From: Pseudonocardia ammonioxydans
GTDB taxonomy: Bacteria; Actinomycetota; Actinomycetes; Mycobacteriales; Pseudonocardiaceae
NCBI RefSeq assembly: GCF_900115005.1
Contig: NZ_FOUY01000018.1
Location: 1-64,000, forward strand
DNA: 64,000 nucleotides
Direction of reading: 5' to 3'
Below, piece by piece: positions 1-64,000 of this stretch; positions within the stretch are counted from its first letter, which is position 1; each line of letters begins with the position of its first letter. The notes beneath the pieces were generated by a model that searched no databases, was not told where the DNA came from, and worked only from the letters and a program-made list of their open reading frames with translations. A program made the position numbers and the translations under genes.

Positions 1-1
1 C

Positions 2-1648
<1,647 letters not shown>

Positions 1649-1653
1649 TCAAA

Positions 1654-1690
1654 CGGCTGCGACGGTGCGCTTCGCACCGTCGATCAGCCG
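1654..1690. terminator. Long hairpin between convergent genes
   Basis: CGACGGTGCG (1660-1669) pairs perfectly with CGCACCGTCG (1673-1682) around a CTT loop. Outer arms CGGCT (1654-1658) and AGCCG (1686-1690) extend it. It begins six bases after the HNH stop codon and lies between that gene and the convergent amidase remnant, so it probably ends transcription in both directions. There is no clear T-tract, which is common in high-GC actinomycetes. Confidence 0.7.
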
Positions 1691-1763
1691 GGTGCGACGT
1701 GCGAGTGACGGTGCCGTGCGCGTCGCGGGCTGCCCTCCCCGGGTGGGGTGTCGCCGGGGTGCG

Positions 1764-3118
1764 TCACGTGGGGGAGCGTTCCGCTGGGCCGACCGGTGCG
1801 GGTGTCGCCGGTGGTATGTGGTCCCGCAGGAGCGCGAGCAGCCGGTCGTCCTCACCGTGCCGCGCGACGATCTGGAGCCCCACCGGGCAGCCGTCCGGGC
1901 CGAAGCCGGCGGGGATCGAGGCGGCCGGGTGCCCGGACAGGTTGAAGGCCCAGGTCAGTGCCACGTTCATCCGGCCACCGGGGCCGTCGTGGCCGTGCGG
2001 GCCGGCCGGGGTCGTGGGCGTGAACAGCAGGTCGACCCGCTCGAAGAGCCCCCGGAGCGTCCGGTCGTTCGCTGCTCGCAGTTCGTGCGCGGCGCGCACC
2101 TCCCCGGCGTACGCGTCCGTCCGGCGCAACGTCGTCCAGGCGCGCGCCGGTTCGTGCAGGCGGAACGGGGCGTCGGTCGTGGCGAGCCCGGCGGCGACGA
2201 TCAGGTTCTCGGCGGCCCTGCGGGCGATCGCGACCACGGCGGGATCGAGCTCGTCCTCGGCGAACCCGAGGGCCGGTGACCACATGACCGTCGTGGGCGC
2301 GGCGCCGGCACACCGGCCCGTGCGCCCCGGGCGCCCCATCCGGTCACGGCGTCCAGCCATGCCGGCAGCAGGGCCGGGTCACGCACCAGGACCCCGGGCA
2401 CTGCGAGTCCGGTCGGGTCGATCCCGGGGACGGCGCCGGTGGTCGGCTTGTAGCCCAGCACGCCGCACCAGGCGGCCGGGATCCGGACCGATCCGGCGCC
2501 GTCGGAACCCGTCGCCAGCGGAACGACACCCGCCGCCACCGCCGCTGCCGATCCCGCGGACGACCCGCCGGGGGAGCGGTCGCCGCGCCACGGGTTGCGG
2601 GTCGGCCCCCGATCGGTCCAGCCCCACGTCTGGTGGCCGCCGCCGCGCGGCACCGAGGTCGCGCCGATCGGCACCGCGCCCGCCCCGAGCAGCCGCCGGA
2701 CCGCCGGCGTCCGGAGCCCACGCAGGCCCTTCACCGCGACCGGCAACCCGTCGAGGGCCCCGGCCGCCGCAGCGGGAGTCGCCGCGGCCCGGGCCCCGTC
2801 GTGACGGGCGACGAACGCCCGCAACCACGGGTCGACCCGGTCCCGGAGGTCCCGGGCCGCCGCGACCGCGTCCGGCCCGTGAGCGGCCTCCGGGGCCGGA
2901 CGGAGCCCACACGAAGTGCACGACGGCGAGGCCGGTGCGCACGGCGTGGAGGACGGTTCGCACTCGTCCCGCGACGTCACGACCCGCTCGCGCACGTCCC
3001 ACAGCGCCGGAGTCCGCTCGCCCGCATCGCGCTGCGCAGGGGTTCGCTCGCCCGCATCGCGCTGCGCAGGGGTTCGCTCGCACGCATCGCTCACTGCAAC
3101 AGGTCGGGCGTCGTCCAC
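1764..3118 (-). pseudogene. Amidase-signature family gene, frameshifted and shortened
   Basis: Two minus-strand frames together make an amidase-signature enzyme. The upstream frame (3118 down to about 2300) has the catalytic Lys in LPVAVKG, the cis-Ser in [10 protein letters not shown] and the Ser nucleophile in [12 protein letters not shown]. The downstream frame resumes at [14 protein letters not shown] and runs to 1764 with typical C-terminal motifs (DLLFTPTTP, FNLSGHPAASIP). One missing base near 2300, in a C-rich stretch after PAPRP, would join them. The loop of 25-30 residues usually found after the Lys is also missing, so a single sequencing error would not explain everything. The N-terminus is a repeat-derived stretch without homology to amidases. 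Its GTG start overlaps the end of the S9 peptidase gene, so the two were probably coupled. Confidence 0.7.
3016..3090. repeat. 30-bp tandem repeat, 2.5 units
   Basis: Units 3016-3045 and 3046-3075 are identical; a third, half-length degenerate unit runs 3076-3090. Each begins GCTCGCCCGCATCGCGCTGC. On the minus strand they are translated at the start of the amidase remnant as an [10 protein letters not shown] repeat, and the array begins just after the S9 peptidase stop codon. It may be a slippage product that added a spurious N-terminus. Confidence 0.8.
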
Positions 3119-5127
3119 TCCTCACCCAGCACGTGCGTCGCCAGGAACGCGTAGACCGTCTCGTACCAGAGCTTCGCGTGGTTCGGCGCCAGCACCCAGT
3201 GGTTCTCGTCGGGGAAGTACAGGAACCGGTGCGGGTTCGCGGCCGGGTCCGGCTGCCGGGAAACGAGGTCCCACCACAGGCGCAGGCCGTCGCCGATCGG
3301 CACCCGGTAGTCCTTGTCCCCGTGGATCACCAGCATCGGCGTGCGGATCGCGTCGGCGTGGTGGTGCGGGCTGTTGGCCTGCGCCATCTCCGGGGTCATC
3401 TCGGTGAGCCAGTAGTGGGCGTGGTCGGTGGTCGGCCCGAACTGGTCCAGCGCCCACAGGCTGGCGTGGGTGACGATCGCCGCGAACCGGTCGGTGTGCC
3501 CGGCGACCCAGTTCGCCATGTACCCGCCGAACGAGCCACCCATCGCCGCGGTCCGGCCGGCGTCGATGTCCGGGCGGGCGACGGCCGCGTCCGTGATCGC
3601 CATCAGGTCCTCGTAGGGCGGCCCGCCCCACCGCCCCCAGCCGCGCTGGACGAACTCCTGCCCGTAACCGGTGGACAGCCCCGGGTCGGGCAGCAGCACC
3701 GCGTAGCCCCGGGCGGCCATCAGCCACGGGTTCCACCGCCACGACCAGGCGTTCCAGCTGTTCAGCGGCCCGCCGTGGATCCACAGCAGCAGTGGTGCGG
3801 GGTCGTCCGGGCCGGCGCCGGCGGGCAGTACCAGCCACGCCCGGACCCGGGTGCCGTCCGCCGCGGTCGTCTCGATCTCGGTGAGCGTGCCCGGCAGCTC
3901 CGGGGCCTCGGCCGGGCCGGGCAGGAACTCGGGGTCGGTCCCGCCGGCGCGGGCGTCCACCCGGACCGGTGCCGGGGCGGCGTCGTAGGCGTTGCGCAGG
4001 GCGTAGATCCAGTGGCCGTCCGGGCTCGGGACGGGCTCGGTGTAGCAGCCGTGGTCGGCGGTCAGCCGGACGACCCGGTCGCCGTCGGGGTCGCCCGTCG
4101 GGTCGAGGTCGATCCGGAAGAGCGGGCCGCGGCCGTCCTCGTCGGCGGTGACGATCAGCGCGGCGGAGTCCGCGGTCCACCGCGCCGCCGAGGGCCACCG
4201 GTCCCAGCCCGGCGCGACCGGCCGCGGCTCACCCCCGGTGAGCGGCACGAGCACCAGGTCGACGCGCGGGGCGAGGTCCGGGGTGGACAGCCGCTCGCGG
4301 GCGACGACGACGGTGTGCCCGTCCGGGCTGATCCGCGGGTCGCCGTACTCGTGACCGTCGTCGAACAGCAGGTCGCGGTGTTCGCCGCCGGCGACGTCGA
4401 TCGCGACGACTCCCGGCCGCCGGCTGCCGTGGCCGTACGCGCGGTTCCAGCCGGTGACGACGGTGGCGCCGTCGGGGGAGACGTCGAACGCGGTCTCGTC
4501 CAGTGCCCGGCCCGGTGCCGGGGTGAGGTCGGTCCAGTCCTCGCCGTCCCGCACCAGCAGCCGGTTCTCGGCGGGCCCGAGGTCGTGGTCCCAGTGCCGG
4601 ACCGGGTAGCCGGTGTGCAGGATCGCGGTGACCTTCGCATCGGAGCGGGCGGTGCGGCGCCGCTCGTCGTCCTCGCCGGTGACGGCACCCGGCAGGGTCG
4701 GTGACGAGGCCACGACCGTCCCCGAGCCGCGTCCGACGGCGACGTCGTCGACACCGCCCGGACGGCTGCCCGCCGGGCGGGCCTCACCGCCCGCCGCCGG
4801 CAGCAGCCACAACCCGGCGGGCGGGTCGGTGTCCGACGACGCGTCCGGGTCCGGGCGCGCCGACCGGAACAGCAGGTCACCGTCCGGGGTGAACACCGGG
4901 CCGGATTCACCCGCAGCACCCCGGGTCAGGCGCCGGGCGGGCGCGCGGCCCGTCGGGTCGACCTCCCAGAGCGCGGTGCGGTGGCGGGTGCCGTCGGGTT
5001 CCGGCTCGGCGACGCCGGTGACCAGCCGCGTCCCGTCCGGGGACAGCGCCAGCCCGCCGAGGCGGGGGAGCGCGACGTAGGCGTCGAGGTCGTGGAACGG
5101 GGTCTTCGCGGCATCGTCCGTCGGCAC
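3091..5127 (-). CDS. S9 family prolyl oligopeptidase / acylaminoacyl peptidase
   Basis: A 678-residue serine peptidase of the S9 family. The N-terminal half is beta-propeller-like, with repeated SPDG motifs (for example [10 protein letters not shown] and [10 protein letters not shown]). The C-terminal alpha/beta hydrolase carries the triad: Ser in [11 protein letters not shown] near residue 530, Asp in GDKDYRVP near 603, and His in DENHWVLAP near 640. An HGGP oxyanion motif is present ([10 protein letters not shown]). No signal peptide is evident, so it is probably cytoplasmic and trims short peptides. The GTG at 5127 gives the family-typical N-terminus. The gene is divergent from the DUF418 membrane protein, and its stop overlaps the amidase remnant. 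The exact substrate is unknown. Confidence 0.9.
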
Positions 5128-5305
5128 ACCCGGTTCATAGCATCTCCGCCCGCACCCACGCGGGCATTACCGCGCGGCGACAGGGTGCCGTCCCCACCGC
5201 TGCCCTGGGGCCGGCCCCGCCGGTTCGCGGGCCTGCTCCACCGACCGCCGGTGCCGCCGCTGCCAGGCTCGACCGCGGTCCGCCCACCGACCCCGGGGAG
5301 ACGGT

Positions 5306-7015
5306 ATGTCCACGGCACCCGTCCAGCACCACGATCAGCAACCGGGGCTGTCCCCGCCGGAGCCGCCCGCCGGGGGCCGGTCCCGGGTGGCCGGGCTCGA
5401 CGTGGCGCGCGGGCTGGCGCTGGTCGGGATGATCGCCACCCACACCCTGCCGCTCACCACCGACGACGGTGCGCCGACGGCGGTGACGACGGTGGCCGCC
5501 GGGCGTGCGGCCGCGACGTTCGTCCTCGTCGCGGGCATCGGTGTCGCCCTGCTCTCCGGCGGCCGGCACCGGCTGGACGGACGGGAGCGGGTCGCCGCGT
5601 CGGCCGGGATCCTGGTCCGGGCGCTCGCCGTCGGTGTGCTCGGGCTGGTCCTCGGTGCGCTCTCCCCGGTCAACGGGATCTGGGGGATCCTGCCGTTCTA
5701 CGCGCTGCTGTTCGTGCTGGTGCTCCCGCTGCTGGGACTGGGAGCCCGCGGGGCGGCGCTCGTCACGGCCGGCGTGGTCGCCGCCGGTCCGGTGCTCCTG
5801 GTGATGGCCGAGGGCCTGGCGCTGCCCCGCGCGGGCGCCGACGACCCGACGTTCGCCGACGTGCTGCGCGAGCCGCTCGCGGTGCTCGTCCAGCTGCTCG
5901 TGACCGGCGCCTACCCGGTCGTCGTGCTGCTGGGGTTCCTCACCGCCGGGCTGGCCATCGGCCGGCTCGACCTGTCGTCGCGGCGGGTGGCGTGGTCGCT
6001 GTGCGCCGGGGGTGTCGCGCTGGCCGTCGCGGCCCGCGTCACCTCGTGGGTGCTGCTGTACCCGCTGGGCGGGCTGGCCCGTCTGGTGCAGGACGCTGAA
6101 GACCCGGCGGAGGCCACGACCTCGCTGCTGTGGGAGGAGCACCAGCCGCTGTCGACGTGGTGGCACCTCGCGCTGCCCGCGCCGCACTCCCACACCCCGG
6201 TCGACCTGCTGCACACGCTCGGGTCCGCGGTCGCCGTCCTCGGTGCGGCACTGCTGCTCACCCGGGTGCCGGTGCTGCGGCGGCTGCTGTCACCGCTCGC
6301 CGCGGCGGGCAGCCTCGTCCTGACCCTGTACTGCGCGCACCTGGTGCTCCTGGCCACCGGCTTCCTGTCCGAGTACCCGGTGGCGTTGTTCCTGGTGATG
6401 CTCGTCGGCGGCCTCGGGGGCGCCGCGGCGTGGCGGCGTGGGATCGGGCAGGGGCCGCTCGAGAAGGCCGTCTCGGTCGCAGCGGGGGCCGCCCGGCGCG
6501 CGGTCGCGACCCACACCGCACGGGCGTCCGGGGCCACGGTCCCGGCCGGGCCGGGCCCGTTCCGCGGGGTCCCGGCCGGGCCGGGGCCGCTCCGCGGGGT
6601 CGTGGCCCCGGTCGCGGCGCTGCTGCTGGTGGTCGCGCTCGGCCTCGTGGTCCGGTCGCAGGCCGGTGCGGGTGACCCGGCGGACGATGGCGGGTCGCCC
6701 GGCGTCGCGGCGGCCACCGCCGCCCCGGCCGTGCCCCCGGCGACGGGGACCGCCCGGTTCTGCGAGCTCACCGACCGGTACGCCACCCTGCTGGAGAGCC
6801 ACCCCGACGACCCGCGGGCCACGCTCGACGAGGGCGCGGCGACCGTGCGCGAGCTGGAGCGCTCCGCTCCCGCCGAGCTCCGCGGTCCGGTCGGCACACT
6901 GGTCGACGAGCTGCGCGCCGAGGCGGGTACGACGGGTGCCGTCGCGCCCGGCCCGGCGGCGGTGGAGTCGGCCGAGACGGTCGTCGACGAGTTCGTCGAC
7001 GACCACTGCGACTGA
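5306..7015 (+). CDS. DUF418/DUF1624-type multipass membrane protein with C-terminal extension
   Basis: A 569-residue integral membrane protein. The opening motif GLDVARGLALVGMIATH is typical of DUF418/DUF1624 (YeiB / heparan-glucosaminide acetyltransferase-like) proteins. About ten hydrophobic segments follow, to roughly residue 380. From about residue 400 there is a duplicated PAGPGPFRGV/PAGPGPLRGV linker, an extra transmembrane helix (VAALLLVVALGLVV) and a soluble tail of 130 residues with two cysteines, which I do not recognise. The family is linked to acyl transfer across the membrane, but the reaction here is unknown. ATG at 5306 follows GGGGAGACGGT, a weak ribosome site. It is divergent from the S9 peptidase. 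Confidence 0.8.
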   Translation: MSTAPVQHHDQQPGLSPPEPPAGGRSRVAGLDVARGLALVGMIATHTLPLTTDDGAPTAVTTVAAGRAAATFVLVAGIGVALLSGGRHRLDGRERVAASAGILVRALAVGVLGLVLGALSPVNGIWGILPFYALLFVLVLPLLGLGARGAALVTAGVVAAGPVLLVMAEGLALPRAGADDPTFADVLREPLAVLVQLLVTGAYPVVVLLGFLTAGLAIGRLDLSSRRVAWSLCAGGVALAVAARVTSWVLLYPLGGLARLVQDAEDPAEATTSLLWEEHQPLSTWWHLALPAPHSHTPVDLLHTLGSAVAVLGAALLLTRVPVLRRLLSPLAAAGSLVLTLYCAHLVLLATGFLSEYPVALFLVMLVGGLGGAAAWRRGIGQGPLEKAVSVAAGAARRAVATHTARASGATVPAGPGPFRGVPAGPGPLRGVVAPVAALLLVVALGLVVRSQAGAGDPADDGGSPGVAAATAAPAVPPATGTARFCELTDRYATLLESHPDDPRATLDEGAATVRELERSAPAELRGPVGTLVDELRAEAGTTGAVAPGPAAVESAETVVDEFVDDHCD

Positions 7016-7029
7016 CGACCACTGCGACT
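6998..7029. repeat. 16-bp perfect tandem duplication over a stop codon
   Basis: GACGACCACTGCGACT occurs at 6998-7013 and again at 7014-7029. The first copy supplies the last codons of the DUF418-type gene, whose TGA is formed at the junction of the two copies. The perfect palindrome CTGACATGTCAG follows at 7030-7041 and contains the stop codon of the convergent quinone reductase. Confidence 0.85.
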
Positions 7030-7037
7030 CTGACATG

Positions 7038-8012
7038 TCAGGACGGCAGGATCAGCAGCTTGCCCGTCGTGCGGCGGCCCTGCAGGTCCTCGTGGGCGGT
7101 ACGGGCCTCGGTGAGCGGGTAGCGGTGACCGATCCGGACGTCCAGGCGCCCGGCGGCGACCTCGGCGTACACCGCCGCGGCCTTGTCCCGCAGCGACTCG
7201 GTGGTGTCGACGAAGTCGAACAGCTTCGGCCGGGTCAGGTACACCGACCCCGCCGCGTTGAGCCGCTGCGGATCGACCGGAGGCACCGGGCCGGACGCGG
7301 CGCCGTAGAGCACCAGCATCCCGCGCTTGCGCAGCGACGCCAGGCTCGCGTCGAACGTCGTCGCGCCGACGGCGTCGTAGGCCGCGTGCACGCCGGCACC
7401 GTCGGTGAGCTCGCGGACCGCCGCCGCGAGGTCGTCCACCCGGGTGTAGTCGATCACCTCGGCGGCGCCGGCACCGCGGGCCAGCTCGGCCTTCTCCGCG
7501 CTGGACGTCGTCGCGATCACACGGGCGCCCTTCGCGCTCGCCAGCTGGGTCAGCAGCAGCCCGACGCCCCCGGCCGCGGCGTGCACGAGCACGGTCTCCC
7601 CGCCGGAGAGCGGGAAGGAGTCGTTGACCAGGACGTGCGCGGTCATGCCCTGCAGCAGGGCGCCGACCGCGGCGTCGTCGCCGACCCCGTCGGGAACCGG
7701 CACGGCCTTGGCCCACGGCACCGCGACCTGCTCGGCGTAGCTGCCCAGCGTCTCGGCCCAGGCGATCCGGTCGCCGACGGCGACCCCGGTGACATCCGCG
7801 CCGAGCGCGGTGACCCGGCCGGTGCCCTCCAGGCCGGGCACGTAGGGCGTCTCCATCGGGTAGATGCCCTGCCGCTGGTAGGTGTCGATGTAGTTGACCC
7901 CGGCCGCCGCGACCTCGACGAGCACCTCACCGGGGCCCGGTGCGGGCGTGTCGACCTCGGCGACCTCCAGAACCTCCGGTCCTCCGGCCTTCGTCACCCG
8001 TACCGCACGCAT
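7038..8012 (-). CDS. qor: Zinc-independent NADPH:quinone oxidoreductase
   Basis: A 324-residue medium-chain reductase that would reduce quinones or enones with NADPH. The GroES-like N-terminal domain contains AGVNYIDTYQRQGIYP and GLEGTGRV, as in QOR. The Rossmann domain has the nucleotide motif HAAAGGVGLLLTQLA near residue 148. The cysteine ligands for catalytic and structural zinc found in alcohol dehydrogenases are absent, which fits the QOR subfamily. It starts at ATG 8012 and ends at 7038, convergent with the DUF418-type gene. It lies 55 bases downstream of the ABC permease gene on the same strand, so some read-through is possible. It is likely cytoplasmic and protective against quinones. 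Confidence 0.92.
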   Translation of the reverse strand: MRAVRVTKAGGPEVLEVAEVDTPAPGPGEVLVEVAAAGVNYIDTYQRQGIYPMETPYVPGLEGTGRVTALGADVTGVAVGDRIAWAETLGSYAEQVAVPWAKAVPVPDGVGDDAAVGALLQGMTAHVLVNDSFPLSGGETVLVHAAAGGVGLLLTQLASAKGARVIATTSSAEKAELARGAGAAEVIDYTRVDDLAAAVRELTDGAGVHAAYDAVGATTFDASLASLRKRGMLVLYGAASGPVPPVDPQRLNAAGSVYLTRPKLFDFVDTTESLRDKAAAVYAEVAAGRLDVRIGHRYPLTEARTAHEDLQGRRTTGKLLILPS

Positions 8013-8067
8013 GTGTCCTCCTCGTTCGACTGCGGAGCGCGCCCGCGATCATGCCCGAGACCGCAGC

Positions 8068-8922
8068 TCAGGCGTCGCGGCGCACCATCCGGACCATCAG
8101 CACCGCCCCGCCGACCGCCAGGTAGCCGGCCGCGACCAGCGTGCTGCGGACGAGCTCACCGGCAGGGACCGGGTCGCGCAGGACGTCGGCGGCGGCGCCC
8201 CAGCCGGTGGTGATCAGCCACGGGTGCAGCGGCTCGAGCGCCGGGATGGAGGTCAGCACCCCGAACAGGATCAGCCCGCCGAGCACCGAGGACAGCACGA
8301 CCAGCGGGTGCTCGGTCCACGCGGAGACCGCGAGCGCGACGGCGCCGACGGCGGCGAGCTGGACCAGCGTCCAGGCCGCGACGAGGACGATCCGGTACAG
8401 CGCCCCGGACGGCGACAGCGTCGTCCCGGACATCGTCAGGAGCGCGCCGTCCGCGCCGAGCACCGCGGGCGGACCGATCATCAGCCAGCCCGCGGCGAGC
8501 CCGGCCACGGTGACCAGCCCGACGGCGAGCGCGGCCACCACGAGCACGCCGACGGACTTCATGGCGACCAGACGCACCCGTCCGACCGGGGCGAGCAGCA
8601 GCCCGCGCAGCGTGCCGTGCTGGCTCTCGCCGGCGATCGCGTCGGCCGCCGCCACGGCGACGACCAGCGGCAGCAACAGCGTCAGCAGGATCGACAGCGC
8701 GACCACCGGCAGGGTCAGCCCGTTGCCGGTGACCTCGGCGAGCAGGCTGCGGCGCGGGCGGTCGGACAGCACGATGCCGATCGCCATGAGCACCGGGACG
8801 GCGGTGAGCAGGACGAGCATCAGCCAGGTGCGCGGTCGGCGCAGCACCCAGCGCAGCTCGGCGCCGAGCAGCCGGCCCCAGGAGACCGGGCGTGGTGCGG
8901 TGGGGGCACCTGTGCGGTTCAT
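8068..8922 (-). CDS. ABC-2 type transporter permease
   Basis: A 284-residue membrane protein with six predicted helices, including WLMLVLLTAVPVLMAIGIV near the N-terminus and a long hydrophobic pair around VALSILLTLLLPLVVAVAA. The segment AGESQHGTLRGLLLAPVGRVRLVAMK is typical of ABC-2/NatB-like permeases. The start is ATG 8922, chosen because it forms a 4-base ATGA overlap with the stop of the ATPase gene upstream. With that ATPase it should form an exporter or membrane-remodelling transporter; the substrate is unknown. It is the third gene of the operon that begins with the DUF2092-like protein. Confidence 0.85.
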   Translation of the reverse strand: MNRTGAPTAPRPVSWGRLLGAELRWVLRRPRTWLMLVLLTAVPVLMAIGIVLSDRPRRSLLAEVTGNGLTLPVVALSILLTLLLPLVVAVAAADAIAGESQHGTLRGLLLAPVGRVRLVAMKSVGVLVVAALAVGLVTVAGLAAGWLMIGPPAVLGADGALLTMSGTTLSPSGALYRIVLVAAWTLVQLAAVGAVALAVSAWTEHPLVVLSSVLGGLILFGVLTSIPALEPLHPWLITTGWGAAADVLRDPVPAGELVRSTLVAAGYLAVGGAVLMVRMVRRDA

Positions 8923-9887
8923 GACTCGGTGATCCTCGTGAACAACGTCTCCAGGTCCGGGCGGTGCCGTCGCAGCCCGTGCACCGGCACCTCGGCCCGG
9001 ACCAGCGCGGCGAACAGGACGGGCCCGTCGGGGCCGTCCTCGACGAGCACGCCGGGGCCGTCGGCACGGGCCGTGGCGCCGGCCTCCCGCAGCACCCGCA
9101 GCGCCGGGCCGGGGTCGGTGGTGGCGATCTCCCAGCCGCCCGCGACGGCGTCGAGCAGCCGTCCGAGCTCCCCGGCGGCGAGCAGCGACCCCTGCTTCAG
9201 CACGGCCACGTGCGTGCACACCGCCTCGACCTCGGAGAGCAGGTGCGACGACAGCAGCACGGTGGCACCGGTGGCCCGCAGGTCCGCCACCACCGCACGG
9301 ATCTCCCGGGTCCCCGCCGGGTCGAGCCCGTTGGTCGGCTCGTCGAGCACGACCAGCCGGCGCGGCACCAGCAGCGCCGCGGCCAGTCCGAGCCGCTGCT
9401 TCATCCCCAGCGAGTAGCCGCGGAACCGTCGCCGGGCCGCGTCGGCCAGCCCGACCCGCTCCAGCGCCGCGTCCACCGCCGGGCCGGTGTCCCGGGCGGC
9501 CAGCCGCGGTTCGACGGCGGCCACCCGGCGCAGGTTCTCCCGCCCGGTCAGGAACGGGTGGAACCCGGGGCCCTCGACGAGCGCGCCGACGTCCGGCAGC
9601 GCGGCGGGCAGGCCGGCCGGGACCGGCAGGCCGAGCAGCTCCACGCTGCCCGACGTGGGCCGGGTCAGCCCGAGCAGCATCCGGATCAGGGTGGTCTTGC
9701 CGGAGCCGTTGGGGCCGAGCATCCCGAACACCGACCCGGCGGGGACGTCGAGGTCGACGCCGTCGACGGCGGTGACCCGGCCGAAGACCTTGCGCAGGGC
9801 CCGGACGCGGGCCGCGGGCGGCGCCGTGCCCGGCTCGGGCCGCTGCGCGGTCTCCTGTGCGGTCCCGATCCCGCCGGCCGTGCTCAC
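8919..9887 (-). CDS. ABC transporter ATP-binding protein
   Basis: A 322-residue ATPase subunit. It has Walker A GPNGSGKTT near residue 60, signature YSLGMKQRLG (a less usual SLGMK form), Walker B RRLVVLDEPTNGLDP, and the H-loop histidine in LLSSHLL. The C-terminal 80 residues resemble the regulatory tail of drug-type ABC ATPases. GTG 9887 is chosen because it gives MSTAGG and a 4-base GTGA overlap with the preceding gene; further upstream the frame is arginine-rich and unconvincing. It powers the permease encoded immediately downstream. The transported molecule cannot be read from the sequence. Confidence 0.9.
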   Translation of the reverse strand: MSTAGGIGTAQETAQRPEPGTAPPAARVRALRKVFGRVTAVDGVDLDVPAGSVFGMLGPNGSGKTTLIRMLLGLTRPTSGSVELLGLPVPAGLPAALPDVGALVEGPGFHPFLTGRENLRRVAAVEPRLAARDTGPAVDAALERVGLADAARRRFRGYSLGMKQRLGLAAALLVPRRLVVLDEPTNGLDPAGTREIRAVVADLRATGATVLLSSHLLSEVEAVCTHVAVLKQGSLLAAGELGRLLDAVAGGWEIATTDPGPALRVLREAGATARADGPGVLVEDGPDGPVLFAALVRAEVPVHGLRRHRPDLETLFTRITES

Positions 9888-11056
9888 TGCTGCAGGGCCG
9901 CGCCGAGGACGTCGGTGCCGACGGCGCCGGCGGCGAACCGGCCGTCGTCGGTGACCAGGGCCGACCCGGCGTTCGTGGTGATCTCGCGGCCGGTGCCCCA
10001 CGGGCCGGAGACCGGTGTGCCCAGCGCGGACAGGTCCGGCCGGTCGGCTCCCCGCTGGTCGGACGTCTCCGGGTCGGTCGTCTGGGGGTCGGTCGCCTGC
10101 GGGCCGGTTGCCTGGGGGCCGGTTGCCTGCGGGCCACGGCCCTGCGGGACGGTCCCGACGACGACGGCGTCCCAGCCGTCCCCGACCGTCCGCAGCGCGT
10201 CGGCGCCGCCCCGATCCGGGTCGTGCCCGCGCCCCGGAGCGGCGGCGTCCGGGCCGGTCCCCTTGTCCGCGTTCCCCTTGTCCTTGAGCCCCTTGTCCTC
10301 GAACTTCTTGTCCTCGACCGTGACACCCGGCGGCGGGGTGAAGGTGAACAGCGCCGGGTCCTGGGGGCCGAACGTGACATCGTCGAACCCGATCCGCAGG
10401 ACCGGTTCGGGGCCGGCGCCCAACACGGTCAGCTCGAGCGGGGTGCGGGTCTCGGCGTCCACGGCGGCACGGACCTCGCGCAGCACCGTGCGCTCGCCCG
10501 GCTGCGGGGCCAGGACCAGGGTGTAGGCGGGCCGCCCGGCCACCTCGGTCGTGCCGTCGACGTCGACGGTGCTCGTGTCGCGGAGCTTCCCGACGATCTC
10601 CCGGGCCGCGGCCTGCGGGTCCCCCTCGGCCGGGCCGGACCGGTCGTGTTCGCGGGCCGGGATGCGGGTCGCGGTGCGGTCGGCGGAGTCGTAGGCCCAG
10701 GTCACGGTGCCGTCGCGGACGTAGGTGCGCTCGCCGTCCGGCCGGGGCAGCGCGAGGCGGCCGCGACCCTCGCCGTCGGACCAGACGCGGGCGGTGGAGG
10801 TGCCGTCGGTGAACCCCTCGGCGGGGACACCGGGGATCGCAGGCAGCCCCAGCCGGTTGTCGACGGCGACGGTGCCGGCCAGCGCGGCGGGCTCCGCCTC
10901 GAGCACCGAGGCGACGAGCTCCTCCGGTGGCACCGGCGGCAGGTCGGGGGCGGCCGAGGCGCGCGCGGTGACGAACCCGACGGTGAGGGCGAGGGCCAGC
11001 GCGGCCGCCAGCGCCGCGGCGATCCCGCCACGGCGCACCCGAGATCCGGAGGTCAT
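9884..11056 (-). CDS. Secreted or membrane-anchored DUF2092/LolA-fold protein
   Basis: A 390-residue protein with a hydrophobic N-terminal segment (GIAAALAAALALALTVGFV) that fits a signal peptide or anchor, followed by ARASA. The body resembles the actinomycete DUF2092 / LolA-LppX-like fold (short motifs such as LAGTVAVDNRLGLP and TEVAGRPAYTLVLAPQ). Two low-complexity stretches follow: Lys/Asp-rich EDKKFEDKGLKDKG and a Gln-Ala-Thr repeat. It is the first gene of an operon with an ABC ATPase and permease, coupled by GTGA overlap. That suggests it acts outside the membrane with the transporter, perhaps handling a lipid or sensing the envelope. ATG 11056 is preferred over a GTG 36 bases upstream because it sits directly before the signal sequence. 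Confidence 0.75.
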   Translation of the reverse strand: MTSGSRVRRGGIAAALAAALALALTVGFVTARASAAPDLPPVPPEELVASVLEAEPAALAGTVAVDNRLGLPAIPGVPAEGFTDGTSTARVWSDGEGRGRLALPRPDGERTYVRDGTVTWAYDSADRTATRIPAREHDRSGPAEGDPQAAAREIVGKLRDTSTVDVDGTTEVAGRPAYTLVLAPQPGERTVLREVRAAVDAETRTPLELTVLGAGPEPVLRIGFDDVTFGPQDPALFTFTPPPGVTVEDKKFEDKGLKDKGNADKGTGPDAAAPGRGHDPDRGGADALRTVGDGWDAVVVGTVPQGRGPQATGPQATGPQATDPQTTDPETSDQRGADRPDLSALGTPVSGPWGTGREITTNAGSALVTDDGRFAAGAVGTDVLGAALQQ

Positions 11057-11108
11057 GGTTCCAGGGTGCCGTACCGCGGGGGTCGTGTGCACGAGTGTCC
11101 GGCGGTCA

Positions 11109-11153
11109 GGGCTGCTCGACCCAGGGCTGCTCGACCCAGGGCTGCTCGACCCA
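11109..11153. repeat. 15-bp tandem repeat, three perfect units
   Basis: GGGCTGCTCGACCCA repeats at 11109, 11124 and 11139, and a degenerate fourth unit runs to 11168. It fills most of the gap between the end of ctaA (11166) and the start of the DUF2092-like gene (11056). Since both are on the minus strand, it lies in the spacer or promoter of the downstream gene. Confidence 0.85.
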
Positions 11154-11165
11154 GGGGTGCGCGAG

Positions 11166-12173
11166 TCAGGGGCGCTCGGCGCCGGAGCCGGCGAGCGACC
11201 GCCCGGTGTCGGCGTCGGCGCCGGGGGCGGGACCGGGCCCGCCCGGGGCGCCGGCCGGTGCGGGGCGGCTCGCGGTGCCCGCCCACACCCAGGCCGCGGC
11301 CGCGGTCACCAGGCCGGCACCGAGCACGTGCAGCGACACCAGCAGCTCCGGGACGCCGAGCGCGTACTGCACGCCCCCGACCAGGCCCTGCGCGAGGACG
11401 ACGGCGACCAGCGTCCAGTACCGCCTGCGCAGCCCGGCCGGTGCCCCGACGGCGTGGAACAGGAACCCGGTACCGGCCAGCGTGCCCAGGTAGAGGAACA
11501 GCGAGTCCACGTGCAGCTGGGTCAGCGCCGGGATGTCGGCGTCCAGGCGCGGGGTGTCGGGGTCACCGCCGTGCGGCCCGGCCCCGGTCACCAGCGTGCC
11601 CGCCACGAGCAGCACGGCCAGCACCGCGGTGGAGAACAGGATCAGCCCGCGGCCGGCCGGTGGGACGGTCCGGGTGACCGGGCCGTCGTCCTCGGTCGTC
11701 GCCGTCACCAGCAGCACCGCGAACCACACCAGCACCATCGAGGCGAGGAAGTGCAGCATCACCGTCCACCAGGCCAGCCCGGCCAGCACGGTGATCCCGC
11801 CGATCACCGCCTGCGCGACGACGCCGAGCGGCATCGCGCACGCCAGCGCGATCAGCCGGCGCCGCCGCGGCCGGGTGAACAGCGCACCGAGCAGGGTCGC
11901 GCCCGCGGTGAGCACCACCAGGACCCCGAGCAGCCGGTTGCTGAACTCGATCCACATGTGCAGTGGTGCGATCTCGGCGTGCGAGACCGGCACCATGCTG
12001 CCCGGCTCGCACTGCGGCCAGGTCGAGCACCCGAGGCCGGACCCGGTCACCCGCACCACCGAGCCGGTCACCCCGATCCCGATCTGCGCGATCAGGTTCG
12101 CGATCGCCAGCCGGCGCAGCAGCAACGGCGGGGTGGACGGCACGCGGGCGAGCAGACCGGTCGGGGTGGCCAC
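11166..12173 (-). CDS. ctaA: Heme A synthase CtaA/COX15
   Basis: A 335-residue integral membrane enzyme that oxidises heme O to heme A for cytochrome aa3 oxidase. The first helix contains QIGIGVTGSVVRVTGSGLGCSTWPQC, the hallmark of COX15/CtaA, with the characteristic cysteine pair. Conserved histidines follow in APLHMWIEFSNRLLG, VMLHFLA and TQLHVDSL, within eight predicted helices. The tail is Pro/Ala/Gly-rich. GTG 12173 gives a normal-length N-terminus; an ATG at 12218 in the same frame would add 15 unlikely residues. The position downstream of the mptB-ABC genes matches the Rv1456c-Rv1459c order of M. tuberculosis as I recall it. Confidence 0.92.
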   Translation of the reverse strand: MATPTGLLARVPSTPPLLLRRLAIANLIAQIGIGVTGSVVRVTGSGLGCSTWPQCEPGSMVPVSHAEIAPLHMWIEFSNRLLGVLVVLTAGATLLGALFTRPRRRRLIALACAMPLGVVAQAVIGGITVLAGLAWWTVMLHFLASMVLVWFAVLLVTATTEDDGPVTRTVPPAGRGLILFSTAVLAVLLVAGTLVTGAGPHGGDPDTPRLDADIPALTQLHVDSLFLYLGTLAGTGFLFHAVGAPAGLRRRYWTLVAVVLAQGLVGGVQYALGVPELLVSLHVLGAGLVTAAAAWVWAGTASRPAPAGAPGGPGPAPGADADTGRSLAGSGAERP

Positions 12174-12185
12174 ACTACGCAGTGT
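12172..12185 (-). promoter_or_regulatory. Inverted repeat over the ctaA start codon
   Basis: ACACT-N4-AGTGT (plus strand ACACTACGCAGTGT) covers the GTG start of ctaA. The half-sites resemble the ACACT half of the SufR box at 15675, but spacing and second arm differ. It could be an operator or a start-occluding hairpin, or chance. Confidence 0.35.
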
Positions 12186-12245
12186 AGAAGATGCAGTGCA
12201 GAAGAACGCTGCGGCCACCGGCGTTCCCGGTGTACCGGCGCCGGT

Positions 12246-13025
12246 TCAGCGCCAGCGCACCAGCCGCGACGCGGCGACCCCGCCGACGACCGCCCACCCG
12301 GCGAGCACCAGCAACGTTCCCGGCGCCGGGAACACCCCGGCGCCGAGCGCGTCGCGCAGCGCCTCGGCCAGCGCCCCGGACGGCAGCCAGGCCGCGATCG
12401 CGGCGAGCGGCCCGGGCAGGTCGTCGACCCCGACCACGATCCCGCCGGCGATCAGCAGCACGAACCAGACGATGTTCGCGACGGCGAGCACGATCTCCGC
12501 GCGCAGCGTGCCGCCCAGCAGGATCCCCAACGACCCGAACGCGGCCGTACCGAGCAGCACGGCGATCAGCGCCCCGTCGAGGCGGGCACCGGACGGCGTC
12601 CACCCCAGGAACAGGGCCAGCACCGCCAGCAGCACCACCTGGATCCCGACGACGGCCGCGACCGCGGTCAGCCGCCCGCAGACCAGCAGCCAGCGCGGCA
12701 ACGCGGTCGCGGCGAGCCGGCGCAGCGCGCCGTAGCGGCGGTCGAACCCGAGCGCGATCGCCTGGCCGGTGAACGCCGAGCCCATGACGGCCAGTGCCAG
12801 CATCGAGGCGAGCAGCCAGCCGACCCGCGGTTCCGGCGCCGGGACGGCCGGGACGAGGGTGAGCCCGACCAGCAGCGCGGCCGGGATCAGCAGGGTCAGC
12901 AGCACCTGCTCGGCGTTGCGCAGCGCGAGCCGGGTCTCCAGCCCGCCCTGCGCGCGCAGCATCGTGAGCAGGTCGCCGCGCCCGGGGGCCGGGGTGAAGG
13001 TCCCGGCGGGGAAGAGGTCGCTCAT
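12246..13025 (-). CDS. ABC-2 type permease of the mptB-ctaA locus
   Basis: A 259-residue membrane protein with six predicted helices, for example QVLLTLLIPAALLVGLTLV and VGIQVVLLAVLALFLGW. It has the ABC-2 pattern FDRRYGALRRLAATALPRW before the third helix. The start is ATG 13025, overlapping the stop of the ATPase gene by ATGA, which indicates coupled translation of a two-subunit transporter. The gene corresponds in position to Rv1457c of M. tuberculosis (recalled synteny). Its substrate is unknown. Conserved linkage to mptB and ctaA suggests an envelope or respiratory role, but that is inference. Confidence 0.87.
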   Translation of the reverse strand: MSDLFPAGTFTPAPGRGDLLTMLRAQGGLETRLALRNAEQVLLTLLIPAALLVGLTLVPAVPAPEPRVGWLLASMLALAVMGSAFTGQAIALGFDRRYGALRRLAATALPRWLLVCGRLTAVAAVVGIQVVLLAVLALFLGWTPSGARLDGALIAVLLGTAAFGSLGILLGGTLRAEIVLAVANIVWFVLLIAGGIVVGVDDLPGPLAAIAAWLPSGALAEALRDALGAGVFPAPGTLLVLAGWAVVGGVAASRLVRWR

Positions 13026-13933
13026 GGCCGCAGCTCCCGTCCGGTCAGGTCGAGGAAGACGTCCTCCAGGCTGCGTCGCACGACCTGGACGTCGTCGGCC
13101 ATGACGCCCTGGTCGGCGCACCAGGAGGTGATCGCGGCCAGCGCGCCGGGGTCGATCCGGCCCTGGACCCGGTAGCGCCCGGGAGTGGTCTCGGTGGTCG
13201 CGTAGCCGTCGGGCAGGCGGTCGTCGAGACCGGCCGTGTCCATGCCCGCAGGCGCCCGGAACCTCAGCTCGGTCTGGTCGCCCGCGGTGAGCTGGGCGGG
13301 CGAGCCGTGCGCGACGACCCGGCCCTTGTCGATGATCACGACGTCGTCGGCGAGCTGTTCGGCCTCGTCCATCAGGTGCGTGGTCAGCAGGACCCCGACA
13401 CCGTCGCGGCGCAGCGCCCGCACCAGGTCCCACACGAGGTGCCGGGCCTGCGGGTCCAGCCCGGCGGTGGGCTCGTCGAGGAACACCAGCTCCGGGCGGC
13501 CGACGACGGCGCAGGCCAGCGCCAGGCGCTGCTGCTCACCGCCGGAGAGCCGCTTGTACGGCGTCCGTGCCCGGTGGCGCAGCCCCAGCACGTCGAGCAG
13601 CCGGCCCGGGTCGATCGGATGTGCGGCGCAGTCCGCGACCAGGTGCAGCATCTCGCCGGTCCGCACGGCCGGATAGGCGCCGCCACCCTGGGGCATCACC
13701 CCGACCCGCGGCCGGACGGCGTCGTCGTCGGGGGCGTGGCCGAGCACGGTGACCCGCCCGCCGGAGGCCGGCCGGAAGCCGGTGCAGACCTCGACGGTGC
13801 TGGACTTGCCCGCGCCGTTCGGCCCGAGCAGCGCGAGGACCTCGCCGCGGGCGAGGTCGAGGTCGATGCCGTCCACCGCGGTCGTCGGGCCGTAGCGGAC
13901 GACCAGGCCGCGGGCCTCGAGCGCGGCGCTCAC
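13022..13933 (-). CDS. ABC transporter ATP-binding protein of the mptB-ctaA locus
   Basis: A 303-residue ATPase. It has Walker [10 protein letters not shown] near residue 40, signature LSGGEQQRLALA near 140, Walker B ELVFLDEPTAGLDP and the H-loop in LLTTHLMDEAEQ. A C-terminal stretch of about 80 residues, typical of daunorubicin/Nod-type exporters, ends in RRSLEDVFLDLTGRELRP. GTG 13933 overlaps the mptB stop (GTGA), and the gene's own stop overlaps the permease start (ATGA), so three genes are translated as a unit. It corresponds to Rv1458c by position. The transported compound is not known. Confidence 0.92.
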   Translation of the reverse strand: MSAALEARGLVVRYGPTTAVDGIDLDLARGEVLALLGPNGAGKSSTVEVCTGFRPASGGRVTVLGHAPDDDAVRPRVGVMPQGGGAYPAVRTGEMLHLVADCAAHPIDPGRLLDVLGLRHRARTPYKRLSGGEQQRLALACAVVGRPELVFLDEPTAGLDPQARHLVWDLVRALRRDGVGVLLTTHLMDEAEQLADDVVIIDKGRVVAHGSPAQLTAGDQTELRFRAPAGMDTAGLDDRLPDGYATTETTPGRYRVQGRIDPGALAAITSWCADQGVMADDVQVVRRSLEDVFLDLTGRELRP

Positions 13934-15546
13934 CGCGCGGGTTCCGCGGTGGGGCCGGTCGTGGCCGGTGCGCGCAGCAGCTGCCGCACGACCAGCAACG
14001 ACAGTCCGAACATCACGATCCCGGCGATGACGGCCAGCGGCAGCTGGAACGCCCGGAAGATGAAGTCGGCCCCGGTCGGGGGCACGACCAGCGCCAGGAA
14101 CGCCGAGAGCAGCAGCATCGCCCGCCGGTAGCGGGGCATCGCGCGGGTCGCGACCAGCGGCAGCAGCCCCCAGAACAGGTACCAGGGGTGCACCACCGGC
14201 GACAGCAGCACGAACGTGACCAGGCCCGCTCCGGTGCCGGTCAGCGGGTCGAGCCTGCCGCGCAGGCAGGCCAGGAGCAGCACGACGATGATGAGCACCA
14301 TCGGGACGACGAACAGGCCCCGGGCCAGCGCCAGGGTCGCCTCGGTGTGGTCACCGAGCCCGGCGAGGCGGCCGACCTGGCCGGCCAGCAGGCCGAAGTC
14401 GGTGCTGACCGACATCCAGCTGAGGATCTTGCTGGGGGCCGACAGCCCGCGCAGCCAGTTGAAGCCCAGCCCGGTGGCGAAGCTGAACACGGACAGGACG
14501 ACGGCGGCGATCGCGGTGAGCCAGCTGGTCATCACCACCCAGTCGACGACGCGTCCGCCCCGCCTGCGGACCAGATGGACGCCGACGAACCCGAGCGCGA
14601 GCAGCGCCGGCAGCTTCACCGCCGCGGCCGCCACGATCAGCCCCGCCCCGAGCGTGATCCGCCACCACGGCTGGATCGTGTCGTCGCGGCCGAGCACGAC
14701 GTGCAGGCCCACCAGCATCAGGCCGATCATGACCGACTCGTTGTGGATCCCGCTGACCAGGTGGAACAGCACCAGCGGGTTCGCCGCGCCGAGCCAGAGC
14801 ACCAGGCCGGCGTCGAGGTCGAAGCGGGCCGCGAGCCGGGGGAGCGCCCAGACGATCATCGCGACACCGGCCAGCGCCAGCAGCCGGTGCTCCATGATCC
14901 CGAGCACCACGTTCTCGCCGGAGAGCCCGGTGATGATCCGGCCGAGGCCGAGGAACAGCGGGCCGTAGGGGGCCGGGGTGTCGCGCCAGATCGTCGGGAT
15001 CCCGCGGGTCAGCGGGTCGTCGATGCCCAGCGCCTGCGCCGGGCCGATCGTGTACGGGTCGATGCCGCGGGCCAGCGTCGCGCTCTGGGCCAGGTAGCTG
15101 TAGATGTCCTTGGAGAACATCGGCGGCGCGACCGCCAGCGGGATACCCCACAGGATCGCGGTGCGGGTCAGCTCGCGGCGTTCCGGGGCGGGGTGGCGGG
15201 CGCCCCGCGCGGTGAGCATCCGGGCGATCCACAACCAGGCGGTCACCACCATCAGCAGCCCGGCGTAGGTGATCGCGATGGCGAGGGTGACGTTGCGGGC
15301 CGGCAGGCCGATCACCCGCAGGCCGTTGAGCGGGTTCGGCACCGGGAAGGCCCCGGAGCCCAGGGCGCTGATCCCCATCAGGATCGCGCCGGTGAGGCCG
15401 AGCACGCGCGCGATCCGCGCCTGCTCGCGCAGGCCGCGACGGGCGGCGGGGGGCTTGCGGCCGGTGGGGCCGGCCGGGGAGCCCTCGGGCGCCGCTCGCG
15501 TCGGGGAGTCGTCGCGCCCGGGTGGGGCGACCTCGGGCGTCACCAT
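13930..15546 (-). CDS. mptB: Polyprenol-phosphomannose alpha-1,6-mannosyltransferase MptB
   Basis: A 538-residue multipass GT-C glycosyltransferase. About 13 hydrophobic helices follow a 50-residue hydrophilic N-terminus. The first extracytoplasmic loop holds MFSKDIYSYLAQ, which contains the acidic residue expected for GT-C catalysis, and DPYTIGPAQALGIDDPL follows. In Corynebacteriales MptB extends the mannan core of lipomannan/lipoarabinomannan from polyprenyl-phosphate mannose; the same role is inferred here. ATG 15546 is the only start close to the hydrophilic N-terminus. The gene is divergent from sufR across 139 bases and is coupled to the ABC ATPase gene downstream. Confidence 0.88.
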   Translation of the reverse strand: MVTPEVAPPGRDDSPTRAAPEGSPAGPTGRKPPAARRGLREQARIARVLGLTGAILMGISALGSGAFPVPNPLNGLRVIGLPARNVTLAIAITYAGLLMVVTAWLWIARMLTARGARHPAPERRELTRTAILWGIPLAVAPPMFSKDIYSYLAQSATLARGIDPYTIGPAQALGIDDPLTRGIPTIWRDTPAPYGPLFLGLGRIITGLSGENVVLGIMEHRLLALAGVAMIVWALPRLAARFDLDAGLVLWLGAANPLVLFHLVSGIHNESVMIGLMLVGLHVVLGRDDTIQPWWRITLGAGLIVAAAAVKLPALLALGFVGVHLVRRRGGRVVDWVVMTSWLTAIAAVVLSVFSFATGLGFNWLRGLSAPSKILSWMSVSTDFGLLAGQVGRLAGLGDHTEATLALARGLFVVPMVLIIVVLLLACLRGRLDPLTGTGAGLVTFVLLSPVVHPWYLFWGLLPLVATRAMPRYRRAMLLLSAFLALVVPPTGADFIFRAFQLPLAVIAGIVMFGLSLLVVRQLLRAPATTGPTAEPAR

Positions 15547-15650
15547 GGCCACGGAGGTTAGCCGGGAGACTCCCGGCCTCCGGGGGCCGGTCCTCACCAC
15601 AGCGGATGCCGTCGTGGACGTGAGCCCGGTCACGACCGAGGGGGGCGGTT

Positions 15651-15689
15651 TTGCTGCCCGCGGGGATATCCGCAACACTGGTGTTGTGA
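15651..15689 (+). promoter_or_regulatory. sufR promoter with SufR operator and leaderless start
   Basis: A -35 TTGCTG (15651-15656), a 17-base spacer and a -10 AACACT (15674-15679) place the transcript start at or next to the GTG of sufR (15686). Over the -10 lies ACACT-GGTGT-TGTGA (15675-15689), which matches the ACACT-N5-TGTGA site I recall for M. tuberculosis SufR. The same bases form the palindrome CAACAC-TG-GTGTTG (15673-15686). Binding here would block polymerase, so sufR should repress its own operon. Confidence 0.7.
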
Positions 15690-16774
15690 AAACACACCGG
15701 ACCGCGCAGCAGCGCCAGGATCCCGCCTGCGGGCACGGGTCCGACGCCGTGCTGCCCGGCTCCGGGTCGGGGACCCGGGCCGCGGTGGCACGGGTCCTGA
15801 TGGAGCAGGGCCCGGTCACGGCCGCCGTCGTGGCGGCCGAGCTGGAGCTCACCGAGGCCGCGGTGCGCAGGCACCTGGACGCGTTGCTGGCCGACGGGGA
15901 GGCCGAGGCCCGCGCCCCGGCCCGCTCGGTCCGCCCACGCGGGCGTGGGCGGCCGGCCAAGGAGTACCTGCTCACCGATACGGGCCGGGTCCGGTTCGGG
16001 CACGGTTACGACGACCTGGCGACCTCCGCCCTGCGTTTCCTGGCCGAGACGGCGGGGGAGCAGGCGGTGGACGCGTTCGCCCGCAGGCGGGTGCACGACC
16101 TCCTCGGGGCCGACCTGGAGTCGGTCACGGCGCCGGCAGGCCCCCAGGAGCGCGCCGAGGTGCTGGCCCGGGTGCTGAGCACCCGTGGCTACGCTGCCCA
16201 GACCCGCAGCGGCGGGCTGGGCGTGCAGCTGTGCCAGCACCACTGCCCGGTGGCGCACGTCGCCACCGAGTTCCCGGAACTCTGCGAGGCCGAGACGCGT
16301 GCCTTCGCCGAGCTGCTGGGTACCCACGTGCAGCGACTGGCCACGATCGCGCGCGGCGACGCCGCGTGCACCACACACGTCCCGCTCGAGGATCCCGAAC
16401 TCCTCGCGCGGGCCCGGCACGGGGACCGGGACGAGGTCCCCACCCCCCGCGCCGGCAGTCCGCAACCACCTGCTCGGCTGCGGAAGATGCAAGAAGAAGA
16501 GGGCCCCGCCACCGGCACCGTCAATCAGCAACCCAGTGCTCGGCTGCGGAAGATGCAAGAAGAAGAGGGCCCCGCCACCGGCACCGTCAATCAGCAACCC
16601 AGTGCTCGGCTGCGGAAGATGCAAGAAGAAGAGGGCCCCGCCACCGGCACCGTCAATCAGCAACCCAGTGCTCGGCTGCGGAAGATGCAAGAAGAAGAGG
16701 GCCCCGCCGAAGGCGGGACCATCTCCCACCACGGTCCCCGAAAGGGAGGCAGTCCGAATGACGACCACTCCTGA
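15686..16774 (+). CDS. sufR: Fe-S cluster-sensing repressor SufR with repeat-derived C-terminal tail
   Basis: A 362-residue protein. Residues 25-75 form a winged HTH ([20 protein letters not shown], then [13 protein letters not shown]). Cysteines 183, 187, 200 and 228 ([21 protein letters not shown]) are positioned as SufR cluster ligands. Homologues I recall end near CTTHVPL. Here the frame runs about 130 codons further, through four 22-residue repeats of the type [18 protein letters not shown], and ends inside sufB, overlapping it by 17 bases. SufR represses the suf operon when its cluster is intact and releases under iron limitation or nitrosative stress. GTG 15686 lies in its own operator and fits a leaderless transcript. 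Whether the tail is part of the working protein is unknown. Confidence 0.88.
16471..16708. repeat. 66-bp tandem repeat array, 3.6 units
   Basis: Units start at 16471, 16537, 16603 and 16669; the last stops after 40 bases at GGGCCCCGCC. Units are near-identical and each begins TGCTCGGCTGCGGAAGATGC. The period is a multiple of three, so all six frames stay open. The sufR frame reads a Lys/Glu-rich repeat, and the sufB frame reads [19 protein letters not shown] with CxxC motifs. The array ends 50 bases before the sufB start. Confidence 0.92.
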
Positions 16775-18194
16775 AGTGCGCACAGAGCTCACGCAGGAGG
16801 AGACGATCGCGGCGCTCGGCCGGTACGACTTCGGCTGGGCGGACTCCGACGAGGCGGGTGCCGCTGCCAGGCGCGGCCTGTCCTCGGACGTCGTCGCCGA
16901 CATCTCCCACCTGAAGGACGAGCCGGAGTGGATGCTCGAGTTCCGCCAGAAGGCGCTCGACATCTTCGGCAAGAAGCCGATGCCGCGGTGGGGCTCCGAC
17001 CTGTCCGGGATCGACTTCGACAACATCAAGTACTTCGTGCGGTCCACGGAGAAGCAGGCCACCAGCTGGGAGGACCTGCCCGAGGACATCAAGAACACCT
17101 ACGACAAGCTCGGCATCCCCGAGGCCGAGAAGGAGCGTCTCGTCGCCGGCGTCGCCGCGCAGTACGAGTCCGAGGTCGTCTACCACCAGATCCGTGAGGA
17201 CCTGGAGGAGCAGGGCGTGGTGTTCCTGGACACCGACACCGCCCTCAAGGAGCACCCGGAGCTGTTCCGCGAGTACTTCGGCTCGGTCATCCCGGCCGGG
17301 GACAACAAGTTCTCCGCGCTGAACTCGGCCGTCTGGTCGGGTGGCTCGTTCATCTACGTGCCGCCGGGCGTGCACGTCGACATCCCGCTGCAGGCCTACT
17401 TCCGGATCAACACCGAGAACATGGGCCAGTTCGAGCGGACGCTGATCATCGTCGACGAGGGCGCCTACGTGCACTACGTCGAGGGCTGCACCGCGCCGAT
17501 CTACAAGACCGACTCGCTGCACTCGGCCGTGGTGGAGATCGTGGTGAAGAAGGGCGGCCGCTGCCGCTACACCACGATCCAGAACTGGTCGAACAACGTC
17601 TACAACCTGGTCACCAAGCGCGCCAAGGCCGAGGAGGGCGCGACCATGGAGTGGGTCGACGGCAACCTCGGCTCCAAGGTGACCATGAAGTACCCGGCCG
17701 TGTGGCTGATGGGCGAGCACGCCAAGGGCGAGGTCCTGTCCGTCGCCTTCGCGGGCGAGGGCCAGCACCAGGACGCCGGCGCCAAGATGGTGCACCTGGC
17801 GCCGAACACGTCGTCGACGATCGTGTCGAAGTCGGTGGCACGCGGCGGCGGACGGACGTCCTACCGCGGCCTGATCCAGGTCAACCCGCGGGCACGCAAC
17901 TCGCGGTCGACCGTGAAGTGCGACGCGCTGCTGGTGGACACGATCTCGCGGTCGGACACCTACCCCTACGTCGACATCCGCAACGACGAGGTGTCGATGG
18001 GGCACGAGGCCACCGTCTCGAAGGTCTCCGAGGACCAGCTCTTCTACCTGATGAGCCGCGGTCTGACCGAGGACGAGGCGATGGCGATGGTGGTGCGCGG
18101 GTTCGTCGAGCCGATCGCCCGCGAGCTGCCCATGGAGTACGCGCTGGAGCTGAACCGGCTGATCGAGCTGCAGATGGAGGGTTCCGTCGGATGA
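16758..18194 (+). CDS. sufB: Fe-S cluster scaffold subunit SufB
   Basis: A 478-residue SufB, the scaffold of the SufBC2D complex that assembles Fe-S clusters in the cytoplasm. Characteristic segments are [44 protein letters not shown] with the conserved Cys, and [12 protein letters not shown] near the C-terminus. It is uninterrupted; the M. tuberculosis orthologue Rv1461 carries an intein, which is absent here. ATG 16758 is chosen because GGGAGG lies eight bases upstream and the frame before it only reads through the 66-bp repeats. The start overlaps the end of sufR by 17 bases and the stop overlaps sufD (ATGA). Confidence 0.97.
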
Positions 18195-19396
18195 CGAGTG
18201 ACGTTGCCGGCCTCGCGCCTGAACTGAAGGGCGCCAAGGAGGGCCAGGGCGAGGTGCCGATCGCCTCGGCGGGCGAGCGGTTCCAGTCGTTCGACGTCGA
18301 CGCCTTCGAGATCCCGGGCGGCCGCGAGGAGAACTGGCGGTTCACCCCGCTGCGCCGGCTGAAGGGCCTGCACGACGGCACCGCCGCGTTCGACGCGAAG
18401 CCCGCGGTCTCGGTGACCTCGGGCGGTCGTGACGCGTCCGGTCTCGACGGCGTGACCGTCGAGACGGTGGCGCGCGACGATGCCCGCCTCGGCGAGGGCG
18501 GGACCCCCGCCGACCGGGTCGCCGCTGCGGCGTGGTCGGCGTTCGCCGAGGCCACCGTGGTGACCCTGGACGGGACGCCCGACCCGGTGACGATCACGGT
18601 CGAGGGGCCCGGTGTGGGCGCCTCGGCGGCCGGTCACCTGCAGGTCCGCACCACCCCGCACACGCAGGCGACGGTCGTCGTCGAGCACAAGGGGTCGGGC
18701 GCGCTGGCCGACAACACCGAGATCGTGCTGGCCGACGGCTCCCAGCTGACGCTGGTCGTCACCGAGGAGTGGGCCGACGACGCCGTGCACGCCGGCGCCG
18801 AGCACTACCTGATCGGACGCGACGCGACGCTGCGGGCGACCGCGGTGCAGCTGGGCGGCGACCTGGTGCGCGTCACCTCGACCGTGCGCTACGCCGGTCC
18901 CGGTGGCGACGCCGAGCTGCTCGGGGTGGCGTTCACCGACGCGGGCCAGCACCTGGAGCAGCGGCTGCTCGTGGACCACGCGGTCGCGAACTGCCGTTCC
19001 AACGTGCTGTACAAGAACGCGCTGCAGAGCGACTCGAACGACGCCGCGCACGTGGTGTGGATCGGCGACGTGCTGATCCGGGCCGCCGCGGAGAACACCG
19101 AGACGTTCGAGTTCAACCGCAACCTGGTGCTCACCGAGCACGCCCGGGCGGACTCGGTCCCGAACCTGGAGATCGAGACCGGCGAGATCGCCGGCGCCGG
19201 GCACGCCTCGACCACCGGCCGGTTCGACGACGAGCAGCTGTTCTACCTGCGCAGCCGCGGCATCCCGGAGGAGCAGGCCCGCCGCCTCGTCGTGCGGGGG
19301 TTCTTCGGCGAGATCCTGAACAAGATCACCCTCCCCGAGCTGCGCGAACGCCTCGAGGCGGCCGTCGAGGCCGAGCTGGCCATCACGGGCGCCTGA
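18191..19396 (+). CDS. sufD: Fe-S cluster assembly protein SufD
   Basis: A 401-residue SufD, structural partner of SufB in SufBC2D and needed for iron entry. The N-terminal part has the family motif [18 protein letters not shown]. The core beta-helix domain has [19 protein letters not shown] and [21 protein letters not shown]. The end carries the shared SufB/D motif [20 protein letters not shown]. Its ATG overlaps the sufB stop (ATGA), implying coupled translation and matched stoichiometry. The gap to sufC is 55 bases, the longest within the sufB-sufT run. Confidence 0.96.
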
Positions 19397-19451
19397 GCGG
19401 AGCTCGCGCAGCGCACATCGGGCACAGCGACCACCACCACGAAAAGAGATC

Positions 19452-21529
<2,078 letters not shown>

Positions 21530-21532
21530 ACG

Positions 21533-22009
21533 ATGCAGATCCAGCAGATGTACCAGGAGCTGATCCTGGACCACTACCGCGACCCGCACGGGTCCGGCCT
21601 GCGCGAGCCCTACGACGCCGAGTCCCACCACGTGAACCCCACGTGCGGGGACGAGGTGACGCTGCGGGTGAAGGTCGACACCGCCGCGGGGGCGATCGCC
21701 GACGTCTCCTACGAGACCCTGGGCTGCTCGATCAGCCAGGCCTCGGTGTCGGTGCTGCACGACCTCCTCGTGGGGAAGTCGATCGACGAGGCGTGGCGGA
21801 TCCTGGGCTCGTTCCAGGAGATGGCGCAGGGGCGCGGCCAGGTCGAGCCCGACGAGGAGGTGCTCGGCGACGGCGTCGCCTTCGCCGGCGTCGCCCGCTA
21901 CCCGGCACGGGTGAAGTGCGCGCTGCTCGGCTGGATGGCGTTCAAGGACGCGGTCAGCCGTACCGACCTGACGATCGACATGCCCGACACGGAGGGATCT
22001 CCGGCATGA
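21533..22009 (+). CDS. sufU: Zinc-dependent sulfurtransferase SufU
   Basis: A 158-residue SufU, an IscU-fold protein that takes persulfide sulfur from SufS. The Zn/S ligands are Cys near residue 38 (PTCGDEVTLRV), Cys near 65 (TLGCSISQASVS) and Cys near 128 (RVKCALLGW), plus Asp40. The extra 20 or so residues between the second and third cysteine distinguish SufU from IscU. ATG 21533 follows a stop-to-start gap of three bases from sufS, and the stop overlaps the sufT-like gene (ATGA). It serves as sulfur carrier rather than scaffold because SufBCD is present. Confidence 0.95.
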   Translation: MQIQQMYQELILDHYRDPHGSGLREPYDAESHHVNPTCGDEVTLRVKVDTAAGAIADVSYETLGCSISQASVSVLHDLLVGKSIDEAWRILGSFQEMAQGRGQVEPDEEVLGDGVAFAGVARYPARVKCALLGWMAFKDAVSRTDLTIDMPDTEGSPA

Positions 22010-22425
22010 GTGAGACGACCGAGAACACCACCACGACCGACGACGGCGTCGTCCGCGGTGCGGCCGGGATGCCCGAGCCCCCGGCCGCGGCGGCCGGTGG
22101 CGAGGGCGCCTCGGTGGACCAGCTGGAGGAGGCGATGAAGGACGTCGTCGACCCCGAGCTGGGCATCAACGTCGTCGACCTCGGCCTGGTCTACGGCATC
22201 GACCGCGACGGCGACACCGCCGTGGTCGACATGACGCTGACGTCCGCGGCCTGCCCGCTGACCGACGTGATCGAGGAGCAGACCCGCTCCGCGCTCACCG
22301 CCGGCCCGGACGGCGGCCTGGTCTCCGACGTCCGGATCAACTGGGTCTGGATGCCGCCGTGGGGCCCGGAGAAGATCACCGAGGACGGCCGCGAGCAGCT
22401 GCGCGCCCTCGGCTTCCGGGTCTGA
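22006..22425 (+). CDS. sufT: SufT-like MIP18/DUF59 Fe-S assembly factor
   Basis: A 139-residue protein. The first 45 residues are Thr/Gly/Ala-rich and variable; the DUF59 domain follows, with MKDVVDPELGINVVDLGLVYG and MTLTSAACPLTDVIEEQ, which holds the conserved cysteine. Such proteins help mature or transfer Fe-S clusters. It is the last gene of the suf operon, overlapping sufU by ATGA, as Rv1466 is in M. tuberculosis. The nat gene is convergent 21 bases downstream, with no obvious terminator between. I am sure of the family and moderately sure of the SufT name. Confidence 0.9.
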   Translation: MSETTENTTTTDDGVVRGAAGMPEPPAAAAGGEGASVDQLEEAMKDVVDPELGINVVDLGLVYGIDRDGDTAVVDMTLTSAACPLTDVIEEQTRSALTAGPDGGLVSDVRINWVWMPPWGPEKITEDGREQLRALGFRV

Positions 22426-22446
22426 GGCTCGGCCCGCACCGGCAGC

Positions 22447-23283
22447 TCACGCGCCGGTGAAGTGGACCCGGCGGACCCGTTCCGCCAGGCCCGCGACGCC
22501 GGCGGTGTCGATGCCGAACACCTCGTCCAGCGCCTGCAGGACCTCGGCCGGGGAGCCCAGCTCGTGCTCCTCGGCCACGGTCCCGGGCCCGCGCACCGTG
22601 AGCCGGTTCCCGCTCAGCGTGCTGCGCCGGTCGGGCCCGGACAGCGCCACGGCCAGCCCGCGGCGAAACCCGGAGTCCGGGTGGTGGGTCAGGTACCACG
22701 AGCCCATCGCGTAGTCGATCGCGGGCGTCGGGGTGAGGTCGAAGACGTACTGGTCGGCCCAGTCGCCGCTGCCGCGCCGTTCCAGTACCCAGGTGTCGCC
22801 GGGGCCGCGCCGGTAGCGGTACTCGGCCTGCGCGGTGCGCTGCACCGTGCCGGCCTCCAGTCGCAACGGCTCGGTGGGGGTGGTCGCCCCGAAGCCGACG
22901 TCGGCGGTGAACACACCCTCGTCGGTCTCGACCAGGGTCAGCCGGTGCGTGCGTGAGGTCGCCGCCGCGCTCGCGTCCAGGCCCAGCCGGACCCGCCCGA
23001 CCAGCGGCGTGACCCGGTAGCCGAGTTCGTCCAGCACGTCGTGCAGCAGCCGGTTGTGCTCGAAGCACCAGCCGCCGCGCCGGCCGTGCACCAGCTTCGC
23101 GGCGACGGCCCCGCCGTCCACGGGCGGCTCGGTCCCGGTGAACGGGTCGAGGTTCTCGAACGGGATCGTCGCGTTGTGGCCGCGGACGATCCGGGCCAGC
23201 AGGTCCGGTCCGACCTGCGCGTCGGCGGCGCCGATCCGGTCCAGGTAGGACGCCACGGTCGGGGTGGCGGTGGTCGTCGTCAT
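22447..23283 (-). CDS. nat: Arylamine N-acetyltransferase
   Basis: A 278-residue NAT that transfers acetyl from acetyl-CoA to arylamines or hydrazines. The catalytic triad is visible: Cys73 in RRGGWCFEHN, His in SRTHRLTLV near 111 and Asp in FTADVGFG near 126. IPFENLDPFTG near residue 40 is also diagnostic. ATG 23283 is chosen; an in-frame start 33 bases upstream adds no conserved residues. No signal peptide is seen, so it is cytoplasmic. In mycobacteria NAT is linked to cholesterol catabolism and mycolate levels, but no such genes are nearby here, and the gene stands alone. Confidence 0.95.
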   Translation of the reverse strand: MTTTTATPTVASYLDRIGAADAQVGPDLLARIVRGHNATIPFENLDPFTGTEPPVDGGAVAAKLVHGRRGGWCFEHNRLLHDVLDELGYRVTPLVGRVRLGLDASAAATSRTHRLTLVETDEGVFTADVGFGATTPTEPLRLEAGTVQRTAQAEYRYRRGPGDTWVLERRGSGDWADQYVFDLTPTPAIDYAMGSWYLTHHPDSGFRRGLAVALSGPDRRSTLSGNRLTVRGPGTVAEEHELGSPAEVLQALDEVFGIDTAGVAGLAERVRRVHFTGA

Positions 23284-23374
23284 GCGGCCCAGCGTGCCGG
23301 GTGAACCGGACTTCAAGTCAAGCGCCCGGCGGGGGATCGCTCAGTGTTTCCGAGGGCTCAGTGCTCCCGAGTGC

Positions 23375-24478
23375 TCAGCGTTCCCGGGCGCCGCGCAGCG
23401 CCCACGCCCGCAGGTGGCTGTACCCGCGGGTGTGCAGGGTGGCGATCCGGCGCAGGTCGAACCGCGGGTCGTCGCGCAGCGCCTCGTGCATCTCGCGGTC
23501 CACCAGCACCGTGTCCGGGCGGGCCTCCGAGGTCAGGCGGGCGGCGACGTTGACGACCTCGCCGTAGACGTCGCCGTAGCGCGCGAGCACCATGCCGTTC
23601 GCGATCCCGATCCGCAGCGGCGGCAGCGACGGCTCGCCCCGCACCCGGTCGCGCAGGCCGAGCGCGATCGCGGCGGCGTCGGCCGGGTGCTCGGTGACGT
23701 AGAGGACCTCGTCGCCGACGGTCTTGATGACCCGGCCGCGCCCGTTCGCGATCACCTCGTTGGTCACCGCGCCGAACCGCTCGATCATCTCGCCGAGCTC
23801 GTCCATCGACCGGCGCCGGGTGGTGCGGGTGAAGCCGACCATGTCGGCGAACCCGACCGCGAGCGGCCAGGTGTCGGCGGCGATGTGCTGGGCGTCGCTG
23901 CGCTGCGCGCCCGCGGTCCAGCGGGCCGCGGTGGCGGCGAGGTGGCGCCGCCACACGTAGGACTGCAGCTCCTCCAGCTCGGGCAGCACCTGCGCGGCGA
24001 GCTGGGCGGCGGCCCGCGGGGTCAGCTCACCCACCTGCGCGGCCGCCATCTGGGCCAGCATCCCGATCTGCCACTCGGCCAGCCGGGACAGCGACTGGGC
24101 GATCGCGCGCGCCACGGCCTCGCGTGCCGACGGGTCCGGCAGCCAGTCCTGGCTGAGCGTGGTGACCTTGCGCGCGGCGTGCAGGTCGGCCCGGGTGAAC
24201 ACACGTTCCTGCGGGTCCGAGTCCGGGAAGCCCAGGGCCTGCCACAGCCGGCCCGACTCCTCGGGGTCCAGCCCCGCCGCCTCGACGAGCTCGTCGCGGG
24301 TGAACTCGCGCGGCGTGCCCAGGATGAGCTCGTCGAGGACGCCGCCCTCCAGCTCGCTCCAGTCGACGGAGCCGGGGTCGGGCAGCGGCTGGTCCGCTCC
24401 GGCGGGACCGGGCTCGGTCGACCCTCCGGCGGAGCCGGGCTCGGTGGGCCCTGCGGCGGAGCCGGGCTCGGTGGACAC
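23375..24478 (-). CDS. Class III adenylate cyclase, Rv1264-like
   Basis: A 367-residue enzyme that would make cAMP. A short Pro/Gly/Ser repeat (TEPGSAGG) opens it. Residues 40-200 form a regulatory domain with an HTH-like start (FTRDELVEAAGLDPEESGRL) and the QDWLPDPSAREAVARAIAQS segment typical of pH-sensing Rv1264. The catalytic domain has metal-binding Asp in VGFADMVGFT and in IKTVGDEVLY, the adenine-selecting Lys in the latter, Asp in YGDVYG, and Asn/Arg in VVNVAARLT. All residues needed for activity appear present. GTG 24478 is the first usable start. It lies 12 bases downstream of the universal stress gene on the same strand, so the two are probably co-transcribed. Confidence 0.88.
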   Translation of the reverse strand: MSTEPGSAAGPTEPGSAGGSTEPGPAGADQPLPDPGSVDWSELEGGVLDELILGTPREFTRDELVEAAGLDPEESGRLWQALGFPDSDPQERVFTRADLHAARKVTTLSQDWLPDPSAREAVARAIAQSLSRLAEWQIGMLAQMAAAQVGELTPRAAAQLAAQVLPELEELQSYVWRRHLAATAARWTAGAQRSDAQHIAADTWPLAVGFADMVGFTRTTRRRSMDELGEMIERFGAVTNEVIANGRGRVIKTVGDEVLYVTEHPADAAAIALGLRDRVRGEPSLPPLRIGIANGMVLARYGDVYGEVVNVAARLTSEARPDTVLVDREMHEALRDDPRFDLRRIATLHTRGYSHLRAWALRGARER

Positions 24479-24490
24479 AGCCCGGCCCGC

Positions 24491-24940
24491 TCAGGTGGTG
24501 TGGACGACCAGGACGTCCACACCGGCCCGGCGGGTGGCGTCGGACGGCACCGAGCCCAGCAGCCGTCCGGAGAGGGTGTTGAGCCCGCGGTTGCCGACGA
24601 CGAGCAGGTCGGCGTGGTGGGTGGTGACGGCCTTGCGCAGGACGTCGACGGGCGCCCCGTCCTCGGCGTGGGTGGTGACGTTCTTCGCGCCCACGGCCGC
24701 GGCGCGGTCGGCGGCCTCGCGCAGCGCCTCCTCGGCCGGGGTCCAGCCGGTGACGAGGTGGGCCTCGTCCTTGAGGGCGTCCTCGGCGGCCGCGGTGTCC
24801 TCGCGGCTGGCCGGGGTGTAGGCGGACACGACGACGAGGGTCGCGCCGCTGTCGGCGGCGACACCGGCGGCGCGCTCGACGGCGGCGAACGAGGTGGACG
24901 AGCCGTCGGTCCCGACGACGATGGTCCGGTAAGCGGACAT
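24491..24940 (-). CDS. Universal stress protein (UspA family)
   Basis: A 149-residue single-domain Usp. The N-terminus YRTIVVGTDGSSTSFAAVERA is typical, and the ATP-binding pattern G-x2-G-x9-G-S is present as VGNRGLNTLSGRLLGS near residue 118. It ends with VDVLVVH. A GGAGG ribosome site lies before ATG 24940. The adenylate cyclase gene follows 12 bases later, which suggests a shared stress response linking Usp and cAMP. Some mycobacterial Usp proteins bind cAMP, but whether this one does cannot be told. Confidence 0.92.
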   Translation of the reverse strand: MSAYRTIVVGTDGSSTSFAAVERAAGVAADSGATLVVVSAYTPASREDTAAAEDALKDEAHLVTGWTPAEEALREAADRAAAVGAKNVTTHAEDGAPVDVLRKAVTTHHADLLVVGNRGLNTLSGRLLGSVPSDATRRAGVDVLVVHTT

Positions 24941-25063
24941 GGGCAGCCTCCGTTGGGGAGCGGGCCGGCCCGGTCGCGCCGCTCGTCGGCGGCGTCCGGT
25001 CGGCCCACGAGTGCTGTGTCTGGCGTCTGGCGTCTGGCAGGAACTGATCCGGCAAGTGCTCCG

Positions 25064-25084
25064 ACGCTACTACGGGTAGCCCGT
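25064..25084 (-). promoter_or_regulatory. Candidate -10 box and small hairpin upstream of usp
   Basis: On the minus strand TAGCGT (25069-25064) fits a -10 box about 124 bases before the usp start, giving a long 5' leader. Next to it ACGGG-TAG-CCCGT... (25072-25084) forms a 5-bp hairpin 24 bases after the lycopene cyclase stop. The leader also holds GTCTGGC three times in a row (25015-25040). All are weak signals. Confidence 0.3.
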
Positions 25085-25107
25085 TAACTGATCATGACAC
25101 CGCACCG

Positions 25108-26325
25108 TCATCGCCCGATCGAGTGAAAAGATGCCGCCGATCGAAGCATGTGGGCCTTGATCCGGGGCGTCGCCGCCCGGAAGACGCCGCTCATGCCGGC
25201 CAGGGTGCCGGGCAGGTCGTCGCGTCCGGTGAGGAACGCCCGCCCGCTGTGCCCGGCGAAGAAGGCGTCGAAGAACCCCGGCACCAGCGCCGCGGGCAGG
25301 TCCAGCACGGTGCGCAGCCCGTGCCGGCGCAGCCGGTGCACCGCCCGGGCCGACGGCGACCAGAGCAGCCGGTCCGCCGCCGCGCTCGCCCCGGCCGCGT
25401 CGCCGGGCAGGTGGCGGGCCAGCGCGGCGGCCAGCTGAGGGGCGAGCCGGAGCGCGGGGGCGACGCTGAACCCGGTCGCCGGGTGCACCAGCGGTGTCGC
25501 GGCGCCGAACGGGACCGGGTGCCGCGGCCCGCGCGGGGTGTCGACCGGGAACCGCACCCGCTCGGCCGGTGCGTCGGCCGGGATCTCGACGCCGAGTGCG
25601 GCCAGCCGGGCGGCGAGCCGTTCGCGCAGCTCGGGCAGCGGCAGCCCGGGGCGGCGGGCGAGGGAGGTCTCCTCCAGCAGCACCGTGCCGTCGCCGTAGG
25701 GCACGGCGTAGAGGAACGTCGGCCAGTCGGTCCAGCCCGCCCGTCCGGCCTCCGCCGGCGGGCGCCAGTCCATGAAGACGGCCTCTCCGGGCCCGACGAC
25801 CGCGGCGGCCGTCGCCTCCGCGACGACGACGCCGTACGCGGTCTGCTCGGCCCGCACCCCCGTCGCCGGGCGCAGCCGGGAGGGGGCACCGGTGGCGTCG
25901 ACGACGAGCCCGGCGGTCGTGTCCGCCGGGGCCCCGGCGGTGCCGGTCCGGCGCAACCGGACCCGGTACCGGCCGCCCGCCGCGACGACGTCGTCGCTCT
26001 CGACGCGCCCGGTCAGGACCGTCACCGCGCCGAGCCGGGAGTCCAGGTGCGCGCGCAGGCCCGCGGTGTGCAGGACGGCGTAGGGCCCCAGGTCCCGGTC
26101 GCCGCCTGCGCCGGGCAGCACCGCCCGCGCGAGCGGCCGCGCCGCGACCGCGGACCCGGGCAGGTCGTCGGGCAGCTCCTCGGGCCACGCGCAGTAGGTG
26201 GCGCTCCACGGCCGCTCCGGGGCCGGGTCGGCGAGCGCGGTCCGCAGGCCCCGCCCCGCGCACGCCCCGGCGAGCGCGCGCCCGGCGGGCCCGCCGCCGA
26301 CCACCAGGACGTCGACCTCGTCCAC
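25108..26325 (-). CDS. crtL: Lycopene beta-cyclase family flavoprotein
   Basis: A 405-residue protein of the plant/cyanobacterial-type lycopene cyclase family. It has an N-terminal dinucleotide fold VDVLVVGGGPAGRALAG, then AYGVVVAEA, the family motif EAVFMDWR and TFLYAVPYGDGTVLLEETSL. The C-terminal segment FFDAFFAGHSGRAFLTGRDDL is also typical. It would close the ends of lycopene to beta-rings. GTG 26325 follows GGAGGG at a good distance. No other carotenoid gene is nearby, so the upstream enzymes must be elsewhere. It lies 57 bases downstream of an SDR gene on the same strand. An alternative is another FAD-dependent cyclase of the same superfamily. Confidence 0.8.
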   Translation of the reverse strand: MDEVDVLVVGGGPAGRALAGACAGRGLRTALADPAPERPWSATYCAWPEELPDDLPGSAVAARPLARAVLPGAGGDRDLGPYAVLHTAGLRAHLDSRLGAVTVLTGRVESDDVVAAGGRYRVRLRRTGTAGAPADTTAGLVVDATGAPSRLRPATGVRAEQTAYGVVVAEATAAAVVGPGEAVFMDWRPPAEAGRAGWTDWPTFLYAVPYGDGTVLLEETSLARRPGLPLPELRERLAARLAALGVEIPADAPAERVRFPVDTPRGPRHPVPFGAATPLVHPATGFSVAPALRLAPQLAAALARHLPGDAAGASAAADRLLWSPSARAVHRLRRHGLRTVLDLPAALVPGFFDAFFAGHSGRAFLTGRDDLPGTLAGMSGVFRAATPRIKAHMLRSAASFHSIGR

Positions 26326-26382
26326 TCGGTTCCCTCCGCGTTGCTGCTCGTTCCGCCCCGGGGGCGCCGACCCGGGCCGGGG

Positions 26383-27162
26383 TCAGCCGTGCCGGCCCGC
26401 GGCCAGACTGCCACCGTCGACCCGCAGCGTCTCGCCGGTGATCCAGGACGCGGCGTCGGACACCAGGAAGGCGACGGCCTCGGCGACGTCGGAGGGGACA
26501 CCCAGGCGCCGCATCGGGTACCCGTCGGCGACGCCCTGCTCGTCGTGGGCGTAGAGGGCCTCGGCGAAGCGGGTCTTCACCACGGCCGGGGCGACCGCGT
26601 TCACCCGGATCCCCGGCCCGAGCTGCCCGGCCAGCTCCTCGGTCAGCTTGATCAGCGCCGCCTTCGACGCGCCGTACGCCGCGATCACCCCGGTGGGCCG
26701 CAGGCCGCCGACCGAGGCCACGTTCACCACCGATCCGCCGTGCGCACCCAGCCAGGCCCGGTGCGCCTGCTGGACGAACCCGAGCGCAGCGACCACGTTG
26801 ACCTCGAAGATCTTCCGGACGGCGTCGAGGTCGGCCTCGACCAGCGGGCCGTACTGCGGGTTGACCCCGGCGTTGTTGACCAGCACGTCGAGCGACCCGA
26901 ACGCCGCGACCGTGCGGTCCACCGCCTCGGCGCGGTGCTCGGCGTCGCCGGCGTTGCCGGGCACGGCGAGGACCCGCCCGGCGTCCACCCCGGCCCGGGC
27001 GGCGAGCTCCTCGGCGGCCGCGGTGAGCTCGGGGACCTTCCGCCCGGTGATCGCCACGGACGCGCCGCGCGCGAGCAGGCCCGCCGCGATGCCGTGGCCG
27101 ATGCCGCGGGACGCCCCGGTGACCAGCGCCGCCCGGCCGGACAGGGAGGTGAGATCGGTCAT
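26383..27162 (-). CDS. Short-chain dehydrogenase/reductase (FabG-like)
   Basis: A 259-residue classical SDR. It has cofactor motif TGASRGIGHGIA, NNAG in LVNNAGVNPQYGPL, catalytic Ser in VNVASVGGLRPTG, and YxxxK in AAYGASKAALIKL. The end TGETLRVDGGSL is characteristic. The Gly-rich loop followed by GRK suggests NADPH. The ATG at 27162 has a TAGGGT -10-like box eight bases upstream (27171-27176), compatible with a leaderless transcript. The substrate is not predictable; M. tuberculosis fabG-like and echA genes lie in the corresponding region. It is divergent from the ABC-F gene and probably co-transcribed with crtL. Confidence 0.88.
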   Translation of the reverse strand: MTDLTSLSGRAALVTGASRGIGHGIAAGLLARGASVAITGRKVPELTAAAEELAARAGVDAGRVLAVPGNAGDAEHRAEAVDRTVAAFGSLDVLVNNAGVNPQYGPLVEADLDAVRKIFEVNVVAALGFVQQAHRAWLGAHGGSVVNVASVGGLRPTGVIAAYGASKAALIKLTEELAGQLGPGIRVNAVAPAVVKTRFAEALYAHDEQGVADGYPMRRLGVPSDVAEAVAFLVSDAASWITGETLRVDGGSLAAGRHG

Positions 27163-27202
27163 GGATGCCGACCCTACGTCGGTATCGGCTTGCCCCCGGC
27201 CG

Positions 27203-27232
27203 TAGCCTGGAGCCGTGGTCCTGATCGAGTAG
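27203..27232 (+). promoter_or_regulatory. Candidate -10 box and five-codon leader frame before ABC-F gene
   Basis: TAGCCT (27203-27208) is followed six bases later by GTG GTC CTG ATC GAG TAG (27215-27232), a possible leaderless frame MVLIE. The ABC-F gene starts 76 bases further. ABC-F genes are often controlled by leader translation, but this frame is very short. Confidence 0.3.
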
Positions 27233-27308
27233 CCGACGTCGCCGGGGACCCGTGTGTCCTCCCGTCCGCCTCTCAGCGTCCCACCCACTCCGTCTGGAGC
27301 TCCTTCAC

Positions 27309-28931
<1,623 letters not shown>

Positions 28932-29268
28932 CCGGCGGCCGGGAGCCCGCACGCCCCGCCCGTCGACCGGTCGTCGCACGGTCGTGTGACCACCCGTCCG
29001 GAGCATCATGATCGTCGATCTCCGCGGAGCAGAACGCGCGCTGTTGTTCGTATTGTGTGCCACCGGTTCCATCGGGTGACGGCACTCTGCTGATCGAAGG
29101 ACGGCTATTCGGCCGGTCACTGATCACTATGCGCCGTTCGGTGTAACCGTTCACCGATCCCGTTTTCCGCGTTCTGGCGGCAAATGGTCATCTGGATCAT
29201 CATGGCCTGATCGTCGCGCCGGTTGCGGCGGTCCGCGGGGGCATCCGCGGTGGGGATGAGGAGGGCCG
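28932..29268. other. Intergenic region of 337 bp before small HTH gene
   Basis: No gene is supported here. The stretch is less GC-rich than its neighbours, as expected of a promoter region. It includes the inverted repeat CGGTG-TAACCGTT-CACCG (29139-29156), a possible operator, and several ATCATGAT-like short palindromes. GAGGAGG near 29257 is a strong ribosome site for the small HTH gene that follows. No clear -35/-10 pair could be assigned. Confidence 0.5.
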
Positions 29269-29478
29269 ATGGCCGAGCTGAAGAAGGGCGCCCGGATCAC
29301 CGGGACACAGCGGGGGAAACTCGCGGCGGACCTGAAGAAGAAGTACGAGAAGGGCGCCAGCATCCGGTCGCTCGCCGAGCAGACCGGGCGGTCGTACGGA
29401 TTCGTGCACCGCGTTCTCTCCGAGACCGGTGTGACACTGCGTGGTCGCGGCGGGGCCACCCGGACCAAGAAGAAGTAG
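29269..29478 (+). CDS. Small helix-turn-helix protein, Rv1473A-like
   Basis: A 69-residue basic protein that begins MAELKKGARITG. The centre, residues 18-55, is an HTH: LAADLKKKYEKGASIRSLAE followed by QTGRSYGFVHRVLSE. The tail is Arg/Lys-rich and ends TKKK. It has the size and layout of Rv1473A, which also follows the ABC-F gene in M. tuberculosis (from memory). A strong GAGGAGG lies five bases before the ATG. It is likely a DNA-binding regulator or nucleoid-associated factor. Targets are unknown; the inverted repeat at 29139-29156 in its own promoter is a candidate. Confidence 0.88.
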   Translation: MAELKKGARITGTQRGKLAADLKKKYEKGASIRSLAEQTGRSYGFVHRVLSETGVTLRGRGGATRTKKK

Positions 29479-29502
29479 CCAGGAGCTCCGTCGGGAGCGG
29501 GC

Positions 29503-29546
29503 GACGCCGTCGGCCGGGCCGCAGGACCGGCCCGGGGGGCGGCGTC
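29503..29546 (+). terminator. Two-tier GC-rich hairpin after small HTH gene
   Basis: Outer arms GACGCCG (29503-29509) and CGGCGTC (29540-29546) enclose a second stem GGGCCG (29516-29521) / CGGCCC (29528-29533) with loop CAGGAC. It starts 25 bases after the HTH stop. There is no T-tract, but structure and position fit an actinomycete terminator that separates this gene from the ABC exporter. Confidence 0.6.
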
Positions 29547-29632
29547 GTCGCAGGTCGGGCTCCACCGGGTCGCCCGGCCCGCGCCGTCGTAACGTGAACC
29601 TTCGCCGTCCACCACCGGCGAAGGGAACATCA

Positions 29633-31537
29633 TTGGATCGCCCGCTCACCCTGATGCGCGGGGTCGTCCGGGGAGCGGACTCACCGTCCATCCGCCGCGG
29701 CTCCGTCGCGCCGGGCACCTGGCCCCGGATCTGGGGTTTCGTCCGGCCCTACCGGCGCTGGCTGATCGCCTACCTGGCGCTGACCACCGTCACCGCCGTG
29801 ATCGGCGTCGTGACCCCGTTGCTGGCCGGCCGGGTGGTCAACACGATCGTCGCCGCCCGGGAGATCCCGGACGCCGCCCGCGTCGTCATCGTGATCGCCG
29901 CCGGGATCGCCGGGATGGCCGTGCTCGAGGCGGTCGTCGGGCTCGCCGGGCGCTGGTTCTCGTCCCGGCTCGGCGAGGGCCTCATCGAGGACCTGCGGGT
30001 CGCGGTGTTCTCGCACGTGCAGTCGATGCCGCTGGCCTTCTTCGCCCGCACCCGCACCGGTGCGCTGGTCAGCCGGCTCAACAACGACGTCATCGGGGCC
30101 CAGACCGCGATCACCAGCACGCTGTCGACGGTGCTGGCCAACACCATCCAGCTCGTGCTGGCCGTCGCGGTGATGATCGGGCTGGCGTGGCAGGTCACCG
30201 TGCTCGCGATGCTCCTGCTGCCGGTGTTCGTGCTCCCCGCGCGCCGGATGGGCACCTGGCTCGCCGAGCTGCGCCGCGAGGCCGCCGAGCTGAACGCGAC
30301 CATGGGCAACCAGATGACCGAGCGGTTCTCCGCGCCCGGCGCCACGCTGGTGAAGCTGTTCGGCGACCCCGACGAGGAGGCGGGGGTGTTCCGGGGCCAG
30401 GTCTCCCGGGTCCGCGAGATCGGGGTGCGCTCGGCCATGGTGTCGCGGCTGTTCGTGACCGCGCTGCAGCTGGTGTCCGCGCTCGCCCAGGCGCTGATCT
30501 ACGGGCTCGGCGGCTACCTGGCGGTGACCGGTGCCATCCCGGCCGGCACGGTCGTCGCGCTCGGGCTGCTGCTCACCCGGCTGTACACCCCGATGACGGC
30601 GCTGGCGAACGCCCGCGTCGACGTCATGACCGCGCTGGTCGCGTTCGAGCGGGTCTTCGAGGTCCTGGACCTGCGGCCGACGATCACCGAGCGACCGGAT
30701 CCGCGGCCGGTGCCCGACGGCCCGGTCGACGTGCGGCTGCGCGCGGTGCGCTTCACCTACCCCAGCGCCGCCGACGTGTCGCTGGCCTCGCTGGAGGAGG
30801 TCGCCGTGCTCGACCAGCGGAGCCACTCCGAGGTGCTGCACGGTGTCGACCTGCACGTGCACGGCGGCGGGCTGCTCGCGCTGGTCGGGCCCTCGGGTGC
30901 GGGCAAGTCGACGCTCGCGGCACTGGTGCCCCGGCTGTACGACGTCGACTCCGGCGCCGTGGAGCTGTCCGGCACCGACGTGCGGGACCTGGACTTCGCG
31001 ACGCTGCGGCGCACCGTCGGCATGGTCACCCAGGACGGGCACCTGTTCCACGACACGATCGCGCAGAACCTGCGCTACGCGGCGCCGGAGGCCGGCGAGG
31101 CCGAGATGGTCGACGCGCTGCGCCGGGCCCGCCTCGGCGAGCTGCTCGAGGCGCTGCCGGACGGGCTCGACACGGTGGTGGGGGAGCGCGGCTACCGGCT
31201 CTCCGGCGGGGAGCGCCAGCGCCTGACGATCGCCCGGCTGCTGCTCGCGAAGCCGCGGGTGGTGATCCTCGACGAGGCCACCGCGCACCTGGACTCCGAG
31301 TCGGAGGTGGCGGTGCAGGAGGCGCTGACCGAGGCCCTCGCCGGGCGGACGGCGATCGTGATCGCGCACCGGTTGTCCACCGTGCGCTCGGCGGACCGGA
31401 TCGCCGTGCTGGACGCGGGCCGGGTCGTCGAGAGCGGTACCCACGAGGAGCTGCTGGCCGCGAACGGCCGGTACGCGTCGCTGTACCGGACCCAGTTCGC
31501 GCCGCAGACCGGGGAGCGGACCGCCCGGGGCGCGTGA
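29633..31537 (+). CDS. ABC exporter, fused membrane and ATPase domains
   Basis: A 634-residue half-transporter. Residues 40-330 hold six helices of an ABC type 1 exporter domain, starting at WLIAYLALTTVTAVIGVVTPLLAG, with the coupling motif ARTRTGALVSRLNNDV. The ATPase domain has Walker A GPSGAGKST near 420, Q-loop VTQDGHLFHDTI, signature LSGGERQRL, Walker B RVVILDEATAHLD and H-loop AHRLSTV. It would act as a homodimer or with a partner, exporting lipid, drug or peptide. TTG 29633 is preferred because AAGGGA lies eight bases before it; ATG 29654 is an alternative without a visible ribosome site. It is convergent with the PepSY-TM-like gene. Confidence 0.9.
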   Translation: MDRPLTLMRGVVRGADSPSIRRGSVAPGTWPRIWGFVRPYRRWLIAYLALTTVTAVIGVVTPLLAGRVVNTIVAAREIPDAARVVIVIAAGIAGMAVLEAVVGLAGRWFSSRLGEGLIEDLRVAVFSHVQSMPLAFFARTRTGALVSRLNNDVIGAQTAITSTLSTVLANTIQLVLAVAVMIGLAWQVTVLAMLLLPVFVLPARRMGTWLAELRREAAELNATMGNQMTERFSAPGATLVKLFGDPDEEAGVFRGQVSRVREIGVRSAMVSRLFVTALQLVSALAQALIYGLGGYLAVTGAIPAGTVVALGLLLTRLYTPMTALANARVDVMTALVAFERVFEVLDLRPTITERPDPRPVPDGPVDVRLRAVRFTYPSAADVSLASLEEVAVLDQRSHSEVLHGVDLHVHGGGLLALVGPSGAGKSTLAALVPRLYDVDSGAVELSGTDVRDLDFATLRRTVGMVTQDGHLFHDTIAQNLRYAAPEAGEAEMVDALRRARLGELLEALPDGLDTVVGERGYRLSGGERQRLTIARLLLAKPRVVILDEATAHLDSESEVAVQEALTEALAGRTAIVIAHRLSTVRSADRIAVLDAGRVVESGTHEELLAANGRYASLYRTQFAPQTGERTARGA

Positions 31538-31680
31538 ACCCGTGCCCCGACCCCTGCCCCGAGCCCGCCCGGCCGTCGCCGAGTCACCCCGGGTGACGAC
31601 CCGGGCGGAGCCCGCGGCGGTCGGCGAGGCGGGTGCTCGCCGCACGGCTCGCCGCGGTGCCCGGCCCGGGATCGTCGAGC

Positions 31681-31709
31681 CCGCCGGTGACGATGCTCGC
31701 CACCGGCGG
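31681..31709. terminator. Nine-base-pair hairpin between convergent genes
   Basis: CCGCCGGTG (31681-31689) pairs perfectly with CACCGGCGG (31701-31709) around an 11-base loop, in the 195-bp gap between the ABC exporter and the convergent PepSY-TM-like gene. A smaller hairpin GTCACC-N3-GGTGAC lies at 31583-31597. Together they probably end both transcripts. Confidence 0.6.
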
Positions 31710-31732
31710 CCGCGGCCCTGGGCCACGCTGTG

Positions 31733-33439
31733 TCAGGACCGCCGGCCCCGGGCACGCCGCCGCCGGCGCCGGCTGTAGGGGTTGCGCGCCCGGCGGCCCG
31801 GCTCGCACGGGGCGGGCGGCCCGGGCGCGGCGGCGTTCCCGGCTGCCGCGTTCCTGGCTGCCGCGTTCCCGTCGGTGGCGTCCTGGGCCCGGGCCGGCGG
31901 CAACGTGCCCGGCGGGTGCCGGCGCTGCGCCGGCACCGGTGCTACCGGCCCGTTCCGGGGTGCGGGCGGCCGGTCGGCAACCGTCGCCGGCGATGCCGCG
32001 CCGCCGTCGGCCTCCGGCGCCGTACCGGCATCGACCGGCGGCGTCGTGCGGCTGCCGCTTCCCGGTGGCGTGGTGCCGCGCCCGCCCGCCGAGGTGGTGC
32101 GCGTGCCGTCCGCCGGTGAGGTCCCGGCCGCGGACCCGACCGGGGCCGCGCTCCGGTGGACCGCGGCCGGGTGCGGGACGGCCGGGGACGCCGACGCGGC
32201 GACCGGCGGGGGAGCGACCTGGGTGGCCGCCTGCGCGGTGCCGCCGCCCGGGGCCGTCCGGACGAGCGCGACCGTCCGGAGCGCGGGCACCCGGCACCCG
32301 CCGTGCTCGGGTCGCGACCGGGCCGCGCCGGCCCCGGCCGGCCGGACCGGCACCGTGGCGGGCAGCACCGGTCGGCCCACCCCCGCCGGGATCGACACCG
32401 CGGCCGGCAGGCGTGGCGCGCGCGGTGCAGCCGGTGGCTGGTGCCGCGGTGCCGTCGCCGGGGTGTGCCGGTCCGTGACCAGCGCCGCGTCGGCCACGAC
32501 CGAGCCGGCCACGACGTGGTCCGGGAGCCCGGGCGGGGCGCCGGGCCCGGCAGGGGGAGCACCCGCCACCGCGCCGGAACCCGTGTCCCCGGAACCCGGG
32601 CCGGTGCGCGCGCGCCGGGTGGGTCCGAGGCCCGGTCCGGTCGTGTCCGTCCCGGACTCGACGGCGGGACGGCCCGCCCCGGCTGCCGACGCGCCGGGCT
32701 CGGCGGCCCGCGGGTCCGCCGCTGTCCGCTGCCGCGGGATCGCCGGCGCCCGCCCGGTCCCCGCCCGGCGGGTGCGCCGGGTGCGGATCCGCCACGTCCG
32801 GATCCCGGACCCGGCGACGTAGAGCACCGCCAGCCCGGCCAGCGCCCAGGGCACCCGGGCCCACCCGGGCACGAACGCCCCGGAGTGCAGGCCCAGGCCC
32901 CCGATGCCGGTGGCCATCCCGGGCCCGGCCCGGAGCACCCCGTTCACCGCACCGGTGACCGCCCACACCAGCAGCAGCGGCAGCGCCGCCAGCGCGGCGA
33001 GGTCGTGCAGGTCGCGGTGCCGCCGGAACGGGCCGCGGTCGAACTTGGGCCGCAGCGTGGCCCGGACCGCGCGGCCGAACCGGCGCACCGGCCACCAGGC
33101 CGCCACGCCGCTCAGCGCCAGCCCGGCCAGCGCGGCGCCGAGCACGCCCAGCCCGAGCCCGCCCCAGGTCGTCCCACCCAGTCCCGGCACGGCGGCGGCG
33201 AGCGCCGGCACGTGCCCGGGCAGGTGCGGGCAGGCCAGCCCGCAGTCGTGCAGGTTGAGCAGCAGCCCCCAGAACGGCCCGTCGGCACCGTCCCCGGCGA
33301 GCTCACGCCGGTAGAGCAGCAGCGTCCCGGTGCCGAACTCGACCAGCAGCACGAGCGCGAGCCCGAGACCCACCCGCCGGTGTACGACCGCGCTCCGCCT
33401 GCGGACGCCGTTCGGTGTCCGCTTCCGTGTCCGCCCCAT
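31733..33439 (-). CDS. PepSY-TM-like membrane protein with long disordered tail
   Basis: A 568-residue protein. The first 235 residues contain four hydrophobic helices in the PepSY-associated TM pattern: a basic, His-containing start (SAVVHRRVGLGLALVLLVEF), then TWGGLGLGVLGAALAGLALS, then HRDLHDLAALAALPLLLVWA and a last helix near 220. The large extracytoplasmic PepSY domain normally found between helices is absent; only a 50-residue Cys/His-containing loop remains. The other 330 residues are Pro/Ala/Thr/Gly-rich and charged, with an NAAARNAAAGNAAAPG repeat and an Arg-rich end. PepSY-TM proteins are often linked to metal or heme reduction. The function here is unknown, and how much of the tail is translated is uncertain. 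Confidence 0.65.
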   Translation of the reverse strand: MGRTRKRTPNGVRRRSAVVHRRVGLGLALVLLVEFGTGTLLLYRRELAGDGADGPFWGLLLNLHDCGLACPHLPGHVPALAAAVPGLGGTTWGGLGLGVLGAALAGLALSGVAAWWPVRRFGRAVRATLRPKFDRGPFRRHRDLHDLAALAALPLLLVWAVTGAVNGVLRAGPGMATGIGGLGLHSGAFVPGWARVPWALAGLAVLYVAGSGIRTWRIRTRRTRRAGTGRAPAIPRQRTAADPRAAEPGASAAGAGRPAVESGTDTTGPGLGPTRRARTGPGSGDTGSGAVAGAPPAGPGAPPGLPDHVVAGSVVADAALVTDRHTPATAPRHQPPAAPRAPRLPAAVSIPAGVGRPVLPATVPVRPAGAGAARSRPEHGGCRVPALRTVALVRTAPGGGTAQAATQVAPPPVAASASPAVPHPAAVHRSAAPVGSAAGTSPADGTRTTSAGGRGTTPPGSGSRTTPPVDAGTAPEADGGAASPATVADRPPAPRNGPVAPVPAQRRHPPGTLPPARAQDATDGNAAARNAAAGNAAAPGPPAPCEPGRRARNPYSRRRRRRARGRRS

Positions 33440-33579
33440 GGTCCCCCCGGCACATCGGCGTCGGGGACGACCGAAGTGGATCCGGCCGCCGGGGGCAACC
33501 GGGTTCCTGGCTCCGAAAAGGACGGACAGGGACGATTGCGGACCAACCGCCCGGGAGGATCACCCGGTCGTGAGGTGGG

Positions 33580-34224
33580 TCACGCCGCGGCCGGCAGCGG
33601 CGACGGCAGATCGGCGCCGGGCTCGGCGACCGTCGCGATCGTCCAGAACAGCAGCGCCACCCCGACCGCCCCGGGATCCTGGGCGCCCTTCGCCCGTTCC
33701 CCCAGGTAGGACGCCCGGCCGTGCCGCGCGGTGAGCTCCGCGGTCCGCTCGGCGCCCTCGCGCGCCGCGGTCGCCGCCGCGGCGTAGCCGTCGCGGCCGA
33801 GTGCGGCCACCGCGGGGGCGAGGGCGTCGACCAGCGTCCGGTCGCCCTCCTCGGCCTCGCCGACCCGCTGGATCGCGGTCAGCCCGGCCCGCGCACCGGA
33901 CGCCAGCGCCGCGAGGTCGTCGTCGGCGGGGCCGGATGCTCCCGTGGCGCCGTGCGCCGTGGTCAGGGCCCGCGCGATCTCGGTGAACAGCAGCCCGAGC
34001 AGCGGCCCGCTGGTGCCGCCGACCTCGTCGAGGAACACCTCGCCCAGCGCGGCGAACCCGCGCCGCGGCCCGCGCTCGGCGAGCCCGACCGCGTGCCGCA
34101 CACCGGCCCGCAGGTTGTCGCCGAAGTCGCCGTCCCCGGAATGCTGGTCGAGGTCGGTGAGCGCGCCGTGGCCGTCCTCGACGGCGCGGGCGAAGCGGTC
34201 CAGCACCGCGTCCTGGTCGATCAT
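33580..34224 (-). CDS. dhaL: Dihydroxyacetone kinase, nucleotide-binding subunit DhaL
   Basis: A 214-residue all-alpha DhaL (DAK2) domain. The Mg-ADP site is HSGDGDFGDNLRAG near residue 28, where the usual His in GDGDHG is replaced by Phe. Other marks are GGTSGPLLG and GRASYLGERAKGAQDPGA. DhaL phosphorylates dihydroxyacetone held by DhaK. The start ATG overlaps the dhaK stop by ATGA. No dhaM (phosphotransferase subunit) is nearby, so the phosphate donor may be ATP or a DhaM encoded elsewhere. Confidence 0.92.
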   Translation of the reverse strand: MIDQDAVLDRFARAVEDGHGALTDLDQHSGDGDFGDNLRAGVRHAVGLAERGPRRGFAALGEVFLDEVGGTSGPLLGLLFTEIARALTTAHGATGASGPADDDLAALASGARAGLTAIQRVGEAEEGDRTLVDALAPAVAALGRDGYAAAATAAREGAERTAELTARHGRASYLGERAKGAQDPGAVGVALLFWTIATVAEPGADLPSPLPAAA

Positions 34225-35231
34225 CGGGTCTCCTCGGTGCGGCGGGGGAACGCCGCGGTCTCGGCGGGCGCGGCCCAGTGGTCCTTCCAGGACGGCTGCA
34301 TCCGGGTCAGCGTGAGCGAGAACCCGGCCATGTCCAGCGCCGGCACGAACGTGCCGACCAGCAGCCCGGCCCGGGTGAGCCCGCGTTCGGTGAGCCCGGC
34401 CGAGGCGAGCTCGGCGAGCACGTAGAGCTCCAGCAGCGTCGTCGCGCCCATCCCGTTGACGACGAGCACGCAGTCGTCGGGACCGTCCGGCAGCCCGGCG
34501 ACGAGCTCGTCGAGCATCCGGGCGACGAGCTCCTCGGTCGGCGGCCGCGGGATCGACGCCCGCGCCCGCTCGCCGTGGATGCCCACGCCGTAGTCCAGCT
34601 CGCCGTCCAGGGCGAACGCCGGTTCCCCGGTCCGGGCCGAGGTCTGGGCCCGGGACGCGACGGCGAGGCTGCGCGAGGCCGCGGCGACGTCGGTGCCCAG
34701 AGCGGTGAGCTCGTCGAGGCCCGCGCCGGTGTCGGCGGCGGCGCCGAGGATCTTCTCCACGACCACGGTCGCCCCGGTCCCGCGGCGGCCGGTCGCGGTG
34801 TCGAGGCCGTCGGTGGCCAGGTCGTCGTCGACCAGCACCCGGCCGACGTCGACACCCTCCATCCGCAGCCGCTCGGCGGCGATGCCGAAGTTGATCCGGT
34901 CGCCGGTGTAGTTCTTCACGACGTGGATCACGCCCGCGGGCCCGGCCGCGGCCCGCGAAGCGTGCAGCACGGCCTTGTTGTGCGGGGAGGTGAACACCGG
35001 CCCGGGGGCGACGGCGTCGAGCATCCCGCGGCCCAGGAAGCCGGCGTGCAGCGGCTCGTGCCCGGACCCGCCGCCGGAGACGAGGCCGACCCGGCGGCCG
35101 GGTGCCCGGTGCCGGGCGACGACGTGGATCGGGTCCTCGTGCAGCTCGACGAGATCGGCGTGCGCGCGGCTGAACCCGCGGACGGCGGCCGGGACCGGAT
35201 CGTCACCGGCCGGGTGGAAGGGGAACGGCAT
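34221..35231 (-). CDS. dhaK: Dihydroxyacetone kinase, substrate-binding subunit DhaK
   Basis: A 336-residue DhaK that binds dihydroxyacetone covalently. The covalent His is at residue 219 in DYGVGIHGERA, and the other active-site His is in VSGGGSGHEPLHAGF. VKNYTGDRINFGIAAERLRM and LLVGTFVPALDMAGFSLTL are also diagnostic. ATG 35231 is chosen; an in-frame ATG 12 bases upstream is possible. It lies 35 bases after the TetR-type gene on the same strand and is coupled to dhaL by ATGA. This supports an acnR-like-dhaK-dhaL transcription unit, and it leaves open that the regulator also controls glycerol/DHA use. Confidence 0.93.
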   Translation of the reverse strand: MPFPFHPAGDDPVPAAVRGFSRAHADLVELHEDPIHVVARHRAPGRRVGLVSGGGSGHEPLHAGFLGRGMLDAVAPGPVFTSPHNKAVLHASRAAAGPAGVIHVVKNYTGDRINFGIAAERLRMEGVDVGRVLVDDDLATDGLDTATGRRGTGATVVVEKILGAAADTGAGLDELTALGTDVAAASRSLAVASRAQTSARTGEPAFALDGELDYGVGIHGERARASIPRPPTEELVARMLDELVAGLPDGPDDCVLVVNGMGATTLLELYVLAELASAGLTERGLTRAGLLVGTFVPALDMAGFSLTLTRMQPSWKDHWAAPAETAAFPRRTEETR

Positions 35232-35266
35232 GGACCCGATCATCCGCGCCCGCGGCGGGGGCCCCG

Positions 35267-35842
35267 TCACGGGGTGCGGGCGGCGGCGCGCACCCCGTTC
35301 TCCACGACGTCGAGGACCGGGCCGAGGTCGTCGACGGGCAACCCCATCGCCAGGTGCGAGACCAGGCCCTCCAGCACCAGCTCCAGGTACTGGGCCAGCA
35401 CCGGGATCGGCACGTCGTCGCGCAGCGCACCGGCGGCGGCCTGCCGCTCCAGCCGGGCCCGGGTCGCGGCGGTGAGCGCTCCGGAGTGCTCCTGCCAGCG
35501 GGCCCGGAACTCCGGGTCGGTGCGCAGCCGCCGGGACACCTCCAGGCGGGTCCCGAGCCAGCTGCGGTCGCCGTGCGCGTCGAGCAGGTCGCGCATCACC
35601 TGCACCAGGCCCTGCTCGGCGACGACGTCGGCCATCCGGCCCGCGTCCTGCTCGGCCAGCGCCAGGAACAGCGCCTCCTTGTCCCGGAAGTAGTGGAAGA
35701 TGGCACCGCGGGACAGCCCCGTGTACTGCTCCAGGCGCCGTACGGTGGCGCCCTCGTAACCGTGGTCGGCGAAGCACGTGCGCGCGCCGTCCAGGATCTG
35801 GCGCCGGCGGGCGGCGAGCTGGTCGGTGCTCACGCGGGGCAT
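35267..35842 (-). CDS. acnR: TetR-family regulator, AcnR-like
   Basis: A 191-residue TetR protein. The HTH (RRRQILDGARTCFADHGYEG, then ATVRRLEQYTGLSRGAIFHY) and the next segment (DKEALFLALAEQDAGRMADV) closely resemble AcnR of Corynebacterium glutamicum, the aconitase repressor, and Rv1474c. RLEVSRRLRTDPEFRARW is a further shared stretch. In M. tuberculosis the gene lies directly beside acn; here acn is 15 kb away, but a matching operator is found before it (53816-53831). The start ATG 35842 has AATACT six bases upstream, compatible with a leaderless transcript. It is probably co-transcribed with dhaKL. Assignment rests on remembered sequences. Confidence 0.8.
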   Translation of the reverse strand: MPRVSTDQLAARRRQILDGARTCFADHGYEGATVRRLEQYTGLSRGAIFHYFRDKEALFLALAEQDAGRMADVVAEQGLVQVMRDLLDAHGDRSWLGTRLEVSRRLRTDPEFRARWQEHSGALTAATRARLERQAAAGALRDDVPIPVLAQYLELVLEGLVSHLAMGLPVDDLGPVLDVVENGVRAAARTP

Positions 35843-35930
35843 GCCCCCAGTATTCCGTACGGTTGTCCGGCTTGCCCGGGCCCGGGCCCCCGCGACGTGT
35901 CGACGACCTGCGGGTGTCGGGGACCGGGGG

Positions 35931-35944
35931 TAGCGTCGGCGTGG
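35931..35944 (+). promoter_or_regulatory. egtA -10 box with leaderless start
   Basis: TAGCGT (35931-35936) lies seven bases before GTG 35944 and four before GTG 35941. The 7-base spacing places the transcript start on GTG 35944, which decides the egtA start. The region between this and the divergent acnR-like gene is about 100 bases and contains the palindrome CCGTACGG near 35856. Confidence 0.55.
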
Positions 35945-37383
35945 TGAGAGCGGACGACCCGAGCACCGCGCAGGGGGACGGCGTGCTCCGGAGCCGGGCT
36001 GCGGCCGAGGCCTACGTCGCCTCGGTCTGCTTCAAACACGGCCCCCCGAGCCTCGTGGGTGTCGAGCTCGAGTGGATCCTCCACTACCCGGACCGGCCCG
36101 GGGAGGCGGTCGCCCCGGACACCCTGCGCGCCGCGCTCGGCGCGCACACCCCGCCCGCCCTCGACCCCGCGTCGCACGGGCGGGCCCTCCCGGCCGGCGG
36201 TGCCGTCACCGTCGAACCGGGGGGCCAGATCGAGATCTCCAGCCCGCCGTCGCCGGGGCTGGAACCGCTCGTCGGCGACGTCACCGCCGACACCGCACAC
36301 CTGCACGAGCTGCTCGCCCGGTACGGGCTGCACCCGCACGCCCGCGCCGCCGACCCGGTCCGGCCGCCCCGGCGGGTGCTCGACCTCCCCCGCTACGCCG
36401 CCATGGAGTGCGTGTTCGACCGTGTCGGCCCGCACGGCCGCAGCGGCATGTGCTCCACCTCCGCGGTCCAGGTCTGCCTGGACGCGGGGCCGCCCGAGGC
36501 GGTCGCCGGGCGCTGGGCGGTGCTGCACGAGCTCGGCCCCGTGCTCGTCGCGGCGTTCGCGAACTCCCCGGTCCAGCACGGCCGCCGCACCGGGTGGAAG
36601 TCCTCCCGCCAGGCGTGCTGGCTGAGCCTGGACCCCTGCCGCACCGCGCCGCCACCGGGACCCGACACCGACCCCGCCGCGGCCTGGGCGGCGCGCGTGG
36701 TCGACACCCCGCTGCTGTGCGTGCGCGGCACCGGGTCCTGGGCCGTGCCCGCGGGGGTCACGTTCGCGGACTGGGCGTCCGGGGCCTGCCGCGACGGCGT
36801 GCTCGCCCGGCCGCCGACGCTCGCCGACCTCGACTACCACGTCTCCACCCTGTTCCCGCCGGTCCGCCCGCACGGGCACCTCGAGGTGCGCTACGTCGAC
36901 GGCCAGCCCGGTGCCGACTGGGCCCTGCCGGTGGCCGTGCTGCTGGCGCTGACCTCCTCGCCCGCGGTCGTCGACCGGGTCCGGGAGATCTGTGAACCGG
37001 TGCGCGACGCGTGGGTGCCCGCCGCCCGCGACGCGCTCGCCGACCCGGACCTGGCCGCCGCTGCGGCCGAGCTGTTCCCGCTCGCGCACGGCCTGCTCGA
37101 CGGCGCTGCGGACCCGCTGCTCGTCGCGCCCGCGGCGCTGCGGGACCGCCTGCGCGAGGTGACCGAGCACCGGGTGCTGCGCGGGCGCTGCCCGGCGGAC
37201 GAGCCCGTCGGGCTGGAGGACGGTGCCCGCCCGACCACGGTGCCGTTCCCGCCCGGCCTGCACCTGGGCAGCGACACCGCCGACAGTGCCGACACCGACC
37301 CGTCCGACGGCCCCGTGCCCGTGCCGCGCCCGGAACCCGGTTCCGGCGCGCCCGTCCCGTGCATCGAGGAGAGCGTGCGATGA
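35944..37383 (+). CDS. egtA: Ergothioneine biosynthesis glutamate-cysteine ligase EgtA
   Basis: A 479-residue ligase that makes gamma-glutamylcysteine, the sulfur donor for EgtB. The GCS2-like active site is visible as [10 protein letters not shown] near residue 35 and [18 protein letters not shown] near 90. Later come [31 protein letters not shown] and [15 protein letters not shown], all typical of EgtA. The C-terminal 45 residues are acidic and Pro-rich. Its stop overlaps egtB by ATGA. It is the first gene of egtABCD, is divergent from the acnR-like gene, and probably has a leaderless transcript. Cytoplasmic. Confidence 0.93.
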
Positions 37384-38735
37384 CCGTTCCGCCCATCACC
37401 GGCCCCGCCGCCCCCGGCGACACCCCGGAGGCCGTGCGCGACCGCACGGCCGCACTGCTGGGGCGCGCCCGCGAGCGCAGCACCCGGTTGACCGCCCTCG
37501 ACGACGGCGAGCTGGTCACCCAGCACTCGCCGCTGATGTCCCCGCTGGTCTGGGACCTCGCGCACATCGGTTCCCAGGAGGAGCTGTGGCTGGTGCGCGA
37601 CGTCGGCGGCCGCGAACCGCTGCGCCCGGAGATCGACGGTCTCTACGACGCGTTCCAGCACACCCGGGCGTCGCGGGTGGACCTGCCGCTGCTGACCCCG
37701 CCCGAGGCGCGCCAGTACGTCGGCGAGGTCCGGGACAAGGCGCTCGACGCGCTGCACCGCAGCCCGCTGCGCGGCCGGCCGCTGGAGCACGAGGGCTTCG
37801 CCTTCGGCATGATCGTCCAGCACGAGCAGCAGCACGACGAGACGATGCTGGCCACCCACCAGCTCCGCGCCGGCGCGCCGGTGCTCGACGCGCCCGCGCC
37901 GCCGCGCCCGGCCACGCCCGCCGATCCCGGCGCGGAGGTCCTGGTGCCCGGCGGCCCGTTCGAGATGGGCACCTCGGCGGAGCCGTGGGCGCTGGACAAC
38001 GAGCGTCCCGCGCACACCGTCGACGTGCCGGCCTTCCTGATCGACACCCATCCCGTGACCAACGGGCAGTACGCGGCGTTCGTCGAGGCCGGCGGCTACG
38101 ACGACCCGCGGCTGTGGACCGACACCGGCTGGGCGCACCGGACCGCGGAGGGACTGACGGCACCGCAGTTCTGGAGCCGGGACACCGACGGCACCTGGTG
38201 GCGGCGCCGGTTCGGCGTCGTCGAACCGGTCCCGGTGGACGAGCCCGTGGTGCACGTGAGCTTCCACGAGGCACAGGCCTACGCCCGCTGGGCCGGCCGG
38301 CGGCTGCCGACCGAGGCCGAGTGGGAGAAGGCGGCCCGGTTCGACCCGGCCACCGGCCGGTCGCGCCGGTTCCCCTGGGGCGACGAGGAGCCCACGCCCG
38401 CCCACGCCAACCTGGGTCAGCGGCACCTGCGGCCCGCGCCGGTGGGCGCCTACCCGGCGGGGGCGTCCGCGCTGGGGGTGCACCAGCTGCTCGGTGACGT
38501 GTGGGAGTGGTGCGACTCGGGCTGGCGCCCCTACCCGGGGTTCCGGATGTTCCCGTACCCGGAGTACTCGCAGGTCTTCTTCGGCGGGGACTACCGGGTG
38601 CTGCGCGGCGGCTCGTTCGGCACCGACCCCGCGGCGATGCGGGCGACGTTCCGGAACTGGGACCACCCGGTGCGCCGGCAGATCTTCTCCGGGTTCAGGC
38701 TGGCGCGCACCGCCCGTCCCGGCGTCGACCACTGA
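37380..38735 (+). CDS. egtB: Ergothioneine sulfoxide synthase EgtB
   Basis: A 451-residue non-heme iron enzyme that joins gamma-glutamylcysteine to hercynine. The DinB-like N-terminal domain has the three-His iron site: His62 in [10 protein letters not shown], and His148 and His152 in the HxxxHxE motif of HEQQHDETM. The C-terminal formylglycine-enzyme-like domain starts near residue 185 ([11 protein letters not shown]) and shows [28 protein letters not shown] and [12 protein letters not shown]. Size and order match EgtB. It is coupled to egtA by ATGA, and egtC follows after two bases. Confidence 0.97.
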
Positions 38736-38737
38736 CG

Positions 38738-39547
38738 GTGTGCCGGCACCTGGCCCACCTCGGTCCGCCGCGCACGCTGGCGGAGATCCTGCTCGAGCCC
38801 GAGCACGGGCTGCTCGCGCAGTCCTACGCCCCGGCCGACATGCGCGGCGGCGGCACGATCAACGCCGACGGCTTCGGCGCCGGCTGGTATCCGTCGGTGC
38901 CCGGTGCGCGCCCGGAGAGCCCGGCCCCGGAACCGGTCCGGGTCCGGTCGGCGCGACCGCTGTGGACCGACACCTCGTTCGCCGCGCTGGCCGGGGCCAC
39001 ACGTTCGGGGGCGGTGCTGGCGGCGATCCGCTCGGCCACCGTCGGGATGCCCGTGGTGGAGACCGCGGCCGCCCCGTTCACCGACGGCCGCTGGCTGTTC
39101 AGCCACAACGGCGTCGTGCGGGGGTGGCCGGGTTCCCTGGCCGCCGCCGCGTCCGGGCTCCCGGTCACCGACCTGCTCACTCTCGACGCCCCGACCGACT
39201 CGGCGGTGCTGTGGGCGCTGGTGCGGTCCCGGCTGCGGGCCGGTGACGACCCGGCCGCGGTACTCGCCGAGACCTGCGAGCGGGTCGAGCACGACGCCCC
39301 CGGCTCCCGGCTGAACCTGCTGCTGACCGACGGCACGACGATCTGGGCGACCGCCTGGCGGCACGCGCTCGCCGTCCGCACGGAGACCGGGATCGCGGGG
39401 GAGCCCGCGGCGACCGTCGCCTCCGAGCCCACCCACGCGTTCCCCGACTGGACCGAGGTGCCCGACCGGCACCTGGTGGTGGCCTGCCCGGGCCGCCACG
39501 ACCTCCACCCGCTGACCGGGGCACGACCGTCCCGCCCGAGCGGGTGA
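38738..39547 (+). CDS. egtC: Gamma-glutamyl-hercynylcysteine sulfoxide hydrolase EgtC
   Basis: A 269-residue class II glutamine amidotransferase-like hydrolase that removes glutamate from the EgtB product. The N-terminal nucleophile is Cys2 after Met removal (start MCRHLAHLG), which fixes GTG 38738 as the start. NADGFGAGWYP near residue 45, RSATVGMPV near 100 and FSHNGVVRGWP near 122 form the usual Ntn-hydrolase core. The gap to egtB is two bases. It is the third of four egt genes; egtE, the last step in M. tuberculosis, is not found in this window. Confidence 0.95.
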   Translation: MCRHLAHLGPPRTLAEILLEPEHGLLAQSYAPADMRGGGTINADGFGAGWYPSVPGARPESPAPEPVRVRSARPLWTDTSFAALAGATRSGAVLAAIRSATVGMPVVETAAAPFTDGRWLFSHNGVVRGWPGSLAAAASGLPVTDLLTLDAPTDSAVLWALVRSRLRAGDDPAAVLAETCERVEHDAPGSRLNLLLTDGTTIWATAWRHALAVRTETGIAGEPAATVASEPTHAFPDWTEVPDRHLVVACPGRHDLHPLTGARPSRPSG

Positions 39548-39566
39548 CCGACGTGAGGAGCAGTGT

Positions 39567-40556
39567 GTGACCACTCCCGGCACGATGCAGCTGGACGTCC
39601 ATCTCACCGACGCCGACGCCGAGGCGGCCCTGCGCTCGGACGTGCGCCACGGCCTGACCGCGCGCCCCAAGGAGCTGCCGCCGAAGTGGTTCTACGACGC
39701 CCGCGGATCCGCCCTGTTCGAGAAGATCACCGAGCTGCCCGAGTACTACCCGTTCCGCACCGAGCGGGCGCTGCTCACCGACTCGGTCGCCGACATCGCC
39801 CGCTCCTCGGGGGCGGACACCGTCGTCGAGCTGGGGTCGGGGTCCTCGACCAAGACCCGGCTGCTGCTCGACGCGTTCACCGCGGCGGGCACGCTGCGCC
39901 GCTACGTCCCGCAGGACGTCAGCGAGTCCGCGCTGCGCGGTGCGATGGACGAGCTGCACGAGGCGTACCCGGGGCTGGCCCTGCACGGGGTCGTCGGTGA
40001 CTTCACCCGGGACCTGCACCGGCTGCCCGGGGCCGACCCCGGCGGCAAGCGCATGATCGCCTTCCTCGGCGGCACGATCGGCAACCTGCTGCCCGGGCCG
40101 CGCCAGGAGTTCCTCGGGCACGTCCGCGACGTCCTGGAGCCGGGCGAGCAGCTCCTGCTCGGGACCGGTCTGGTCACCGACCGGGAGGTGATGGTCCCCG
40201 CCTACGACGACGCGGCCGGGGTCACCGCCGAGTTCAACCGCAACGTGCTGGTGGTGCTCAACCGCGAGCTGGGAGCGGACTTCGACGTCGACGCGTTCAC
40301 CCACGTCGCCTGCTGGGACGAGGCGAACGAGTGGATCGAGATGCGGCTGCGCGCGAGCCGCGACATGCGGGTGCGGGTGTCCGCACTGGACCTCGACGTC
40401 GGGTTCCTGGCGGGGGAGGACCTGGTCACCGAGGTGTCGGCGAAGTTCCGCACCGAGGTGATCGACGAGTTCGTGGCGGCGGCCGGGTTCGAGCCGACCC
40501 GGCGCTGGATCGACCCCGACCACCGGTTCGCGCTCAGCCTGCTCACCGCGATCTGA
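39567..40556 (+). CDS. egtD: L-histidine N-alpha-methyltransferase EgtD
   Basis: A 329-residue SAM enzyme that trimethylates histidine to hercynine, the first substrate for ergothioneine. It shows PPKWFYDARGSALFEKITEL near residue 35, the SAM motif VELGSGSSTKTRLLLDAF near 87 and AFLGGTIGNLLPG near 160, all EgtD signatures. Further on, FNRNVLVVLNRELGADFD and EIRMRLRA-type residues line the histidine site. GTG 39567 follows GAGGAG at seven bases. The stop is followed at once by the promoter of the serine hydrolase gene. Confidence 0.97.
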   Translation: MTTPGTMQLDVHLTDADAEAALRSDVRHGLTARPKELPPKWFYDARGSALFEKITELPEYYPFRTERALLTDSVADIARSSGADTVVELGSGSSTKTRLLLDAFTAAGTLRRYVPQDVSESALRGAMDELHEAYPGLALHGVVGDFTRDLHRLPGADPGGKRMIAFLGGTIGNLLPGPRQEFLGHVRDVLEPGEQLLLGTGLVTDREVMVPAYDDAAGVTAEFNRNVLVVLNRELGADFDVDAFTHVACWDEANEWIEMRLRASRDMRVRVSALDLDVGFLAGEDLVTEVSAKFRTEVIDEFVAAAGFEPTRRWIDPDHRFALSLLTAI

Positions 40557-40557
40557 G

Positions 40558-40594
40558 TTGTCGTCAGACGTAATTACGGAATAACATAAGGGTG
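40558..40594 (+). promoter_or_regulatory. Serine hydrolase promoter with palindromic operator in its spacer
   Basis: A -35 TTGTCG (40558-40563), an 18-base spacer and -10 TAACAT (40582-40587) lead to GTG 40594 six bases later, so the transcript is probably leaderless. The perfect palindrome CGTAATTACG (40569-40578) sits in the middle of the spacer and is strikingly AT-rich for this genome. It is a good position for a repressor to block polymerase. The regulator is unknown. Confidence 0.6.
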
Positions 40595-42198
40595 TGGTCG
40601 TCACCGGGTCTCCGTCTCCGTCGTCGCCGTCCCCGTCTCCGCCGTCGTCAGCGGGTCCGGCGGTTCCGGGGCGGCAGCGGGTCCTGGCCGTCGCGGTCGC
40701 CGGGGCGGTGCTGGCAGGGCTGCTCGGCTGGGCGGTCGCTCCGGCACCGGCCTCCCCGGGGCCGGAGCGGACGGGGGACCCGGTGCTGGCCGAACGCCTG
40801 CGCGAGGTCGCCGGGCCGGGGCAGTACGGCCTCGTCGCCGCCCTCGTCGAGGACGGCGAGCCGACCTACGCCGGGATCGGGGACGACGGCCGCGGCACGC
40901 CGGTCGGGCCGGACACCCCGTTCGAGATCGGGTCGGTCACCAAGACGATGACCGGTGCGGTGCTGGCCGGGCTGGAGTCCGAGGGCGTCGTGCGCGGCAG
41001 TGACCGGGTGCGCGACGTCGTGCCGGACCGCGAGTGGGGCCCGGTCGGGGACGTGACGCTGGGCGAGCTCGCCGCGCACCTGTCCGGGCTGCCCCGCGAG
41101 CCGGGCGGTCTCGGCGACCTCGTGGCCGGGCTCGGCAACGTCTACTTCGGGCTGCCCGCTCCGGCGCACACGCCCGAGGAGATCCTCGACGCGGCCGCCG
41201 GAGCGACGCTGGGCGAGCGCGGCGAGCCGCTGTACTCCAACCTGGCCAACGCGCTGCTCGGACAGCTGCTCGCGGTCCGCACCGGGACGCCCTACCCGGA
41301 GCTGCTGGCGCGGTACGTGACCGGCCCGCTCGACATGACCGCCACCGGGATCCCGGCGGTACCGCCGCCCGGGGCGGCGGTCGGTCACGACGAGTCCGGC
41401 GACGCCGTCGCGCCGTGGATCAGCGCGGGCGACGCGCCCGCCGGTACCGGCGTGTGGTCCACCGCCACCGACCTGGTCCGCTACACGGCGGCGCTTGACC
41501 GGCCCGGCTCGACGGTCGCGGCCGCCGCGCAGGCGCGCCATCCGTCGGAGTTCGGCCGGATCGGCTACGGCTGGTACACGGTCCCCGTGTCCGGCCCGGC
41601 CGGCACCGGCCACACGCTGCTCTGGAAGAACGGCGGCTCCGGCGGCGTCTCGACGTCGGTGCTGGCCGAACCCGCGACCGGGCGCACCGCGATCGTGCTG
41701 GGCAACTCCGAGGCGGGTGTCGACCGGATCGCCGCCGAGCTGCTGGGCGTCCCGTCGCCGTTCACGGCCCGGGAGGCCGGGGGCAGCAACGGCAGCACCG
41801 GTATCGACGCCGGCGACATCAGGGGCCTGATCGGGGTGGTGATCGCGGTCGGCTTCCCGCTGCTGGCCGGCACGACCCTGCTCGGCACGGCCCGCGGCGG
41901 GTGGGGCCGGACGCGGCGCCCGCTGCGCCGGACCGACGTCGCCTCGGCCGTGGGCACCGCGCTGTTCTTCCTGGTCGTCGCGTGGGCCGCCGGCGCCGTG
42001 AGCTGGGTCTCCGTGCCGTTCTGGATGCTGGGCTGCGTGGCGGCCGGCGCGGGTCTCGGACTGGTCGTCGCACGCCGGCGTTCCTGGGAGGCGGACGGCG
42101 GCGCCGGCGCGGCCGGGCGCCGGTGGAACGCCGGGTTCTCCCTCGTGCTCGGGGTGGGGGCGCTCGTGGCGGCCGTGGGCACCGCGCTGATGATCTGA
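40594..42198 (+). CDS. Membrane-anchored serine beta-lactamase-like hydrolase
   Basis: A 534-residue protein of the class C beta-lactamase / penicillin-binding-like family. It has an Ser/Pro-rich start, one N-terminal helix (VLAVAVAGAVLAGLLGWAV), then the catalytic SxxK in IGSVTKTMTGA near residue 115 and the Tyr motif YSN in LYSNLANALLG. A third motif-like segment is LLWKNGGSGGVST. Three helices follow at the C-terminus (GVVIAVGFPLLAGTTLL and two more). The catalytic domain should lie outside the cell, acting on peptidoglycan peptides, D-amino acid esters or lactams. Position after egtD is probably incidental because it has its own promoter. Confidence 0.88.
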   Translation: MVVTGSPSPSSPSPSPPSSAGPAVPGRQRVLAVAVAGAVLAGLLGWAVAPAPASPGPERTGDPVLAERLREVAGPGQYGLVAALVEDGEPTYAGIGDDGRGTPVGPDTPFEIGSVTKTMTGAVLAGLESEGVVRGSDRVRDVVPDREWGPVGDVTLGELAAHLSGLPREPGGLGDLVAGLGNVYFGLPAPAHTPEEILDAAAGATLGERGEPLYSNLANALLGQLLAVRTGTPYPELLARYVTGPLDMTATGIPAVPPPGAAVGHDESGDAVAPWISAGDAPAGTGVWSTATDLVRYTAALDRPGSTVAAAAQARHPSEFGRIGYGWYTVPVSGPAGTGHTLLWKNGGSGGVSTSVLAEPATGRTAIVLGNSEAGVDRIAAELLGVPSPFTAREAGGSNGSTGIDAGDIRGLIGVVIAVGFPLLAGTTLLGTARGGWGRTRRPLRRTDVASAVGTALFFLVVAWAAGAVSWVSVPFWMLGCVAAGAGLGLVVARRRSWEADGGAGAAGRRWNAGFSLVLGVGALVAAVGTALMI

Positions 42199-42232
42199 GC
42201 GTCCGGCGCGCGGAGGTCCTACGGTCGCGGTC

Positions 42233-42808
42233 ATGGCGATGAACGTGCTGCACCGGCGGATCTGCCGCTCCGACTCCTGGGCCGAGCGGATGCACGGGAG
42301 GACGCTGCCGTGGGCCACCCACGACGTCGACCTCACCGGCGAGGTGCTCGAGATCGGGCCCGGCTACGGGGTCACGACCCGCTGGCTGGCCCCGCGGGCC
42401 GGGGCGCTCACCGCGCTCGAGGTCGACCCGGTGATGGCCGCCGACCTGCGCGACGGCCTCGGCCGCGAGCTGGGCGTCGACGTGCGGCCCGGCGACGGTG
42501 CCGCGCTGCCGTTCCCGGACGCGAGCTTCGACGCCGTCGTCTGCTTCACGATGCTGCACCACGTCCCGACACCGGCCGAGCAGGACCGGCTGTTCGCCGA
42601 GTCGGCCCGGGTGCTGCGCCCGGGCGGGACCTTCGCCGGGATCGACACCCGGATGTCGGTGCGCTTCCGTCTGATCCACATCGGCGACACGCTGACCGCG
42701 GTGGATCCGGCGGGGTTGCCCGCCCGGCTGTCCGCGGCCGGCCTGGCCGGGCCCGGCACCGAGCTGGGGCAGCGCTCGTTCCGGTTCCGGGCCACCCGGC
42801 CGTCCTGA
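42233..42808 (+). CDS. Class I SAM-dependent methyltransferase
   Basis: A 191-residue methyltransferase of the UbiE/type 11 kind. SAM motif I is VLEIGPGYGVTTRWLAP near residue 40, motif II EVDPVMAADL, then DGAALPFPDASFDAVVCFTM with LHHV and LRPGGTFAGID. The substrate is unknown. TACGGT lies seven bases before ATG 42233, so a leaderless transcript is likely; there is no ribosome-site sequence. A cupin gene follows 21 bases after the stop with its own -10-like box. Confidence 0.9.
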   Translation: MAMNVLHRRICRSDSWAERMHGRTLPWATHDVDLTGEVLEIGPGYGVTTRWLAPRAGALTALEVDPVMAADLRDGLGRELGVDVRPGDGAALPFPDASFDAVVCFTMLHHVPTPAEQDRLFAESARVLRPGGTFAGIDTRMSVRFRLIHIGDTLTAVDPAGLPARLSAAGLAGPGTELGQRSFRFRATRPS

Positions 42809-42829
42809 GCCCGGGGTTAGGGTCGGTGC

Positions 42830-43288
42830 ATGGCCACCGACTGGCGCCACGACGGCGTCCGCGTCGTCCCCGGCGACGCCCTGGACACCCACACCCCGCA
42901 GACGCCGGGTATGCACCGGGCCGCCGCGGTCACCCACGACCGGGCCGGGTCGGAGAAGCTGTGGGCCGGCACGGTCACCATCCACCCGGGCGCCCGGACC
43001 GGCGCCCACCACCACGGCGAGCTGGAGAGCGTCATCTACGTGGTGCGCGGCCGGGCCCGGATGCGCTGGGGCGAGAACCTGGAGTTCACCGCCGAGGCAG
43101 GGCCGGGCGGGTTCATCTTCGTGCCGCCGTACGTGCCGCACCAGGAGATCAACGCGCTCGACGACGAGCCGCTCGAGTGCGTGCTGACCCGCTCCGGGCA
43201 GGAGCCGATCGTGGTCAACCTGGACATCGACGGCGTCGCCGACCCCGAGCACGTGCCCTGGATCGACCCGGGCCACCCGCACGGCTGA
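42830..43288 (+). CDS. Cupin-domain protein
   Basis: A 152-residue single-domain cupin. Metal-binding motif 1 is GARTGAHHHGELESVIYVVRG near residue 62, with three His and a Glu, and motif 2 is FIFVPPYVPHQEIN near 100. AMRW-type strands join them. Such proteins are dioxygenases, isomerases or sensors; the reaction cannot be told. TAGGGT (42818-42823) is six bases before ATG 42830, again pointing to a leaderless mRNA. The N-terminal third (HRAAAVTHDRAGSEKLWAG) resembles a common actinomycete cupin subgroup. Confidence 0.88.
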   Translation: MATDWRHDGVRVVPGDALDTHTPQTPGMHRAAAVTHDRAGSEKLWAGTVTIHPGARTGAHHHGELESVIYVVRGRARMRWGENLEFTAEAGPGGFIFVPPYVPHQEINALDDEPLECVLTRSGQEPIVVNLDIDGVADPEHVPWIDPGHPHG

Positions 43289-43362
43289 CGGGGGCACCCG
43301 CGCGTGGCGCGGGTTCCGATTCGTCCACGCCGGCCGCGGCGGCGACCTGCGACCGTGGACCC

Positions 43363-43716
43363 GTGATCAGACGAGTTGTCGCGTACGCCGACGGGGGCGC
43401 GGTCGCCGCGTCCCGGGACTTCTACACCGGCGTCCTGGGGTTCGAGGCCGCGATGGAGGACCCCGCCCTGGCCCTGGTGGCGCCGGACACCCCTTCGGCG
43501 CAGGTCCTCGTGCTGCCCCCGGGGACGGAGGACCCGCCCCCGCGCTTCGGTGTCGACCTCGGCGAACCCGGCGCCGTCGACTCCGCACACGCCGAGGCCG
43601 TGCGCCGCGGACTGCGTGTCGTGTACCCGCTCACCACCGAGCCGTGGGGTGTGCGCCGCTTCTTCGTGGAGGACCCGGGCGGCACGGTCGTCAACGTGCT
43701 CGCACACGTCCGCTGA
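43363..43716 (+). CDS. VOC (glyoxalase/bleomycin-resistance-like) protein
   Basis: A 117-residue vicinal-oxygen-chelate protein. The start IRRVVAYADGGAVAASRDFY and the end VRRFFVEDPGGTVVNVLAH fit two beta-alpha-beta-beta-beta modules. Metal ligands are incomplete: the usual first His is replaced (VVAYAD), while Glu is absent from the last VNVLAH strand. It may therefore bind without catalysing, as bleomycin-resistance proteins do. GTG 43363 starts the fold exactly; no good ribosome site is seen. It is convergent with the MFS gene, 16 bases apart. Confidence 0.82.
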   Translation: MIRRVVAYADGGAVAASRDFYTGVLGFEAAMEDPALALVAPDTPSAQVLVLPPGTEDPPPRFGVDLGEPGAVDSAHAEAVRRGLRVVYPLTTEPWGVRRFFVEDPGGTVVNVLAHVR

Positions 43717-43732
43717 ACGGCCGGGCCGGCCC

Positions 43733-44998
43733 TCACCGCCGGGCCGCGGCCCGGTACGGCACCAGCAGCAGCGCGGCCGCGGCACACAATCCGGCGGCCG
43801 CGACCGGGCCACCGAGGGCCCAGATCCCGAAGACGGCGATCCCGACCAGCTCGGTCCCGAGGCCGGCGACCGAGGTGACCGTCGCCCGGGCCGGGCCGGT
43901 GATCGCGTCCTGCAGCCGGGCGCCGGTCACCACCTTCACCGCCTGGAACAGTCCCCAGCAGCCGAGCAGCGCCAGCGGTCCCACCGGTGTCGCGACCCCG
44001 GACAGCGCCAGCCCGGCGGCCGAGCCCAGCATCGCCGGGACGGCGAGCGCCGGCCGGCCCGCGAGCCATCCGCCCGCCGCCGATCCGGCGGCACCGGCCA
44101 GCGGTACGGCCAGCAGTGCCACCGGGACCAGCTCGACCGGTACCCCCGAGGCCGCCGCCTGCAGCGGGAAGTACTCCTCGGCGGCGTCGATGCCGCCGAC
44201 CGCCGCGACGGCGAGCAGCGGCACCCGCAGGCCGCGGGTCCGCCAGGCGAGCCGCAGCCCCGCGAGCACTCCGTCGTCGCGGGTTCCGGCAGGCCCGTCG
44301 GCGCTGTCGGTGCGACCGCCACCGCCACTGCGATCGGCACCGCCACCGGCACTGCGACCGGCACTGCCGCCGCCACTGTGACCGGCACTGCCGCCGGCAC
44401 CGGCCCTGCTATCGCTGCCCGGGCCGGCGGGCCCGAACCGGTGTGGCACCGCCAGCGACACCGCCGCCGAGGCCCCGCACACCGCCACGCTCACCCACCC
44501 CGCGACCGCGTAGGTGCCGGGGCCGGGGGCGCCGTCCGGCGCGGTGAGCAGCAGCGTCGCCGCGAGCGCCGCCGGGACCTGGGCCAGCTGTGCGGTGGTC
44601 TCCAGCGCGGCCAGCACCCGCGGGTACGCGGCGGCCGCCCCGTGCGCGGCCAGCCCGTCGTAGGTCAGCGCCTCCAGGGCACCCGAGGCGAGCGCCCCGC
44701 CTCCGGACCAGAGCACGAACCCGGTGGCGAACCCGGCGAACCCGGGAGCGAGCAGCCACACCGCGAACCCGGCTCCGGTGAGCAGGCCGTCGGCCACCAG
44801 CGCGCCGCGCCGCGACCAGCGGTCGGCCAGCATCCCGGACGGGACCTCGAGCACCAGGCCGGCGACCGACCAGAGCACGAACAACGCCGAGATCCGGGCC
44901 AGGTCCAGCCCGGCGGCGTCGAACAGCAGCGCGTAGAGCGAGAACAACGGCACCGCGTGGTGCAGCGCCTGGCGCAGCAGCAACAGGCGCACCAGCAC
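43733..44998 (-). CDS. Major facilitator superfamily transporter
   Basis: A 421-residue carrier with 12 predicted helices. It has the MFS signature between helices 2 and 3 (GMLADRWSRRGALVADG). The central loop is unusually Gly/Ser/Ala-rich, for about 50 residues encoded by short repeats of ACCGGCACTGC type (44310-44400). The likely role is drug or metabolite efflux, unproven. GTG 44998 starts just before the first helix. Upstream, TACGGT (45043-45048) precedes ATG CCC GGT TGA (45034-45023), a possible leaderless three-residue frame in the 5' leader. It is convergent with the VOC gene at 43.5 kb. Confidence 0.85.
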   Translation of the reverse strand: MLVRLLLLRQALHHAVPLFSLYALLFDAAGLDLARISALFVLWSVAGLVLEVPSGMLADRWSRRGALVADGLLTGAGFAVWLLAPGFAGFATGFVLWSGGGALASGALEALTYDGLAAHGAAAAYPRVLAALETTAQLAQVPAALAATLLLTAPDGAPGPGTYAVAGWVSVAVCGASAAVSLAVPHRFGPAGPGSDSRAGAGGSAGHSGGGSAGRSAGGGADRSGGGGRTDSADGPAGTRDDGVLAGLRLAWRTRGLRVPLLAVAAVGGIDAAEEYFPLQAAASGVPVELVPVALLAVPLAGAAGSAAGGWLAGRPALAVPAMLGSAAGLALSGVATPVGPLALLGCWGLFQAVKVVTGARLQDAITGPARATVTSVAGLGTELVGIAVFGIWALGGPVAAAGLCAAAALLLVPYRAAARR

Positions 44999-45093
44999 GC
45001 GGGCCGGGGGCGGGAGAGTGCGTCAACCGGGCATGGTCGGCGACCGTATCCGCCCCTGCGGCCCGCGGCCAGCGGATTCGCTCCGGCCCCGGA

Positions 45094-45480
45094 TCAGACG
45101 TACGGGCTGGTGATCATCTCCAGGAAGTGCCCGGCCGGGTCGCGGAAGTACACGCCGCGCCCGCCGTGCCCGTGGTTGATCTCGCCAGGCCGTTGCTGCT
45201 GCGGGTCGGCCCAGTGCTCGACGCCGCCGTCGACCAGCCGCGCGTGGGCCCGGTCGAACAGGTCGTCGTCGACCAGGAACGCGTAGTGCTGGTTCTGGAT
45301 CTCGGGGAACACGTCCGTCGGCAGGTCGGCGAACTGGATCAGGACGCCGCCGTCGAGCATCAGGTTGGTGAACGGGCCCCAGGACGGCGCCTCGGCGGCC
45401 TCGAAGACGTGGCGGAAGAACGCCGCGGACTCCGAGCGGTCCCGGGCGGCGACGATGGTGTGGTTGAACGTGCAGGGCAT
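45094..45480 (-). CDS. VOC family glyoxalase-like protein
   Basis: A 128-residue VOC protein that starts MPCTFNHTIVAARDRSESAA. The His in NHTIV, the pair QNQHYAFLVDD, and RGVYFRDPAGHFLEMITSPY near the C-terminus supply His and Glu metal ligands, so it is probably an active dioxygenase or lyase. ATG 45480 gives the full fold. The frame stays open to an ATG at 45663 that lies five bases after a TAGCGT box, so an N-terminally extended, leaderless form of 189 residues is possible. The extension is Arg/Pro-rich without homology I recognise. Confidence 0.85.
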   Translation of the reverse strand: MPCTFNHTIVAARDRSESAAFFRHVFEAAEAPSWGPFTNLMLDGGVLIQFADLPTDVFPEIQNQHYAFLVDDDLFDRAHARLVDGGVEHWADPQQQRPGEINHGHGGRGVYFRDPAGHFLEMITSPYV

Positions 45481-45604
45481 GAACGGTCTCCAGGTCGAGC
45501 GGATGTCGTGCGGATGCGGGACCGTGGCGACAGAGCGGTGGACAGCAGGTCGGGAGTACCGACACACGTCGGGGAGAACTGCGCCCGCGGGCCCGTGCGG
45601 GAAA

Positions 45605-45625
45605 CGCCGACGCGTCGCGTCGGCG
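45605..45625. promoter_or_regulatory. 21-base perfect palindrome upstream of VOC gene
   Basis: CGCCGACGCG-T-CGCGTCGGCG has 10-base arms. It lies 125 bases before the VOC start, between a TAGCGT box (45669-45674) and ATG 45480. It could be an operator, an RNA hairpin in the 5' leader, or a terminator for the gad side. Nearby AAGGAG-TTCACCTCC (minus strand) could pair with itself. Confidence 0.5.
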
Positions 45626-45682
45626 GAGGTGAACTCCTTCCGGTAGGCCCATCGGGGGCGCATCCGCGACGCTAGCAGGCTC

Positions 45683-47092
45683 TCAGCCGGAGGACGAGCG
45701 TGTTCCGTGCGCGAACCCGGCGGCCTCCGCGCCGCGGACCGGCGCGCTCTGGCGGCGCAGCCGCTCCAGCACCCGGCGCAGGTCGTCGAGCAGCAGCCCG
45801 GCGAGGTCGTGCCCGAACCCGTTGCGCACCACGATCCGCAGCGCCGCCAGGTCGGTCCGGTCCGGCGGGAACGTGTACGCCGGCACCAGCCACCCGCTCT
45901 CCCGCAGCGCGGCGGACACGTCGAACACCGAGAACGGCTCGGTGTCGGCGACGGTGAACGCGAACACCGGCAGCTCGGACCCGTCGGTGAGCAGCCGGAA
46001 CGCCCCGGTGTCCGCGATCGCGCGGGCCAGCGCGGTCGCGACGTCGCGGCAGGTGCCCTGCACCCGCGCGTACCCGTCCCGGCCCAGCCGCAGGAACTGG
46101 TAGTACTGCGCGATCACCTGCCCGCCGGGGCGGGAGAAGTTGAGGGCGAACGTCGGCATGTCGCCGCCGAGGTAGTTCACCCGGAACACCAGGTCCTCGG
46201 GCAGGGCGTCGCGGTCGCGCCACACCGCCCACCCGACGCCCGGGTGGACCAGCCCGTACTTGTGCCCGGAGGTGTTGATCGACGCGACCCGGGCCAGCCG
46301 GAAGTCCCACTCCAGCTCCGGGTCGCAGAACGGGGCGATCATGGCCCCGGAGGCGCCGTCGACGTGCACCGGCACGTCCGGCCCGCCCCGCTGCGCCAGG
46401 TCGTCGAGCGCCGCGCACAGCTCGGCGACCGGCTCGTAGCTGCCGTCGAACGTGGACCCGAGCACGGCGACCACGCCGATGGTGTTCTCGTCGCAGCGCG
46501 CGAGGGCCTCCTCGACACCCAGGTGCAGCCGGTCGCCGTCCATCGGGACCAGCCGGGGCTCGACCTCGAAGTAGTTCGCGAACTTGTCCCAGCAGACCTG
46601 GACGTTCACCCCCATGACGATGTTGGGCCGGTCGGCCGGGCGCCCCTCGGCCCGGCGGCGGTGCTGCCAGCGCCGCTTCAGCGCCAGCCCGCCGAGCATG
46701 CACGCCTCGGACGACCCGGTGGTCGAGCAGCCGATCGCCCGGGCGGGGTCCGGCGCGTGCCAGAGGTCGGCGAGCATCCGTACGCACCGCTGCTCGAGGT
46801 CGGCGGTGCGCGGGTACTCGTCCTTGTCGATCATGTTCTTGTCGAGCGACTCGCCCATCAGCCGCACGGCCTGCGGCTCCGCCCAGGTCGTGACGAACGT
46901 GGCGAGGTTGAGCCGGGCGTTGCCGTCGAGCATCAGCTCGTCGTGCACGATCTGGCGGGCGACCTCGGGGTCGAGGCCGCCGCCGGGCAGGGTGAACCGC
47001 GGGACCTCGACGGGCTCCGCGGAGAAGACGGGGTTCACCGTCACCCCGCGGTCGTGACCGTGGTCCTCCGAGGGCGAGTGTGCACCGGGCAT
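45683..47092 (-). CDS. gadB: Glutamate decarboxylase
   Basis: A 469-residue PLP enzyme that converts glutamate to GABA and consumes a proton. The PLP lysine is near residue 278 in SINTSGHKYGLVHPGVGW. HVDGASGAMIAPF has the cofactor aspartate, and GCSTTGSSEACMLGGLALKR the phosphate site. NPVFSAEPVEVPRFTLPGG is the usual N-terminal stretch of GadB. TAGGTT (47099-47104) is six bases before ATG 47092, favouring that start and a leaderless transcript; GTG 47044 would give a 16-residue-shorter form that also matches homologues. No GABA antiporter is adjacent. The matB gene ends 33 bases upstream on the same strand. Confidence 0.94.
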   Translation of the reverse strand: MPGAHSPSEDHGHDRGVTVNPVFSAEPVEVPRFTLPGGGLDPEVARQIVHDELMLDGNARLNLATFVTTWAEPQAVRLMGESLDKNMIDKDEYPRTADLEQRCVRMLADLWHAPDPARAIGCSTTGSSEACMLGGLALKRRWQHRRRAEGRPADRPNIVMGVNVQVCWDKFANYFEVEPRLVPMDGDRLHLGVEEALARCDENTIGVVAVLGSTFDGSYEPVAELCAALDDLAQRGGPDVPVHVDGASGAMIAPFCDPELEWDFRLARVASINTSGHKYGLVHPGVGWAVWRDRDALPEDLVFRVNYLGGDMPTFALNFSRPGGQVIAQYYQFLRLGRDGYARVQGTCRDVATALARAIADTGAFRLLTDGSELPVFAFTVADTEPFSVFDVSAALRESGWLVPAYTFPPDRTDLAALRIVVRNGFGHDLAGLLLDDLRRVLERLRRQSAPVRGAEAAGFAHGTRSSSG

Positions 47093-47125
47093 GTGCGCAA
47101 CCTAGCCCCGCACACCCGTCCGCGG

Positions 47126-48532
47126 TCAGCTCCCGAGCAGCTTCTTCTGCACCTTGCCCATCGGGTTGCGCGGGAGCGCGTCGACGAAGACGACCTCGCG
47201 TGGCCGCTTGTGCCAGGACAGCTGCCCGGCCACGTGGTCGATGAGCTCCTGCCCGCTCCCGGCGGCACCGCTGCCGTCACCGACGACGTAGGCGACGATC
47301 CGCTGGCCCAGGTCCGGGTCCGGCCGTCCGACGACGGCGACCTCGGCGACCGACGGGTGGTCCAGCAGCACGGCCTCGATCTCGCCGGAGCCGATCCGGT
47401 AGCCGCCGGACTTGATCAGGTCGGTGGACTCGCGGCCGACGATCCGGTGGAACCCGCCCGGGTCGCGCACCGCGAGGTCCCCGGTGCGGAACCAGCCGTC
47501 GCCGGCCCAGCACTCGGCGTTGGCCTCCGGGCGGTCGAGGTAGCCGCCGAACAGCATCGGGCCGCGCACCTCGAGCCGGCCGACGGTCTCGCCGTCGTCG
47601 GGGACCGTGCCGGTCTCGCCGTCGCCGGCGGGCAGCAGCCGGGTCTCGGCGCCCGGGACCGGGAGCCCGACCCATCCGGCACGGCGCTCGCCGGACGCCC
47701 GGGCGCTGAGCGTGATCATGGTCTCGGTCATGCCGTAGCGCTCGACCGGCGCCTGCCCGGTGAGCCCGGCGATCTGCTCGAACAGCGAGGCGGGCAGCGG
47801 CGCGCTGCCCGAGACCAGCAGCCGGGCCTTGCCGAGCGCCCGGGCGGCGTCCGGCTCGCCGACGACCCGGTTCCACACGGTCGGCACGCCGAAGTACATG
47901 GTCGCGTCGGCCGCCGCGTACCGGGCCGGCTGCGGCTTGACCGTGTGCACCACCCGCGAGCCGCGTCGCAGCGAGCCGAGCACCCCGAGGATCAGCCCGT
48001 GCACGTGGAACAGCGGCAGCCCGTGCGCGACGGTGTCGTCGGGCGTCCAGTCCCAGACCTCGAACAGGCCGTCCAGCCCGGCCGCGATCGCCCGCCCGGA
48101 CAGCTGCGCGCCCTTCGGCGCCCCGGTGGTGCCGGAGGTGTAGAGCAGCATCGCCGTGCGTTCCGGGTCGATCTCGCGCGGTGCGACGGCGGTGCTGCCG
48201 GGGCGCACCGAGGGCAGCGCGGCGACCTCGGGCCCGTCCGGGCGCTCACCGGCCCACGCCGTCGCCCCCGAGTCGCGCAGCACGTGGCCGCGCTCGGCCG
48301 GGCCCGCGTCCGGCGGCACCGGCACCACCGGGACCCCCGCGAGGATCGCGCCGGTGATCGCGACGACGGTGTCGATCGATGCCGTGGCGTGCACGGCGAC
48401 CGGGCCGTCGTCGGGGATGCCGGCGGCGAAGCGGCCCGCCCGGTCGACCAGCTCGGCGCGCGACAGCGCGTCGTCGCCGACCACGACGGCGCGGTCGAGG
48501 TCGTCGGCGGCGGTGAGCGAGGTGAGGAACAA
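47126..48532 (-). CDS. matB: Malonyl-CoA synthetase MatB
   Basis: A 468-residue acyl-CoA ligase of the adenylate-forming family. It has MLLYTSGTTGAPKGAQLSGR near residue 137, YGMTETMITLS, GWFRTGDLAVRD, then ESTDLIKSGGYRIGSGEIEA and the catalytic Lys in RNPMGKVQKKLL at the end. The short size and the IKSGGYRIGSGEIE segment are MatB-like, so malonate or methylmalonate is the likely substrate. TTG 48532 is chosen because AGGAGA stands a few bases before it; no ATG or GTG fits. The matC carrier gene lies 17 bases upstream on the same strand. No malonyl-CoA decarboxylase (matA) is nearby. Confidence 0.88.
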   Translation of the reverse strand: MFLTSLTAADDLDRAVVVGDDALSRAELVDRAGRFAAGIPDDGPVAVHATASIDTVVAITGAILAGVPVVPVPPDAGPAERGHVLRDSGATAWAGERPDGPEVAALPSVRPGSTAVAPREIDPERTAMLLYTSGTTGAPKGAQLSGRAIAAGLDGLFEVWDWTPDDTVAHGLPLFHVHGLILGVLGSLRRGSRVVHTVKPQPARYAAADATMYFGVPTVWNRVVGEPDAARALGKARLLVSGSAPLPASLFEQIAGLTGQAPVERYGMTETMITLSARASGERRAGWVGLPVPGAETRLLPAGDGETGTVPDDGETVGRLEVRGPMLFGGYLDRPEANAECWAGDGWFRTGDLAVRDPGGFHRIVGRESTDLIKSGGYRIGSGEIEAVLLDHPSVAEVAVVGRPDPDLGQRIVAYVVGDGSGAAGSGQELIDHVAGQLSWHKRPREVVFVDALPRNPMGKVQKKLLGS

Positions 48533-48549
48533 CGTCGATCTCCTGAGGT

Positions 48550-49854
48550 CTAGAAGGCCATCGCGGGCAGCACGAGGGCGCCGACCAGCGCGAGCGGGCC
48601 GAGCACCACCATGGACAGGCCCCAGCGGGTCAGCAGCGCGGTCATCCGCGGCCGCTCGTCGGGGTCGACGGTGGTCGCGACCAGGGTCGCACCCACCGTC
48701 GAGAACGGCGACACGTCCACGATCGACGAGCAGACGCCGAGCGCGCAGATCAGGGCCCATCCGGCCAGCCCGCCCTGCTGGATCAGCGGGATCGCGAGCG
48801 GGACCAGCGCGGCCAGGATGCCGGTGGTGGAGGCGAACGCCGACACCAGCCCGCACACCGCACAGATCACCAGCGCGGCGAGCAGCGGGACGGTGAGGGT
48901 CGCGGCGAGGTCGCCGAGCAGGTCGACGGCGCCGATCTCCTGCAGCACGCCGACGTAGGTGATGATGCCGCCGACCAGCAGCACCGTCGACCAGTCGATC
49001 TCCTTCAGCGCGCCGCGGCCGTTCTCCGGGTCGATCAGGGTCAGGACGGCGCCGAAGGCGAACGCGAGCACGCCGACATCGGGCTCGTTGCCGAGCACGG
49101 CGAGCACGATCACGGACGCGACCAGGCCGAGCATCGCGACCACGGTGACGAGGTGGACGCCCCGGAACGGCTCGCGCTCGGCCGGCCCGTGCTCGGCCGG
49201 TCCGTGCTCGACCGGTCCGGTGGACGGCGTCCCACCGCCCACGGCGACGGCGCTCCGGGACCGGCGGCGCGCACCGAAGAGCAGGTGGGCGACGAGGAGC
49301 AGGACCAGGTTCGCGACGACCGCGACGGCGAGCAGCGTCATCGGGTTCAGCGCGATCCCGGCCGAGGCGGCGGTGCCCCAGGTGACGATCCCGAACAGCG
49401 ACGTCGGGGCGAACCCGCCCGCCGAGAGCCCGGTCCCGACCGCCAGAGCCATGAGCATCGGGTCGATGCGCCGCCGGTGCGCCACCGACATCGCGATCGG
49501 GGCCATCACCAGGCCGCCGAGCGGGGAGCCCATCGCCGAGACGACGCCGGTGAGCACGAAGAACGTCAGCGGCAGCGCGCCGGTGTTGTCCCCGACCAGG
49601 ACCAGCGCCCGGTCGACCAGACGCCCGATCGTGCCGTTGGACTTGGCGATCCCGAAGAAGAACGTGACCCCGACCAGCAGGATCAGGATGTCGACGGGGA
49701 AGCCCGCGACGATGTCCTCGAGGGCCAGGCCGGCGACCAGCAGCCCCATCCCGGTGGCGGCCGCGAACATCACGATGCCGATGTGCGTGCGGCGGATCTC
49801 CGCGATCACGAAGACCGCCGCGAACACTGCCAACGCGATGATCTGGACCGCCAC
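48550..49854 (-). CDS. matC: Malonate/dicarboxylate carrier MatC-like
   Basis: A 434-residue membrane carrier with about 11 helices. The N-terminal part (GIVMFAAATGMGLLVAGLAL, then DILILLVGVTFFFGIAKSNG and GSPLGGLVMAPIAM) matches the MatC N-terminal family. The C-terminal half repeats the fold with DVSPFSTVGATLVA. The central loop carries the short repeat EHGPAEHGPAE. Together with matB it would import and activate malonate for polyketide or fatty acid synthesis. GTG 49854 follows GGGGG. It is divergent from iclR, whose product probably controls it. Confidence 0.87.
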   Translation of the reverse strand: MAVQIIALAVFAAVFVIAEIRRTHIGIVMFAAATGMGLLVAGLALEDIVAGFPVDILILLVGVTFFFGIAKSNGTIGRLVDRALVLVGDNTGALPLTFFVLTGVVSAMGSPLGGLVMAPIAMSVAHRRRIDPMLMALAVGTGLSAGGFAPTSLFGIVTWGTAASAGIALNPMTLLAVAVVANLVLLLVAHLLFGARRRSRSAVAVGGGTPSTGPVEHGPAEHGPAEREPFRGVHLVTVVAMLGLVASVIVLAVLGNEPDVGVLAFAFGAVLTLIDPENGRGALKEIDWSTVLLVGGIITYVGVLQEIGAVDLLGDLAATLTVPLLAALVICAVCGLVSAFASTTGILAALVPLAIPLIQQGGLAGWALICALGVCSSIVDVSPFSTVGATLVATTVDPDERPRMTALLTRWGLSMVVLGPLALVGALVLPAMAF

Positions 49855-49892
49855 GTGCGTACCCCCATCGGTAGACGCCTTGTCGGATCGGT

Positions 49893-49903
49893 CCACCAGG
49901 TGG
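49893..49903. promoter_or_regulatory. Palindrome in matC-iclR intergenic region
   Basis: CCACCAGGTGG is an 11-base palindrome midway between the divergent matC and iclR starts. It is followed by CAGTGGTTCACGTACTG (49906-49922), whose ends are CAGT/ACTG. Either could bind the IclR product. No experimentally known consensus was matched. Confidence 0.35.
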
Positions 49904-49969
49904 CACAGTGGTTCACGTACTGGACCGGTTGCGGGAGGACCGTAGATCGCCCGTTCGGGAGGGGTCAAG

Positions 49970-49997
49970 TTCATGACGGCGGCTTCATGACGGCGGC
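49970..49997 (+). repeat. 14-bp tandem duplication containing the iclR start codon
   Basis: TTCATGACGGCGGC occurs at 49970-49983 and 49984-49997. The first ATG (49973) has GGGAGGGG at eight bases, but reads only five codons (MTAAS) to a TGA that overlaps the second ATG (49987), the one in the iclR frame. Confidence 0.85.
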
Positions 49998-50742
49998 GAC
50001 GAACAGCGTGGTGTCCGCGATCCGCGTGCTGGAGGCAGTGGGGGAGCGGCAGCCGGTCGGGCTCTCCGAGCTCGCCCGGGCCGTCGGCCTGCCGAAGAGC
50101 ACGGTGCAGCGGACCCTGCTGACCCTGGCCGAGGTCGGCTGGTGCCGCGCCGACGAGGCCGCTCGCTGGCGGCTGACCTACCGTGCGTTCGCCGTCGGCA
50201 ACCAGGCCCGTGACGCCGGTGAGCTGCGTGGCCGCGCGCTGCCGGTGCTGCACGAGCTGCAGCTGGCCACGGGGGAGACGATCCACCTGGCGGCACCGGA
50301 CGGCCCCGAGCTGGTGCTGGTCGAGCGGCTCGACACCGCGCACAGCCTGCGTGCGTTCCTGCCGCTGGGGCACCGGATCCCGCTCAACGCCTCGGCCACC
50401 GGGCAGGCCTTCCTCGCGGCCTGCACCGACGACGTCGTCGACACCTACCTGGCCGGCGGGGCGCTGCCCGCGCGCACCGCGGCGACGGTCACCGACCCGG
50501 ATGCGCTGCGCGGGCGGCTGGCCGGGATCCGCGCGCGCGGCTGGTCGGTGAACCCGGAGGGGCTCAGCGACGGCATCGCCGCCGTCGGCGCCGCGATCCT
50601 CGGCGCCGACGGGCGACCGGCCGGGGCGCTGTCGGTCTCGGGCCCGACGGTCCGCATGACCGAGGACGTGTTCGACGACCACGGCCGGGCCGCCGCCGAC
50701 GCCGCGCGGCGCATCTCCCGCGAGCTCGGCGCGCCCGGATGA
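49987..50742 (+). CDS. IclR-family regulator of the malonate genes
   Basis: A 251-residue IclR protein. The N-terminal winged HTH has SAIRVLEAVGERQPVGLSEL, then VGLPKSTVQRTLLTL. The C-terminal effector domain, residues 75-245, has PLGHRIPLNASATGQAFLA and the end segment GALSVSGPTVRM typical of the family. It probably senses malonate or a CoA derivative and regulates the divergent matC-matB genes. The ATG at 49987 is reached through a preceding five-codon frame that overlaps it (ATGA), so translation may be coupled. A strong hairpin follows the stop. Confidence 0.88.
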   Translation: MTAATNSVVSAIRVLEAVGERQPVGLSELARAVGLPKSTVQRTLLTLAEVGWCRADEAARWRLTYRAFAVGNQARDAGELRGRALPVLHELQLATGETIHLAAPDGPELVLVERLDTAHSLRAFLPLGHRIPLNASATGQAFLAACTDDVVDTYLAGGALPARTAATVTDPDALRGRLAGIRARGWSVNPEGLSDGIAAVGAAILGADGRPAGALSVSGPTVRMTEDVFDDHGRAAADAARRISRELGAPG

Positions 50743-50754
50743 GCCGGACGCGCC

Positions 50755-50787
50755 GGAGCCCGCCGCCCCGCAAGGGCGACGGGCTCC
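50755..50787. terminator. Bidirectional terminator between iclR and acn
   Basis: GGAGCCCG (50755-50762) pairs with CGGGCTCC (50780-50787), and CGCCC (50764-50768) with GGGCG (50774-50778), leaving a CGCAA-type loop. The two genes converge here, 70 bases apart, and the hairpin fills the middle of the gap. It is the best terminator-like structure in the window. Confidence 0.8.
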
Positions 50788-50812
50788 GTGTGGTGGTGGT
50801 GCGGCGTGCGCG

Positions 50813-53623
<2,811 letters not shown>

Positions 53624-53705
53624 TTGGTGGTCCTCCCCGTGGTGGTGGTGGTGGGCGTTCTGCGTCCGGTGCGGTGAGCGTCCGCCGTGCGGCTCGCCGG
53701 TGTCG

Positions 53706-53760
53706 CTCGGTGTTTCTCGGTGTCGCTCGGTGTGTCGCTCGGTGTGTCGTCTCTCGGTGT
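53706..53760 (-). repeat. Five ACACCGAG repeats in the acn 5' leader
   Basis: CTCGGTGT (plus strand) occurs at 53706, 53716, 53726, 53738 and 53753, spaced 10-15 bases. On the acn transcript these read ACACCGAG. They lie between the proposed transcript start near 53808 and the GTG at 53623, where a further CCACCACC run occurs just before the ribosome site. They may affect RNA structure or bind a regulator. Confidence 0.75.
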
Positions 53761-53814
53761 CCCGGAGTCTCGCGCACCGCGTCGTCGGCGGCAGCGCGGA
53801 CCCTCCCGCCTCAA

Positions 53815-53831
53815 ATAGTACGCCTGTCCTA
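53815..53831 (-). promoter_or_regulatory. AcnR-type operator over the acn -10 box
   Basis: On the minus strand TAGGACAGGCGTACTA (53831-53816) fits the AcnR consensus CAGNACNNNCGTACTG that I recall from C. glutamicum, differing only at the two outer bases. TACTAT (53820-53815) within it is a good -10 box for acn, giving a leader of about 185 bases. The remaining 379-bp intergenic space (53624-54002) also serves the divergent RipA-like gene; no other gene is seen in it. Confidence 0.65.
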
Positions 53832-54002
53832 TAAGCCGCGCGAGGCGGGTGTGGTGGTGGTCGCGTCGCCCGGGAGACGGATGTCGGCGGTGTGTCCGGT
53901 GTGTCGCGGGGTGCCCGCGTGACGGGAGTGGCAGGGTGCCGAGCGACCGCGCCCGGCCGCGCTCACTCCCCGAGCGCGCGGGTGCCCCGCTCCCCGGGAG
54001 GC

Positions 54003-55589
54003 ATGGACGTGACGCGCGAAACGGCGACGCGCGACCGGCGCGCGAGCCGGGGCCGGTGCCCGGCCGCCCGGATGCCGGTGGGCGCCGGCGTCGTGCTGGT
54101 GCTCGCGGCGGTGCTCGTCGCGGCCCCGGGCGTCGCGGCCGGCCCGCTCCTCGACGTTCGGCCGGTCGCCGCAGCGTCCCCGGCGTTCCCCGGTCCTGCG
54201 GCGTCCCCGGCGCTGCCCGGCCTCGCGGCGTCCCCGGCGCTGCCCGCTCCTGCCGCGCTGCCCGTTCCTGCCGCGTGGCCCGTTCCTGCCCCGGCGCTCC
54301 CCGCCGGTCCCGCGGCCCCGGCCCAGCCGTCGCCGCCCCCGAACCCGGACGACGACGAGCTCGACCAGAGCCGCCGGACCGTCGAGGACCGGGCGGCCGA
54401 GGTCGGCCGGCTCACCACCCGCCTCGCCGAGCTGGACGCGCAGGCCGAACAGCTGCAGATCGAGGTCGCGGGCCGCAACGAGCAGGCCCTCGAGGCGCGC
54501 GACACCGCCGACGCGGCCGGCCGGGAGGCCGACGCGGCCGCCGCCCGCGCGTCCGAGGCACGCCGGGCGACCGAGGAGGCCGGCCGGGCGGTCGACGGCG
54601 CCCGGACGCGGCTCGACGCCTTCGTCGGCGACGTCTACACCCACGGCCTCGACCTCGGGCCGCTCGGACTGCTGTCGCGGGCGACCGACCCGCAGGACCT
54701 GATGGACCGGGCCCGGTTGACCGACGCGCTGAGCGAGGACCAGGCCGCGGTGCTCGAGGAGCTGGAACAGGCCCGGATCGCCCAGGCCAACGCCGACTCC
54801 CTGGCGCGGGCCGCGCAGGAGGAGGCCGACCGCCGCCGCGCCGCCGCCGAGGACGCGTCCGCGGCCGCCGACCAGGCCGTCGTCGCCGCGATCGCCGCCG
54901 CCGACGAACAGCAGGGCCGGCTCGACGCGGTCCGGGCCGAGCGCGCCGACGTGCAGGCCCGGCTCGACGCCGCCGCGAACTCCGACGCGGGCCTGCGGGC
55001 CCAGCGCCAGCGCTACCTCGCCTGGCAGGCCGAGCAGGAGCGGATCGCGGCGGAGGAGCAGCGGCGGGCGCGCGAGGAGGCCCGCGCCCGGGTCGCCCAG
55101 GAGTCGGCACCCGCCGACGACCCCTCGGGCCCGGGGCCCTCCGGCGACGACGGGGTGCCGCGGTCGGGCTCGTCGGCGGTCGAGACGGTGATCGACCGGG
55201 CGAAGGCCCAGCTCGGCACCATCTACGCCTGGGGCGGCGGCAACTCCCGCGGCCCGACCACGGGTATCCGCGACGGCGGCGTCGCCGACCGGCACGGCGA
55301 CTACAACAAGGTCGGGTTCGACTGCTCGGGGCTGATGCTCTACGCCTTCGCCGGTGTCGGCATCGACCTGCCCCGCTACAGCGGCAACCAGGCCGACGCC
55401 GGCGAGGAGGTGCCGGTCTCGGAGATGCGCCGCGGCGACATGCTGTCCTGGGCGGAGAACGGCCGGACCCACCACATCGCGATGTACCTGGGCGACGGGA
55501 AGATGATCGAGGCGCCGTACTCCGGTGCGCGGGTGAAGATCTCCCCGGTCCGCTACGACGGGCTGGACAAGGTCACCCGGATGTTCTGA
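54003..55589 (+). CDS. NlpC/P60 peptidoglycan endopeptidase, RipA-like
   Basis: A 528-residue secreted hydrolase. A signal sequence (residues 20-45, VGAGVVLVLAAVLVAAPGVA) is followed by a Pro/Ala repeat of SPALPGLAA type to about 115. A coiled coil spans roughly 118-390 with one break (HGLDLGPLGLLSRATDPQDL). The catalytic domain follows: Cys441 in KVGFDCSGLMLYAF, His near 491 in THHIAMYLGDG, and GKMIEAPYSGA. It should cut peptide stems in the septum and may be held inactive by the coiled coil. ATG 54003 has GGGAGG in front. Position after acn matches Rv1477 (RipA); a ripB-like neighbour is missing. Confidence 0.9.
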   Translation: MDVTRETATRDRRASRGRCPAARMPVGAGVVLVLAAVLVAAPGVAAGPLLDVRPVAAASPAFPGPAASPALPGLAASPALPAPAALPVPAAWPVPAPALPAGPAAPAQPSPPPNPDDDELDQSRRTVEDRAAEVGRLTTRLAELDAQAEQLQIEVAGRNEQALEARDTADAAGREADAAAARASEARRATEEAGRAVDGARTRLDAFVGDVYTHGLDLGPLGLLSRATDPQDLMDRARLTDALSEDQAAVLEELEQARIAQANADSLARAAQEEADRRRAAAEDASAAADQAVVAAIAAADEQQGRLDAVRAERADVQARLDAAANSDAGLRAQRQRYLAWQAEQERIAAEEQRRAREEARARVAQESAPADDPSGPGPSGDDGVPRSGSSAVETVIDRAKAQLGTIYAWGGGNSRGPTTGIRDGGVADRHGDYNKVGFDCSGLMLYAFAGVGIDLPRYSGNQADAGEEVPVSEMRRGDMLSWAENGRTHHIAMYLGDGKMIEAPYSGARVKISPVRYDGLDKVTRMF

Positions 55590-55617
55590 ACCCCGGCCCT
55601 CCTCCGGGTATCGGCCG

Positions 55618-56538
55618 TCAGCCGGCCGCGGCGCCGGAGCGGACGGTGTCGGCCTCGGCGGCCAGCTCGTCGAGCACCACCCGCACCGCCGGTCGCTGCG
55701 CGGCCTCCGGGCGGCAGACGGCGCGGACCAGGCGGGCCGCGCGGACCCCGGCCAGCGGGCGCAGTGCGAGCCGGGTGCCGCCGCGGTCGTCGGTGGAGTA
55801 GCGGGGGAGCAGGGCGACGCCGTGACCGCGGGCGACGAGCTCCTCGGTGACGGAGAAGTCGTTGATCCGCTGCACGATCCGCGGGGTCGTGCCGGTCACC
55901 AGGGCGAGCGAGCTCAGGACGTCGTCGATCGGCCACCCGGCCGCCACGGAGATCCAGTCCTCGTCGGCCAGGTCGGTGAGGTCCACCGCGGCGCGGGTGC
56001 TCAGCGGATGTCCCGGCGGGAGGGCGACGTCGAGTGGCTCGCGCAGCAGCGGGTGCACCTGCAGGCGGCCACCGTCGAACGGGTCGACCCGCTCGTCGTG
56101 GTGGGAGACGACGACATCGGCCTCCGCCGCGGCGACCGGGATCTCGTCGGGCCGCAGGTCCAGGTCGCGGCAGGACAGGACCAGTCCGTCGTGGACGGTG
56201 GCCCGGTGCAGCAGCCCGGGCAGCAGCAGCCGCGCCGCGGACGGGAACAGCACCAGCCGCACGGTGCCGAGGGGCCGGTCCCGCAACCCGGCGACGGTCT
56301 CGTCGAGCCGGCCGAGCGCGGCGAGCACGTCCCCGGTCCCGGCGACGACGGCCGATCCCGCCTCGGTCAGGCGCAGGCCCCGCCCGTCGGGAACGGTCAG
56401 CGCGATGCCCGCCTCCCGCGACAGCACCTTGAGCTGCTGGGAGACCGCGGACGGGGTGTAGTTCAGGGCCGCGGCGACGGCCGTGACCGAGCCGCGGTCG
56501 GCGAGCTCGCGCAGGATCCGCAGGCGCCGCACGTCCAT
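55618..56538 (-). CDS. LysR-family transcriptional regulator
   Basis: A 306-residue LysR protein. The winged HTH occupies residues 1-60 (RLRILRELADRGSVTAVAAA, then NYTPSAVSQQLKVLSREAG). The effector domain starts with GTVRLVLFPSAARLLLPGLL, and DEDWISVAAGWP follows. The start MDVRRL without the usual longer N-terminus is common in actinomycetes. TAGCGT (56545-56550 reversed) is six bases before ATG 56538, suggesting a leaderless transcript. It is divergent from the DMT exporter operon, with AGGA-N9-TCCT (around 56552-56568) between, a possible LysR site. It probably senses a compound exported by that transporter. Confidence 0.9.
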   Translation of the reverse strand: MDVRRLRILRELADRGSVTAVAAALNYTPSAVSQQLKVLSREAGIALTVPDGRGLRLTEAGSAVVAGTGDVLAALGRLDETVAGLRDRPLGTVRLVLFPSAARLLLPGLLHRATVHDGLVLSCRDLDLRPDEIPVAAAEADVVVSHHDERVDPFDGGRLQVHPLLREPLDVALPPGHPLSTRAAVDLTDLADEDWISVAAGWPIDDVLSSLALVTGTTPRIVQRINDFSVTEELVARGHGVALLPRYSTDDRGGTRLALRPLAGVRAARLVRAVCRPEAAQRPAVRVVLDELAAEADTVRSGAAAG

Positions 56539-56615
56539 GCAGGAACGCTACAAGGACGTTTCAACTCCTGTCGCTGGATTGCACGGTCGATCCGGGCGAC
56601 GCTCGGGAGGTGAGC

Positions 56616-57521
56616 GTGCGTGATCGTTGCCTGGCCGTCGTCGTCGCCGTGTTGTGGGGTGCGAACTTCATCGCCATCCACGTCGGACTCGAGTACTTCC
56701 CGCCGGTGTTCCTCGCCGGCCTGCGGATGCTCGTGCTGGCGGTGCCGGCCGTGCTGTTCGTGCCGCGTCCGCGGGTGCCGCTGCGCTGGCTGGTCGGCTA
56801 CGGCCTCGGGTTCGGCACGCTGCAGTTCCTGTTCCTGTTCCTCGGCATGTACGCCGGGATGCCGACCGGGCTCGCGTCGCTGGTGCTGCAGGCGTCCGGG
56901 CCGTTCACCCTGGTGCTCGGTGCGCTGCTGCTGCGGGAGAAGGTGACCGGACGGCAGTGGGCCGGGATCGGCGTCGCCGTCGCGGGGCTCGCGACGATCG
57001 CGCTCGCCCGAGCCCAGAGTGCGGCCCTGCTGCCGGTGGTGCTCACCCTGCTCGGCGCGCTCGGCTGGGCGGTCGGGAACCTGTGCAACCGGCTCGCCCA
57101 GCGCGACGGGGCCGACGTCGACCCGCTGCACCTGACCCTGTGGATGACCGTCGTGCCGCCGGTGCCGTTGCTGGTCGCGTCCGCGGTCGTCGAGGGCCCG
57201 GCGACCGGCTGGGTCGCCACCGCTGCGGTGTTCACCCGGGACGGGTTGCCCGGGCTGGGCGCGCTGGTCTACCTGTCGGTGGTCGCGACCGTGCTCGCCG
57301 CGGGCATCTGGACGGTGCTGATGCGCCGCTACCCGGCCGGGCTCGTCGCGCCGCACTCGCTGCTCGTGCCGGTGGTCGGGATGGCGTGCGCGATGGCGCT
57401 GCTGGGGGAGCGGCCGGCGGTCGTCGAGCTGGTCGCCGGAGCCGTCGTCGTCGGCGGGGTGCTGGTGGCGTCGGCGCCGGCCCGGGGCCGGGGTGAGCGA
57501 TCACTTGCTACCGTCCGGTAG
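56616..57521 (+). CDS. EamA/DMT-family exporter
   Basis: A 301-residue membrane protein of ten helices in two EamA repeats. It has WGANFIAIHVGLEYFPPVFLAG near the N-terminus and LQASGPFTLVLGALLLREKV at the end of the first repeat, with the same pattern (LLVPVVGMACAMALLGERP) in the second. Such proteins export amino acids or metabolites such as O-acetylserine/cysteine. GTG 56616 is preferred, five bases after GGGAGG; GTG 56610 overlaps that sequence. The next gene begins on the last base of the stop codon, so it is part of a three-gene operon controlled, probably, by the divergent LysR protein. Confidence 0.88.
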   Translation: MRDRCLAVVVAVLWGANFIAIHVGLEYFPPVFLAGLRMLVLAVPAVLFVPRPRVPLRWLVGYGLGFGTLQFLFLFLGMYAGMPTGLASLVLQASGPFTLVLGALLLREKVTGRQWAGIGVAVAGLATIALARAQSAALLPVVLTLLGALGWAVGNLCNRLAQRDGADVDPLHLTLWMTVVPPVPLLVASAVVEGPATGWVATAAVFTRDGLPGLGALVYLSVVATVLAAGIWTVLMRRYPAGLVAPHSLLVPVVGMACAMALLGERPAVVELVAGAVVVGGVLVASAPARGRGERSLATVR

Positions 57522-58120
57522 TGATCGCTCGGATCCCACCGGCCACCCGTCGCGAGATGGGCCTGCTCAACGCCGCGATCACCTCGGTCCTCGGCGTCGT
57601 CGCCGGCACCGAGCGCCCGAACCTGTTCACCACGCTCGCCCGGCACCGCCGGATGTTCCGCCCGTGGCTGCGGTTCGCCGCGACGCTGATGCCCGCCGGG
57701 ACGCTGCCGTCCGCGGACACCGAGCTGGTGATCCTGCGGGTCGCGCACCGGTGCGGTTGCGACTACGAGTGGCACCACCACACGGGCCTGGCCCGGGAGG
57801 CGGGGCTCACCGGCCCGCAGATCGAGGCCGTACGCGGCGGTGTGGACGATCCAGTGTGGACACCCCGGCAGCGCCTGCTGCTGACGGCGGCCGACGAGCT
57901 GCACGCCACCCGGACGATCTCCGACGAGACCTGGCGGGAGCTGACCGCCGAGCTCGCGCAGCACCAGCTCGTGGAGCTGCCGGTGCTGGTCGGTCACTAC
58001 GAGATGCTGGCGATGACGATCCACGCGCTGCGGATCCAGCCGGACCGGCCGCGCCCGGACACCGCACCGGTCCGCCTGGTCCGGGCCGTGCGGTCCCGGC
58101 TCCGGGGGCGGGCGGCATGA
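57521..58120 (+). CDS. Carboxymuconolactone decarboxylase (CMD) family protein
   Basis: A 199-residue AhpD/CMD-like protein. The motif LVILRVAHRCGCDYEWHHHTGLAREAG-type segment near residue 70 holds the Cys and the His cluster of the family, here with Cys-Gly-Cys rather than CxxC. It could be a decarboxylase or an alkylhydroperoxidase-like oxidoreductase. GTG 57521 shares a base with the stop of the exporter gene (TAGTG), and its own stop overlaps the SDR start (ATGA). The close coupling suggests one pathway, not identified. Confidence 0.85.
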   Translation: MIARIPPATRREMGLLNAAITSVLGVVAGTERPNLFTTLARHRRMFRPWLRFAATLMPAGTLPSADTELVILRVAHRCGCDYEWHHHTGLAREAGLTGPQIEAVRGGVDDPVWTPRQRLLLTAADELHATRTISDETWRELTAELAQHQLVELPVLVGHYEMLAMTIHALRIQPDRPRPDTAPVRLVRAVRSRLRGRAA

Positions 58121-58944
58121 CCCGCGGATTCTCCGGTGCCACCGCGATCGTCACGGGCGCCGCCCACGGCATCGGTGCCGAGATCGCCCGGCAGCTGGCC
58201 GGAGCGGGCGCGTTCGTGCTGGTCACCGACGTCGCCGAGGCGCCGCTGGCCGGCGTCGTCGACGGGATCACCCGGGCCGGCGGCTCGGCCAGGGCGATGG
58301 TGGTCGACGTGGCCGACCGCGCCGCCGTGCAGGGGGCGGTCGACGCCGTCGTCGCCGAGTTCGGCCGGCTCGACTACATGGTCAACAACGCCGGCGTGGG
58401 GATCTTCGGCGAGGTCGAGGCGGTGAGCCTGGACGAGGCCGACACGATCGTCGACGTGAACCTGCGCGGCGTGCTGTACGGCGTGGGCGTCGCCTACCGG
58501 CAGATGCTGCGGCAGGGGTCCGGGCACATCATCAGCACCGCCTCCGCCGCCGGGCTGGTGCCGGTGCCCGCCCAGGCGCACTACACCGCCACCAAGCACG
58601 CGGTCGTCGGCCTGCACAAGGCGCTCGCCCTGGAGGCCGCCGGCGCCGGGATCCGCACCACGGTGTTCTGCCCGGCGTGGGTGGAGTCGAGCATGTTCGA
58701 CACGGCCACGCTGCACGGCACGATGTCCGGCGCCGACCCGCGCACGGCCGTGCCGATCGCGCCGCTGGCCACCGACGCCGCGGTCCGCCGCCTGCTGCGT
58801 GGCGTCCGGCGCGGACGGCGGTTCGTGATCACGCCGGTGTACGGCCGGCTGGGCTGGTGGCTCGACCGTGTCTCCCCGGCGCTCAGCCACCTGCTGTACC
58901 GGGCCGCGCTCGTCCGGCTGCGGCGCCGGGCCGACGCCGGCTGA
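58117..58944 (+). CDS. Short-chain dehydrogenase/reductase
   Basis: A 275-residue classical SDR. It has the cofactor loop VTGAAHGIGAEIARQL, Asp-39-like TDVAEAPL (suggesting NAD), NNAG in MVNNAGVGIFGE, catalytic Ser in ISTASAAGLVP and YxxxK in HYTATKHAVVGLH. The C-terminal 40 residues are Arg-rich with a hydrophobic helix (YGRLGWWLDRVSPALSHLLY), which may hold it at the membrane. It is the last gene of the exporter-CMD-SDR operon. The substrate is unknown; the family includes hydroxysteroid and retinol-like dehydrogenases with such tails. Confidence 0.88.
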   Translation: MTRGFSGATAIVTGAAHGIGAEIARQLAGAGAFVLVTDVAEAPLAGVVDGITRAGGSARAMVVDVADRAAVQGAVDAVVAEFGRLDYMVNNAGVGIFGEVEAVSLDEADTIVDVNLRGVLYGVGVAYRQMLRQGSGHIISTASAAGLVPVPAQAHYTATKHAVVGLHKALALEAAGAGIRTTVFCPAWVESSMFDTATLHGTMSGADPRTAVPIAPLATDAAVRRLLRGVRRGRRFVITPVYGRLGWWLDRVSPALSHLLYRAALVRLRRRADAG

Positions 58945-58984
58945 GATCGGGCGGGCCACCCGGGCGACGGCCGTGACTCCTGGG

Positions 58985-59001
58985 CGGCGTGCCGCACGCC
59001 G
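58985..59001. terminator. Hairpin between convergent SDR and membrane-protein genes
   Basis: CGGCGTG (58985-58991) and CACGCCG (58995-59001) pair around CCG, 41 bases after the SDR stop and 65 before the end of the convergent small membrane protein gene. A likely terminator for one or both. Confidence 0.55.
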
Positions 59002-59065
59002 GCACCGGAGCGTCACCGCGGTCGCTGCCCGGCACCGACGCGTGGCCCCGGCGCGACGAGATCGT

Positions 59066-59455
59066 TCACGAGCCCGCGAAGAAGGTCACCAGCAGGTAGA
59101 CCGCGGCCAGAAGGTGGAGCGCGGTGTACGGGTAGGCGACGGACGGCGGCATGCCGGCGGCCGCCTTCCTGGCCGTTCCGAGCGCCAGGTAGCGGCCCAC
59201 CCCCTTCACCACGGCCATCCACCCGAGCAGGGTGATGACGAGGGCCGGGCCCCATGCCCACTCGTTCACCACAGCCAGGGACGCCGCCCCGATGACCAGC
59301 TGCAGGGACGCGGCCGAGATCACGAACCCGGTTCCGGTCTTCTCCTCCATGACCACCGTGTAGAACGACCTGCTGACCAGCGCCGGAAGATAGCCGCCCA
59401 GCACGTAGATCCCCCAGAACACCGACAGCGCGGAGATCGCCTCGTCCGAGTTCAT
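59066..59455 (-). CDS. Small four-helix membrane protein of unknown function
   Basis: A 129-residue protein that I do not recognise. Four hydrophobic segments fill it: ALSVFWGIYVLGGYLPALV, FVISAASLQLVIGAASLAVV, ALVITLLGWMAVVKGVGRYL and ALHLLAAVYLLVTFFAG. A short Glu/Lys loop (VMEEKTGTG) joins the first two. GGAGG lies before ATG 59455, which supports it as a real gene. It stands alone, convergent with the SDR gene and followed upstream by a 600-base stretch without genes. Confidence 0.75.
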   Translation of the reverse strand: MNSDEAISALSVFWGIYVLGGYLPALVSRSFYTVVMEEKTGTGFVISAASLQLVIGAASLAVVNEWAWGPALVITLLGWMAVVKGVGRYLALGTARKAAAGMPPSVAYPYTALHLLAAVYLLVTFFAGS

Positions 59456-60057
59456 CGCCGTCCTCCGGATCGTGGGAGCCCCGGACGCACCTCGGCCACC
59501 GGGGCCGGGTCCGGCCTCGAGCGCCCGGGACGGGGACACCTCCTTCCGCCGGCATGGCAACGGTCATCGGACCGCCGAGCCCGGTGCCGACGACGGTGAC
59601 GTCCCGGCTCGTGCCGTCCCTGCTTCGGGCGCCTGGACACGACGAGTTCCTGCTGGTGGATGAGGCTCATGGGCGTAGGACACGAGCGGGGTCGTGGGCC
59701 GTGACAGTTTCGGTTGGTGATCCGCGTCACGTGTCTCCGTGGAGCGCGCGCTCGTCCGGGCGGGGAGTCGCGCGGGCGTCCGACGGCAGCTCGTCCCGGT
59801 GGGTGGCCGCCGACGGACGCCCCGGCGTCCGTGTCGGGCGGGCTGTGCCCCACGCCGCCCGGTCGGGTGTCCGCTGACAGCCGGACGCCCTGTGCCGGAG
59901 GCGGCGCCGTTTCCGGTGGTGCTCGACACGCGAACAGGACGCAGGCGTGCAGGACGGGCCGAACGTGCGCCGGGGTGCGGCCGACGGTCGGCCTCGTCGC
60001 CGAGTGGCGCTACTTCGTGCTGGCGGTCCTGCATGTGGGCGGGGTAAAATCGAACGT
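59456..60057. other. 602-bp region without a supported gene
   Basis: Frames open here are Arg/Pro-rich or lack ribosome sites and show no familiar motif; the longest (59554-59877, plus strand) has none. The region should hold the promoter of the small membrane protein gene and, at its right end, the -10 box of the DUF222/HNH gene. Base composition is like that of shadow frames elsewhere in the window. It could be a remnant of an insertion next to the HNH gene. Confidence 0.5.
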
Positions 60058-60058
60058 G
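60045..60058 (+). promoter_or_regulatory. HNH gene -10 box with leaderless start
   Basis: TAAAAT (60045-60050) stands out in GC-rich surroundings and lies seven bases before GTG 60058, the best start of the DUF222/HNH protein. No ribosome-site sequence is present between. This supports a leaderless transcript. Confidence 0.6.
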
Positions 60059-61857
60059 TGGTCGATCAACGTGAGCGGGAGCTGGACGAGATCCTGCAGC
60101 GCCCGGTGGTGGTCGAGGATCCGTGCCCGCACGGGACGCCGGCGCATCTGTGTGCGGATCTGTGCCTGTATGACCCGTCGGCGGTGGCCGCGGTGCAGCA
60201 GGGGCGGCCGGTCGGGCACACGCTCGCGTTGGACTGTGAGCTGGCGGGGTCGGCGCCGGGGTTGCTCAGCGATGCGCAGGTCTTCGATGTCGTCGAGGGG
60301 GCGGAGCGGCTGGTGCGGTGGGCCGGGGCGTTGCGGACGCGCATGATCGCCGAGATCGTCGCGCGGCACCCGCGGGGCAGTCGTGCCGCGCCACCGGATG
60401 CCGATCCGCGGGCGGTCACGCAGGTCAGCCGGTGGTTGCCGGATCATCTGGGGATGGTGCTGGGGGTGACCCGCGAGCAGGCGCAGGGGTTGCTGGCCGA
60501 GGCGGCGCGGTTCGGGCAGGTGCTGCCCGCGACCCTGGCCGCGTGGGAGGCCGGGCAGATCGACGAGCGCAAGGCCGGTGCGATCGCGGAGTCCACCGTG
60601 GTCCTCGACGACGAGGCCGCCGCGGCGGTGGAGGCGGTGGTGCTGCCCGGGGCGGCGGAGGCCCATCACCGGCTGTTGCGGGACCGGCTGCGCCGCGCGA
60701 TCGCCAAGGCCGACCCCGAGGGTGCGGCGCGCCGCCACCAGCGTGCGAAGGCGCAGCGGCGGATGTCGATCAATCGTGGGGAGGAGGGGATGGCCTCGCT
60801 GTGGTTGAACGGGACCGCTGAGCAGACCGAGGCGTCGTGGCAGTCGGTGGACCGGTTGGCGCGTGCGCTGGGCGTCGAGGATCCGCGCACGCTGGACCAG
60901 AACCGGCTCGATCTGGCCCACGGGCTGCTGCAGGGCACCCTGTCCGTCACCGACCTGGGCAGCGTGCAGACGGCGGTGGACAGCGTGCTGGCCGCGGCCG
61001 GTGCCGCCGGCAACGGCGGCGCCGGAATGGCGACCAGCTCCCACGGAACCGGCACCGCTACCGGCGCGGCAGCTCCGGGTGCGGCCTCCGATGGGCCGGT
61101 CACGGTCCCCAGTGCGGGCGCCACGGCGGCTGGGTCGGACGGCGCGGCCCCGGTGATCCCGCCGGAGGTGGTGGCGGAGGCGGTGGCCCGTGCGATGCAG
61201 CACAAGCCCGACCCGAACGAGGTGATCGGGCGTAAGCCGCTGATCCACGTCGTGGTCGCGCTGGACACCTTGATGGGCGGTGACCGGCCGGCCAAGCTGG
61301 TCGGGCACGGCCCGATCCCGGCACTGACCGCCCGTGCCCTGGCCGCCGGCGGAGTATGGAAACGACTCGTCACCGACCCTCTGTCAGGCACCCTGCTCGA
61401 TCACGGCCGCACCACCTACAGCCCACCCGACGGACTCGCCGACCACGTCAAGGCCCGTGACGTCGTCTGCCGCGGCGCGCTGTGCAGCAAAACGATCCGC
61501 GAACTCGACCACCACATCCCCTGGGCCGGCGGCGGCGAGACCAACGAGGAGAACCTGTACGGCTTCTGCATGGGCGACCACAAACTCAAGGACGCCCCCG
61601 GCTGGAAGGTCCTCGCCCACCCGGACGGCTCACTGACCTGGATCAGCCCCTGCGGGCGTCGCCGGACCACCCGCCCACACGACTACCGGCCCTTCACCGA
61701 CCCCATGCCCGAACAATCCGACGACGCCGCCGCCGACGAGCCTGACGCCACCGGCACCGGGAGGGCCGACGCCGACGGTGCGACGGGCCCGACCGGCGAC
61801 GGGTCGCAGGACGCCGGCGAGGGCACAGTGCCCGACGACGATCCGCCGCCGTTCTGA
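60058..61857 (+). CDS. DUF222/HNH endonuclease-family protein
   Basis: A 599-residue protein. Residues 60-330 are the DUF222 domain: [39 protein letters not shown] and [14 protein letters not shown] are typical. A Gly/Ala/Thr/Ser linker, residues 320-360, and the [14 protein letters not shown] motif near 420 follow. The HNH core near residue 475 is [20 protein letters not shown] with N in NEENLYGFC and DHKLKD. The tail is acidic and ends PPPF. GTG 60058 is fixed by the leaderless promoter. The family is abundant in actinomycetes and spreads as multicopy genes; function is unproven. The other copy lies at the left end of the window. Confidence 0.92.
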
Positions 61858-61968
61858 CTCGAGCACGCCTGTGCCCGGTCCTGGGGGCCACGTCTCCACC
61901 GGCCCTCCGACGGAGCTCCGGCGGAAAGCGGGATGAATCCGCCTCCCCGTGTCGTTACCCTGATCGTC

Positions 61969-62013
61969 ATGGCACGAGGCATCTGGTCGCAGAAGGTCCG
62001 CACCGCCCGCTGA
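61969..62013 (+). CDS. Putative 14-residue leader peptide of the ABC-F gene
   Basis: ATG 61969 opens a short frame, [14 protein letters not shown], ending at TGA 62013. TACCCT (61956-61961) is seven bases before the ATG, so the mRNA should begin at this codon and be read without a ribosome site. The peptide lies 101 bases before an ABC-F gene. Its last codons and stop overlap one arm of alternative hairpins. Translation-dependent leader peptides upstream of resistance-type ABC-F and whiB7 genes are known; this one is inferred from position and structure only. Confidence 0.6.
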
Positions 62014-62089
62014 CGGCGGCGCCTTCTCCCTTTTCCACAGCGTCCGCCGTTCCGGTTCCCCGCCGGGCGGCCGTTTCCTGCTGCCCGGC
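62003..62089 (+). promoter_or_regulatory. Candidate attenuator with alternative hairpins before ABC-F gene
   Basis: Hairpin 1: CCGCC (62003-62007) with GGCGG (62015-62019), followed by a pyrimidine tract ending TTTT (62022-62034), looks like a terminator. Hairpin 2: ACGGCGG (62013-62019) with CCGCCGT (62044-62050) uses the same right arm and would exclude hairpin 1. A ribosome stalled on the leader peptide would cover the left arm of hairpin 1 and favour hairpin 2. A third stem GCCGGGC / GCCCGGC (62062-62068 / 62083-62089) lies just before the ribosome site. Confidence 0.5.
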
Positions 62090-62114
62090 TCCACTGCGAG
62101 CTGCGGAGCAACCC

Positions 62115-63860
62115 GTGACACTCACCCCGACCCCGAGATCCTCGGCCCACCACACCGCGCCCCCGGACACGCTGTCGCTGCCCACCGCGGCGGGCGAGAG
62201 CGCCCACGTCCGCGCCGACGGCGTCGGCGTCGTCCGCGGAGCCCGGCGCGTCCTCGACGACCTGTCGGTCACCGTGTCCGCGCGGTCGCGGATCGCCGTC
62301 GTCGGCGAGAACGGCCGCGGCAAGACCACCCTGCTGCACGTCCTCGCCGGGCTGCTCACGCCCGACGAGGGCACCGTGCACCGGGCCGGCACGATCGGAC
62401 TGGCCCGCCAGGAGCTGGCCGCCCGCGACGGCGAGACGGTCGGCACCCTCACCGGCGAGGCGCTCGCCGCGTCGCTGACGGCCCTGCAGGCCCTCGACGA
62501 GGCGACCCACGCGCTGGCCCGGGAAGGCGCCGACGACGAGCGGTCCGGCGACACCACTGTGGCCGACCGCTACGGCGCCGCGCTCGAGGCGGCGACCCGG
62601 CTCGACGCCTGGGACGCCGAGCGCCGCGTCGACGTCGCGCTCGACGCACTCGACGCGTGCACCGACCGGGAGCGTCCACTGTCGACGCTCTCGGTGGGCC
62701 AGCGCTACCGGGTGCGGCTGGCCTGCCTGCTCGGCGCGCGGCACGACGTCCTGCTGCTCGACGAGCCGACCAACCATCTCGACGCGGGCGGGCTGGACTT
62801 CCTGACCCGCACGCTGCGGGACCACCCGGGCGGGCTGGCCGTCGTCAGCCACGACCGGGTGCTGCTGCGCGACGTCGCGGACGACTTCCTCGACCTCGAT
62901 CCCACCCGGGACGGGAAGCCGCGGCTCCACGCCGGCGGGTACGACGCCTGGCAGGACGCCCGGCGCCGCGAGCGCGCACGGTGGGAGCGGGAGTTCGCCG
63001 AGCAGCAGGCCGAGCACCGGCGCCTGCAGGACGCCGTCTCCCAGGCGCGCGACCGCCTCTCGACCGGGTGGCGTCCGGACAAGGGGACCGGCAAGCACCA
63101 GCGCCAGTCCCGCGCGCCGGGCGTGGTCCAGGCGTTGCACCGCCGCCAGGACGAGCTCGACGCCCACCGCATCGACGTCCCGCAACCGCCGCCGTCGCTG
63201 CACTGGCCCGACCTGGGCGTCCGCCGGGGCGCGCCGCAGCTGCGCGCGCACGGCGTCGCCGTCGACGCCCGGCTGGCCGGACCGCTCGACCTCACCCTCG
63301 ACGGCGGCGACCGGCTGCTGGTCACCGGCCCGAACGGGGCCGGGAAGTCGACGCTGCTCGCGGTGCTGGCCGGCGCGCTGGCTCCGGACGAGGGACACGT
63401 CCGGACGGCGCGGGGCGCCCGTGTCGTCCGGCTCACCCAGGAGACGGCGGCGCAGGACCCGGCCGACACCGCGGTCGAGGTGTACGCCCGTCACATCGGG
63501 CGCCTGGTGGCGCGCGGGGAGCTGCGCGACGCCGACGTCGTGCCGCTGGGCTCGCTCGGCCTGCTCGACTCCGCCGCGCTGCGCACCCCGGTCGGACGGA
63601 TGTCGCAGGGCCGCCGGCGCCGTCTCGACCTCGCACTGGCCCTGGCCGGGCGGCCGAGCACGGTCCTGCTGGATGAGCCGACGAACCACCTGTCGTCGGC
63701 CCTGGTCGACGAGCTGACCGCAGCGCTGCACGGGACGAGCGCCACGGTCGTCGTGGCGACGCACGACCGGCAGCTGCTGCGGGACCTGGCCGGTTGGCCG
63801 CGGCTCGACCTCGGCGCGCCGCGTGCTCCAGGCGTGCCGGGAGTGCCGGATCTGCCGTGA
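62115..63860 (+). CDS. ABC-F protein, antibiotic-resistance-like
   Basis: A 581-residue ABC-F protein with two ATPase domains and no membrane segment. Domain 1 has [33 protein letters not shown] (a variant signature) and [14 protein letters not shown]. The linker, near residues 270-340, has [20 protein letters not shown] and [14 protein letters not shown]. Domain 2 has [33 protein letters not shown] and [14 protein letters not shown]. This form resembles actinomycete ABC-F factors that protect ribosomes from macrolides, lincosamides or streptogramins. GTG 62115 has CGGAG six bases upstream. The leader peptide and hairpins upstream suggest drug-induced expression. Drug range is unknown. Confidence 0.88.
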
Positions 63861-63976
63861 GTCCCCGGCGGGCACGCCGCCGCCGGTGCACGGCGGAACG
63901 GGGGAGGACGGCCGGGAATCGGTGGAGAATCGCGCGGTACCGGTGTCCGATCCGGCCCGGCCCGTTCGTCAGGACC

Positions 63977-64000
63977 ATGACCGCACCACTCCGGCAGCCG
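63977..64000 (+). CDS. Possible start of a gene cut by the window end
   Basis: ATG 63977, with AGGA three bases before, opens MTAPLRQP to the last base. Only eight codons are visible, so neither the gene nor its function can be confirmed. The 116 bases between the ABC-F stop and this point are free of other features apart from GC-rich inverted repeats such as CCGCCG...CGGCGG. Confidence 0.3.

Follow-up and report, generated by a model that had tools for sequence, protein, structure and literature searches.

The 64,000-nucleotide stretch of Pseudonocardia ammonioxydans DNA analysed here (the window) carries a 14-codon frame upstream of an ABC-F gene, raising the question of whether, and in response to what, translation of the short frame governs expression of the gene. 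Our answer is that the element is probably an attenuator that senses macrolides through ribosomes translating a leaderless leader peptide. Comparison of related loci shows its conservation, peptide motif, spacing, alternative pairings, promoter-box enrichment and coupling to ABC-F phylogeny, and from these we infer the transcript start, the stall, the drug class, the termination step and the function of the ABC-F protein. The features of the locus are as follows.

61924..61938, + strand: WblC/WhiB7-type promoter element (putative), GAAAGC at 61924-61929, 3 nt, then −35-like ATGAAT at 61933-61938
61956..61961, + strand: −10 element TACCCT, 17 nt 3' of the −35-like hexamer and 7 nt 5' of the leader ATG
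61969..62013, + strand: 14-codon leader frame, ATG at 61969 and stop TGA at 62011-62013, read directly
61991..62027, + strand: hairpin 1:2 (predicted OFF form; terminator-like), with a pyrimidine-rich tail to about 62037
62012..62051, + strand: hairpin 2:3 (predicted ON form; antiterminator), from RNAalifold consensus, pair counts and duplex swap
62062..62089, + strand: hairpin 4:5, arms 62062-62071 with 62080-62089; conserved
62105..62108, + strand: Shine-Dalgarno GGAG of the ABC-F gene, read directly
62115..63860, + strand: ABC-F gene, start GTG at 62115, 581 aa, two ABC domains, putative ribosome-protection type

The placement of TACCCT seven bases before the ATG, reported in a preliminary description, is confirmed by direct reading of 61956-61961 and 61969. 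On the 5' side of the leader, 59947-61857 holds a 636-aa frame whose C-terminal part looks HNH-endonuclease-like by eye. Pfam ABC_tran matches the 581-aa protein in two stretches, and its ABC-F membership is clear. As to the ribosome-protection features ascribed to it earlier, the best NCBIfam match is a ribosomal protection-like ABC-F at 295 bits, below the cut-off of 380; the second match is the TlrC/CarA/OleB/SrmB family (293 bits, cut-off 800). A resistance function is putative. At four other loci (L115, L120, L162, L163; genomes G080, G117), a long open stretch with a repetitive, arginine-/glycine-rich look lies between the leader and the conserved ABC-F domain, so the ABC-F protein there may carry a repetitive N-terminal extension.

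Conservation of the leader and its promoter

In the order sample, 56 of 397 genomes have an ABC-F match at E <= 1e-125, and the upstream regions of all 56 were read or scanned by script. The element of the window, class A, precedes the ABC-F gene in 25 of the 56 (with the leader start unclear in L123). The remaining 31 encode proteins 52-60% identical to the window ABC-F, and the scan found no class A element upstream of them. In all of these 31 genomes but G391, where none was found, the gene is preceded instead by another kind of short leaderless frame, class B, 6-10 codons long; 27 of these 30 frames have -FL or -YL as their last residues (exceptions L132, L141, L151). In the class sample, 25 of 394 genomes have an ABC-F match, one being the window's own; the other 24 comprise six with class A, 17 with a class B frame, and G391, in which neither frame was found upstream of ABC-F. 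The same or a near-identical peptide, together with its pairing arms, precedes orthologous ABC-F genes in four genomes of the same genus (G002, G014, G027, G335) and in Streptomyces fungicidicus p1; more distant versions occur in further families of the class. The preliminary description had made its case depend on conservation of peptide and arms in relatives; the peptide motif and both alternative pairings are kept across several families of Actinomycetes.

A maximum-likelihood tree was built from 66 proteins (32 class A, 28 class B, the latter only some of that class, and six other ABC-type proteins from the window's genome). Class A forms one clade (97/94) and class B another (96/86), and leader type is seen to track ABC-F phylogeny. 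The class B leaders of the sister clade, such as MHLYFL, VMQQLLFL and MGFGYGVFYL, are reminiscent of MsrDL (MYLIFM); their loci are L013-L019, L130-L135, L137-L147, L149-L161, L169-L177, L179-L184 and L186. The counts leave out L123 (same ABC-F clade and RNA element, start unclear) and L178 (same leader as L030); L233 is omitted from the motif and swap lists, L177 (no full frame) from the tree, and class B loci beyond 37 from the promoter alignment. A protein search of contigs returned at least 80 loci, mostly distant ABC proteins; the upstream regions of 13 were inspected and only L030 (Nesterenkonia) was used. Searching by a degenerate peptide pattern was uninformative by count, since eight of 297 genomes matched, against 13 hits for a reversed control pattern; the matches are informative by location alone. 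Five of those eight matches lie before ABC-F, L021 looked like a coding region, and L020 and L022 were left uninspected.

The promoter region is likewise shared. The −10 box precedes the leader start by 7 nt in 29, 6 nt in seven and 8 nt in one of 37 class A leaders, and by 6-7 nt in all 37 class B leaders, a regularity to be read with the caveat that candidate frames were partly found by such spacing. In four relatives (L125-L128) the box is missing its first T. The promoter has no −35 consensus. Relative to −10, an A-rich peak at −31 to −29 reaches 50-58% in 36 distinct class A upstream regions and 70-76% in 37 class B regions, with other positions mostly below 20%; AAA falls within a 5-nt window at −33 in 12 of 36 and 21 of 37 regions, respectively. 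The WblC consensus described for Streptomyces coelicolor is GAAAWY, 3 bp, TKGMNN, 16-19 bp, TANNNT, and most promoters with it are reported to start 7 or 8 bp after −10 (PMC7157823). With such a start, the transcript would begin on or next to the leader ATG. The A-rich peak probably marks the position of the WblC box, with a spacing that agrees with the consensus, and WhiB7 control is putative. The window's copy (GAAAGC, ATGAAT) is off consensus at one box base and at the first base of the −35; L255 of the same genome is a WhiB-family protein whose C-terminal region has RGRPR.

Arrest motif of the leader peptide

The window leader carries K9-V10-(R11), with codon 10 at 61996-61998. Among 37 class A leaders before ABC-F orthologues, which encode 32 distinct peptides, [K/R]-x-[R/W] lies exactly three codons 5' of the stop in 31 of the 32. 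Thirty-one peptides have K or R at stop-6, and 31 have R (17) or W (14) at stop-4; between these positions lies L in 13, P in 13, V in five and R in one. The 31 motif-bearing peptides have R or W as the A-site residue and V, L or P as the P-site residue; the exception, MVRLGPVFWVRIRLR, found in two genomes, has R-I-R one codon nearer the stop. Inverse toeprinting is reported to yield the erythromycin-dependent pause motifs +X(+), XP(X), +X(W) and XP(W), with the A-site residue bracketed (PMC6238534), and K-V-(R), K-L-(W), K-P-(W), R-L-(R), R-P-(W) and R-P-(R) of the class A leaders are all members of these published classes. The +X+ motif is that of ErmDL, whose arrest by telithromycin is described as requiring +X+ and as relieved by Trp in the A site, erythromycin being more tolerant (PMC8298421). 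The W-type class A leaders are therefore predicted to answer cladinose macrolides only.

Arg or Trp codons at the critical place might also point to a leader that senses general translation stress or a shortage of Arg or Trp, not macrolides; for WblC itself, ribosome-mediated attenuation in response to many drugs and to amino-acid starvation has been described (PMC12421871). However, Arg and Trp interchange after a K/R that 31 of 32 peptides retain, and the same layout precedes macrolide-resistance Erm genes. Starvation attenuators usually employ runs of one codon, and the pattern seen here fits the macrolide arrest classes and not one amino acid. We consider sensing of stress or starvation unlikely, and the arrest motif narrows the 'antibiotic' of the preliminary description to macrolides.

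A further question is whether the frame matters at all. Its stop-proximal codons overlap a conserved hairpin, and conservation is higher in the RNA segments 3' of the stop than in the codons for the N-terminus, two points that would suit a mere structured 5' region or terminator with an incidental short frame. Because of that overlap at the peptide C-terminus, demands of the RNA may account for the final R and for some of the K/R bias. Against an incidental frame, the N-terminus varies in length (the peptides have 12-20 residues) yet starts in frame 6-8 nt after the −10 box. The distance from motif to stop is fixed in the 31, and K/R and R/W are preserved through differing codons (AAG, AGG, CGC; CGC, CGT, TGG). 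We regard an incidental frame as highly improbable and the peptide as probably the sensing part of a macrolide attenuator.

Alternative pairing around the leader stop codon

Hairpin 1:2 (−15.8 kcal/mol) is formed by leader codons 8-14 together with the bases that follow the stop and has an inner stem CCGCC/GGCGG (62003-62007 with 62015-62019) and an outer stem AGAAGGU/GCCUUCU (61991-61997 with 62021-62027). The bases just after the stop can alternatively pair with a downstream CCGCCGUY, giving hairpin 2:3 with a main stem of GACGGCGG (62012-62019) and CCGCCGUU (62044-62051) and a CGC/GCG extension (62020-62022 with 62040-62042). The competing hairpin proposed earlier at 62013-62050, sharing the right arm of the first, is thereby recovered at 62012-62051, with arm swaps favouring both alternatives. 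The terminator-like hairpin placed at 62003-62034 is present and longer than first drawn, as it gains the outer stem; its supposed T-rich tail, CUUCUCCCUUUUCC, is pyrimidine-rich with no proper U-tract. Downstream lies hairpin 4:5 (GCCGGGCGGC / GCUGCCCGGC), nearly invariant in ABC-F leaders, and a similar hairpin occurs in Erm leaders.

Single-sequence folding of the leader is unremarkable (z −1.56; 16 of 200 shuffles fold equally well); it stands above chance because of conservation, not thermodynamics alone. When the 1:2 arms were swapped among 12 divergent representatives, an arm's own partner was better by 2.61 kcal/mol (74% of 66 pairs; permutation p 0.0065), and the control, in which the same left arm was set against a non-partner region, gave −0.4 kcal/mol. 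For 2:3, a duplex swap over 25 leaders gave a permutation p of 0.0003. In 29 leaders 95.0% of cells are paired, against 34.9-56.7% after a slide of 1-3 columns, and both the cells paired and the covariation score lie above all 500 shuffles. Double-sided changes occur in three of 18 pairs, which 89 of 500 shuffles reach, and there are 13 further pair types, which 300 of 500 reach (the same 29 leaders); classical covariation is limited because segments 2 and 3 are nearly invariant.

The ribosome's leading edge lies about 16 nt from the first base of the P-site codon, as is known from toeprinting. By this rule, a ribosome whose P site is occupied by codon 10, the first base of which is 61996, would cover segment 1 and leave segment 2, from 62012, just free. 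The comparative evidence supports hairpins 1:2 and 2:3 as mutually exclusive, in a switch that fits the predicted stall position. Even in the absence of a ribosome the full RNA adopts 2:3, and the OFF state must therefore be set by the order of folding.

The terminator step is the weaker part of this model: the hairpin is present, and by consensus the terminator is weak. Scanning 61850-62200 for consensus elements gave no terminator and no sigma-70 promoter, and T-runs are poor in some relatives, L009 and L012 among them. The same leader could act mainly by translational attenuation, with the stall freeing the ABC-F Shine-Dalgarno as in ermB/ermC and termination playing a minor part. Alongside the lack of a canonical terminator by consensus scan, the predicted unpaired value of the window's Shine-Dalgarno is 0.29 with a ribosome at codon 10 and 0.02 with 1:2 closed, with similar exposure in L162, L163 and L028, and a mechanism of this kind has been proposed for erm(X) (PMC3350403). 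However, exposure is greater in the ON than in the OFF state in only 11 of 20 scored leaders (mean 0.24 vs 0.18), with nine of the 29 unscored for want of a GGAG at the expected place. On this ground translational attenuation was set aside as the main mechanism and kept as a rival, possible but clearly less probable than transcriptional control.

We thus favour transcription attenuation by a stalled ribosome. The WblC/WhiB7-type promoter would place the RNA start on the leader ATG or beside it. In the absence of drug, the 14 codons would be completed and ribosomes would depart, the end of the frame would pair with the segment after the stop as 1:2, and transcription would terminate. An erythromycin-type macrolide lodged in the exit tunnel would stall the ribosome when codon 10 (Val) occupies the P site and Arg11 the A site; the stalled ribosome would cover segment 1 to about 62011, leaving segment 2, from 62012, to pair with segment 3. 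Once 2:3 had formed, RNA polymerase would read into the ABC-F gene, whose product would protect ribosomes. The attenuation architecture recognised in the preliminary description is supported by the peptide motif, the start position, the motif-to-stop spacing and the conservation of both alternative pairings.

Related leaders and known systems

Rfam gave no match in the window at gathering score. A covariance model (R1) was built from 29 ABC-F leaders only, with hits taken at E <= 0.001, and it found 34 of 397 order-sample and 10 of 394 class-sample genomes. Strong order-sample hits (E <= 3.3e-9) fall in 26 genomes, of which 25 are class A, all of them training leaders that R1 recovers by construction, and the last is G628, which lies outside the training set and has a shortened ABC-F frame (395 aa). 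In the class sample, G849, G864, G794 and G825 are independent strong hits; at E <= 0.001 the model misses two of six class A leaders (G931, G954), G931 being weak with E 3.5e-4 in one search.

All 13 weaker hits (E 1.6e-6 to 9.5e-4 per genome) were read. Nine, in as many genomes, precede Erm genes, with four genes checked by HMM and five recognised by eye, two precede MFS efflux proteins closest to Lmr(A) (L231, L239), and two (L233, L236) precede a P-loop-like protein of ~200 aa, that of L236 being without an NCBIfam match. The P-loop-like protein is possibly a new macrolide-responsive gene. The Erm-linked loci L226, L228-L230, L232, L234, L235, L237 and L238 are related to Erm(55), Erm(46) and erm(X) where tested. 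All of the 13 but L229 have a short frame that begins 6-8 nt 3' of a TAnnnT box. [KR]x[RW] is found in 10 of 13 leaders (12 weaker-hit leaders and pAP2) and is absent in L228, L231 and L239; the leaders of L231 and L239 are alanine-rich and end in VTRTHRL and VTRTPR, without the +X(R/W) motif. In the 1:2 arm swap, 13 Erm, MFS and other leaders gave a penalty of 3.44 (91% of 78 pairs), with a control that is not fully neutral because it too carries a penalty (0.52, 68%).

On pAP2 (NC_005206), MLISGTAFLRLRSNR is annotated as 'erythromycin resistance leader peptide' before erm(X) and has the same layout, so in kind the layout is already known from this annotated leader and the window's leader is one member of a wider system. 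Like the class A leaders, the 15-codon erm(X) leader (Trueperella, corynebacteria) starts 7 nt after its TATAAT and carries R-L-R at three codons' distance from the stop; arms for 1:2 and 2:3 surround the stop, and a GCCGGGCGG/GCCCGGC hairpin is present. Unlike the class A leaders, the erm(X) leader controls an Erm methyltransferase, not ABC-F, and its arms are AT-richer (AACCGC/GGCGGTT). For the erm(X) leader of pJA144188, erythromycin-inducible translational attenuation has been suggested (PMC3350403). On the pRErm46 plasmid of Prescottella equi (L241), a single annotated gene lies between a class A ABC-F (63% identity), which has a leader of its own, MYASTGFMKPWSLR, and erm(46), whose leader VGNTNIAVTEFRRF lacks the motif; these two leadered genes, both of resistance type, may answer the same cue.

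Other known leaders are less close. ErmDL, a leader from Firmicutes, is preceded by an ordinary ribosome-binding site. It and other +X+ leaders share K/R-x-R placed for a P-site stall at x, whereas 14 of 32 class A peptides have W in the A site, the change described as relieving telithromycin arrest in ErmDL (PMC8298421). As reported in PMC10314930, msrD is, like our locus in the proposed model, an ABC-F gene under macrolide-induced transcription attenuation through a leader peptide, but MsrDL (MYLIFM) stalls at the stop codon and has a ribosome-binding site and a Rho-independent terminator. Its peptide is unlike class A; class B leaders ending in -YFL before the stop look more alike. ARE-ABCF attenuators of the VmlR, MsrD and LmrC kind differ in their terminator, since by consensus no U-tract terminator lies between leader frame and gene here. 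For the polycysteine leaderless sORFs of mycobacteria we know of no drug arrest motif. They are likewise leaderless regulatory short frames in an actinobacterium but are described as sensing cysteine supply (Canestrari 2020). The Streptomyces ARE5 leaders of lmrC, are5sc (MLV) and tiaA (MVGDDDISG) also place an actinobacterial ABC-F under ribosome-mediated attenuation, but lmrC is reported to respond to LSAP drugs, and the are5sc and tiaA uORFs to have ribosome-binding sites and to stall at the start codon with LSAP drugs, not erythromycin (PMC8546547, PMC12421871). Among the open-licence PMC papers listed in our searches, we recognised no description of this leader or of any leaderless macrolide leader of an ABC-F gene, which is no proof of absence.

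The window's element looks like an erm(X)-style macrolide-induced attenuator, leaderless and driving an ABC-F gene, and would represent the ABC-F branch of the actinobacterial erm(X)-type attenuator; the arrest motif, the switch and the relation between the leader RNA sequences support this kinship. What appears to be new comprises the ABC-F branch and its R/W motif, how widely this branch extends, and an element common to different resistance mechanisms. We give an even chance to a broader proposal, in which one modular sensor (a leaderless [K/R]-x-(R/W) frame, a fixed stall-to-switch distance and a WblC/WhiB7-type promoter) would be common to actinobacterial ABC-F, Erm and Lmr(A)-like efflux genes, with the A-site residue tuned by lineage such that R-type leaders would answer ketolides too and W-type leaders only cladinose macrolides. 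The natural leader variants, those with Trp included, match the list of erythromycin arrest motifs obtained in vitro and keep a fixed stall-to-switch distance. The set offers ready-made predicted drug sensors for testing the rules of context-specific macrolide arrest, and it predicts which uncharacterised actinobacterial ABC-F genes would respond to macrolides.
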